Source: an uncultured Flavobacteriales bacterium
Lineage (GTDB): Bacteria > Bacteroidota > Bacteroidia > Flavobacteriales_E > Vicingaceae
Length of the DNA: 40,712 nt
Reading direction: 5' to 3'
Assembly (NCBI GenBank): GCA_913056345.1
Contig: CAJXMH010000027.1
Coordinates: 1-40,712 of the forward strand
Position 1 is the first letter of the stretch. The number at the start of each line of letters is the position of its first letter. Made by a program: the position numbers and the translations under genes. Shown in pieces: positions 1-40,712 of this stretch. Below the pieces are notes generated by a model. It saw only the letters and a list, made by a program, of their open reading frames with translations, was not told the DNA's origin and ran no database searches.

Positions 1-2
1 AA

Positions 3-245
3 GTAGAACGCTTAATTTTTCTCACTAAGCATTATTACACGCTCGAAAAGTGTGGAGAATACCTTTGTATGAATGACCTCCGTTTTGGTTTACTTGATGG
101 AATGGCTGATAAACCCAAGAACTTCGTCTTTACTTATAAAATGAAGCAAGAAGGGGATGAGCTGATGATCAAGCAAAAGGAAAATAGCTTTAAAGGCTCA
201 GAAGATATTTTGTACAAGCTTTGGGAAAGAATTTGGAAAGGCTAG
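3..245 (+). CDS. C-terminal end of a possible membrane metal-dependent hydrolase (DUF457/YdjM-like), 5' truncated
   Basis: An open frame enters from the left edge (codons start at base 3) and runs to TAG at 243-245, leaving about 80 residues. The visible part contains FLTKHYYTLEK, then CMNDLRFGLLDG, then FVFTYKM, and ends in LWERIWKG. From memory, the soluble tail of DUF457 family membrane hydrolases in Bacteroidota has this layout, with an NDLRFG-like stretch followed by a beta strand. The membrane helices and metal ligands would lie outside the window. The reading frame is clear; the family assignment is tentative. The gene converges on the TPR gene, whose stop codon overlaps this end by 4 bases. 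Confidence 0.45.
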   Translation, partial: VERLIFLTKHYYTLEKCGEYLCMNDLRFGLLDGMADKPKNFVFTYKMKQEGDELMIKQKENSFKGSEDILYKLWERIWKG

Positions 246-841
246 GTATTTTTAAAGCCTGATTTAATAAATCGGAAAAAGGAAGCTCTACCTTCAGTTG
301 AGGCTAAACTCCTCAATTCTTTCCAGAGGGTTTTATTCTTTTGTTCTTCTTCCAACTCTTTCTGAATGTTTCTAGCTTTTATTTCTGTACCAACCAAACC
401 TTGATCTGATCTCCCGTCTATATTCATAGATTGGTTGAGTTCATCAGCTAGCTTATAACGACGTTGTGCCTTTTGTTGATAGCCTAACTGTTCTTCCAAT
501 AATCCAAGATTATTGTGAGCAATAGCATCTTCAGGATCTAATTCAATGGCTTTTTTATAGTCTTCAATCGCCAAGTCAATTTCCTTGAAATGTCCTCTAA
601 TGTAAGCTCTGCTCGAGTAGCGGTAACTTTTTTTAGGCTCAAGCTTTACGGCTAAATCCATGTCAGCCAGTGCTTCTTTTTTCATTTTCATGTGAAAATA
701 TACTACTCCTCTTTCACTTATGTAGTCAGCATTTTCAGGCTCTTGTTGAATAAGCTCGTTAAAAATGGATAAGGCATCAGCAAAGTTCTCTTCTTTAAGA
801 AGTTTAACGCCTTTATTGTATGCACTGTCTGGCTTGTTCAT
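242..841 (-). CDS. Tetratricopeptide repeat protein
   Basis: A soluble protein of 199 residues with about four consecutive TPR units in residues 7-140. Typical positions are visible: ALSIFNELIQQEPENADY, ALADMDLAVKLEPKKSY, AIEDYKKAIELDPEDA and NNLGLLEEQLGYQQKAQRRY. The tail (about 150-199) is charged and probably helical. TPR proteins are scaffolds and the partner cannot be read from sequence. The frame is open to 925, but the ATG at 841 (MNKPDS) is preferred. The extra 28 residues look non-native and overlap the divergent gene at 909, and a TAATTTTG -7 box lies just upstream of 841. No signal peptide is present. Confidence 0.75.
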   Translation of the reverse strand: MNKPDSAYNKGVKLLKEENFADALSIFNELIQQEPENADYISERGVVYFHMKMKKEALADMDLAVKLEPKKSYRYSSRAYIRGHFKEIDLAIEDYKKAIELDPEDAIAHNNLGLLEEQLGYQQKAQRRYKLADELNQSMNIDGRSDQGLVGTEIKARNIQKELEEEQKNKTLWKELRSLASTEGRASFFRFIKSGFKNT

Positions 842-853
842 ATCTTTGAAACT

Positions 854-861
854 CAAAATTA
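854..861 (-). promoter_or_regulatory. Bacteroidota -7 box for the TPR gene
   Basis: The minus strand reads TAATTTTG, a perfect TAnnTTTG box, 12 bases upstream of the ATG at 841. The -33 element is poor. The box lies inside the longer ORF version, which supports the shorter start. Confidence 0.45.
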
Positions 862-908
862 AAGGCTTTGTTTGAAAGTTCTTTAAAAAGTTCCTAAATC
901 CTTGCAGC

Positions 909-1556
909 ATGAAATATACCGCCACAGTTTTTGGTTCTACCGGTCTGGTTGGAGCAAAGCTAATCGACTTACTTGCTTTTGATGAGCAATATGAAACAGT
1001 TTACGCCCCTAATCGCAGGGAGGTAGATTTTAAGCAAGAGAAAATAAAACCACAGCTCGTTGACTTTTCAGAGTTAAAAAAATACCCTGATCTATTCAAA
1101 GTCAACCACATCTTTATTTGTTTGGGAACCACCATTAAAAAAGCAGGAAGTAAAGAAAAATTCAAAGCGGTTGATTTAGCGATGCCGCGTACCATTGCTG
1201 AACTAGCCAAGTCTGATAAATTGTTGATGATCTCTTCTTTAGGGGCAGATGCTGCTAGCGGTAACTTTTACCTTAAAACCAAAGGCGAAGCTGAAAATGC
1301 TGTGCTCGAAAACGGACCTAAGTGTACGCATATTGTTAGGCCGAGTATGTTGTTGGGCGACCGTAAGGAAAACCGATTAGGTGAAGATATGGGAAAGTTT
1401 TTAATGAAATTGTTTGACCCTATTATGTTAGGTCCTTTAAAAAAATACCGTGGGGTTTACGATGAAGAAGTTGCTAAAGCCATGCTTTTCCTTGCTAAAG
1501 AAGAAAGTGCTTCAAAGATCTTAGAGTCTGAACAAATCAAAAATTACCAGAAATGA
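909..1556 (+). CDS. TIP30/HTATIP2-like Rossmann-fold NAD(P)-binding oxidoreductase
   Basis: A 215-residue protein of the atypical short-chain dehydrogenase group. The dinucleotide-binding loop GSTGLVG is at residues 9-15 after a short first strand (ATVF). The active-site pair Y121 and K125 (YLKTK) follows the serine-rich SSLGADAASG segment. Similar small bacterial proteins are annotated as NAD-dependent epimerase or oxidoreductase; the substrate is unknown. The stop overlaps the start of the type II NADH dehydrogenase by 4 bases (ATGA), so the two are probably translationally coupled, perhaps in quinone or redox metabolism. Cytoplasmic. The fold is secure, the reaction is not. Confidence 0.75.
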   Translation: MKYTATVFGSTGLVGAKLIDLLAFDEQYETVYAPNRREVDFKQEKIKPQLVDFSELKKYPDLFKVNHIFICLGTTIKKAGSKEKFKAVDLAMPRTIAELAKSDKLLMISSLGADAASGNFYLKTKGEAENAVLENGPKCTHIVRPSMLLGDRKENRLGEDMGKFLMKLFDPIMLGPLKKYRGVYDEEVAKAMLFLAKEESASKILESEQIKNYQK

Positions 1557-2827
1557 ATATTCCTGAATCGAATCGACCAAGAATTGTAATAGTAGGAGGG
1601 GGCTTTGGTGGACTGCACTTAGCGAAGTCGTTGAGAAATGAGCGATTTCAAGTGGTGATGCTTGATCAAAATAACTACCATACCTTTCAGCCATTGCTGT
1701 ATCAAGTTGCTACAGCAGGTCTTGAGCCAGATTCAATTGCTTATCCCATCAGAAAGATCTTTAAGAACCAGGAACATTTCTTTTTTCGCATGGCTGAGGT
1801 ATTGGAAGTTTTCCCTGAAAAGAAATATGTACATACCAATATTGGCACAATTACTTATGATTACTTGGTTTTGGCAACAGGTACAACCACTAACTTTTTT
1901 GGCATGGACGATATTGCCAAGCATGCCATGACCATGAAAAGTATTTCAGAGGCGCTTGACCTGAGAAGTTTCATCTTACAACACTTTGAACAGGCATTAC
2001 TCACATCTTCTAAAGAGGAGCAGGAAGCCTTAATGAGTTTCGCGATAGTAGGAGGTGGGCCGACCGGAGTGGAGTTGGCAGGTGCCTTAGCAGAGCTTAA
2101 GAAACATATTTTACCCGCAGACTATCCTGACCTTGACATTAGGCGAATGAACATTCACCTGATTGAAATGGCAGATGAATTGCTTCCTCCCATGGCAGAT
2201 GAATCTTCTGAAAAAGCCTTTACTTACTTGGAAGAGTTGGGTGTTACAATTTGGATCAAACAGGCCGTAAAAAGCTATGATGGTCATAAAGTAAGTTTTC
2301 AATCAGGTAAAGAATTGAAAGCTAAAACCATGATTTGGGCTGCGGGAGTGAAAGGCAATTACCTAAAAGGAATAGCCGCAGATGCTGAAGAAAAGGGACG
2401 TTACAAGGTAAATCGTTTTAGCCAAATTGAAGAACATGAAGGCATTTATGCTATTGGCGATATTGCTTTGATGCGGACTGATGATTTTCCTGACGGATTA
2501 CCCATGTTGGCGCCTGTTGCAAACCAGCAAGGGACTTTTCTAGGAAAAAATATCTTACGTATTGAAAAGAAAGAGGAACCTAAACCCTTTGAATATAAAG
2601 ATTTGGGCGTAATGGCAACGGTTGGTAGAAATAAGGCCGTGGTAGAAATTGGAAAAGTTAAGTTCCAAGGATTATTTGCGTGGTTTGTTTGGATGTTTGT
2701 TCACCTAGTTTCTTTGGTAGGTTTCCGCAATAAGGTGGTAACCTTTTTTAATTGGAGCTACAATTACCTCAATTTTGATAGGGGAGTGCGTTTGATCATT
2801 CGAAAATTTGAGCGACACAAACTTTAA
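1553..2827 (+). CDS. ndh: Type II NADH:quinone dehydrogenase (NDH-2)
   Basis: A 424-residue single-subunit, non-proton-pumping NADH dehydrogenase that passes electrons from NADH through FAD to the quinone pool at the inner face of the cytoplasmic membrane. The FAD-binding motif GGGFGG is at residues 15-20. The second Rossmann motif GGGPTGVEL is near residue 167. ATGTTTNFFG and AIGDIALM are the usual flavin-contact segments. The hydrophobic and aromatic stretch FAWFVWMFVHLVSLVGF near residue 375 is the membrane-attachment region of this family. Length is normal. It starts inside the stop of the upstream oxidoreductase gene and converges on the small gene at 2824. Confidence 0.9.
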   Translation: MNIPESNRPRIVIVGGGFGGLHLAKSLRNERFQVVMLDQNNYHTFQPLLYQVATAGLEPDSIAYPIRKIFKNQEHFFFRMAEVLEVFPEKKYVHTNIGTITYDYLVLATGTTTNFFGMDDIAKHAMTMKSISEALDLRSFILQHFEQALLTSSKEEQEALMSFAIVGGGPTGVELAGALAELKKHILPADYPDLDIRRMNIHLIEMADELLPPMADESSEKAFTYLEELGVTIWIKQAVKSYDGHKVSFQSGKELKAKTMIWAAGVKGNYLKGIAADAEEKGRYKVNRFSQIEEHEGIYAIGDIALMRTDDFPDGLPMLAPVANQQGTFLGKNILRIEKKEEPKPFEYKDLGVMATVGRNKAVVEIGKVKFQGLFAWFVWMFVHLVSLVGFRNKVVTFFNWSYNYLNFDRGVRLIIRKFERHKL

Positions 2828-3102
2828 TACTTTTTCTTAGAGATTCGGTTGCCGGTTATTTTACGCTGGGCTGCTGATTTGAACCTACCTACTTTTTTAG
2901 CTCGGAGTTTCCTGTGTTTGGTCGCTCTTCCTTGCACTCTTGCGCGCCACTTTTTCCAATTGCGAAGTTTCATTTCTTTCTTCATCAACTGGATGACTTC
3001 CTTTTCACTTAAACCAAATTGAAATTCTATAGCCTCAAAAGGAGTTCGATCTTCCCAAGCCATTTCTATTATACGGTCTACTTCCCATGCTTTTAATTCC
3101 AT
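2824..3102 (-). CDS. TIGR03643 family (DUF2805-like) small basic protein
   Basis: A protein of 92 residues. Residues 1-60 form a compact helical unit (VDRIIEMAWEDRTPFEAIE, FGLSEKEVIQLMKKEMK) resembling a helix-turn-helix. A very basic tail rich in Lys and Arg follows. This matches the TIGR03643 family found in many Bacteroidota and Cyanobacteria; its function is not established. The HTH-like start and basic tail would suit nucleic-acid binding, but that is inference. The stop overlaps the convergent ndh stop by 4 bases. The gap to the macA-like gene upstream is 56 bases, so it may be the last gene of that transcript or stand alone. Confidence 0.7.
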   Translation of the reverse strand: MELKAWEVDRIIEMAWEDRTPFEAIEFQFGLSEKEVIQLMKKEMKLRNWKKWRARVQGRATKHRKLRAKKVGRFKSAAQRKITGNRISKKKY

Positions 3103-3158
3103 ACCAAAGAAACAAGCAGCTTTTGGTATAGTTTAATATTCAGCTTAAGAACGTTGAT

Positions 3159-4277
3159 TTAACGTCCTCTTCGCATGGGCTGTTTTGATTCGGCGCGATT
3201 CCATAGTTTTAGCTCATCCTCTTTAGAAATGCCACTTTTAACCTCAATGTTAATGCCATCAGACAATCCGGTTGTGATGTACTTCTTCTCAAATTCTTGT
3301 TCACCCACCATTACTTCTACATAGGCAGAATCTTTTCCTTCAAACTGCAAAAGAGCTTCAGAAATAGCTAAAACACTGTCTCTACGGTCTAAAACAATAT
3401 CTGCATTGGCACTGTAGCCGGCACGAATAAACTGCCCTTCTTTCAATTTCACAGCGGCCTTAATTTCAAATTGTATGGCTCCATCTTCTTCGATTCCTTT
3501 GGGCGAAATGTATTCCAAAACGGCATCAAAAGTCTCGTTTTCAATGGCACCTATCTTTAAGATTAAATCCATGCCTTCCTTGATCTTACCTACTTCAGAT
3601 TCATCAACATTCCCTTCAAAAACCAAATCAGTCATGTCTGCTACAGAAGCTACGGTAGTTCCATCGTTCATGGTGTTAGCCTCGATCACCGAATTACCCT
3701 CTTTTACCGGTACGTCCAAGATCATTCCTGCTATGGTGCTTCTGATCAGGCGATTGGTGCTGTTTTTATTCGTACTTGTTTCTCCCTTTTTGATTAGCTG
3801 AAGGTTGTCCTGCGCTGCCTTTAGTTCTTCCTTAGCTGTTTTAGAAGCAATTTCAAATGGTTGGAACTCTGCTTCTGCGATTACATCCTTATCTCTCAAT
3901 TTACGATTTCGCTCAAGGTCTAATCTGGCATTTTCTAAGTTGATCTTAGCCTGTCTCAAACGGTTTTCTGCATTGTTTAGCGCCACCATATTCGGAATGA
4001 TCTTTACCAAAGCGATCTTATCATTCTTCTCAACTTTAGCACCAGCTTCTACATAAATCTCATCGATTATTCCGGAGACTTGCGGTTTTATTTCAATCTC
4101 TTGCCGTGGTACAACAGAGCCTGTAGCTACCGTTTTCTTGATAATGTTGGTTGTAATTGGCTTTTGTGTTTTGTACACAACAGGTTTTTCTTCTGATTTG
4201 GAATAAAGAAAATAAATCGTCCAAGCGAAAACACCAATTAAGACAACTGCGATTAGAATTTTGAAGAATTTTTTCAT
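3159..4277 (-). CDS. Periplasmic adaptor (membrane fusion protein) of a MacAB-like ABC exporter
   Basis: A 372-residue protein with a single N-terminal anchor (ILIAVVLIGVFAWTIYFLY). The adaptor domains follow in order. First is a biotinyl-lipoyl-like half motif (VVPRQEIEIKPQVSGIIDEIYVE) near residue 57. Next is an alpha-hairpin (about 100-165, LRQAKINLENARLDLERN). Then comes the second lipoyl half (IAGMILDVPVKEGNSV) and beta-barrel segments (LVFEGNVDESEVGKI). In MacA-type systems the adaptor links the inner-membrane ABC transporter to a TolC-like outer-membrane channel. It is the last gene of a four-gene run with the two permeases and the ATPase. No TolC homologue is in the window, so the channel must be encoded elsewhere. 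The substrate is unknown. Confidence 0.88.
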   Translation of the reverse strand: MKKFFKILIAVVLIGVFAWTIYFLYSKSEEKPVVYKTQKPITTNIIKKTVATGSVVPRQEIEIKPQVSGIIDEIYVEAGAKVEKNDKIALVKIIPNMVALNNAENRLRQAKINLENARLDLERNRKLRDKDVIAEAEFQPFEIASKTAKEELKAAQDNLQLIKKGETSTNKNSTNRLIRSTIAGMILDVPVKEGNSVIEANTMNDGTTVASVADMTDLVFEGNVDESEVGKIKEGMDLILKIGAIENETFDAVLEYISPKGIEEDGAIQFEIKAAVKLKEGQFIRAGYSANADIVLDRRDSVLAISEALLQFEGKDSAYVEVMVGEQEFEKKYITTGLSDGINIEVKSGISKEDELKLWNRAESKQPMRRGR

Positions 4278-4291
4278 GGTTTAGAAGGATT

Positions 4292-5548
4292 TTATTCTGT
4301 TCTTAGGGCTTCTATGGGTTTGATTTTTATTGCTTTTCGAGCAGGGATTAAACCTGCAATTGCACCTGAAAAGACGAGTATAGCTAAAGCTGTGAGTGCA
4401 ATTCTAAGGTCAATGGTTGGGTTGGTAAACATGGTTCGCCCTTCTGCAGGACCAAGCGCATTAGCGATCAGTTCTGTTACGCCGACACCCAACAACAAAC
4501 CAAAGTAACCTGCTAAAGAGGTCAAAACGATGGCTTCCATCATGATTTGCACTACAATAGAAACTGGTGTAGCACCGATTGCTCTTCGAATCCCAATTTC
4601 CTTGGTTCTTTCTTTTACAATAATCAACATGATGTTGCTTACGCCAATAATCCCGGCCGCTAGGGTGCCAATTCCTACTACCCAAATCAACATGGAGATG
4701 GCATTGAAAAGGCCTTGCATTTCTTGAAAGCGAACTGAAGCATTGAAAGCCCCAAAGGCACGGTCATCATTGGGTGCGACTTTGTGTCTTCTTTTTAGCA
4801 CTGCTGTAATGTCTTTCTCTACCTTGGCAGCAGATGCACTAGCAACTGCGTTTGCAGCAATCCAACCAACCCGATTGCCGTAATTAAAAGCTTTTTGAAA
4901 GGTTGTAAACGGAATAAAAAGGGTTTGTGCATCACGATCTGCCCGTTCTCCTGACTTTGTTGATTCAAATACACCCACTACTTTAAAGTAAACTCCGTTG
5001 ATTTTCACATTCTCATTAATAGGGTTTGAATCGCCAAATAGCACCTCTTTTACATTACGCCCGATCACCACCGTTTTTCTTTCTTCTTCTAGGTCAAGTT
5101 GATTGATAAACCTACCGCTTGTAATATTGAGCGGACTAATGGTTAAGATCTCAGGATAGTCTCCATAGACACTGAAGTTTCCTGACTTATTGTTGTAGCT
5201 CACATTATTTCCACCACCGTAACCCCTTAATTGGTTTCTAGGTGCTAATACTTCAAGCTGACTAACTTCTCTTTTGATTGCGCCAATATCTTCGTTTACA
5301 ATGCTGAACCTTCTTCCTTTTGGTAGGCCAGCATAGGGGATGGAAGTTTGCTGCGTCCAAATGAACATGCTATTCGTCGCAAGACCGCCAAAATTTTTGG
5401 TGATACCATTTTCCAAGCCATTGCCTGAACCTAGCATGATGATCAGCATGAAGATGCCCCAAAACACTCCAAAGGCAGTCAGAAAGGTGCGAAGCTTGTT
5501 TTTGGCAAGCGAGCTAAATATTTCGTTCCATCGATCTCCGTCAAACAT
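4292..5548 (-). CDS. FtsX/MacB-type ABC transporter permease (second permease)
   Basis: A 418-residue permease without its own ATPase domain. It has a first TM helix (about 21-43, FLTAFGVFWGIFMLIIMLG) and a large periplasmic MacB-PCD domain (about 45-280). Three C-terminal TM helices then form an FtsX domain with the hallmark NIMLIIVKERTKEIGIRRA cytoplasmic loop. It is strongly similar in layout to the neighbouring permease at 5550, suggesting an old duplication that yields a heterodimer served by one ATPase. The gap to the upstream permease is one base, so the two are tightly coupled. In this family ATP hydrolysis drives mechanotransmission in the periplasm rather than classical transport through the membrane. 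Confidence 0.88.
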   Translation of the reverse strand: MFDGDRWNEIFSSLAKNKLRTFLTAFGVFWGIFMLIIMLGSGNGLENGITKNFGGLATNSMFIWTQQTSIPYAGLPKGRRFSIVNEDIGAIKREVSQLEVLAPRNQLRGYGGGNNVSYNNKSGNFSVYGDYPEILTISPLNITSGRFINQLDLEEERKTVVIGRNVKEVLFGDSNPINENVKINGVYFKVVGVFESTKSGERADRDAQTLFIPFTTFQKAFNYGNRVGWIAANAVASASAAKVEKDITAVLKRRHKVAPNDDRAFGAFNASVRFQEMQGLFNAISMLIWVVGIGTLAAGIIGVSNIMLIIVKERTKEIGIRRAIGATPVSIVVQIMMEAIVLTSLAGYFGLLLGVGVTELIANALGPAEGRTMFTNPTIDLRIALTALAILVFSGAIAGLIPARKAIKIKPIEALRTE

Positions 5549-5549
5549 C

Positions 5550-6785
5550 TTATTCGTCTCTAAGTGCTACAATGGGTTTAATACTGGCTGCCCTTCTAGC
5601 TGGCGCTAGACCGGCTAAAGTCCCCGCTACCACTAAAATAACAGTTGCTGAAATGGCTACTTGAAAGTTAACCTCTGGGTTTTTGAAAAAGGGAGTATCG
5701 GGCGGCATAAAACTACTCACCAGCTCAATTAGTCCTACTCCTAGCACCAAGCCAATATAGCCTGAAATGGCGGTGATCAAGATAGACTCCATGATGATTA
5801 AACTAATGATCGACCAAGGAGTTGCGCCCAGGGCTTTGCGAATCCCAATTTCTTTAGTGCGTTCTTTTACCACGATCAACATGATGTTTCCGATACCTAC
5901 TATCCCTGCAATAATGGTCATGATACCGATCAGCCAAACAAACACCCGTATGTTGTCAAATAAACTTTGAAATTGCATAAAGCTTTCAACATTGTTTCTA
6001 ATTCTTACAGCTCTTTCATCTTCAGGACTAAAGTTGTGTATTTGGGCAAGTTTAGCTCTAACATCAGATTCGATCGCCCTGCTTTCCTCAATCCCAGCAT
6101 CGCCCACTAAAAACATCATTTGGTTAATGCGGTTTTGACCGTTGTAAACCATTTGAGCTGTGGTAATAGGTAGGTAAATCACCTCTTGTTCGTTCTCGCC
6201 GCCTTCATCTTCAAAGATACCAACCACCTTAAATGGAACGCCTTGAATTTCAATGTATTTACCTAAAGCAGATTTATTTTTAAAAAGTGCTTTCTGAGCT
6301 AGCGTACCAATGCAACTTACTTTTCTTTTTTGCTTCAGGTCCATTTCATTGATAAAACGACCTTCGATCACAGCAGATTTTTCAATCAGTTGATGATCCG
6401 GATGAACAGAACGGACACCCAAATTGTAGGAAGTGCCTTTGTAACTAACATCATTGTCTCCTGGAATATAAAAGCGCCCACTTGATTCTTGGAGCTCGCT
6501 CACATCTGCTTTGAGTTGACTGTAAGTTTGGTTGTCAAAACGGATATAGCGTCCAGGTTTCATGCCTTTATAAGGCAATTGTGTTTGACCACCGTAAACC
6601 CAAATGCTATTGGTGGCATCATCATTAAAGGTGTCCTCAACTCCATTTTGAAGTCCTGTGCCCGATCCGAGTAGAATGATCAGCATGAAAATCCCCCATG
6701 CTACGCTAAAACCAGTTAAGAAGGTACGCAGCTTGTTTTTGCTGATCGTATGCAGTATTTCTTCCCACTTATCCCGATCAAACAT
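5550..6785 (-). CDS. FtsX/MacB-type ABC transporter permease (first permease)
   Basis: A 411-residue paralogue of the downstream permease with the same architecture. It has an N-terminal TM helix (FLTGFSVAWGIFMLIILLG), a periplasmic domain to about residue 275, then three TM helices with the loop NIMLIVVKERTKEIGIRKA. The start codon overlaps the end of the ATPase gene by 8 bases. With the ATPase, second permease and adaptor it forms a MacAB-type tripartite pump in which two different permease chains replace the single MacB homodimer. The substrate is unknown; macrolides, lipopeptides or siderophores are known substrates of relatives. Confidence 0.88.
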   Translation of the reverse strand: MFDRDKWEEILHTISKNKLRTFLTGFSVAWGIFMLIILLGSGTGLQNGVEDTFNDDATNSIWVYGGQTQLPYKGMKPGRYIRFDNQTYSQLKADVSELQESSGRFYIPGDNDVSYKGTSYNLGVRSVHPDHQLIEKSAVIEGRFINEMDLKQKRKVSCIGTLAQKALFKNKSALGKYIEIQGVPFKVVGIFEDEGGENEQEVIYLPITTAQMVYNGQNRINQMMFLVGDAGIEESRAIESDVRAKLAQIHNFSPEDERAVRIRNNVESFMQFQSLFDNIRVFVWLIGIMTIIAGIVGIGNIMLIVVKERTKEIGIRKALGATPWSIISLIIMESILITAISGYIGLVLGVGLIELVSSFMPPDTPFFKNPEVNFQVAISATVILVVAGTLAGLAPARRAASIKPIVALRDE

Positions 6786-7458
6786 CGACTTTCTCTTTTG
6801 CGATTATTCTACCATCTTTCAAGCGGATAATGCGATCTGTTCGTTCGGCAATGTCGTTTTCATGCGTTACAATAATTACCGTAATCCCTTCCTCATTAAT
6901 GCTTCTTAATAGTTTCATTACTTCATAGGAAGTAGTTGAATCTAAGGCACCTGTTGGTTCATCTGCAAGTAAAACTTTAGGTTGGGTGATCAAAGCTCTA
7001 GCAATTGCCACTCTTTGCTTTTGACCCCCAGAAAGCTCATTGGGCATGTGTTCAGCCCACGGCTTTAATCCAACCTTGTCTAAATACTCAATTGCGAGTT
7101 TATTTCTTTCACTCCGTTTTACTTTTTGATAGTAGAGTGGAAGCGCCACATTTTCCATGGCATTTTTGAACGAAATAAGGTTAAACGACTGAAAAACAAA
7201 GCCCAAAAACTTATTCCGGTATTGGGCAGCTTTGGTCTCGCTTAGGTCTTTAATTAAAGTTTGGTCTAAGTGGTAAGTGCCTTCATCATAATTGTCTAAC
7301 ATGCCTAAGATGTTAAGCAGGGTTGACTTACCTGAGCCGGAAGAGCCCATGATCGATACCATTTCTCCATCTTTAATATGAAGGTCGATTCCTTTTAGAA
7401 CGTGCAAGGAGGTTTTACCCATGGGGTAAGACTTGTGTATATTTTCTAGCTTAATCAT
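6778..7458 (-). CDS. ABC transporter ATP-binding protein, MacB/LolD type
   Basis: A 226-residue nucleotide-binding subunit. Walker A is GSSGSGKST (about residues 38-46). The Q-loop region is FVFQSFNLI. The ABC signature LSGGQKQRVAIARAL is followed by Walker B VLLADEPTGALD and the switch His in VIIVTHE. These are the features of the LolD/MacB/FtsE class that pairs with FtsX-fold permeases. It is the first gene of the exporter operon. The upstream intergenic region (7459-7537) separates it from the next gene in the same orientation. No clear perfect promoter was seen there; TTATTTTG at 14 bases from the ATG is one mismatch from consensus. Confidence 0.92.
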   Translation of the reverse strand: MIKLENIHKSYPMGKTSLHVLKGIDLHIKDGEMVSIMGSSGSGKSTLLNILGMLDNYDEGTYHLDQTLIKDLSETKAAQYRNKFLGFVFQSFNLISFKNAMENVALPLYYQKVKRSERNKLAIEYLDKVGLKPWAEHMPNELSGGQKQRVAIARALITQPKVLLADEPTGALDSTTSYEVMKLLRSINEEGITVIIVTHENDIAERTDRIIRLKDGRIIAKEKVDV

Positions 7459-7537
7459 AGCGAATGTTCAAAATAAAGCATATTATTCAAGCCCTTGTTT
7501 GCTTTTATATAAGCGGTAAGATTGGTGGATAGTTGAA

Positions 7538-8650
7538 CTATAAAGGTTTCATGACCAAGCTTGCACTAATCGGATGATGGTCTGATAACTCCTCAGGATG
7601 CGTATGATAATCAATGGCTTTAAATGTGCTATCATGCAAGATGTAGTCGATTCTAAAAGATGGAAAATCACCAATATAAGTTAATCCCAGGCCTGATCCT
7701 GCCTGCCTAAAGGCGTCTTGCATTTTACCACCTTTTATCTTATGGTAGGCATAAGAGGCGGGTGTGTCATTAAAGTCGCCCATTAAAATGCTAGGAAAGG
7801 GAGATTGATCTAAATGTTTTCGAATACTGTCAGCCTGCTGTGATCGATGAATAAAACCTGCTTTGACCTTACTTAAAACCAAGAGTTCTTTGCCAAAGTC
7901 ATCAGAATACTGGTTCTCATTTACCGCCTTAATCGCTTTGTAATCATGTTTATCCAATTTGATAGAAGCCAAATGAGCGTTGTAGACGCGTATGATTCTG
8001 TCATCCTTGACTATATCAGTGTAGGTGCAAACATTATCTCCTCGGCTAGCAAAGGGGACAAGTCCTTTTGCCTTGATCGGGTATTTGCTGAACGTGATAA
8101 CCCCCCAATGATCTGTTTTACGCAGGGTAGAGGTAGCGTGAAAATGGTAGTTTTTAGCGCTTAAAAATTGCTTAAGGGTATCGAGTGTTTTAAACTCATA
8201 AACATCCTGCTTATCGCTGTGATAGAATTCTTGTAAGCATAAGATATCAGGATCTTCTCGGTCTAAGAACTGAAAGATCTGATTGCGGGTAGTTTTTTCT
8301 TTGGTCCACATGTAAAGATCAAATACCCGCACATTAAAACTCATGACTTTAATGTGATCCTCTTGTTCGTTCGATTCATCAAAGTGCAGTTGAACAAAGG
8401 CTGGGATGGTTTTATAACCTAGTGAAATCACAATTAAAGGTAAAAACAGCTTGGTGCTTCCTTTAAAAGTCCACAAGAGTAAAAAGATAAAATTCAATCC
8501 TAGTAAATAAGGAAAAGCTAAACCAAAAAAAGCAATTGGCCAGAAAGGATCAGGTTTGATGTAAGCTGCTGCATAAGAAAGAAGCAAAGCTATGGCAGCT
8601 AGTACATTGAGCCCAAAGATCAGTTTGGTTATTAGGGTTCTTTTTTTCAA
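7538..8650 (-). CDS. Membrane-anchored endonuclease/exonuclease/phosphatase family protein
   Basis: A protein of 370 residues. The N-terminal third has three hydrophobic helices (about 10-30, 36-60 and 65-85) and the rest is an EEP (DNase I-like) domain. Core motifs in order are MSFNVRVFD, ILCLQEF (metal-binding Glu), NAHLASIK, GDFNDTP (Asp and Asn), RIDYIL and SDHHPI (terminal Asp-His). All catalytic residues are present, so an active metal-dependent phosphodiesterase or phosphatase is likely. The EEP domain would follow the third helix. The family acts on nucleic acids, inositol phosphates or sphingomyelin, and membrane-anchored versions are common in Bacteroidota with unknown substrate. 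It stands alone between ribBA and the exporter operon. Confidence 0.85.
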   Translation of the reverse strand: MKKRTLITKLIFGLNVLAAIALLLSYAAAYIKPDPFWPIAFFGLAFPYLLGLNFIFLLLWTFKGSTKLFLPLIVISLGYKTIPAFVQLHFDESNEQEDHIKVMSFNVRVFDLYMWTKEKTTRNQIFQFLDREDPDILCLQEFYHSDKQDVYEFKTLDTLKQFLSAKNYHFHATSTLRKTDHWGVITFSKYPIKAKGLVPFASRGDNVCTYTDIVKDDRIIRVYNAHLASIKLDKHDYKAIKAVNENQYSDDFGKELLVLSKVKAGFIHRSQQADSIRKHLDQSPFPSILMGDFNDTPASYAYHKIKGGKMQDAFRQAGSGLGLTYIGDFPSFRIDYILHDSTFKAIDYHTHPEELSDHHPISASLVMKPL

Positions 8651-8683
8651 GGCATGGCCAAATTACCAATATTGAAAAGCTTT

Positions 8684-9892
8684 TTAGGAATTTAATTTCA
8701 GGGAATGACCCATCTTGTCTTTCTTGGTCTTCAAGTAAAGCTCATTGTGCTTGTTAGACTTGATTTCAAGCCCAACATTTTCCACGATCTCTAGGCCATA
8801 GCCAATCAATCCAGTTCTTTTCTTCGGATTGTTGGTCATCAATTTCATTTTACTAACCCCTAAGCTACCCAATATTTGAGCACCTATTCCATAGTCGCGG
8901 TCATCCATGTTAAAGCCCAATTTTAAGTTAGCTTCAACGGTATCCAAACCTTCTTCTTGTAGCTTGTAGGCTTTCAACTTGTTGAGTAGTCCGATGCCTC
9001 TACCTTCTTGGTTCATGTAAACGATTACCCCTTTGCCTTCTTTTTCAATTGCCTTCATAGCAGCTTGTAATTGTGGACCACAATCACAGCGGCAAGAGCC
9101 GAAAATGTCACCTGTGATGCAGGAACTGTGCACCCGAACTAAAACAGGCTCATCTTTTTCCCATTCCCCTTTTACTAAAGCCAAGTGCTCTTGGCCTGTG
9201 GTTACTTGGGTGTAATCGATCAATCTAAAATCACCGTATTCTGTTGGCAATTGTACTTCAACCTCTTTTTTAATTAAGGTTTCATGTTTCATGCGGTAAG
9301 CGATCAAATCTTTAATACTCACCAACTTTAGATCAAACTTTTTGGCGATTTCTTTTAATTCAGGAAGACGCGCCATGGTACCGTCTTCATTCATTATTTC
9401 AACAATACAACCTGCCGGTGATAGACCTGCTAGTCTAGCAAAGTCGATGGCAGCTTCTGTATGACCAGCGCGGCGCAATACACCACCAGCCTTTGCCCTC
9501 AAGGGGAAGATATGTCCAGGTTTTCCCAATTCCTCTGCTTTGGTTTCAGGGTCGACTAAGGCCTTTACGGTTTTAGCACGGTCTGATGCAGATATACCGG
9601 TAGAGGTGCCATGTCCGACCAAGTCGATCGAAACTGTAAAGGGTGTTTCATAAGCAGCCGTATTCTGTTCTACCATCAGGTTCAAGCCGAGTTCATCGCA
9701 ACGATCCTCAATCAAAGGAGCGCAGATCAAGCCACGACCATGGGTTGCCATGAAATTGATCACTTGGGTGTTCACCTTCTCTGCGGCTACTACAAAATCA
9801 CCCTCATTTTCTCGGTCCTCATCATCTACAACGATAATGATTTCTCCTGCTTTTATTGCCTCAATGGCATCTTCAATACGATCTAATTCCAT
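8684..9892 (-). CDS. ribBA: Bifunctional 3,4-dihydroxy-2-butanone-4-phosphate synthase / GTP cyclohydrolase II
   Basis: A 402-residue cytoplasmic enzyme catalysing the two entry reactions of riboflavin synthesis. The RibB domain is N-terminal (about 1-205) with the acidic motif [12 protein letters not shown] and the THGRGL and RAGHTEA segments. The RibA domain is C-terminal with [20 protein letters not shown], whose three Cys bind zinc, and with the catalytic [12 protein letters not shown] and GIGAQIL segments. The ATG at 9892 ([10 protein letters not shown]) is chosen. A start at 9937 would add 15 unconserved residues and lie at the -33 element. No FMN riboswitch is seen; the whole divergent spacer to ruvX is 100 bases and contains only promoter-like elements. 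Confidence 0.95.
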
Positions 9893-9909
9893 AGCATAAT
9901 AATTCTCGG

Positions 9910-9937
9910 CAAAAATACCGAAAATAAGACCCTTCAA
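9910..9937 (-). promoter_or_regulatory. ribBA promoter
   Basis: The minus strand shows TTG (9935-9937), a 17-base spacer, then TATTTTTG (9910-9917). This fits the Bacteroidota -33/-7 pattern. The -7 box ends 17 bases before the ATG at 9892, so the leader is very short and leaves no room for an RFN element. Confidence 0.55.
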
Positions 9938-9980
9938 CTACCTTTTTGTTTATGGCTCAATCGCTTTATTTGTACTTAAG

Positions 9981-9988
9981 TATGTTTG
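9981..9988 (+). promoter_or_regulatory. ruvX -7 box next to the start codon
   Basis: TATGTTTG, a perfect TAnnTTTG match, ends 4 bases before the ruvX ATG. If used, the transcript would be leaderless or nearly so. A poorer alternative with one mismatch (TTTATTTG, 9965-9972, preceded by TTTTTG at 9943-9948) would give a short leader. Confidence 0.4.
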
Positions 9989-9992
9989 CAAT

Positions 9993-10400
9993 ATGGGGAA
10001 AGTTGTGGCCATTGATTATGGAAAAAAACGCTGTGGTGTTGCTGAAACAGATTCGCTTCAACTTATTGCAAGTGGCTTGACTACAGTAGAAACAAAAAGC
10101 CTGCAAGCCTTTATGGTCGATTACCTCAATAAGGAGGAGGTTGATTGCTTGGTGATTGGTGAGCCACGACGCTTCAACAACGAACTTTCTGAGATAGAAA
10201 ACCAAATCCAACCTTTTATCAACTTCATTAAAAAGCGCTTTCCTACCTTAAAAATTGCCCGAGAAGATGAACGCTTTACTTCTAAATTGGCCATGGATAC
10301 CATGATCAGAGGAGGAGTCAAGAAAATGAAAAGAAGGGATAAGGGTTTGGTAGACAAGCTAAGTGCTACTATTATTCTTCAGTCTTACTTAGGGCATTAA
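9993..10400 (+). CDS. ruvX: Putative Holliday junction resolvase / pre-16S rRNA nuclease
   Basis: A 135-residue YqgF/RuvX family nuclease of usual length with an RNase H-like fold. The first strand VVAIDYGKKRCGVAETD carries the first catalytic Asp. LVIGEPRR follows, and DERFTSKLA supplies the second acidic residue, with a terminal Asp in GLVDKLSATIILQSYL. In E. coli YqgF matures the 5' end of 16S rRNA; other members resolve Holliday junctions. It is divergent from ribBA, and its stop overlaps the convergent maf stop by 4 bases. Only a very short upstream region separates it from the -7 box. Confidence 0.93.
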   Translation: MGKVVAIDYGKKRCGVAETDSLQLIASGLTTVETKSLQAFMVDYLNKEEVDCLVIGEPRRFNNELSEIENQIQPFINFIKKRFPTLKIAREDERFTSKLAMDTMIRGGVKKMKRRDKGLVDKLSATIILQSYLGH

Positions 10401-10984
10401 ACGATTGCTTTTAGCTTTTCGTAAAGGCTACTTAGGGGAAGTCCCATCACATTGTAATAACAACCTTCTATTTTTTCGACTCCAATAAAACCGATCCATT
10501 CTTGTATGCCATAGGCTCCTGCTTTATCATAAGGCTGAAAGACTTCCAAGTAATACGCGATTTCAGCTTCGCTCAGTGGTTTAAAAAAGACCTTGGTGGT
10601 TTCCGCAAAACTGATCTGTTGCGCTTTAGTAGTAAGGCTTGTACCACTCACTACTTGGTGCATTTTCCCGCTTAGGCTTTTGAGCATTTCTTCTGCCTCA
10701 GCATAAGAGCTAGCTTTTTCCAAAATTCGATCTTCTAAGATTACCACTGTATCTGAAGTGATCAGCAGTTGATCTGCAAGCAGCTCATCTTTAAAAGCCG
10801 CTGCTTTCTTCTGACTCAAATAAAGCGGAACTTCTGCTTTAGCTATGTCTGTGGGATAAGATTCTTCAACCGCCTTAGACCGTTGTATAAAATCTATTCC
10901 AAGGTCTGAGAGTAACTGTCTTCTTCTAGGCGATTGGGAGCCCAGTATGATCTGATAGTTCGCTAAATTGGGTAATAATTTCAC
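10397..10984 (-). CDS. maf: Maf family nucleoside-triphosphate pyrophosphatase
   Basis: A 195-residue house-cleaning enzyme that hydrolyses non-canonical or modified nucleoside triphosphates (dTTP/UTP-type pyrophosphatase). The signature LGSQSPRRRQLL is near the N-terminus, followed by ITSDTVVILEDRILEKA with its acidic catalytic residue and the AGAYGIQEWIGFIGVEKIEGCYYNVMG region cut here by the usual family layout. A GTG start at 10984 is chosen because it gives a GTGA overlap with the stop of the UbiA gene and the normal N-terminal length. The in-frame start at 11032 would add 16 residues that are simply the other frame of the UbiA tail. Translational coupling to UbiA is likely. Confidence 0.9.
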   Translation of the reverse strand: MKLLPNLANYQIILGSQSPRRRQLLSDLGIDFIQRSKAVEESYPTDIAKAEVPLYLSQKKAAAFKDELLADQLLITSDTVVILEDRILEKASSYAEAEEMLKSLSGKMHQVVSGTSLTTKAQQISFAETTKVFFKPLSEAEIAYYLEVFQPYDKAGAYGIQEWIGFIGVEKIEGCYYNVMGLPLSSLYEKLKAIV

Positions 10985-11964
10985 TGGTAGGCAAAAATGA
11001 TCAAAGAATACAAGATTCCGAATAGCATGCAAACCTTAATGGTTTGGCTGACAATAAAAAAGTGTTTTTTCTTTTCAGCCTTAGCTAAGAGGTAAATCAC
11101 GGTAATCAGCGGGAAAGAGATCAAAAAGATGAAATAGGCTAAGGAAATCCAATCTGCTGACATAAACTGAATCACTTCTAACAAGCCGATTAAGGTCAAG
11201 GTAAAGCCCGCAATGCCAATGGCAACTTTTTTCGCTTTATCAATCCCATACACAATAGGCAAGGTTTTACAGTCAAAGGCTTTATCGCCCTCAATGTCTT
11301 CCATGTCTTTTACAATTTCACGAATCATGGTCAAGAGAAAAGCAAAGGCACTGTATCCCAAGATCCAGTAAAGCAGGTATTTAATGCTAAACAGCAAACT
11401 ACCAAGGTTATTTCCGATGATGGCATCTTCATAGGCGAAGTCGGTTAAGGAATCAAACATCACTGCAATTTCATAATAACCTGCGGTAAAAGGCACCAAT
11501 GCAGTTAAAGCGGCTATGATTAAATTGCCCACCATGACTTGCTTTTTGAAGGAAACCGAATAAAACCAAAGCAGTGCAGCACTCACCAATTGAAAAAGCA
11601 CCAAGAGTGGATGGCCAATGCGGTAAGCAATAAAACCGGCCAAACTAAGGCCCAAAGCATTAAAAAGAATGTGCAAGGCCATGGCATGTCGCCTTTTGAT
11701 GCTTTTCCCTACAATCAGTTGTTTGGGCTTATTCAAGTAATCGAGCTTTACATCAAAGTAGTCGTTGATGATGTAACCTGCTGCAGCAATTAAAACCGTA
11801 GCAAAGACCAGGTAAGCAAATAGCCGCTCATCAAGAAAAAGCTTTAAGTTGGATTGACTCAAAAAAGGGTAAATGATCCCAAAGCGAATGGCATATTGCG
11901 TTAGAGCAATGATCACAAGGTTTGGTAGCCGAACCAATTTAAAGAAATCGATAAGCTTTTTCAT
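10981..11964 (-). CDS. UbiA-family prenyltransferase, geranylgeranylglycerol-phosphate geranylgeranyltransferase-like
   Basis: A 327-residue polytopic membrane enzyme with about eight or nine TM helices. The first Asp-rich prenyl-diphosphate site is NDYFDVKLDYLNKP (NDxxDxxxD, about residue 67). The second is REIVKDMEDIEGDKAFDCKTLP (DxxxDxxGD, about residue 220). This Bacteroidota group is annotated as DGGGP synthase-like, the second ether-bond enzyme of archaeal-type lipids, though the real substrate in bacteria is uncertain; other UbiA members act on quinones or heme. The ATG at 11964 is used. A TTG three codons upstream is the TTG of a -7 promoter box, so it is unlikely to be translated. 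Coupled to maf. Confidence 0.85.
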   Translation of the reverse strand: MKKLIDFFKLVRLPNLVIIALTQYAIRFGIIYPFLSQSNLKLFLDERLFAYLVFATVLIAAAGYIINDYFDVKLDYLNKPKQLIVGKSIKRRHAMALHILFNALGLSLAGFIAYRIGHPLLVLFQLVSAALLWFYSVSFKKQVMVGNLIIAALTALVPFTAGYYEIAVMFDSLTDFAYEDAIIGNNLGSLLFSIKYLLYWILGYSAFAFLLTMIREIVKDMEDIEGDKAFDCKTLPIVYGIDKAKKVAIGIAGFTLTLIGLLEVIQFMSADWISLAYFIFLISFPLITVIYLLAKAEKKKHFFIVSQTIKVCMLFGILYSLIIFAYQ

Positions 11965-11970
11965 GGTTCT

Positions 11971-11978
11971 CAAAAGTA
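11971..11978 (-). promoter_or_regulatory. -7 box abutting the UbiA start codon
   Basis: The minus strand reads TACTTTTG, a perfect TAnnTTTG box, ending 6 bases before the ATG at 11964. This implies a leaderless or nearly leaderless mRNA if active. No clear -33 TTG was found. Confidence 0.4.
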
Positions 11979-12045
11979 GTTAAAAGCACCTTTTAATCTT
12001 CTATCTTTTTTGTGCCTTAGGCTTTTTATTCCTCTTATTGCTTAA

Positions 12046-12053
12046 TACCTTCG
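12046..12053 (+). promoter_or_regulatory. Variant -7 box before the M61 peptidase gene
   Basis: TACCTTCG (TAnnTTTG with one T to C change) ends 4 bases before the ATG at 12058. The same octamer occurs on the minus strand at 30131-30138, 11 bases before another gene start. The assignment is weak. Confidence 0.25.
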
Positions 12054-12057
12054 GAGC

Positions 12058-13770
12058 ATGAAGTACACGGTAAGCTACGAGCAAGCGCATACGCATTACA
12101 TCAACATTCAATTAAGGGTTAAAACACAGGGAGCGAAAAGGTTAAACTTTCAATTACCGGCTTGGCGGCCGGGGAGATATGAATTGGGAAACTTTGCCAA
12201 AAACATTCAAAAATGGCAAGCTTATGATGAGCATGGCAGTCCGCTTTCCTTTTTTAAAAAGACCAAAGACCTTTGGGAGGTAGCTTGTGAAGGAGTTGAA
12301 CAAGTAGAGATCCGTTACAATTACTTTGCTGCTGAATTGAATGCCGGCTCGACTTATTTGGATCCTGAGCAGCTTTACCTGAATCCAGTGAATTGTTTCT
12401 TGTATTTGCCCGATCGGCAAGATGAAGCCTGCACCTTAGAACTAGCAGTACCTGAAGACTATAAAATTGCTATTGCACTGCCTGAGCAGCAAGAAAGGCA
12501 GTTTGTAGCTGAAAATTTTGATCAGCTGGCGGATAGTCCTTTTATTGCATCTCCCACCTTAAAAAAACTGGAATATAAGCTTGAGCAAACGAGCTTCTAT
12601 TTATGGTTTCAAGGCGAATGTAAATTGCCTGAAAAGCAACTGCTGCAAGACTTCAAAGCTTTTACGAAAGAACAGATCAACTTCTTTGGTGACTTTCCAA
12701 CTTCTGAATACCACTTCCTTTTTCAAATCCATACTAGCACCACCTATCATGGGGTAGAGCATGCGGCCTCTACCGTAATTTCCATTGGTCCATCTTACCA
12801 AGTATTTGATTGGAAAGGGCGTTATGAAGACCTATTAGGCGTTAGTTCACATGAGCTTTTTCATACTTGGAATGTAAAGCGCATTAGACCCTCAGAAATG
12901 TGGCCTTATGATTTTTCGAAAGAGAACTACACCAGATTGGGTTATTTGGCCGAAGGAGCAACCACTTGGTATGGCGATCTTATGCTTTGGCGCAGTAAAG
13001 TATTTCAAGAACAGCACTTTTTCAAAACCTTTGATCAGCTGTTAAACCGTCATTTCAACAATCCTGGCGTAAGGAACTTATCCGTTGCCGACTCTTCTTT
13101 TGATACTTGGTTAGATGGTTACAGCATGGGGGTTCCCAATCGAAAGTCATCGATCTATACTGAAGGAGCCTTGATCACTTTTATGCTAGACGTGGCCATT
13201 CGAAAAGCTACCGAACAGCAAAAGTCTTTTGATGATGTGATGCGCAATTTTTATCACCACTACTTTAAAGCAAACAAAGGCATCGGTGAGTCTGATTACC
13301 AATCTGAGGTGGAAAAAGCGGCAGGCAGCAGTATGGCCGACTTTTTTAAGGCTTATGTAAATGGGGCAGAAGACATAGTAGAAGAGCTGGAGGAAAGTTT
13401 AAACTATTTTGGTTTAAGGTATACACGATCAGCTTTAGAGGCTTACCATGAGAGCTACTTAGGCTTCAAATTGCTTGAGGGAAAAGTAGCCATGATCTAT
13501 CCGGATTCAATTGCGGAGCGAGCAGGTTTGGCCCTCGGTGATGAGATTTTAAGCATTAACGACATTAAGCTCGATAATAATTTAGCAGAATGGTGTAAAT
13601 ACTTCGAAGGGGAGAAGCTCGTCTTTACTCTAGCCACCGCAAGAAAGCAGATCAAGCAGATTAGTATGAAAGCAGCTGGGACACTCTATTTTGCCAACTA
13701 CCAGATCAAAAAGCAAGAAAAGCCTACTGATGCTCAACAAGCGGCTTTTGAGGTTTGGCAAGTTGGTTAA
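12058..13770 (+). CDS. M61 family (glycyl) aminopeptidase with PDZ domain
   Basis: A 570-residue metallopeptidase. An N-terminal beta domain (about 1-160) precedes the thermolysin-like catalytic domain. The zinc motif HELFHTWNVKRIRP has H265, E266 and H269, with the third ligand E299 in GYLAEGATTWYGD. A PDZ domain lies at about 460-530 (SYLGFKLLEGKVAMIYPDSIAERAGL cut into its conserved GLxLGDEI part). All catalytic residues are present. The family prefers N-terminal Gly or Ala. No signal peptide is apparent at the ATG used, so this copy may be cytoplasmic, although many Bacteroidota homologues are exported. It is divergent from the UbiA-maf pair by 93 bases and converges on the membrane gene at 13930. 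Confidence 0.9.
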   Translation: MKYTVSYEQAHTHYINIQLRVKTQGAKRLNFQLPAWRPGRYELGNFAKNIQKWQAYDEHGSPLSFFKKTKDLWEVACEGVEQVEIRYNYFAAELNAGSTYLDPEQLYLNPVNCFLYLPDRQDEACTLELAVPEDYKIAIALPEQQERQFVAENFDQLADSPFIASPTLKKLEYKLEQTSFYLWFQGECKLPEKQLLQDFKAFTKEQINFFGDFPTSEYHFLFQIHTSTTYHGVEHAASTVISIGPSYQVFDWKGRYEDLLGVSSHELFHTWNVKRIRPSEMWPYDFSKENYTRLGYLAEGATTWYGDLMLWRSKVFQEQHFFKTFDQLLNRHFNNPGVRNLSVADSSFDTWLDGYSMGVPNRKSSIYTEGALITFMLDVAIRKATEQQKSFDDVMRNFYHHYFKANKGIGESDYQSEVEKAAGSSMADFFKAYVNGAEDIVEELEESLNYFGLRYTRSALEAYHESYLGFKLLEGKVAMIYPDSIAERAGLALGDEILSINDIKLDNNLAEWCKYFEGEKLVFTLATARKQIKQISMKAAGTLYFANYQIKKQEKPTDAQQAAFEVWQVG

Positions 13771-13929
13771 GGTTTTGAAATTGCTTCAAATTGCAAGCTA
13801 AAAAAGTGTAAACGATTTATCTATAACGCTGTAAAGGATGTTTGTATATTGTATCTTAACTAGAATCGCTGATAGGCTAAGCCTGAAATTTTTATAGGGA
13901 GCTAAAACTTTGGTTAAGACCCGACTTTG

Positions 13930-14835
13930 TTACACCTTATTTTGTAAATCTTGCTTTTCATAGAGGTTATGGATCACCAGAATGAGAAAACCAAACAATA
14001 CAGCACCAATGATCAAGGCATTGTTGATTAAACCACTATTGGCAAAAGAAAGCTTGATCAGGATAGTGGAAATCACAAAGCCTGAATTGCGAATGATCTT
14101 ATGGAAGTGGTCAGAATAGAAAAAGGAGGCTAAGAGCATTAGCACATCAACGATGATCAGCACGGTAAAGAATTCGTCGAAGAAGATGTTGTTAATGTGC
14201 TTGAAAGCAACAATTCCGTCCAAATAATCACTGTAAGCCACAACCGCCCAAGTTCCGAAAGAGTAAATTGCCAAGCCTGCTATGGCAGGAACCAAGAGGG
14301 TAGAAATCACTTTTTTGAGTCTAATGAACCGTTTGATCTTAGTTTGATTGCTATCCATGTCTACCTCTTCAGCTTTATCCCGCTTTCTGATGTTGCGGTA
14401 AAACAAGAAGATCAAGATAAAAAGAATCAAGGAAGTAAGGCAATCAAAAGTAAATTGCAAGTCGCTTTGTATTTCAAACCAATGGCTGTCTAACTCGATC
14501 TTAGCAATGTCTTTGAAGATGCGTCGAATCACGATCAGGGTAATGATCTCATACTGTTTGCCTATATAATAAGAAAGTGATTTGGGTAAGAAAAATACCA
14601 AGAGGTAGACCTCGTAGATTAAAATGAAAGAAAAAGGAGTGTAGATGGCTGCAATGGGATCGCTTAAAAAATGGGAATCATGATCGATTAGTTCATAATT
14701 GCTCAATAAGATCAAGAGTAAGTGAAGCAGGTAGCTACCAATGGCAATCCCCAGAATACTCTGTTCTCCTTTCCTTTTAACTTTTTCGGAAAGTGTTCGT
14801 TCATATGCTTTATCGATCAGGCTAGCAATGCTCAT
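13930..14835 (-). CDS. Unrecognised polytopic membrane protein
   Basis: A 301-residue protein I do not recognise. It has about six or seven hydrophobic segments: near residues 27-46, 57-80, 130-150, 176-200, 218-240, 252-268 and 272-292. Between the third and fourth lies a charged cytoplasmic-looking stretch (NIRKRDKAEEVDMDSNQTK). A basic start (SEKVKRKGEQS) points to an inside N-terminus. There is no motif for transport or catalysis. It is monocistronic, flanked by a 160-base convergent spacer on one side and the katG terminator region on the other. A channel-like or sensor membrane domain is possible but unsupported. Confidence 0.6.
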   Translation of the reverse strand: MSIASLIDKAYERTLSEKVKRKGEQSILGIAIGSYLLHLLLILLSNYELIDHDSHFLSDPIAAIYTPFSFILIYEVYLLVFFLPKSLSYYIGKQYEIITLIVIRRIFKDIAKIELDSHWFEIQSDLQFTFDCLTSLILFILIFLFYRNIRKRDKAEEVDMDSNQTKIKRFIRLKKVISTLLVPAIAGLAIYSFGTWAVVAYSDYLDGIVAFKHINNIFFDEFFTVLIIVDVLMLLASFFYSDHFHKIIRNSGFVISTILIKLSFANSGLINNALIIGAVLFGFLILVIHNLYEKQDLQNKV

Positions 14836-14993
14836 TCAATTTATTTTCGAGTTCCGTGTTTAGACCATTAGTCACTTTTCTAACAGTAAAAAAGTCAGAG
14901 AGTTGTGAGAAAGCAGAATAAGCTCATCTAGATCGATGTTTTTAGTTTGCTTTAATAGGCTTTACTCGTTAGAGCTTTGTTGCGAGAAAGGCA

Positions 14994-15028
14994 ATAAAAA
15001 AAGCCGCTCTTTTTGGAGCGACTTTTAA
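14994..15028 (-). terminator. Rho-independent terminator after katG
   Basis: On the minus strand the stem AGTCGCTC / GAGCGGCT (one G-U pair, loop of about six bases) is followed by a run of seven T. It lies 20 bases after the katG stop. The A/T-symmetric ends could let it also work in the other direction. Confidence 0.8.
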
Positions 15029-15047
15029 GAGTTAATGGTGTGAATAA

Positions 15048-18384
<3,337 letters not shown>

Positions 18385-18388
<4 letters not shown>

Positions 18389-18672
18389 TTCCCTGCAAAG
18401 GGTGTGTTTAAAATACCAACTGCTAGCTCAGCCCAGAATAAAAGAAAGAAGACCAACAGACCGGCCAGACTAAGCAGTTTTTTTGACTTACTTTTTATTT
18501 TTCGCTTAATGGTTTCTATCCCCAAGGCCACTAATAAAAGTAAAACCGCCATGAGAGCGAAGTCAGAAACAGACCATTTAACTGCTGTGCTGAAAAGCAT
18601 GAAAAAGAGTGGGATGAACAAAAGGCTTTCTAAGGCAAAAATTAGGATTAAGAGACGTCCGTAGGCATGCAT
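18385..18672 (-). CDS. Small unrecognised membrane protein
   Basis: The frame is open to an ATG at 18690 (101 residues). The second ATG at 18672 (MHAYGRLLILIF, 95 residues) puts the first helix in a more usual place, and I use it tentatively. Three hydrophobic helices are visible: RLLILIFALESLLFIPLFF, FALMAVLLLLVALGI and LLSLAGLLVFFLLFWAEL. A Lys/Arg-rich loop lies between the second and third (KRKIKSKSKK), predicting that loop inside. No family is recognised. The gene overlaps the end of oxyR convergently by 4 bases and lies 43 bases downstream of the KdsC-like gene start region on the same strand, so it could be read through from that operon. Confidence 0.55.
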
Positions 18673-18733
18673 ATTTGGTATTTTAACCAATAACGTGGAA
18701 TGCCGAAAAAAGGTATGCAGCCCAGAAAATTAA

Positions 18734-19258
18734 TTACCATTCATGCGCATCATCATCAAACCAGTCGCCTTTGAGTTTGAGTACTTGTTCGATTAGGTCC
18801 CTCACGCAACCCTCGCCACCATTTTTTGGGGAAATGTAGTCCGCAATGGATTTAATCTCTTCAGCGGCATCTTTTGGACAGGCGGCAAAACCAACTTCTT
18901 GCATCACTTTGTAGTCAGGAATATCATCACCCATATACAGGATGCCCTCATCTTCCAATTGGTGTTTGGCCTTTACCTCCTTAAATACAGCGACTTTGTT
19001 TTTACAAGCGAGGTTGACTTCTGTAATACCTAAGCCATTTAAGCGCTTCCGCACACTTTCAGAGGTTCCTCCACTGATAATGATTATGGGATACCCCTTT
19101 TTTACGGCATGTTGTAAGGCATAACCATCTTTAATGTTCATGCGTCTTATTTGCTCTCCATCAGGCAGGGTCAGTACTGTGCCGTCTGTGAGTACCCCGT
19201 CAACATCTAGCATAAATGCAGATACCTTTCTGAGTTTGGCTTTTAAATTAGCAGACAT
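18734..19258 (-). CDS. KdsC-like HAD-IIIA phosphatase (3-deoxy-D-manno-octulosonate-8-phosphate phosphatase type)
   Basis: A 174-residue C0-type HAD hydrolase. Motif I is MLDVDGVLTDG (nucleophile Asp and acid/base Asp), motif II IIISGG, and motif III with GDDIPDYKVM near residue 115. The lack of a cap domain and the tetramer-type length fit KdsC, which releases Kdo from Kdo-8-phosphate for LPS core synthesis; a sialic-acid or other sugar phosphatase is possible. The ATG at 19258 is used, one base after the stop of the DUF2520 gene. The frame open to 19288 overlaps that gene and is not needed. It sits downstream of DUF2520 and the ccm genes on one strand. Confidence 0.85.
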   Translation of the reverse strand: MSANLKAKLRKVSAFMLDVDGVLTDGTVLTLPDGEQIRRMNIKDGYALQHAVKKGYPIIIISGGTSESVRKRLNGLGITEVNLACKNKVAVFKEVKAKHQLEDEGILYMGDDIPDYKVMQEVGFAACPKDAAEEIKSIADYISPKNGGEGCVRDLIEQVLKLKGDWFDDDAHEW

Positions 19259-19259
19259 T

Positions 19260-20060
19260 CTATGACTTTTTCTTTTGTTGACTCTCAAAAATATCTTTGG
19301 TCACTAACTCATAGATTTCTTTGTAATTGCTTTGATCTTTTAGGTAGTCCAAGTGCATGTCAATCACTTTGCGGTCATTTCTCACCGCTGGACCAGTTTG
19401 GGCATTAAGGGGCCTTTCGTTCTTGAGTTTGTTTGAAGTCTTTTCGATCAAAGGACGAATGATCTCAAAAGAGATTTGATGTTGCCGAAGCAAGTCATCG
19501 GCGACATGGTACATGTGGTTGCTGAAGTTATTCGCGAATACAGCCGCTACATGAAGTGCTTTTCGCTTTTCAGAGTCCATTCCATAAACTTTGTTCGAAA
19601 CTGAGCGAGCAAGACTCAATAAAAGGTCCTCCGTTTTTGAATCCCCGCCTTCTACACAAATGGGAATAGGGGTTAAGCTTTCAGTATCATTCTTAGAAAA
19701 AGATTGCACCGGATAAAAGATCCCGACTTGTTCAAAGCCAAGTCCATCAAAAATTTCAATCGGAGTAGAGCCTGAAGTATGCACGATTGGTTTGTCCTTG
19801 ATCTTGAGCTGCTTCAAAACCTCAGGAATAGCATCATCATTAACCGCAATTATAATGAGGTCTGTGTTGGTATTCAACTGACTGAGGTCGGTGGTGTAGT
19901 TGCAGTTCAAAGTCTGACTTAAAAGTAGGGCAGAGGTCTTGGTCCTGCTGTAGATCTCGTGAATCAAATAACCTGCTTGGCGGAAGGCTAAGCCGAAGTT
20001 GTGGCCTACGTTTCCCGCTCCTACAATGGTGACTCTTTTAATATGATGTTTGGCATTCAT
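19260..20060 (-). CDS. Rossmann-fold and DUF2520 domain protein
   Basis: A 266-residue protein. The N-terminal half is an NAD(P)-binding Rossmann domain (VTIVGAGNVGHNFGLAF, GxGxxG near residue 14) of the F420/pyrroline-5-carboxylate reductase type. The C-terminal half is the helical DUF2520 domain (HVAAVFANNFSNHMYHVADDLL). The layout resembles ketopantoate or 6-phosphogluconate-type dehydrogenases, but the substrate is unknown. The ATG at 20060 (MNAKHHIKRV) is used. Upstream codons to 20111 are the overlap with the ccmF tail. Only 4 bases separate it from ccmF, and one base from the KdsC-like gene, so all are probably cotranscribed. Confidence 0.85.
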   Translation of the reverse strand: MNAKHHIKRVTIVGAGNVGHNFGLAFRQAGYLIHEIYSRTKTSALLLSQTLNCNYTTDLSQLNTNTDLIIIAVNDDAIPEVLKQLKIKDKPIVHTSGSTPIEIFDGLGFEQVGIFYPVQSFSKNDTESLTPIPICVEGGDSKTEDLLLSLARSVSNKVYGMDSEKRKALHVAAVFANNFSNHMYHVADDLLRQHQISFEIIRPLIEKTSNKLKNERPLNAQTGPAVRNDRKVIDMHLDYLKDQSNYKEIYELVTKDIFESQQKKKS

Positions 20061-20064
20061 AAAA

Positions 20065-22485
20065 TTAGATTTTGACGTTCGACTTTTGCTTGAAGCGCGT
20101 CCATACGGCAACTAAAGTACCTAAAGTCATCACAATACAACCAATCCACAACACATTAATGTAAGGAAATACAATTGCTTGCATAATAACAAAGTCACCT
20201 GCATTCTTATTTTTTTCTTCAATCAAAATGGAGAGTTTCTCTGCTTCAGGATTAATACCCATGAAGCCAAACTTAACGCCAAGATCAGCTATCTCATCAT
20301 CAATACTGAAAACTCGGTTTCCTCTTAGCACCATAATGGGATTAGCAAAATAACGCTCTCCTTCAAGGGTTTTAGCCCTTATTTTAACGCCAAGAGCTAC
20401 ATCGCTCTCCTCTAATCCTAGACTATCAATGTTCACATTGCGATCAAAATCCATTAATTGTACAATAGCATTGCTAGTGAAAAGTGAATCTCCAATTTGC
20501 AATTTCAAGGTATCAGGCTCACCATATTGCTCCATTGACATAGAGTCTAGGTTTTCTAGATCGGCAAAAGTAATGTGGGTGAAAATATCGCGATCCCAAA
20601 AATGCTTGGTGGAAGGCTCGGGTACATTTCCCATTTGCTGGTTTAGCTGAATGTAAGGGCTTAGGCTAAATTGCTTCTCATACTTACCCTGAGAGTTGAC
20701 CTTAAGGTAATCCATGTTGTAATAGACGAACTTATCATCAATGCTTCGATTGGTGTAGGTTACGTAATAGGGATCCATTAAAATGGTATCTCCTTTTAGC
20801 AACATGACATTTTCATTATTGGCGTCTTTATCGTTATCAAAGTTGATGTTGATCTGGCTTCTATTCTTCGAGATGATTTTTTGATTTCCTGCGGAAAGCA
20901 AAGCACCTAAAATGACCAAACCAAAACCCACATGTGCTAAGGCAGAACCACCCTTTTTAACGTTACCCTTTACCATTCGAATAAAGTAGTCGAGGTTGGC
21001 TAAGACGGCAAAAAGAGAAGTGAAAAGCAATAGGTTGATGAAGAATTTATCGATCTGTAATAAATAAGTAAACAAGATGGTACCTGCTACCGATAGAATT
21101 AAAGAAGGTGTTATCTGTTTCGCAAATTTCTTTACATCCGTTTTCTTGTACTTTAAGAATTGACTTACCGCAATAAATAAGGTTATCAGCACTGTGAGTG
21201 GCAACTGCCATGAATTGTAATGTTCAATCGGCTTGGCGGGCGGCGCCATATTGGTGTTAAACAACTCATTGATCACAGGAATAGAGGTAGAGAGGGTTAT
21301 TTGAAAGGCAGAGATTACCAAGACCAATGAGCCTAAGAATATCCAAAACTCTCTACTCCAAAAAGCATCTTCTTCTGACTTGATCAAGAATTTACCTGCT
21401 CTAAAAATCAAGAAATAAAGGCCTAAGCCAAGGTAAAAGAGTAAAAAGATGATCAACTGACCTGGTAAGCCATCTGCAAAAGAGTGAACAGAAGTCTCGC
21501 CTAAGATCCCACTCTTGGTGAGGTAAGTCGAATAAACCACTAAAAGGAAAGCAAAAAGCGATAGAGCAAAGGCAGAAAACATTGAACGCATTTTGTTTCG
21601 GTTGATCAGCATGAGGTGACCAGCACCAACCAAGATCAGCCAAGGCACTAAAGAGCTGTTTTCAACCGGATCCCAAGCCCAAAAGCCTCCAAAACTCAGG
21701 GCCTCGTAAGCCCATGCACCTCCCATTAAAACTCCCAATCCTAAAATGGCAATGCCAAAATAGGTCCAAGGTAATGCAGGCCTGATCCAAGCTTGGTATT
21801 CTTTTTTCCAAAGGGCTGCAATGGCGTAAGCAAAAGGAATCAAGGTGGTAGCAAAACCGAAGAAAACCGTGGGTGGGTGAATGGTCATCCAATAATTCTG
21901 AAGAAGCGGATTCAACCCGTTTCCTTCCACAAAGTTCAAATAATTGGGATTGGTGGTAAAAGGAAGGTTGATCATGTCAGGATGCTCTCTCAATAAGATA
22001 AACGGGTTACTTCCAACCTGAATATCAAAAGGATAAATACCTAATAGCATGGCGCCTAAAAAGGCTTGTACAGAGGCAAATACCATCATTACCATACCTT
22101 CCCAACGCTTAGAAGTAAAGATTAGGATGTTTCCTAATACTACATTCCAAAAAGCCCAGAGCATGGTGCTGCCTTCTTGACCTTCCCAGAAACACGATAA
22201 AATATAGCGGGTAGGTAAAGCAGTGGAGCTGTGTCTCCATACATAGTAATATTCAAAGGAATGGGTGTAGATCAGGTAAAAAAGTATACCGATAATTCCC
22301 AATAAGGCAAAAGAATGTAGCCGGTAAAAAAAACGCCCAAACCGCTTCCAAGAATTCAGCTCAGGATTGAGGTCAGAGCCAAAAAAGTAAAAGAAAACTG
22401 CCAGTAAACTGCTGACAAAAGAAAGTACAATTAAAAAATCTCCAACTTGACCTGCTAAGAGGTTCTCTCCAACGTATTCTATCAT
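20065..22485 (-). CDS. ccmF: Cytochrome c heme lyase subunit CcmF
   Basis: An 806-residue polytopic membrane protein of the CcmF/CcsA heme-handling family. The tryptophan-rich WWD signature GGFWAWDPVENSSLVPWL is near residue 265. Conserved His occurs in MTIHPPTVFFG and ETSVHSFADG, as expected for external and transmembrane heme ligands. About 12 TM helices are followed by a large periplasmic region (about 530-770) and a final helix (VLWIGCIVMTLGTLVAVW). It is longer than E. coli CcmF (about 650). CcmF attaches heme from CcmE to apocytochrome c. It is the last ccm gene, 4 bases after ccmE. No ccmG or ccmH is present here, so thiol handling of the apocytochrome must come from elsewhere or differ. 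Confidence 0.92.
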   Translation of the reverse strand: MIEYVGENLLAGQVGDFLIVLSFVSSLLAVFFYFFGSDLNPELNSWKRFGRFFYRLHSFALLGIIGILFYLIYTHSFEYYYVWRHSSTALPTRYILSCFWEGQEGSTMLWAFWNVVLGNILIFTSKRWEGMVMMVFASVQAFLGAMLLGIYPFDIQVGSNPFILLREHPDMINLPFTTNPNYLNFVEGNGLNPLLQNYWMTIHPPTVFFGFATTLIPFAYAIAALWKKEYQAWIRPALPWTYFGIAILGLGVLMGGAWAYEALSFGGFWAWDPVENSSLVPWLILVGAGHLMLINRNKMRSMFSAFALSLFAFLLVVYSTYLTKSGILGETSVHSFADGLPGQLIIFLLFYLGLGLYFLIFRAGKFLIKSEEDAFWSREFWIFLGSLVLVISAFQITLSTSIPVINELFNTNMAPPAKPIEHYNSWQLPLTVLITLFIAVSQFLKYKKTDVKKFAKQITPSLILSVAGTILFTYLLQIDKFFINLLLFTSLFAVLANLDYFIRMVKGNVKKGGSALAHVGFGLVILGALLSAGNQKIISKNRSQININFDNDKDANNENVMLLKGDTILMDPYYVTYTNRSIDDKFVYYNMDYLKVNSQGKYEKQFSLSPYIQLNQQMGNVPEPSTKHFWDRDIFTHITFADLENLDSMSMEQYGEPDTLKLQIGDSLFTSNAIVQLMDFDRNVNIDSLGLEESDVALGVKIRAKTLEGERYFANPIMVLRGNRVFSIDDEIADLGVKFGFMGINPEAEKLSILIEEKNKNAGDFVIMQAIVFPYINVLWIGCIVMTLGTLVAVWTRFKQKSNVKI

Positions 22486-22489
22486 CCCA

Positions 22490-22903
22490 TTAAGACTTAC
22501 TTTCTGCAGTTATTTCAGTTAATTCATCAGCTTGGCCATCATTGTATTTGGAAGGGCATTTCATCAAAATCTTATCTGCATAGAATTGTCCACCCTCTAC
22601 GCTACCTGTAACCACAACTTGTTCAGAGCGTTCAAAATCTTGTGGTTTTGCTCCATTAAAGATCACTTTTCTTTCCGCACCGCTGTTGTCAACCATGAAA
22701 AAAGAGAAGGAATTTGCATCTTGTTCTGGTTGGTAGCTAATCTCTTTTTCTTTGTTCAATTGACCAACCACTTGGATTTGTTTGCCTGCTAATTGCTCTG
22801 CAGTATTAAAATCTGCATATGTAGCCGCATCCGAAACCATGCTGATAATGGCTCCAATCGCAACTGCAATCATGACGATGGCTATGATGTGTGTTTTTTT
22901 CAT
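22490..22903 (-). CDS. ccmE: Heme chaperone CcmE, CxxxY variant
   Basis: A 137-residue membrane-anchored periplasmic heme chaperone. It has an N-terminal anchor (IIAIVMIAVAIGAIISMV) and then an OB-fold beta barrel (QIQVVGQLNKEKEISY, SFFMVDNSGAERKVIFNG, QVVVTGSVEGGQFYADKIL). In canonical CcmE the barrel ends in a conserved His that binds heme covalently. Here the equivalent position is C116 in KCPSKY, giving C116xxxY120. The CxxxY type is known from some archaea and Desulfovibrio, in systems lacking CcmH. The start overlaps the ccmD stop by 4 bases. It lies between ccmD and ccmF. Confidence 0.9.
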   Translation of the reverse strand: MKKTHIIAIVMIAVAIGAIISMVSDAATYADFNTAEQLAGKQIQVVGQLNKEKEISYQPEQDANSFSFFMVDNSGAERKVIFNGAKPQDFERSEQVVVTGSVEGGQFYADKILMKCPSKYNDGQADELTEITAESKS

Positions 22904-23103
22904 TTTTCTGTTTCTTCTTCTAACTTCTTTATTTTCCGATCAAGCGAGATCAGGTAAATGATCAAGCCCAACAAAATTACACCCAAAACCGCAACCACTA
23001 CATAAATTTTACCGTTTGCGCGCATTTCGTCGGCCATGGGTATTTCTTGCGCTTGAGTTTGTAAAGCAAGTAAAATACTTAGCAGAAATAAGACAATTTT
23101 CAT
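22900..23103 (-). CDS. ccmD: CcmD-family small membrane protein
   Basis: A 67-residue protein. It has an N-terminal signal-like segment (MKIVLFLLSILLALQTQAQ), a short periplasmic linker (EIPMADEMRANGK), one TM helix (IYVVVAVLGVILLGLIIYLI) and a charged cytoplasmic tail (SLDRKIKKLEEETEK). CcmD stabilises the CcmABC complex and is needed to release heme-loaded CcmE. This Bacteroidota form is longer than the usual CcmD because of the signal-like segment. The ATG at 23103 gives an ATGA overlap with the ccmC stop. The frame is open to 23175, but the extra residues lie over the ccmC end and look unnatural. Confidence 0.8.
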   Translation of the reverse strand: MKIVLFLLSILLALQTQAQEIPMADEMRANGKIYVVVAVLGVILLGLIIYLISLDRKIKKLEEETEK

Positions 23104-23756
23104 GAGCTTAAGTTTTCTTTTAGTCGTGAAATTCTTAGCCTTAAATTGGCCATCCAAAGTGCCAATAAGATCCAAGCGACCACGGCAGGATAAAAGACTA
23201 ATTTCATATTATTATCAAGGTCATAATTGTTAAAACCTGGGTTGCCACCATTCCCGGGATGCAGCGAGTCGGTCATTCTCGGCAAAATGCCAATAAAAAC
23301 AATTAATAACACAAAAGCGAAAATGTTGTAGACTGCCGAGATACGTGCTCTTTTCTGTTCATCGTCTAAAGAGCCCCTAAGCACTAAATATGCTAAGTAG
23401 ATCAACATGGTAATCGCTGAACCATTAAGCTTTACATCATTGGTCCACCAGGCGCCCCAGGTAAATTTTGCCCAAATACTGCCTGTTATTGTGCCGAGAA
23501 CTCCAAATATGATCCCCACATTTACTAACTCAATCGCTTTACGGTCATCTTCTAAACTGCCGCTTGAAAGGTTTTTAATGCTGTAAATGGTAGACAATAA
23601 AAAGAGAAAGATCATGCTAAACCACATGGGAACATGAAAGTAAAGGTTGCGAATGCTTTCATAAAGGATAACCTGCCTAGGAACCTCAATTAGAAAACCG
23701 CCAATTAAGGTATAGAAAAGAAGTAAAACTGCTAAGGCTTTCCACCAATATCTCAT
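23100..23756 (-). CDS. ccmC: Heme exporter/handling protein CcmC
   Basis: A 218-residue inner-membrane protein with six TM helices. The WWD-type motif TWGAWWTNDVKLNGSAI is near residue 88. Flanking periplasmic His are likely heme ligands: NLYFHVPMWFS (about residue 41) and DSLHPGN (about residue 167). CcmC loads heme onto CcmE. It is downstream of ccmB by 39 bases and coupled to ccmD through a 4-base overlap. Length and topology match the family. Confidence 0.92.
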   Translation of the reverse strand: MRYWWKALAVLLLFYTLIGGFLIEVPRQVILYESIRNLYFHVPMWFSMIFLFLLSTIYSIKNLSSGSLEDDRKAIELVNVGIIFGVLGTITGSIWAKFTWGAWWTNDVKLNGSAITMLIYLAYLVLRGSLDDEQKRARISAVYNIFAFVLLIVFIGILPRMTDSLHPGNGGNPGFNNYDLDNNMKLVFYPAVVAWILLALWMANLRLRISRLKENLSS

Positions 23757-23795
23757 TGCTAATGAGTCAATTAAAACATAAACACTGCGCCAATT

Positions 23796-24428
23796 TTAGC
23801 TTCTCCAAAGGTAGGGAAATAAAACATAGGCTAGGGCGATTATCACCAGGTTAATCAAGCCCATCATTCCTAAATAAAGTTGCCATTCATCACTTCCAAA
23901 ACCCAAACCAATCAATACGCTTGCTTTAATTGCAGTCAAGAGCATGGGCAAGAGAATTGGAAAGGCCAAAATGGCTGTTAAGGTTGAGTTATTGTTGGTT
24001 TTCGCTGCAATGCCCGAAACCAAGGTCAATACTCCGGAGAATCCTAAACTAGCTAGCACCAAAACCGCCAAAAAGGGTAGATTGTTTTCCAAAGGATTTC
24101 CCAAAAGCAGACTAAAGAAAAGCCAATTGATCAGCCCAATTAAAACCAATAACAAACCGTTAAAAAGCAGTTTGGATAGAATGATGGATTGGGGACTGCA
24201 CAATTGGTAATAGTAAAAGAACTGACTACCGCTTTCTGCTCTAAAACTGTTGATCGAAGCATTGGTAGAGGCAAAAAGTAGGATAATCCAAAATAGGGCA
24301 ATCCAAGTGGTAAGGTCTTCTAATTGGTTAAAAACTAAAAAGGCAATGAAAACAGTAGAGATTACGTAAAGAAAAATGCCGTTGATAGCGGATTTCTGAC
24401 GCAGTTCAGTGCGAATTTCTTTTTGCAA
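23796..24428 (-). CDS. ccmB: Heme ABC exporter permease CcmB, non-ATG start
   Basis: A 210-residue (or slightly longer) integral membrane protein with six TM helices, the permease of the CcmAB ATPase that drives release of holo-CcmE. Conserved segments such as ESGSQFFYYYQLCSPQSIILSK and FLAVLVLASLGFSGVLTLVSGIAA are present. There is no in-frame ATG from the upstream stop (24477-24479) to the conserved region. Start candidates are TTG at 24428, CTG at 24431 or 24434, or codons further up (ALFKDISLLLQKEI also looks coding). I use TTG. No ccmA lies beside it; in many genomes ccmA is adjacent, so it is probably elsewhere. Confidence 0.82.
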   Translation of the reverse strand: MQKEIRTELRQKSAINGIFLYVISTVFIAFLVFNQLEDLTTWIALFWIILLFASTNASINSFRAESGSQFFYYYQLCSPQSIILSKLLFNGLLLVLIGLINWLFFSLLLGNPLENNLPFLAVLVLASLGFSGVLTLVSGIAAKTNNNSTLTAILAFPILLPMLLTAIKASVLIGLGFGSDEWQLYLGMMGLINLVIIALAYVLFPYLWRS

Positions 24429-24471
24429 CAGCAGGCTTATGTCTTTGAAAAGCGCGATAGGGTGTTTTTTA

Positions 24472-24479
24472 CAAATTTA
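24472..24479 (-). promoter_or_regulatory. Promoter of the ccmBCDEF operon
   Basis: The minus strand reads TAAATTTG, a perfect -7 box, about 22 bases after a TTTTTGG stretch that lies inside the end of the hemerythrin gene. The operon then starts within about 45 bases. Confidence 0.45.
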
Positions 24480-24488
24480 GCCAATGCG

Positions 24489-24956
24489 CTAATACGCTTG
24501 CCAAAAAGGATCAGGGTAAAGCAAACAAAAATCAGTTTCTTCCCATCTTTCGCCTGCTGTTAAAAGCATACTTTCATCGATTTGATCTTGCATAACTTCA
24601 AATAACTCCCGTTCCTCAAACCTGATATGGTTTTCCAGTAGCTTGGCAAATACTATGAGCTCATTTTTTGAATTCAATTCGGTTTTTAAATGCCTTTGAA
24701 TCACTTGGTGTTCCTCCAAGGCTTTTTTGATCAGCGGATGATCGTTCCCAAGGAGTGGAAAGATTTTAGATTCTTCAGCTGCCAAATGCCTTTCGAAATA
24801 GTGCTCAAAAAACCACCGCACATAATGGCTTAGCCGTCTTGGTTGAATTCCCTTTTCTAGCCCTTTTTTTAAATTAAATACCAGCATAAGCGCTTGGTGG
24901 TGTTCCCGACTGATGCCCTGCAGGGCAGGGTGGCGTTTCAAGGGTTTGCGTTTCAT
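24489..24956 (-). CDS. Hemerythrin-like domain protein
   Basis: A 155-residue protein with one hemerythrin HHE cation-binding four-helix bundle. Candidate di-iron ligands are H19 or H20 (REHHQAL), the H and E residues in FEHYFERHLAAEESKIFPLL, H85 (EEHQVIQRH), and HIRFEERELF near residue 111. Roles for such small cytoplasmic proteins include oxygen, NO or iron sensing and iron-centre repair (RIC/YtfE relatives). There is no ScdA N-terminal domain here. It is divergent from the GNAT gene and immediately upstream of the ccm operon, whose promoter overlaps its 3' end. A link to heme or redox handling is only inferred from position. Confidence 0.8.
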   Translation of the reverse strand: MKRKPLKRHPALQGISREHHQALMLVFNLKKGLEKGIQPRRLSHYVRWFFEHYFERHLAAEESKIFPLLGNDHPLIKKALEEHQVIQRHLKTELNSKNELIVFAKLLENHIRFEERELFEVMQDQIDESMLLTAGERWEETDFCLLYPDPFWQAY

Positions 24957-25006
24957 TTTACAAAAGTGAGCAGGATTGTTTGAAAGAAAAAGGGCATCTT
25001 TAAGGC

Positions 25007-25456
25007 ATGAATATTCGCTTTAAAGCTTACCATTCCGATGACGAAGCAAAAGTCTTAGCCCTTTTCGATTCCAATCAGCCGGATTATTTTGCACCCATAG
25101 AACGTCAACCATTCATCGATTTTTTGAGAAGCAGTAAAAAGGAGGTTTATGAAGTGATGTATGCGCGTGAGCAGCTTATCGGAGCAGGTGGCTACTGCAC
25201 CCAAAATCCGAAGGAAGCAAGAATAGTTTGGCTGATGATTCATCGATCCATACATGGAAAAGGACTAGGTAAAATGATGATGCAACATTTTGCTCAGAAA
25301 ATAAAAAAGGATGCTAAGTTTGAAAATATCAGTTTGATGACTTCTCAATTAACCGATGCTTTTTACGCCAAGCTTGGTTTTGTAACCACAAGAGAAGAAA
25401 ACGATTATTGGTTTAAGGGCATGCATTTGCGCTACATGGAAAAGAAACTTAAATGA
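25007..25456 (+). CDS. GNAT family N-acetyltransferase
   Basis: A 149-residue single-domain GNAT fold. The acetyl-CoA binding segment IHRSIHGKGLGKMMMQHF (with GKGLGK) is near residue 85, preceded by the beta strand EARIVWLMI and followed by YAKLGFVTTREENDYW. The substrate (amine, amino acid or protein) cannot be predicted. It is divergent from the hemerythrin gene by 50 bases and followed after 51 bases by the glutathione peroxidase gene, which has its own promoter. Confidence 0.85.
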   Translation: MNIRFKAYHSDDEAKVLALFDSNQPDYFAPIERQPFIDFLRSSKKEVYEVMYAREQLIGAGGYCTQNPKEARIVWLMIHRSIHGKGLGKMMMQHFAQKIKKDAKFENISLMTSQLTDAFYAKLGFVTTREENDYWFKGMHLRYMEKKLK

Positions 25457-25461
25457 ACTAA

Positions 25462-25493
25462 TTGAATTGGGAATTGTCTTACCCTTAAATTTG
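25462..25493 (+). promoter_or_regulatory. Promoter of the gpx-bshB1 pair
   Basis: TTG (25462-25464), a 21-base spacer, then TAAATTTG (25486-25493). The -7 box ends 14 bases before the ATG, so the leader is very short. Confidence 0.5.
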
Positions 25494-25507
25494 TAAAAAC
25501 CCAAACC

Positions 25508-26047
25508 ATGAAAAGATTCCTTTTTTTTACAGCAAGTATTTTATTTTTAACCACTTTAAATGCCCAAACCATGAACTTTTACGATTTTGAAGTAAACGAT
25601 ATTAACGGAGAATCTTACGACCTGAAACAATTGAAAGGGAAAAAAGTATTGGTCGTCAATACCGCTTCAAAATGTGGTTTAACCCCTCAATATGAGACCT
25701 TGGAAGCCGTTTACAAGCAATACGGTGGAGACGATTTTGTAATTGTAGGATTTCCAGCTAATAATTTTGGTGGACAAGAGCCAGGCACTAATGATGAAAT
25801 CGAGACTTTTTGCCAAAAGAATTACGGAGTAAGTTTTCCAATGATGTCAAAAATATCTGTGAAGGGAAGCGATCAACACCCTTTATATGCTTGGTTAACC
25901 AAGAAAGAGAAGAATGGAGTTGAAGATGCTGAGGTTCAGTGGAACTTTCAAAAATTTATGATCGATGAGGAAGGGAATTATGCTGGAATGGTAGCTCCTC
26001 AGGAAAGTCCTGATTCAGAAACCATCATTAACTGGATCAAGCAGTAA
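25508..26047 (+). CDS. Exported glutathione peroxidase-family thiol peroxidase
   Basis: A 179-residue GPx-fold peroxidase. A signal peptide (MKRFLFFTASILFLTTLNAQ) precedes the normal family start (MNFYDFEVND, Met at residue 22). The peroxidatic residue is C56 in NTASKCGLTP, so it is a Cys not selenocysteine enzyme. The catalytic Gln is in NNFGGQEPG (Q90) and the Trp/Asn in WNFQKF. C102 lies 46 residues after C56, the spacing of the peroxidatic and resolving Cys in yeast Gpx3, so it is probably thioredoxin-like dependent rather than glutathione dependent. It shares one base (TAATG) with bshB1. The periplasm is the likely location if the first Met is used. Confidence 0.9.
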   Translation: MKRFLFFTASILFLTTLNAQTMNFYDFEVNDINGESYDLKQLKGKKVLVVNTASKCGLTPQYETLEAVYKQYGGDDFVIVGFPANNFGGQEPGTNDEIETFCQKNYGVSFPMMSKISVKGSDQHPLYAWLTKKEKNGVEDAEVQWNFQKFMIDEEGNYAGMVAPQESPDSETIINWIKQ

Positions 26048-26763
26048 TGAAGGTAGATATATTGGCCATAGGAGCGCACCCTGATGATATTGAGCTGAGC
26101 GCTGCTGGAACCATTTTAAAAGCAATAGATCAAGGTAAAAAAGTCGCAGTGGTCGATCTCACTGCAGGAGAACTAGGTACCCGTGGCAGTGGAGAGCTTC
26201 GATTAAAAGAAGCTCAGCGATCTGCAGAGATCTTAGGACTATCAGCAAGGGAAAACTTGGGTATGAAAGATGGCTTTTTTCAGAATGATGAAGCGCACCT
26301 CAGACTATTGGCTACATTGATTCGGAAATACCAGCCCGACATTGTGCTGGCTAACGCCATTGAAGACCGTCATCCTGACCATGGAAGAGCGGCCAAGTTG
26401 ATCAGTGATGCCTGCTTTTACAGTGGTTTACGTCGAATTGAAACCACCGAAGCAGGAAAGCCTCAAGAAGCTTGGCGACCTAAAGCTTTGTACCATTACA
26501 TTCAAGATCGTTTTGCACAACCTGATTTTGTGGTGGATGTGGGTCCTTATGTGGAGCAAAAAATGGAAGCCATAAAAGCGTTTGAATCTCAGTTTTACAA
26601 TCCTGCTTCTAAAGAACCAGAATCGCCTTTAACCATGAAAAACTTTTTTGATTTTCTAAAGGGAAGAATGGCCGATATGGGACGCTACATTCAGGCTGAT
26701 TATGCAGAGGGTTATCATTTTTCACGTCCTGTAGGGGTGGAGGATTTGTCTACTTTGAAATAA
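26047..26763 (+). CDS. bshB1: Bacillithiol biosynthesis deacetylase BshB1
   Basis: A 238-residue LmbE-like zinc deacetylase that removes the acetyl group from GlcNAc-malate in bacillithiol synthesis. The metal and catalytic motif is AIGAHPDDIELSAAGT (His12, Asp14, Asp15). DLTAGELGTRGS and the third metal ligand in DRHPDHGRA follow. The C-terminal region (FESQFYNP, PVGVEDL) is typical of BshB1. The start shares one base with the upstream gpx stop, so the pair is likely coupled. bshC lies 10 kb away in the same window; no bshA was found. The 3' end overlaps the convergent flippase gene by 14 bases. Confidence 0.93.
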   Translation: MKVDILAIGAHPDDIELSAAGTILKAIDQGKKVAVVDLTAGELGTRGSGELRLKEAQRSAEILGLSARENLGMKDGFFQNDEAHLRLLATLIRKYQPDIVLANAIEDRHPDHGRAAKLISDACFYSGLRRIETTEAGKPQEAWRPKALYHYIQDRFAQPDFVVDVGPYVEQKMEAIKAFESQFYNPASKEPESPLTMKNFFDFLKGRMADMGRYIQADYAEGYHFSRPVGVEDLSTLK

Positions 26764-28012
26764 ACTTTCTAGCGATCCTGTTGAGCAATTGAACTTCTGA
26801 TTGAGTAGGCAATAAGAGACTCAGTTTTTTGGCATTTCTTCGATTCATTCTCACATAAAGAAAGATAAACATGGCTACGTAGGAAGCGCTACTACTTAAA
26901 GCTGCTCCAATAACGCCATAAACAGGAATGAGGATGTAGCAACTTATTAAGGTTACCACAAGACCTAAAGCGGCTGACGTGGCATTGGTTTTAACTCGAC
27001 CGGTACCAGAAAAATAGTGTGACAAGATCACTTCGGCCGATAGAGCAATGATTCCTATGGATAGGCCTGCAAGAATTTGTTTCAAAAGCACGAAATCCTT
27101 TCCTAAAAGGTAAACAAACCAATCGGTTGGAATGACTAGAAGCACTATTAAGCCTAAGGTAGTAAGGAGGTAAGAAACTTTCATCAACAGCAGACTAAGT
27201 CGCTTGGCATAAGCTTCCTGCTTGCGCCGGCTTATTCGAGCATACTGTACGGTTGAAATACTTCTGCCAATCAACAATAAAGCTTCCGAGAGTTGAACTC
27301 CTGCGGTATATTGTCCAAGTGCAGCACGGCCACTAAGTGAGTCAAGAAAAAAGTAACTAATTCGGTAATTGAGTAGTTGAAAAGTATTGGCGGCTTGTGC
27401 AAAGAAGCCATAATTCAAACAGTCCTTAAAGTCTTCTTTCAATTTGAATAAGATAGGTTTCTCTATAAAGTTCGCACTGCTTGCTAAAGCTAGTAGGTAG
27501 GAAATCGTATAAGATAGATACAAGGCCTGAATAAAGGCATCCACCTTTATATAGTTGCGACCGTAAAAACTCCAGAGCAGGCTACCAATTAACCCCAAGG
27601 ACTGTAAGAGACTGATGAGGTTAAAACGTTTAATTTTTTCTTTACCCAATAAAAAATAGTGGTGAATACTAGCTGAAGCTTGAATGCCACCCAAAAGAAG
27701 GGTATGCAGCAAATACTGAGAATCGATCAAAGGGTAAATTTGGTTGACTAGCACATAAAGGGCTAAACTGATCAGGGTCCATAAATAGGCGATCAATAAG
27801 AGGTTACCGCGATTTTTGCGACTACTGAAATAGATTAATCCGCCATGAATCAAATTGCTTAAAATGCCAATAAGCGTGACATTGAGGACGATCAAACCCA
27901 CCGTGCCAAGTCCTTGAGCTCCCAAGAAATTGGCATTTAAAAAAAGCACACCAAAACTGATGCCTGCAGTGATCAAGCGAATCCCAAAAGTGTGCAGAAT
28001 ATTATTCAGCAT
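26750..28012 (-). CDS. Polysaccharide/lipid-linked oligosaccharide flippase (Wzx-like, MOP superfamily)
   Basis: A 420-residue membrane protein with about 12 hydrophobic helices spread through its length, e.g. LITAGISFGVLFLNANFLG, LIVLNVTLIGILSNLIHGGLIYF, LLTTLGLIVLLVIPTDWFVYLL and ALGLVVTLISCYILIPVYGVIGAALSS regions. The pattern fits oligosaccharide flippases of the MOP superfamily that move O-antigen or exopolysaccharide units across the inner membrane. The ATG at 28012 (MLNNILHTFG) is chosen, overlapping the end of the upstream glycosyltransferase gene by 11 bases. The frame is open to 28054. Glycosyltransferase and flippase probably work in the same surface glycan pathway. Confidence 0.82.
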   Translation of the reverse strand: MLNNILHTFGIRLITAGISFGVLFLNANFLGAQGLGTVGLIVLNVTLIGILSNLIHGGLIYFSSRKNRGNLLLIAYLWTLISLALYVLVNQIYPLIDSQYLLHTLLLGGIQASASIHHYFLLGKEKIKRFNLISLLQSLGLIGSLLWSFYGRNYIKVDAFIQALYLSYTISYLLALASSANFIEKPILFKLKEDFKDCLNYGFFAQAANTFQLLNYRISYFFLDSLSGRAALGQYTAGVQLSEALLLIGRSISTVQYARISRRKQEAYAKRLSLLLMKVSYLLTTLGLIVLLVIPTDWFVYLLGKDFVLLKQILAGLSIGIIALSAEVILSHYFSGTGRVKTNATSAALGLVVTLISCYILIPVYGVIGAALSSSASYVAMFIFLYVRMNRRNAKKLSLLLPTQSEVQLLNRIARKFISK

Positions 28013-29177
28013 GCTTGAGTGTACTTTGATAAAGGTCACTGAATTGCTTTCCAATCACCGGCTCAGAAAAAGTTTTGAGCGCATAGTCTCTTATTCGCTC
28101 GCGCTTATAAGTTTGGTAGGTGTGCAGCATCTTTTTGCAAGCAGCTTTGAAGGCTTCTCGATCTCTGCTGGGAAAAAGCAAACCAAGGTCTTCATGCATG
28201 AACTCTTTAATGCCTGGTAAATCAGGTACCACCACTGGAATACCTGCTGCCTGCGCTTCACTGATCACACAAGGTTGGTTTTCAAATTCACTGAAAAGTA
28301 CCAGAAATGCAGCGCTTCCCATTTTTTTTCCAATCTGCTCCCGTTCTGCCGTACCTTTCAGTTGCAAAATATCCGATAATTGCTCCTGCTCAATAAAGTT
28401 ACGGCAAGCTGCTTCATCTTTTCCTTCGCCGTAGAGCTGTAATACAAACTTCTCACCAGCTTGATGTAATGCTGCAAATACCTTTAAAATGTCTAGCACT
28501 TTTTTTGGTCGCTGCAAGAGGTTACCCACAAAAAGCACTTCAGTTACCGCCTCATTTCTTTTATCAATATTGAAGAGCTGTGCATCCACCACATTTGGTA
28601 TTACATGATAATGATTCTTCAAGCCGTGTGCTTGCATGCTTGTTTTTAAATAAGTGGAAACAGTGGTTACAAAACTAGCTTGAGTTACTGCTCGTTTGGT
28701 AAACTGCTTTTTCAAGAAACCGCGGTATTCGTTTCGCTCTTTTAAATAACCCGACCAGTGTTCGGTGATGCCGTAAGGGATGCCTGCTTCCTTTTTCAAG
28801 GCCAAGGCCAAAAAGGCTGAACGACTTAAGACGTGCACATGGCAGAGATCAAATTGCCAGCCACTTTCAACTAGTTTTTGATAACCAAAACGCTGGGCTT
28901 TAGCGTAAGCAATTCCACCCATTAGTTTATCAAGCCAAGCCAAAGCAGTATTGGGTTTAGGGTAAAAGATCCTGAGTTCATAGATTCCCTTGTTTTCTCG
29001 CTCCTCAATCCGATAGCCTTCTTTTAAGTTTGCATCTGAGTGTACAAATAAAACGGCTAGCTGGGCATCTGCTTTAATGGCATGTGCATGATTTTCAATA
29101 AAATTTCCATCAAACCAATCAAACTCATGGGGGTACCACTTGGGTAAAAAGAGGACAGATGGTTTGCTAGTTGGCAT
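28002..29177 (-). CDS. Glycosyltransferase family 4 protein
   Basis: A 391-residue GT-B enzyme. The N-terminal domain starts with VLFLPKWYPHEFDWFDGNFIENHA, a pattern common in family 4 enzymes of surface polysaccharide synthesis. The nucleotide-sugar domain has VLFVGNLLQRPKK, LQLYGEGKDE, LKGTAEREQIGKKMGSAAFLVLFSEFENQPCVISEAQAAGIPVV in separate pieces (the E-x7-E site is in FENQPCVISE). It lies 5 bases after bioY and overlaps the flippase gene. It lacks the N-terminal PTFGGSG-type motif of BshA, so it is not the missing bacillithiol enzyme despite bshB1 nearby. The sugar donor is unknown. Confidence 0.87.
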   Translation of the reverse strand: MPTSKPSVLFLPKWYPHEFDWFDGNFIENHAHAIKADAQLAVLFVHSDANLKEGYRIEERENKGIYELRIFYPKPNTALAWLDKLMGGIAYAKAQRFGYQKLVESGWQFDLCHVHVLSRSAFLALALKKEAGIPYGITEHWSGYLKERNEYRGFLKKQFTKRAVTQASFVTTVSTYLKTSMQAHGLKNHYHVIPNVVDAQLFNIDKRNEAVTEVLFVGNLLQRPKKVLDILKVFAALHQAGEKFVLQLYGEGKDEAACRNFIEQEQLSDILQLKGTAEREQIGKKMGSAAFLVLFSEFENQPCVISEAQAAGIPVVVPDLPGIKEFMHEDLGLLFPSRDREAFKAACKKMLHTYQTYKRERIRDYALKTFSEPVIGKQFSDLYQSTLKHAE

Positions 29178-29182
29178 TGGCT

Positions 29183-29734
29183 TTACTTCTGACGTAAGTC
29201 ATCTCTATTCATTAGGGCTTGAAAACGTGAAATAACGCTAATTAATATGGTAGCCAATAAAATTTTGATCAGCGCTCCTGGCAAGAAGGGTAAGATCCCT
29301 TTCATAAAAGCTGCTTTTAAGTCGAGGTAGGGCAGCAGGCCCACTAGTCCACTGACTAAGATTAAGAGTGTACCCAAAGTGAAAGCAATAAAGTTTTTAC
29401 CAAATTTATTTTCTTTTGTCTCTGCCCACCAACCCATAAAGGCTGCGGCTAGCACAAAACCAATAAAGTAACCCATTGAAGGGCCCATAATCACATTTAT
29501 ACCGCCTTCAAAATCAGCAAAAACAGGCAATCCTAAACCGCCTAATAGCAGGTAGATCAAGATAGCAACTACCCCCCAATTTCGACCAAGCAAGAATGCT
29601 GCAAGTGTCACCGCTAGGCTTTGTCCAGTGACAGGTGCAATGGCGGTATCTTCTCCTAATGAAATAGAAAGTTGGGCAGTGGCACCAATGGCTACTGCCG
29701 CTACTAAACTGCCAACAAGCTTATTCAGATTCAT
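29183..29734 (-). CDS. bioY: Biotin transporter substrate-binding component BioY
   Basis: A 183-residue six-helix membrane protein, the S-component of ECF-type biotin uptake. Family hallmarks are TGQSLAVTLAAFLLGRNWGV, LLGGLGLPVFADFEGG and MGPSMGYFIGFVLAA (each a conserved loop or helix). BioM and BioN ATPase and T-component genes are not nearby. BioY can work alone or with shared ECF modules. Its start overlaps the end of the small secreted-protein gene by 14 bases, and the glycosyltransferase starts 5 bases after its stop. It may therefore be cotranscribed with both. Confidence 0.9.
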   Translation of the reverse strand: MNLNKLVGSLVAAVAIGATAQLSISLGEDTAIAPVTGQSLAVTLAAFLLGRNWGVVAILIYLLLGGLGLPVFADFEGGINVIMGPSMGYFIGFVLAAAFMGWWAETKENKFGKNFIAFTLGTLLILVSGLVGLLPYLDLKAAFMKGILPFLPGALIKILLATILISVISRFQALMNRDDLRQK

Positions 29735-30119
29735 CGCAATGGTCTACATTGTACAAGTTCCTTTCCAATACTTCAAGCTTAAAGCTATCGTCAAGAATGC
29801 TTTCGTTTGCGAGCGTTTCGGTGCTAATAATGTGAATCGGTCTAAACCAATTGTGCCAAAAACCCTTCTTCAGACAGTCGTTTAACTTTGCTCGCTCTTC
29901 TAATATTCCGTTGCTATACAGTCCTAATTCGGCAAAAACGATAAGATGGGTTCTTACTTTATTTTTAAACTTGACCCTAAGTTCAAGATCACCGGCATCA
30001 TTTGCTTTCCATTTATACTTAATTTCCAAACTGTCTCCACTTTCAAGAGTTTGGTATTTTTGGGCCATAGCATTGATTCCAAGCCCTATGAAAAAGAAAA
30101 ATATAAAAAGGGTACGCAT
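29721..30119 (-). CDS. Small secreted protein of unknown function
   Basis: A 132-residue protein with a signal peptide (MRTLFIFFFFIGLGINAMAQ, cleavage near 20). The mature part is about 112 residues with alternating beta-type segments (LEIKYKWKANDAGDLELRVKF, THLIVFAELGLYSNG). Two Cys (NDCLKKGFWHNWF and NVDHCDESE) could form a disulfide in the periplasm. No family is recognised. It probably heads a transcript with bioY because of the 14-base overlap. A TACCTTCG variant -7 box lies 11 bases before its ATG. Confidence 0.6.
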   Translation of the reverse strand: MRTLFIFFFFIGLGINAMAQKYQTLESGDSLEIKYKWKANDAGDLELRVKFKNKVRTHLIVFAELGLYSNGILEERAKLNDCLKKGFWHNWFRPIHIISTETLANESILDDSFKLEVLERNLYNVDHCDESE

Positions 30120-30174
30120 GCTTTTTTTTGCGAAGGTAAGCTTTCAATAAAAATTAAATAGCTTTTAAAAAAGC

Positions 30175-30206
30175 TTTGCAGAACTCAATAATTAGTGGTT
30201 ATTTTG
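30175..30206 (+). promoter_or_regulatory. rpmB promoter
   Basis: TTTG (30175-30178), a 20-base spacer, then TTATTTTG (30199-30206, one mismatch to the -7 consensus), 32 bases before the rpmB ATG. Confidence 0.45.
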
Positions 30207-30238
30207 CACTCCAAATTTTTTAGCTAAATAGAGAAGAG

Positions 30239-30472
30239 ATGTCTAAAGTTTGTCAAATCACCGGAAAGCGAGTTATCACAGGAAATAATGTTTCACATTC
30301 TAAGCGTAGAACACGCAGAACTTTTGAGCCGAATTTATTCAGCCGTAAGTTTTACGATCCTGAAAATGACAATTGGGTAAAGTTGAAAGTTTCAGCTAAA
30401 GGTATTCGCATCATCAACAAGAAAGGCATTGCCAATGCCATGAAAGAAGCAAAAGCGAAAGGTTTCATGTAA
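30239..30472 (+). CDS. rpmB: 50S ribosomal protein L28
   Basis: A 77-residue large-subunit protein with the family start [20 protein letters not shown] and the C-terminal [13 protein letters not shown]. It lacks the paired Cys of zinc-binding L28, so it is the zinc-free type. In many Bacteroidota rpmB is directly followed by rpmG, a DUF4295 gene and ftsY. Here a strong terminator follows and rpmG is 3.5 kb away. Confidence 0.97.
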
Positions 30473-30493
30473 ACCTGTTCAGATAAGATTATT

Positions 30494-30524
30494 AAAAATC
30501 CCGCCCAACCGGCGGGATTTTTTT
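30494..30524 (+). terminator. Terminator after rpmB (copy 1 of an identical 31-bp element)
   Basis: A perfect 8-bp stem ATCCCGCC / GGCGGGAT with loop CAACC, preceded by A and followed by seven T. The same 31 bases, loop included, recur at 32256-32286 after the next gene. Confidence 0.9.
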
Positions 30525-30539
30525 GTTTTAAAGCTGTAT

Positions 30540-30557
30540 AACAGCCGTGAGGCTGTT
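30540..30557 (+). terminator. Second small hairpin after rpmB
   Basis: A perfect 7-bp stem AACAGCC / GGCTGTT with loop GTGA, followed by a T-rich stretch (GTTTATTTATTTC). It may be a backup terminator. The 100 bases after it are AT-rich with no gene. Confidence 0.45.
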
Positions 30558-30657
30558 GTTTATTTATTTCTTTTTTAATTTATTGTTAATCAGTTATTTG
30601 TAATAATTTTCAACAAAAATTAAAGATGTTTCGTTGTTTAGATTGGGTGAAATTGGG

Positions 30658-30689
30658 TTTTTGAATAAGTGAACTGAAAATTAAATTTG
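30658..30689 (+). promoter_or_regulatory. Promoter of the T9SS cargo gene
   Basis: TTTTTG (30658-30663), 18 bases, then TAAATTTG (30682-30689), an excellent match to the Bacteroidota consensus. The -7 box ends 44 bases before the ATG. The gene therefore has its own promoter and terminator. Confidence 0.65.
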
Positions 30690-30733
30690 TTCGTTTAAAC
30701 CACTAATAAGGTAAATTATTCTAACATAATTTT

Positions 30734-32254
30734 ATGGAAATGCGCCTTTTGTTTGTTTTCCTTTTTTCTTTGAGTACAAGTTTGTCGGCCCAGACTTATT
30801 CAGACAAATCTTTTACTACTGGCTTCCTTGCTCGTAACCAGTCAGGATTTTTTGCCGATACCTATCCACAGCTGATATTAGAAGGAGACACAATCGTAAA
30901 CCTTTCTTTCAGTAAATCAATGAGTTCATCATATCGAACAGGTGAACGATGGCACTACCGTTTAAATCCGCAACTGCAAGTTGTTGATAGTTTTAGGGTT
31001 TATCAGCGCAGTACTACTCATCAAACATCTGACTCAGAAGAGTTGTCTCATGATGTTAGATTAGTAGAAGATCAAAGTAATGGTGATTTATACCAGTACA
31101 GTGTAGATGTGCCAAACTCAAGCAGTCTTAGCTTAGAAATATACAATACAAATCGAAACTTAAGTGCTGACAGCCTAATTTTCAGCACAACTCTCACAGG
31201 TATTGCACGCGTGTTACCATTCATTTATGATACCACTTTAGTGCTATTTAGAGAGCCATCGATATCAGCCCAATCACGAGTGCTATTTTACAGTTTAAAT
31301 AGTCAACAACTAACAGGTCAAATTAATAATCTACCTGCCATTTTAACATACCCATATAAGGCTTTAGTAAATCCACAAAACCCTGCTGAGGTATTTGTTT
31401 TCAATTTATTCGCAGCCTCTAACCCCATTCTAAGAATTGATTGGAGAAATCAGAGGTTTATTGAGAGTTATGATGATGTTAACGGTTTAATAGACTTTCA
31501 ATTAGCTGCTATTTATAGAAAGTCTGGAGAATCTTACAATGACATCTTTATTGAAGATACGAATTCCATTAAACTCATTGGAACACATAGGCCAATGGGG
31601 TTTACCTCTACAGGACAGAATTATTCAAATCAGGGTGCTGTGCATACTATTAATACAAATGATTCTATAGTTGCGATAAGGGAGTTAGGATCACCAAGCC
31701 CCGGTAGTGCAAATGATCTTAGTATTATGTTGTATAATCGGTTTAATCAGCAAGAGGTTTTTGCATGCAGAAACCACAGAAGAGGAGGTTTTTACATGCG
31801 GACAGATTCTTCAAAAGTGACAATCATAAAAATAGACTCTAATGCTCAAAAGGACAGCTTAACCTTTTACGGAAAATACGACCATCGCCCTGTAGATATG
31901 AAAATGAATTCACAAGGAGACCTATTTATTGCTATGATGATGTCAAGGCGAGATCTAAATTTCGAAGCATTTGTAGTTTTAACCAAGATACCTGCAGGTG
32001 TTTTTACCACTGTTAAAGAGCAACAGTTAAGTAGGAAAATTTATTTATACCCTAACCCTACGAAAAATAGGCTAAGGTCAACCGAATTCAAAGAAGCGAA
32101 TAGAATCTTAATCTACACATTTGAGGGGAAATTAATTCAGGAATATAGAGGAGGTGTCGAGCAATTGAATGTGAGTCATTTAAAGCCAGGTTCTTACCTG
32201 ATTCAAACAGAGCTTGAAGGTAAGTTAAATAGTGGATTATTCATTAAGCAATAA
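30734..32254 (+). CDS. Secreted protein with type IX secretion C-terminal sorting domain
   Basis: A 506-residue protein. The N-terminal signal peptide is MEMRLLFVFLFSLSTSLSAQ. The long central region (about 25-430) is of unknown fold, rich in beta-type segments and Ser, Asn and Thr. A C-terminal type A T9SS sorting domain covers about residues 434-506: IYLYPNPTKNRL, then RILIYTFEGKLIQEY, then LNVSHLKPGSYLIQTE and GLFIKQ. Such proteins cross the outer membrane and are released or attached to the surface. Codon use looks more AT-rich than in the flanking ribosomal genes. The gene is bracketed by two identical terminators and has its own promoter, so it looks like a self-contained transcription unit placed between rpmB and the rpmG cluster. 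Confidence 0.85.
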   Translation: MEMRLLFVFLFSLSTSLSAQTYSDKSFTTGFLARNQSGFFADTYPQLILEGDTIVNLSFSKSMSSSYRTGERWHYRLNPQLQVVDSFRVYQRSTTHQTSDSEELSHDVRLVEDQSNGDLYQYSVDVPNSSSLSLEIYNTNRNLSADSLIFSTTLTGIARVLPFIYDTTLVLFREPSISAQSRVLFYSLNSQQLTGQINNLPAILTYPYKALVNPQNPAEVFVFNLFAASNPILRIDWRNQRFIESYDDVNGLIDFQLAAIYRKSGESYNDIFIEDTNSIKLIGTHRPMGFTSTGQNYSNQGAVHTINTNDSIVAIRELGSPSPGSANDLSIMLYNRFNQQEVFACRNHRRGGFYMRTDSSKVTIIKIDSNAQKDSLTFYGKYDHRPVDMKMNSQGDLFIAMMMSRRDLNFEAFVVLTKIPAGVFTTVKEQQLSRKIYLYPNPTKNRLRSTEFKEANRILIYTFEGKLIQEYRGGVEQLNVSHLKPGSYLIQTELEGKLNSGLFIKQ

Positions 32255-32286
32255 AAAAAATCCCGCCCAACCGGCGGGATTTTTTT
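32253..32286 (+). terminator. Terminator after the T9SS gene (copy 2 of the identical element)
   Basis: The same stem ATCCCGCC / GGCGGGAT and loop CAACC as at 30494, with a longer upstream A run that includes the gene's stop codon and seven T after the stem. Probably functional in both directions. Confidence 0.9.
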
Positions 32287-32331
32287 ATGCCCGCTTGTCA
32301 CAAAAGCCAAGCGCATTTCTGACTTTCTCGA

Positions 32332-32339
32332 TATTTTTG
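32332..32339 (+). promoter_or_regulatory. -7 box next to the M24 peptidase start
   Basis: TATTTTTG, a perfect TAnnTTTG box, ends 4 bases before the ATG at 32344. No good -33 TTG is visible at the right distance. Confidence 0.4.
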
Positions 32340-32343
32340 AAAT

Positions 32344-33750
32344 ATGAAATACCCATTAGTAATTGGCATACTGGCTTTTGCTTTTTCTCTAAAAGCACAG
32401 GATGATCAGATTAAGCTTAACCAAAAGCAGCAAAATTATTACGAATATGAGGACGACTTTTTGTCGCCTGCCTTTCACCAAAGTCGACGAGACTCACTAA
32501 GGGCTTTAATGCCTGAAGGAACAGCTGCTGTATTGTTTTCTGCGCCTGAGCGCAACCGCTCAAATGATGTCTACTATGAATACCATCAGGACCCAAACTT
32601 TTATTATTTGACAGGATTACGCGAGCCCAATAGCATGCTTGTTCTGTTTAAAGAACCCATCTATTTTCAAGGGCAAGAAACCACTGAGATGGTATTTGTG
32701 CAGGAACGTAATCCTAGTTCAGAAATTTGGAACGGCAGACGTTTAGGGGTTGATGGAGCAATAAAGCGCTTGGAAATCCAAACGGTTTTGGCCAATACTA
32801 CTTTCAAAAACTTAGCACTTCCCTTTGATAGTTTAAAACGGGTATACTTCCAAAAACCTTATGCCATGGAAGAGCAAGATATTGAAGAGAGTGCTTCTTT
32901 AAAAGGACTTTTCCACCACTTTGAACAAAAGGTAGATTCTTTTTCGCCCATTGCTGAGACGCATTTAGGCATGATGATGGCCAAGTTAAGGCAAGTCAAA
33001 ACCGAAGAAGAACTTAGCCTACTTCGTAAAGCCATCAACATTACCTGTGAAGCACAAAATGAGCTGATGCGCAAGATCACCCCTGAAATGGCTGAGTACG
33101 AAACGGAAGCCATCATTGAATATGTCTTTAAACGAAACGGAGCTGAATATCCTGGTTTTCCATCCATACAGGGAAGTGGAGAGAATTCCTGCATTTTACA
33201 TTATACCTCAAACCGTCGTCCGCTAAAAAATGGAGGGTTACTTGTGAGTGATGTGGGAGCAGAATACCACGCTTATACTGCAGATGTTACCCGCACCATA
33301 CCACCTGATGGGAAGTTTTCTAAAGAGGAAAGAAAAGTCTACAACTTAGTACTCGAAGCCCAAAAGGCCGGAATAGAAGCCGCTAAGGTGGGTAACAGTT
33401 TCTGGGCACCGCATCAAGCAGCGAGAAAAGTAATTGCCGAAGGCTTGGTCAAACTTGGCATAACTGAAAAGGAATCAGCGGTGGGTGATTATTTTATGCA
33501 CGGCACTTCGCATTATTTAGGTCTGGATGTGCATGATGCAGGTATGTATATGCCATTAGAAGCAGGGAATGTGATTACAGTTGAGCCGGGAATTTACATT
33601 GCTGAGGGTTCTGATTGTGATGCAAAATGGTGGAACATTGGGGTGCGCATTGAAGATGATATTTTGATTCGGGAGGAAGGTCCTGAGAATTTATCGGCAG
33701 CATCTCCTAGAACTATTGCTGAGATCGAGGCTTTGATGGAGGAGGAGTGA
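32344..33750 (+). CDS. Exported Xaa-Pro aminopeptidase (M24B)
   Basis: A 468-residue metallopeptidase that removes N-terminal residues before proline. The signal peptide is MKYPLVIGILAFAFSLKAQ. An aminopeptidase P N-terminal domain (about 45-190, with DPNFYYLTGL) precedes the pita-bread catalytic domain. Metal ligands can be placed in SDVGAEYHAYTADVTRT (two Asp), HGTSHYLGLDVHD (His), ITVEPGIYI (Glu) and VRIEDDILI (Glu), so the dinuclear site is complete. Periplasmic peptide breakdown is the likely role. It stands between the duplicated terminator and the heptamer repeat tract. Confidence 0.92.
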   Translation: MKYPLVIGILAFAFSLKAQDDQIKLNQKQQNYYEYEDDFLSPAFHQSRRDSLRALMPEGTAAVLFSAPERNRSNDVYYEYHQDPNFYYLTGLREPNSMLVLFKEPIYFQGQETTEMVFVQERNPSSEIWNGRRLGVDGAIKRLEIQTVLANTTFKNLALPFDSLKRVYFQKPYAMEEQDIEESASLKGLFHHFEQKVDSFSPIAETHLGMMMAKLRQVKTEEELSLLRKAINITCEAQNELMRKITPEMAEYETEAIIEYVFKRNGAEYPGFPSIQGSGENSCILHYTSNRRPLKNGGLLVSDVGAEYHAYTADVTRTIPPDGKFSKEERKVYNLVLEAQKAGIEAAKVGNSFWAPHQAARKVIAEGLVKLGITEKESAVGDYFMHGTSHYLGLDVHDAGMYMPLEAGNVITVEPGIYIAEGSDCDAKWWNIGVRIEDDILIREEGPENLSAASPRTIAEIEALMEEE

Positions 33751-33769
33751 GAAGTTAGACCGCTGCGCT

Positions 33770-33939
33770 TTTAGAATTGAGAAGTGAGAAGTGAGAAGTG
33801 AGTATTGAGAAATGAGTATTGAGAAATGAGTATTGAGAAATGAGTATTGAGAAATGAGTATTGAGAAATGAGTATTGAGATCGCTTCGCTCTTAGAATTA
33901 AGAATTAACAATTGAGAATTAAAATATTGAGAATTGGGA
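33770..33939 (+). repeat. Heptamer-periodic tandem repeat tract
   Basis: This region repeats with a 7-base period. First come three copies of GAGAAGT (33779-33799), then 5.8 copies of the 14-mer GAGTATTGAGAAAT (33800-33880). TCGCTTCGCTC interrupts, and degenerate heptamers follow (TTAGAAT, TAAGAAT, TAACAAT, TGAGAAT to about 33935). The tract is framed by two similar segments, CGCTGCGCTTTTAGAATT on the left and CGCTTCGCTCTTAGAATT on the right. No coding function is visible. It fills most of the 254-base gap between the M24 gene and rpmG. Copy number is probably variable. Confidence 0.9.
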
Positions 33940-33970
33940 AAAGGGTTTTACTTCTTATATAAAAATTAAT

Positions 33971-33978
33971 TACATTTG
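33971..33978 (+). promoter_or_regulatory. Promoter (-7 box) of the rpmG cluster
   Basis: TACATTTG, a perfect -7 box, 26 bases before the rpmG ATG. The -33 region is only TTTT-like. It is needed because rpmG is separated from rpmB here. Confidence 0.55.
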
Positions 33979-34004
33979 CGCTCCCGTAAATAAATCGTGG
34001 AATC

Positions 34005-34187
34005 ATGGCGAAAAAAGGAAACAGAATACAAGTAATTTTAGAGTGCACCGAGCATAAAGAAAGCGGCATGCATGGTACCTCAAGATACATTACCACTAAG
34101 AACAGAAAGAACACTCCAGATCGCATGGAGCTAAAAAAATACAACCCCATTTTGAAAAAAATGACGGTTCATAAAGAAATCAAGTAA
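34005..34187 (+). CDS. rpmG: 50S ribosomal protein L33
   Basis: A 60-residue large-subunit protein. Family features are [17 protein letters not shown] and [19 protein letters not shown]. It has a single Cys (C14) and so lacks the two CxxC pairs of zinc-binding L33. It is followed after 11 bases by the DUF4295 gene and then ftsY, the usual Bacteroidota order. Confidence 0.96.
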
Positions 34188-34198
34188 AAAGATAAACC

Positions 34199-34354
34199 AT
34201 GGCTAAGAAAACAGTTGCATCCCTACAAAAAGGAGAAGGAAAAGCGTTTACCAAAGTGATTAAAATGGTAAAATCTGAAAAGTCAGGTTCTTACGCTTTT
34301 AAAGAAGAAATGGTACCGAATGAAAAGGTGAAAGACTTCTTCGAGAAAAACTAA
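34199..34354 (+). CDS. DUF4295 family small basic protein
   Basis: A 51-residue Lys-rich protein that starts MAKKTVASLQKGEGKAF, continues TKVIKMVKSEKSGSYAF and ends VKDFFEKN. It matches the DUF4295 family, found in Bacteroidota next to rpmG and ftsY. The basic composition and constant company of ribosomal genes suggest a ribosome-associated role, which is inference. The ATG at 34199 overlaps CCATGG and lies 11 bases after rpmG; the pair is surely cotranscribed. Confidence 0.9.
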   Translation: MAKKTVASLQKGEGKAFTKVIKMVKSEKSGSYAFKEEMVPNEKVKDFFEKN

Positions 34355-34383
34355 AAGCACAAACAAAATAGTATTACTTATTG

Positions 34384-34417
34384 AAGGCTTCTTTCGCTCT
34401 GAGAGAGGCCTTTTTTT
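34384..34417 (+). terminator. Terminator after the DUF4295 gene
   Basis: An 11-bp stem AAGGCTTCTTT / AGAGAGGCCTT (two G-U pairs) with a 7-base loop, followed by a run of T. It sits only 14 bases before the ftsY ATG, so ftsY is either read through or has a promoter within the hairpin region. Confidence 0.75.
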
Positions 34418-34430
34418 ATACCTAAAACAG

Positions 34431-35384
34431 ATGGGTTTATTCAATATCTTTTCAAAAGATAAAAAGGAAGCGCTAGACGAGGGCCTCAGCAAAACCAAAG
34501 AAAGCTTTTTTGGTAAACTTAGCCGAGCAGTAGTTGGTAAAACTAAGGTTGACGATGAGGTGCTAGACGACCTAGAGGAAGTGCTGATCACCTCAGATGT
34601 TGGGGTTAATACCACCCTTAAGATCATTGAGCGCATTGAAGCAAGAGTAGCTAAAGACAAATATGTGAATACCAAAGAGCTGAATGGTATACTTCGAGAG
34701 GAGATCATGGCGCTCTTAGAAGAAAATAACACCACCGACTACACTCAATTTACTTTACCGGAAGGACATAAGCCCCATGTAATCATGGTGGTTGGCGTAA
34801 ACGGCGTTGGCAAAACCACTACTATTGGAAAATTAGCCTACCAACTAAAAAAGATGGGTAAAAAGGTCGTGCTTGGTGCATCTGATACTTTTAGAGCTGC
34901 TGCAGTCGATCAACTTACTATTTGGTCGGAGCGCGTAGACGTGCCCATTGTTTCTCAAGGCATGGGTGCAGATCCTGCTTCGGTTGCTTACGATACCATG
35001 CAGTCTGCCGTGGCCCAAGGCGCCGATGTAGCCATAATTGATACAGCAGGGCGGTTGCACAATAAGGTGAATTTGATGAACGAATTAACCAAGATCAAGC
35101 GGGTCATGCAAAAAGTGGTGCCAGATGCACCCCATGAAATTCTGTTGGTTTTAGATGGTTCTACAGGTCAAAATGCCTTTGAACAAGCTAAACAGTTTAC
35201 CGCCGCCACTGAAGTTAACGCCCTCGCCTTGACCAAACTCGACGGTACGGCAAAAGGGGGAGTGGTGATTGGTATTTCAGATCAATTTAAAATTCCCGTA
35301 AAGTACATTGGCGTGGGAGAGGGTATGGAACACCTGCAGGTGTTTAATCGCAAAGAGTTTGTAGACAGCTTGTTTAACGAATAG
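34431..35384 (+). CDS. ftsY: Signal recognition particle receptor FtsY
   Basis: A 317-residue SRP GTPase that docks SRP-ribosome complexes at the membrane. The N-domain helical bundle is at residues 1-100 (no long acidic A-domain, as usual in this phylum). The G-domain has G1 GVNGVGKTTTIGKLA near residue 122, the DTFRAAA segment, G3 IIDTAGRLHNKVNLM, and G4 TKLDGTAKGG. The C-terminus is GVGEGMEHLQVFNRKEFVDSLF. Complete and normal. Confidence 0.97.
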   Translation: MGLFNIFSKDKKEALDEGLSKTKESFFGKLSRAVVGKTKVDDEVLDDLEEVLITSDVGVNTTLKIIERIEARVAKDKYVNTKELNGILREEIMALLEENNTTDYTQFTLPEGHKPHVIMVVGVNGVGKTTTIGKLAYQLKKMGKKVVLGASDTFRAAAVDQLTIWSERVDVPIVSQGMGADPASVAYDTMQSAVAQGADVAIIDTAGRLHNKVNLMNELTKIKRVMQKVVPDAPHEILLVLDGSTGQNAFEQAKQFTAATEVNALALTKLDGTAKGGVVIGISDQFKIPVKYIGVGEGMEHLQVFNRKEFVDSLFNE

Positions 35385-35406
35385 CAGCTAAAAGAGGAAG
35401 AAGGCA

Positions 35407-36717
35407 ATGAAGACAAAAACATTAAAGAAAAATAAGGTCAACGTAGTAACACTAGGCTGCTCCAAGAATATTTTCGATTCTGAAGTGATGATGAGTCAGC
35501 TGAAGGCCAATAAGTTTGAGGTGGAGCATGAAAGCAAGGAAGATGACTCCGAGATCGTGATCATCAATACTTGTGGCTTTATCGATAATGCCAAAGAAGA
35601 ATCGATCGATACGATTTTGCGTTATGCTGATGCGAAAGAAGAAGGGAAGGTTGATAAAGTTTATGTGACCGGTTGTTTGTCTGAGCGCTACCGCGACGAT
35701 TTACAAAATGAAATTCCCAATGTGGATGCCTTTTTTGGCACCCGAGAACTACCTCGCTTACTCAAAACCTTAAAAGCCGACTACAAAAAGGAATTGATTG
35801 GTGAACGTTTAATTACTACCCCCAACCATTACGCTTATTTTAAAATTGCAGAAGGCTGTGATCGACCTTGTTCATTTTGTGCCATACCGCTGATGCGCGG
35901 TGGACATAAAAGCACCCCGATCGAAGATTTGGTGCAACACGCCAAACAATTGGCAGCCCAAGGAGTAAAGGAACTAATTCTAATAGCTCAAGATCTGACT
36001 TACTATGGTTTAGACCTTTACGGAAAGCGAAACCTTGCTGAATTGTTAGAGAAACTTTCAGATGTTGAAGGCATTGAATGGATTCGTTTACACTATGCCT
36101 TTCCTTCAGGCTTTCCCATGGATGTATTGAAAGTGATGCGCGAGCGCGATAACATTTGCAATTACATTGACATTCCGCTGCAGCACATTAGCGATCCTAT
36201 GTTAAAGTCGATGCGCAGGGGAACTACCAAGAAAAAAACCAACCAATTGCTTAAAGCTTTTAGAGAAGAGGTGCCTGAAATGGCTATTCGAACTACTTTG
36301 ATTGCGGGTTACCCGGGAGAAACGGAAGATGATTTTAAGCAAATGGAAGAATGGGTAAAGGAAAGCCGCTTTGATCGTTTGGGGATCTTTACTTATTCAC
36401 ATGAAGAAAATACCCACGCCTTCAATTTAGAGGATGATGTACCAGAGGAGGTAAAGCATGAACGTGCTAACCGCATCATGGAAATTCAGAGTGGTATCTC
36501 CTTTGAAATGAACCAAGAAAAAGTTGGAAAAACTTACAATGTCTTATTTGATCGGGCGGAAGGCGATTACTTCATTGGGCGAACGGAATTTGACTCTCCT
36601 GAAGTTGATAATGAAGTTTTAGTGCCGAAAAGTGAGTATGTGCGTTTGGGTGATTTTGCAAAGGTTAAGATTTTGCGTGCTGAAGAGTTTGATCTTTTTG
36701 GCGAACTTGTGGACTAA
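35407..36717 (+). CDS. rimO: Ribosomal protein S12 methylthiotransferase RimO
   Basis: A 436-residue radical SAM enzyme that methylthiolates an Asp of ribosomal protein S12. The N-terminal UPF0004 domain carries three Cys for an auxiliary cluster (TLGCSKNIFDSE, NTCGFIDNAKEES, TGCLSERY). The radical SAM cluster motif is CDRPCSFC (Cx3Cx2C). LIAQDLTYYG and PLQHISDPMLKSMRRG are RimO-type segments. A TRAM domain occupies the last 65 residues. It lies 22 bases after ftsY. Confidence 0.96.
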   Translation: MKTKTLKKNKVNVVTLGCSKNIFDSEVMMSQLKANKFEVEHESKEDDSEIVIINTCGFIDNAKEESIDTILRYADAKEEGKVDKVYVTGCLSERYRDDLQNEIPNVDAFFGTRELPRLLKTLKADYKKELIGERLITTPNHYAYFKIAEGCDRPCSFCAIPLMRGGHKSTPIEDLVQHAKQLAAQGVKELILIAQDLTYYGLDLYGKRNLAELLEKLSDVEGIEWIRLHYAFPSGFPMDVLKVMRERDNICNYIDIPLQHISDPMLKSMRRGTTKKKTNQLLKAFREEVPEMAIRTTLIAGYPGETEDDFKQMEEWVKESRFDRLGIFTYSHEENTHAFNLEDDVPEEVKHERANRIMEIQSGISFEMNQEKVGKTYNVLFDRAEGDYFIGRTEFDSPEVDNEVLVPKSEYVRLGDFAKVKILRAEEFDLFGELVD

Positions 36718-36720
36718 TAA

Positions 36721-38316
36721 ATGGAAGTAGACTGTATACCCTATAAAGACACCGCTTATTTTTCTCCAATCGTGCTCGATTATTTGGCAGGAGCGGAATC
36801 TTTAAAGGACTTTTATCAACATCTGCCTCATTTTGACTCCTTCGAAAAGCTAACCGAGGAACGCAGCTTTAAGCCTGAGAATCGGCATATTCTTTCTAAA
36901 GCCATACAGGATCAGTACCAAGGAAGCATTAAACTAAAAGCGGATTCGCCTACCGCTGTTAATATTAAATCACTTGAAGAGGAGCAGACTTTTACCATTA
37001 CCACTGGGCATCAGCTAAATTTATTTACCGGCCCCCTTTACTTTATCTACAAAATCGTTTCGGCCATTAATTTAGCGAAGCGTTTGCGTGAAAAATACCC
37101 CACTAAAAAGTTTGTTCCTGTTTACTGGATGGCCTCAGAAGATCATGATTTTGATGAAATCTCATTTTTCCGCTTTCAAGGCAAAAAACTACAATGGAAG
37201 ACGAAGCAAAGTGGTGCGGTAGGTCGCATGGACCCAAGAGAATTGGAAACCGTACTGGCTGAATTTGAGAAATTGCTAACACCTTACACCACAAACGGAA
37301 CCCAATTAAAAAAGTGGTTCAAGCAGGCGTATTTAGAGCATGAGACTTTGGCTGATGCTACGCGTTATTTGGCGCATGCTTTATTTGCTGAGCAGGGTTT
37401 AGTGGTGGTAGATGGAGATGATGCTGCCTTGAAGCAACTGATGCAGCCCATTTTTGAAGCGGAGCTGAAGCAAGAAGTTTCTGCTGAAAAAGTAGAGCAA
37501 CAAAACAAAGCTCTAGCGAAACACTATAAAGTACAGGCCAACCCAAGGGCCATCAATTTATTTTACCTTACAGATGGTAGCCGCAGACGCATCGAGAAAG
37601 AGGGTGAAAAGTATATCATCCTTGATAGCGATCAGCAGTTTTCTGAAGCTGAAATGATGCAGGAGTTGCGAGAACATCCTGAGCGTTTTAGTCCGAATGT
37701 GTTGCTCCGGCCGCTTTACCAAGAAGTGATCTTACCAAACCTTGCCTACATTGGTGGAGGAGGAGAGTTGGCCTATTGGTTCGAATTGTCTTCCACTTTT
37801 GAGTATTTTAAAGTACCGTTCCCGATGTTGCTTTTACGCAATTCAGTGATGTGGATGCAGGAAAAAGAAGCCAAATACACCAAGGAACTCGGTCTTAGTT
37901 TGAAGCAGCTTTTTCAAAAAGAAGGTATGCTACTTAAGGAATGGGTAAAAAACAATGCCAAAGAAGAGCTAACGCTGCAAGCCGAACAAGAAGCTTTTGC
38001 CAAGCTTTATCAAGCATTGGTCAAAAAGAGCAAGCAGATTGACGCTAGTTTGGGACCACATGCAGCTGCTTTAGCTAAGGAGCAAGAAAAAAAGCTGCAC
38101 CAATTGTCTGAAAAGTTAATTCGGGCAGAACGCAAAAAGCAAAGTGCAACAGCAGAACGGATCGCTTTCTTAAAACAAAGTCTTTTCCCGAATAATTCCC
38201 TGCAAGAGCGCTACCAAAACTTTAGCGATTTTTATTTGGCCTACGGAGATCAATTTATTGAAGTACTGCTTGAGCATTTAAGCTTGCCAACTCAAGACTT
38301 TACCGTGATCAAATAA
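36721..38316 (+). CDS. bshC: Bacillithiol biosynthesis cysteine-adding enzyme BshC
   Basis: A 531-residue protein that catalyses the last step of bacillithiol formation, joining cysteine to glucosaminyl-malate. Family features are TTGHQLNLFTGPLYFIYK near residue 94, PVYWMASEDHDFDEI near 135, and RPLYQEVILPNLAYIGGGGELAYW split across the central fold. A C-terminal coiled-coil (about 415-490, rich in Lys, Glu and Gln) mediates dimerisation in known BshC. It starts 3 bases after rimO, so the two are cotranscribed. Together with bshB1 it shows that the organism makes bacillithiol; bshA lies elsewhere. Confidence 0.95.
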   Translation: MEVDCIPYKDTAYFSPIVLDYLAGAESLKDFYQHLPHFDSFEKLTEERSFKPENRHILSKAIQDQYQGSIKLKADSPTAVNIKSLEEEQTFTITTGHQLNLFTGPLYFIYKIVSAINLAKRLREKYPTKKFVPVYWMASEDHDFDEISFFRFQGKKLQWKTKQSGAVGRMDPRELETVLAEFEKLLTPYTTNGTQLKKWFKQAYLEHETLADATRYLAHALFAEQGLVVVDGDDAALKQLMQPIFEAELKQEVSAEKVEQQNKALAKHYKVQANPRAINLFYLTDGSRRRIEKEGEKYIILDSDQQFSEAEMMQELREHPERFSPNVLLRPLYQEVILPNLAYIGGGGELAYWFELSSTFEYFKVPFPMLLLRNSVMWMQEKEAKYTKELGLSLKQLFQKEGMLLKEWVKNNAKEELTLQAEQEAFAKLYQALVKKSKQIDASLGPHAAALAKEQEKKLHQLSEKLIRAERKKQSATAERIAFLKQSLFPNNSLQERYQNFSDFYLAYGDQFIEVLLEHLSLPTQDFTVIK

Positions 38317-38343
38317 AAAACGCCGCCTAAAAAGGCAGCGTTT
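38315..38343. terminator. Bidirectional terminator between bshC and the TPR-like gene
   Basis: Stem AAACGC(C)GCC / GGC(A)GCGTTT with one mismatch and loop TAAAAA. The T run is best on the minus strand, so it serves mainly the secreted TPR-like gene at 38363, with weaker termination of bshC. Confidence 0.7.
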
Positions 38344-38362
38344 CAATTAAAGCTCAATTTTA

Positions 38363-39196
38363 CTACTCATCGTCATCATCGTCCTCTAAGTCTTCACTTC
38401 TAAAGGATTTGTAAATGGTTTCAGATTGTTTTTTACGATCTTCTTTGTTGACTTCCTCACCTATGATGTATTTCTTAAAATCCTCTTTCATCGCCAATGC
38501 TTCTTGTACATCCGATTCTGTGGGATTAAAGCGATAGGCTCCAAAATACTTGTCGTATTCACCACTTTTGATGATCAAAGCATATTCATCTAAAGCGTCA
38601 ACTAATGTTTGTGCGGAAACTTCATCAGGTTTGTAGTTCTCATCTAAGCTATCAATTGCAGCCACCATATTTTTGATGCCTTCACCCATGTTTCTAGATT
38701 TGATCTGGTAAACACCTGCCATCAGCTGCACCGCATAATCGTCAGGGTCAAACTTAATGACCTTCTTTAGGTAATAGGCCGCCTTTCTTGGGTTGTCATT
38801 GTCGTAGTAGATCTCAGATAAGGTGATGGCGCTATCTTTCAAGCTGGCGAGAAAATCTTTCGCTTCGTCAAATACTGCTTCATTCTCTTCCGTATCATCT
38901 TGGTATTTATTTAGTTTATAGGCCGCTTTTAAGGCTTCTTTAAATGCACGTGGATAATCTTCCATCAATTCAGGCCTTTTGGCAATTTCAAAGAAAGATT
39001 GTGCTTTATAGTACCACAACCAGCCATTTTTTCGATATTCAGAATCATCCAACAATTTTTCAGCTCTAGATACAGCATCTTCATATTCCCCGTCAACCAT
39101 TTCAAAAGTTACCTTAGAGATTTTCTTATCGGAGGGTTGAGCATAAACTGCACTGATCAGGCAAATTATACTCAGCGTGAAAACAATTCTTCGCAT
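38363..39196 (-). CDS. Secreted TPR-like protein of unknown function
   Basis: A 277-residue protein with a signal peptide (MRRIVFTLSIICLISAVYAQ). The mature part is helical and TPR-like: EDAVSRAEKLLDDSEY, LWYYKAQSFFEIAK, ALKAAYKLNKYQDD, KAAYYLKKVIKFDPDDYAVQLM. A strongly acidic tail (RSEDLEDDDDDE) ends it. Periplasmic TPR proteins in this phylum often support envelope or gliding/T9SS assembly, but nothing here points to a particular role. It is monocistronic with a clear terminator and divergent from the PH-like gene. Confidence 0.7.
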   Translation of the reverse strand: MRRIVFTLSIICLISAVYAQPSDKKISKVTFEMVDGEYEDAVSRAEKLLDDSEYRKNGWLWYYKAQSFFEIAKRPELMEDYPRAFKEALKAAYKLNKYQDDTEENEAVFDEAKDFLASLKDSAITLSEIYYDNDNPRKAAYYLKKVIKFDPDDYAVQLMAGVYQIKSRNMGEGIKNMVAAIDSLDENYKPDEVSAQTLVDALDEYALIIKSGEYDKYFGAYRFNPTESDVQEALAMKEDFKKYIIGEEVNKEDRKKQSETIYKSFRSEDLEDDDDDE

Positions 39197-39277
39197 ATAG
39201 GGTGTTTTTATAGTTTGATTTTTAAAGATGGTGTACCAAATTACAAAATCTGTACCAGCTTCTTTAAGGCTTTCAAT

Positions 39278-39285
39278 TACTTTTG
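39278..39285 (+). promoter_or_regulatory. -7 box before the PH-like membrane gene
   Basis: TACTTTTG, a perfect TAnnTTTG box, 16 bases before the ATG at 39302. The -33 element is not convincing. It supports 39302 over any upstream start. Confidence 0.45.
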
Positions 39286-39301
39286 TTTAAAATTTGAAAA
39301 T

Positions 39302-39832
39302 ATGGCTTCACGTATTGCTACAGAAAAGAAAGAGAATGGCTTGTTGATCAAGATCAAAGCCTATCAAGATCATGATAAGCAGAAGTTTTTTACCATTTAT
39401 CTGATTACGTGGACGCTCTGTGGTATTGCCATTAGCTCACAACTTTTTGTAGAGGTGGAAGAACAGCTCAAAAGCATGATCTTGGTCTTTTTTGCCTTTT
39501 GGGTCTACTTTGAATACCTATTGGTGAAAGCCTATCGGTGGAGAATAGGAGGGGAAGAGCAGTTTTTTATTGATGAGGAGAACCTTCAATACGGCAGAAC
39601 CTATAGCAATCGTGGTTTCTTAAAACCCTACCGCAAAGATCTAGTTAACCAAGTTCGCCTTATCGATGATGAGAAAAGCACCTTTGTGAAAGTCTTCAGC
39701 GATTCTTATTGGGTGATTGGCGGAGAGCGCCTTGCTTTTACCGCCAATGGGAAAGTGGTGCCTTTTGGCTTGCGCTTAAGCGACAAAGAAGCTAAGAAGC
39801 TCAAGGAATTGATCAACCGGGAGTTGGATTGA
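39302..39832 (+). CDS. Two-TM protein with a PH-like C-terminal domain, unknown function
   Basis: A 176-residue protein. After a basic start (about 1-30) there are two hydrophobic helices, FFTIYLITWTLCGIAISSQLF and MILVFFAFWVYFEYLLVKAY (in shortened form about 33-52 and 62-82). A beta-rich soluble part follows (EEQFFIDEENLQYGR, VRLIDDEKSTFVKVFSD, SYWVIGGERLAFTANGKVVPFG, LSDKEAKKLKELIN) of the kind found in bacterial PH-domain membrane proteins. The ATG at 39302 is chosen over a much longer open frame that would run antisense through the divergent gene. Function unknown. Confidence 0.65.
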   Translation: MASRIATEKKENGLLIKIKAYQDHDKQKFFTIYLITWTLCGIAISSQLFVEVEEQLKSMILVFFAFWVYFEYLLVKAYRWRIGGEEQFFIDEENLQYGRTYSNRGFLKPYRKDLVNQVRLIDDEKSTFVKVFSDSYWVIGGERLAFTANGKVVPFGLRLSDKEAKKLKELINRELD

Positions 39833-39862
39833 GTCGGTGGATTTTTTGCGCTTTTTTAAGTG

Positions 39863-40712
39863 TTATTTATTCTCATAGTACTTGTCAAATGCTTTTAAGA
39901 TGTTCGTGCTGTAAAGTTTCATTTTAGGGCTTTTGGGGTTGTTCCAATCAAGACGTCTTATAGAGCATAATTGCTCATCCTTTTCTAATTCTCGTTTTAA
40001 ATCCCAAAAGTTATTATTCATTTTGAAGGTCTTGTACCTGCTTTGAAGTTTGGGCTTTAAATCATTTGTCCAACTCCATGGGTACTTCTTCTGAAATGCA
40101 GCTTCTGAGTCGACCTTGTATGGGATAGCATTTGGATCTTCTGGGTCGTATTTCAAAGTCGTGAGGGCATCAACGGAATTTGATTTTACCCATTTGGTTT
40201 CAAGTTTCAGCGAAATGTTATGGTCTTGGTTTTCGTCAGAAGGAAAGTACTTTTCTTTTTCCGCTATGAATTTCAATAGATTTTGATGCTGCTTGTCTTC
40301 CTTGTTGATTGAAAAACTTTGCATTTCGTGGTTGTGGAAAAACGAAATGGGCATCAGGTAAAAATTGTATCGGCTTAAATCATGGTCAAACCAAGTGTTG
40401 GCCATATTGACGTAACTCTTGAGAGAAGCTGTTCCAATTTCCAACACCTTCTTTTCAAAAAGCTTACTATCATTCATGAAGTGGATAGCATTGTCTCGAA
40501 TTTCAATGAGCAACCCTAAGTTTTCTTGAAGGCGGTCTGGTAAATCCAATTGCTTCATGGCATTGGTCACGTCAATGGTCAAATAGTTTCCCGAGCGACT
40601 CGTTTTGTATTTGGGTTTCTTGTAAGGCGTACCGTCTTTTCGCTTTTTGTTTGGGTCAACGATGTAAATGCTCTCTAGCTTGTTCTTGTTTAATTGAAGA
40701 ATTCTTGCTTTT
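39863..40712 (-). CDS. DUF3644-like protein, 5' end beyond the window
   Basis: The frame is open from the right edge to the TAA at 39863-39865, giving about 282 visible residues; the start is outside. The visible N-terminal part reads KARILQLNKNKLESIYIVD, then KTSRSGNYLTID and LPDRLQENLGLLIEIRDNAIHF, which resembles the DUF3644 domain (helical, with an Arg-Asp-x-x-x-His-like RDNAIHF segment). The C-terminal part (WSWTNDLKPKLQSRY, FKMNNNFWDLKRELEK) looks like a DNA-binding or effector tail but is unassigned. RDNAIH resembles the RxxxxH of HEPN nucleases only in spacing. The product may belong to a defence or accessory locus; this needs the missing neighbour sequence. A TTG at 40582 is not a convincing start. 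Confidence 0.55.
   Translation of the reverse strand, partial: KARILQLNKNKLESIYIVDPNKKRKDGTPYKKPKYKTSRSGNYLTIDVTNAMKQLDLPDRLQENLGLLIEIRDNAIHFMNDSKLFEKKVLEIGTASLKSYVNMANTWFDHDLSRYNFYLMPISFFHNHEMQSFSINKEDKQHQNLLKFIAEKEKYFPSDENQDHNISLKLETKWVKSNSVDALTTLKYDPEDPNAIPYKVDSEAAFQKKYPWSWTNDLKPKLQSRYKTFKMNNNFWDLKRELEKDEQLCSIRRLDWNNPKSPKMKLYSTNILKAFDKYYENK

Follow-up and report, generated by a model that had tools for sequence, protein, structure and literature searches.

The locus described here raises the question of how heme is attached to c-type cytochromes in a bacterium whose cytochrome c maturation genes encode a heme chaperone, CcmE, with a Cys where the canonical protein has its heme-binding His, and include neither ccmA, ccmG, nor ccmH in their immediate surroundings. 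The window, i.e., the whole stretch of 40,712 nucleotides that was analysed (GenBank assembly GCA_913056345.1, contig CAJXMH010000027.1), is one complete contig (C27) of a Bacteroidota genome of 2.92 Mb and 99.66% completeness, which lies near the Flavobacteriales MAG UBA5081 and belongs to a family group shared with Acidiluteibacter. The genes follow one another on the minus strand in the order ccmB, ccmC, ccmD, ccmE, and ccmF, followed by a DUF2520 gene (19260-20111) and a kdsC-like HAD gene (18734-19288), both on the same strand and both conserved neighbours of ccmF here and of the synthase CcsBA in relatives that use System II. Inspection of the operon bore out the statement of the preliminary description that no ccmA, ccmG, or ccmH adjoins ccmBCDEF in the window. 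Leaving aside the role of an additional domain in CcmF, these genes very probably constitute the core that delivers and attaches heme in a pathway of the System I* type, the variant defined by a Cys-type CcmE, whose commonest motif is CPSKY (Stevens 2011, PMC3601427).

CcmE (137 aa; 22490-22903, minus strand) matches PF03100 with 54.9 bits against a cut-off of 24.6, and it is the single CcmE found in a search of the 99.66%-complete genome, which, at that completeness, rules out a second copy of the His type as the source of the His. Instead of HxxxY, the protein carries C116-P-S-K-Y120, as had been noticed from the sequence alone; its codons lie at 22544-22558 on the minus strand, and the motif is the predicted site of covalent heme attachment. 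The alignment across Bacteroidota that had been proposed for residue 116 gave an invariant Cys, and all five columns of the motif are invariant in 14 diverse CcmE homologues. Moreover, among the 90 distinct Bacteroidota genomes in which the motif was read, 89 carry CPSKY, one CPSRY, and none His, in a sample that, owing to the choice of top-scoring and listed genomes, under-represents the phylum's weakest matches to PF03100. These 90 genomes (60 plus 30 new ones) come from PF03100 searches of the phylum, where the family is present in 264 of 392 genomes, and of relatives, where it is present in 30 of 41, and they span more than one class and about 50 families. The 392-genome search supplied its best-scoring genomes as the first 30, and the 30 added later were selected from the listed places so as to cover diverse families. 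A contig scan baited with a KCPSKY pattern returned 577 matches, which cannot count against His and were therefore left out of the tally. Since the Cys recurs in 90 of 90 genomes read, it is neither a sequencing error nor a chance event, and the Cys-type CcmE is the rule across Bacteroidota. No CcmE was found on plasmids in the plasmid search.

The other genes of the delivery module lie upstream on the minus strand. The ccmB gene (23796-24428; PF03379, 31.7 bits) encodes 210 aa if read from a TTG, its true start being uncertain, ccmC (23100-23756; PF01578, 66.3 bits) encodes 218 aa, and ccmD (about 22900-23103; PF20077, 77.7 bits) encodes a 67-aa protein of the CcmD_alt family, read from an ATG, that has a signal-peptide-like start (MKIVLFLLSILLALQTQAQ) ahead of its single membrane helix. 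In CcmC, the equivalents of the heme-ligand residues H60 and H184 of E. coli are invariant in 66 sequences, and the heme-handling WWD motif is altered to WGAWWTNDVKLN and variable within the phylum. Both CcmB, with its 31.7 bits, and CcmC are thus divergent and, since only CcmB of the proteobacterial cluster reportedly complements Shewanella (PMC11868835), the export step may differ in these organisms, a point that weighs against the System I* reading. Just upstream of ccmB, a gene on the same strand encodes a hemerythrin-domain protein (24489-24956), which has a counterpart close to ccmB in the nearest relative (L077) as well.

The apparent lack of ccmA, which the preliminary description took to be part of the variant, has to be corrected, since the ATPase is merely unlinked. 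A CcmA-group ATPase is encoded on another contig (G000:C7:42343-42966, equal to L222:6344-6967), between lpxA and efp, as member X of an lpxD-lpxC/fabZ-lpxA-X-efp cluster, and lpxA adjoins this ATPase in 17 of 18 loci, relatives included, within the limits of the stretches retrieved. Within a lipid A cluster, such an ATPase is easily missed or misannotated. Its assignment builds on other classes of the phylum, in which an ABC ATPase of about 210 aa lies beside or close to ccmB (L159, L163-L165, L171, L179, L180, and L188); a profile made from these eight proteins (A2) matches C7:42361-42969 in this genome with 155 bits. Across the family, the top A2 match reaches 147-174 bits in the 15 CcmE-positive genomes, within an open frame of some 205-230 aa, as opposed to 140 bits at most, from longer and different ATPases, in the 10 CcmE-negative ones, and no CcmE-less genome of the family has a CcmA-group ATPase. 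In the tree, 12 other ATPases of the genome fall outside a group, supported at 100/100, that unites the ccmB-linked anchors with the unlinked ATPases; the placement of E. coli CcmA is uninformative owing to its very long branch. Loss of ccmA is thus ruled out by the profile, the tree, and the co-occurrence with CcmE. The TIGR01189 model was discarded as a CcmA test for being too narrow, as it exceeded its cut-off in only four of 14 control genomes, and the ATPase located by the ccm genes in Saprospiraceae, which lies divergent to ccmE and is most similar to an FtsE-like ATPase of the present genome, was likewise rejected as CcmA. Outside the family, CcmA and CcmF are present in one fragmented assembly (G427) in which CcmE and CcmC were not found.

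The preliminary description had suggested a variant System I in Bacteroidota. The genes of System I* and its Cys motif are indeed present; the variant is not, however, peculiar to this operon, being the rule of the phylum and already named. Heme bound to the Cys of CcmE has been reported in D. desulfuricans and M. acetivorans (PMC3601427, PMC9084895), so that the kind of system is already known, and about a third of the System I* genomes keep CcmH (PMC3601427). The present set resembles System I* in its CPSKY CcmE, in the presence of CcmA to CcmF, and in that no CcmH was found here, but it differs in the displacement of ccmA to the lpxA-efp cluster, perhaps in the second periplasmic beta domain of CcmF, and in its taxonomic position, since the groups named for System I* are delta-Proteobacteria, Chloroflexi, and Firmicutes (Stevens 2011, PMC3601427). 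With the CcmABCEF system of Methanosarcina acetivorans it shares a CXXXY CcmE, the lack of CcmH, and CcmF as the sole synthase part, whereas the archaeal system has no CcmD and a CcmF in two pieces in place of the CcmD_alt and the one long CcmF found here. Compared with the canonical System I of E. coli (CcmABCDEFGH), homologues of CcmB, CcmC, CcmD, CcmE, and CcmF and the four heme-ligand His of CcmF are retained, but CPSKY replaces HxxxY, CcmH is lacking, and CcmF contains a large insert.

CcmF, the heme lyase (806 aa; 20065-22485, minus strand; PF01578 and PF16327), had been called unusually long, which holds against the 647 aa of the E. coli protein and not within the phylum, where most CcmF proteins have 740-1009 aa. 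Its residues H203, H290, H334, and H518 are invariant in 34 homologues and align with H173, H261, H303, and H491 of E. coli CcmF, the known heme-ligand His of that protein, and the WWD stretch is aligned too. An AlphaFold model (pLDDT 87, pTM 0.81) superimposes on Thermus CcmF (6zmq) with a Z of 36.3 over 570 residues. The insert separates a conserved D-[IL]-[YF] motif from the last helix, measures 125-264 residues in all 34 aligned Bacteroidota proteins as against 16 in E. coli, and appears in the model as a second all-beta domain. The periplasmic part comprises domain 1 (residues 556-642; 20560-20820, minus strand), delimited by the alignment and the AF2 strands and common to E. coli CcmF, and domain 2 (residues ~654-760; 20206-20526, minus strand), which E. 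coli CcmF does not have. Profile comparison relates the two domains to one another (P 6.6e-6; score 31-33 versus 12 at most in 30 column shuffles), and the insert therefore appears to be domain 1 duplicated in tandem and since diverged. A sequence search of the PDB with the insert gave nothing credible. A fused CcmH or thioredoxin was considered and rejected, since the insert is all-beta and the number of Cys in CcmF ranges from 0 to 7, with none in a fixed position.

The nearest known fold to the periplasmic part of CcmF is predicted to be that of CcsB in the fused CcsBA of Helicobacter hepaticus (7s9y/7s9z). Foldseek places the Helicobacter CcsBA first (7s9z, E 8.6e-4; 7s9y, 2.0e-3; next row, 4.6e-2), as does VIA-align, which re-ranks the Foldseek matches and is thus not independent of them (7s9y, Z 7.8 over 92 residues), although these scores are modest, a Z near 8 being attainable by a common arrangement and the Foldseek TM-score being 0.23. 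At this modest level, the modelled fold of the extra domain best resembles the CcsB part of CcsBA, a System II synthase with no need of CcmH; in CcsBA, a beta cap above the active site has been described, and beta structure in CcmF has been mentioned (PMC10663686). CcsBA is nevertheless a different protein, and the profile of domain 2 matches the CcsB of System II relatives only weakly (19.5 versus a shuffle maximum of 17.1). It is a tentative and rather improbable proposal, then, that the Bacteroidota CcmF would be a stand-alone synthase, in which the duplicated beta domain would act as a CcsB-like cap and replace CcmH in the handling of the apocytochrome, as in CcsBA.

A reading whose probability comes close to an even one holds that this is an ordinary System I* in which the long CcmF reflects lineage drift and domain 2 is no substitute for CcmH, CcmH being dispensable with a Cys-type CcmE, as in archaea. 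This reading shares System I* with the preferred explanation and departs from it only on the extra domain, and the probabilities of the two overlap. In its favour, M. acetivorans manages with CcmABCEF alone, its CcmF being split (PMC9084895), the ccm genes of D. desulfuricans function without CcmG and CcmH (PMC3601427), and conservation within CcmF is lowest in domain 2, with a mean of 0.36 versus 0.67 for the core. However, domain 2 occurs in 34 of 34 aligned Bacteroidota CcmF proteins, and a Metabacillus plasmid that combines a CPSKY CcmE with a retained ccmH encodes a CcmF of 660 aa without the insert, a single case that fits the insert standing in for CcmH. The plasmid, pB218 of Metabacillus sp. 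B2-18 (L255:6364-13340), a member of Bacillota, carries a full System I set, which also includes an ABC ATPase, CcmB, CcmC, CcmD, and a TlpA protein.

An explanation that we consider unlikely assigns the roles of CcmH and CcmG to unrecognised proteins, e.g., a TlpA-like thioredoxin and an unlinked protein with a CcmH fold. As regards CcmG, TIGR00385 exceeded its cut-off in none of 41 genomes, and TlpA-like proteins matched below the cut-off in all 41; in the present genome, the candidate on contig C17 (171 aa, WCSPC, signal-peptide-like start) reaches 68.6 bits against the CcmG model, still below the cut-off, and lends this explanation some support. A further point for it is that a few other Bacteroidota (L209-L213) encode a Cys-rich domain resembling CcmH (such as CGCGSCxEESLxxCKC), and a diverged CcmH replacement beyond the reach of any profile is possible. 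Against it, the best PF03918 match in this 99.66%-complete genome scores 12.7 bits, below the cut-off of 25, so that ccmH, reported as lacking from the operon, was not detected elsewhere in the genome either; PF03918 exceeds the cut-off in only five of the 392 genomes of the phylum, where it matches this Cys-rich domain, and those that were read lie away from ccm genes. Some of the L209-L213 proteins have a zinc-ribbon-like N-terminus and are encoded near putative metal-binding secreted proteins, with no ccm genes beside them. Finally, a canonical System I with an unusual operon and a His provided by a second CcmE has a practically negligible probability, since the genome has one CcmE, the Cys is found in 90 of 90 genomes read, CcmH was not found, and no point in support of this explanation came to light.

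The genome encodes c-type cytochromes. One respiratory cluster, which looks like an alternative complex III with a terminal oxidase, contains a protein of 422 aa that has six CXXCH motifs, together with a mono-heme partner, and a second, cbb3-like cluster contains two CXXCH proteins; the names of both clusters are our inference. No System II (CcsA or CcsBA) was found, the sole PF01578 proteins of the genome being CcmC and CcmF. Thus, with cytochromes encoded, no CcmH above the cut-off, and no CcsA or CcsBA, the ccm genes are the only candidate maturation system found and most likely serve these cytochromes. In the System I* pathway preferred here, CcmB, CcmC, CcmD, and the unlinked CcmA would load heme onto CcmE, which, by analogy with the Desulfovibrio and Methanosarcina proteins, would hold it covalently through Cys116, with Tyr120 as the likely axial ligand. 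In turn, CcmF would take the heme from CcmE and attach it to the CXXCH of the apocytochrome without CcmH, a step in which its second beta domain may cover the active site or help to position the apocytochrome instead of CcmH. At a guess, the TlpA-like thioredoxin may hold the cysteines of CXXCH in the reduced state.

Within the family, CcmE, CcmC, and CcmF are encoded by 15 genomes; the other 10 have a single CcsBA instead (open frame of 1033-1067 aa), and none has both. CcsBA directly adjoins the DUF2520 gene in 10 of 10 genomes (L245-L254), with kdsC also in the stretch in seven of them. Among the 12 CcmE genomes with a stretch reaching past ccmF, DUF2520 comes directly after ccmF in nine, eight of these with kdsC as well; of the remaining three, two have no DUF2520 beside ccmF, and the third (L262) has a weak match to it whose branch is very long. 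CcsBA and ccmBCDEF therefore occupy the same place by DUF2520-kdsC in different genera of the family and, because the DUF2520 tree groups nine of the 10 System II genomes together, one or two exchanges suffice. A Bacteroidota-type ccmE-ccmF-DUF2520 set was also seen on a contig filed as Candidatus Competibacteraceae (L122), which is probably a binning error.

In the literature, nothing specific to the CcmE or CcmF of Bacteroidota and no experiment on them was found, although a mention is possible in Allen 2006 or Goddard 2010, which are also cited for the System I* variant. Two reviews, one of them PMC3601427, do not list Bacteroidota among the System I or System I* groups. As far as the literature searched shows, the Cys-type rule in Bacteroidota, the location of ccmA in the lpx cluster, the duplicated beta domain of CcmF, and the exchange of System I* and System II at one locus are apparently new.

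These results correct the annotation of operons that appear to lack ccmA, yet whose ATPase lies in a lipid A gene cluster, and indicate that System I* and System II substitute for one another at a single locus inside one family. As regards heme attachment by System I* without CcmH, the remaining synthase subunit of this phylum has a specific and deletable extra domain and, with its cultivable members and System II sister genera, the phylum offers a direct test of the role of CcmH. If the proposal of a CcsB-like cap is true, the CcmF of these bacteria would work like CcsBA, the very protein found in its place on the chromosome in sister genera.
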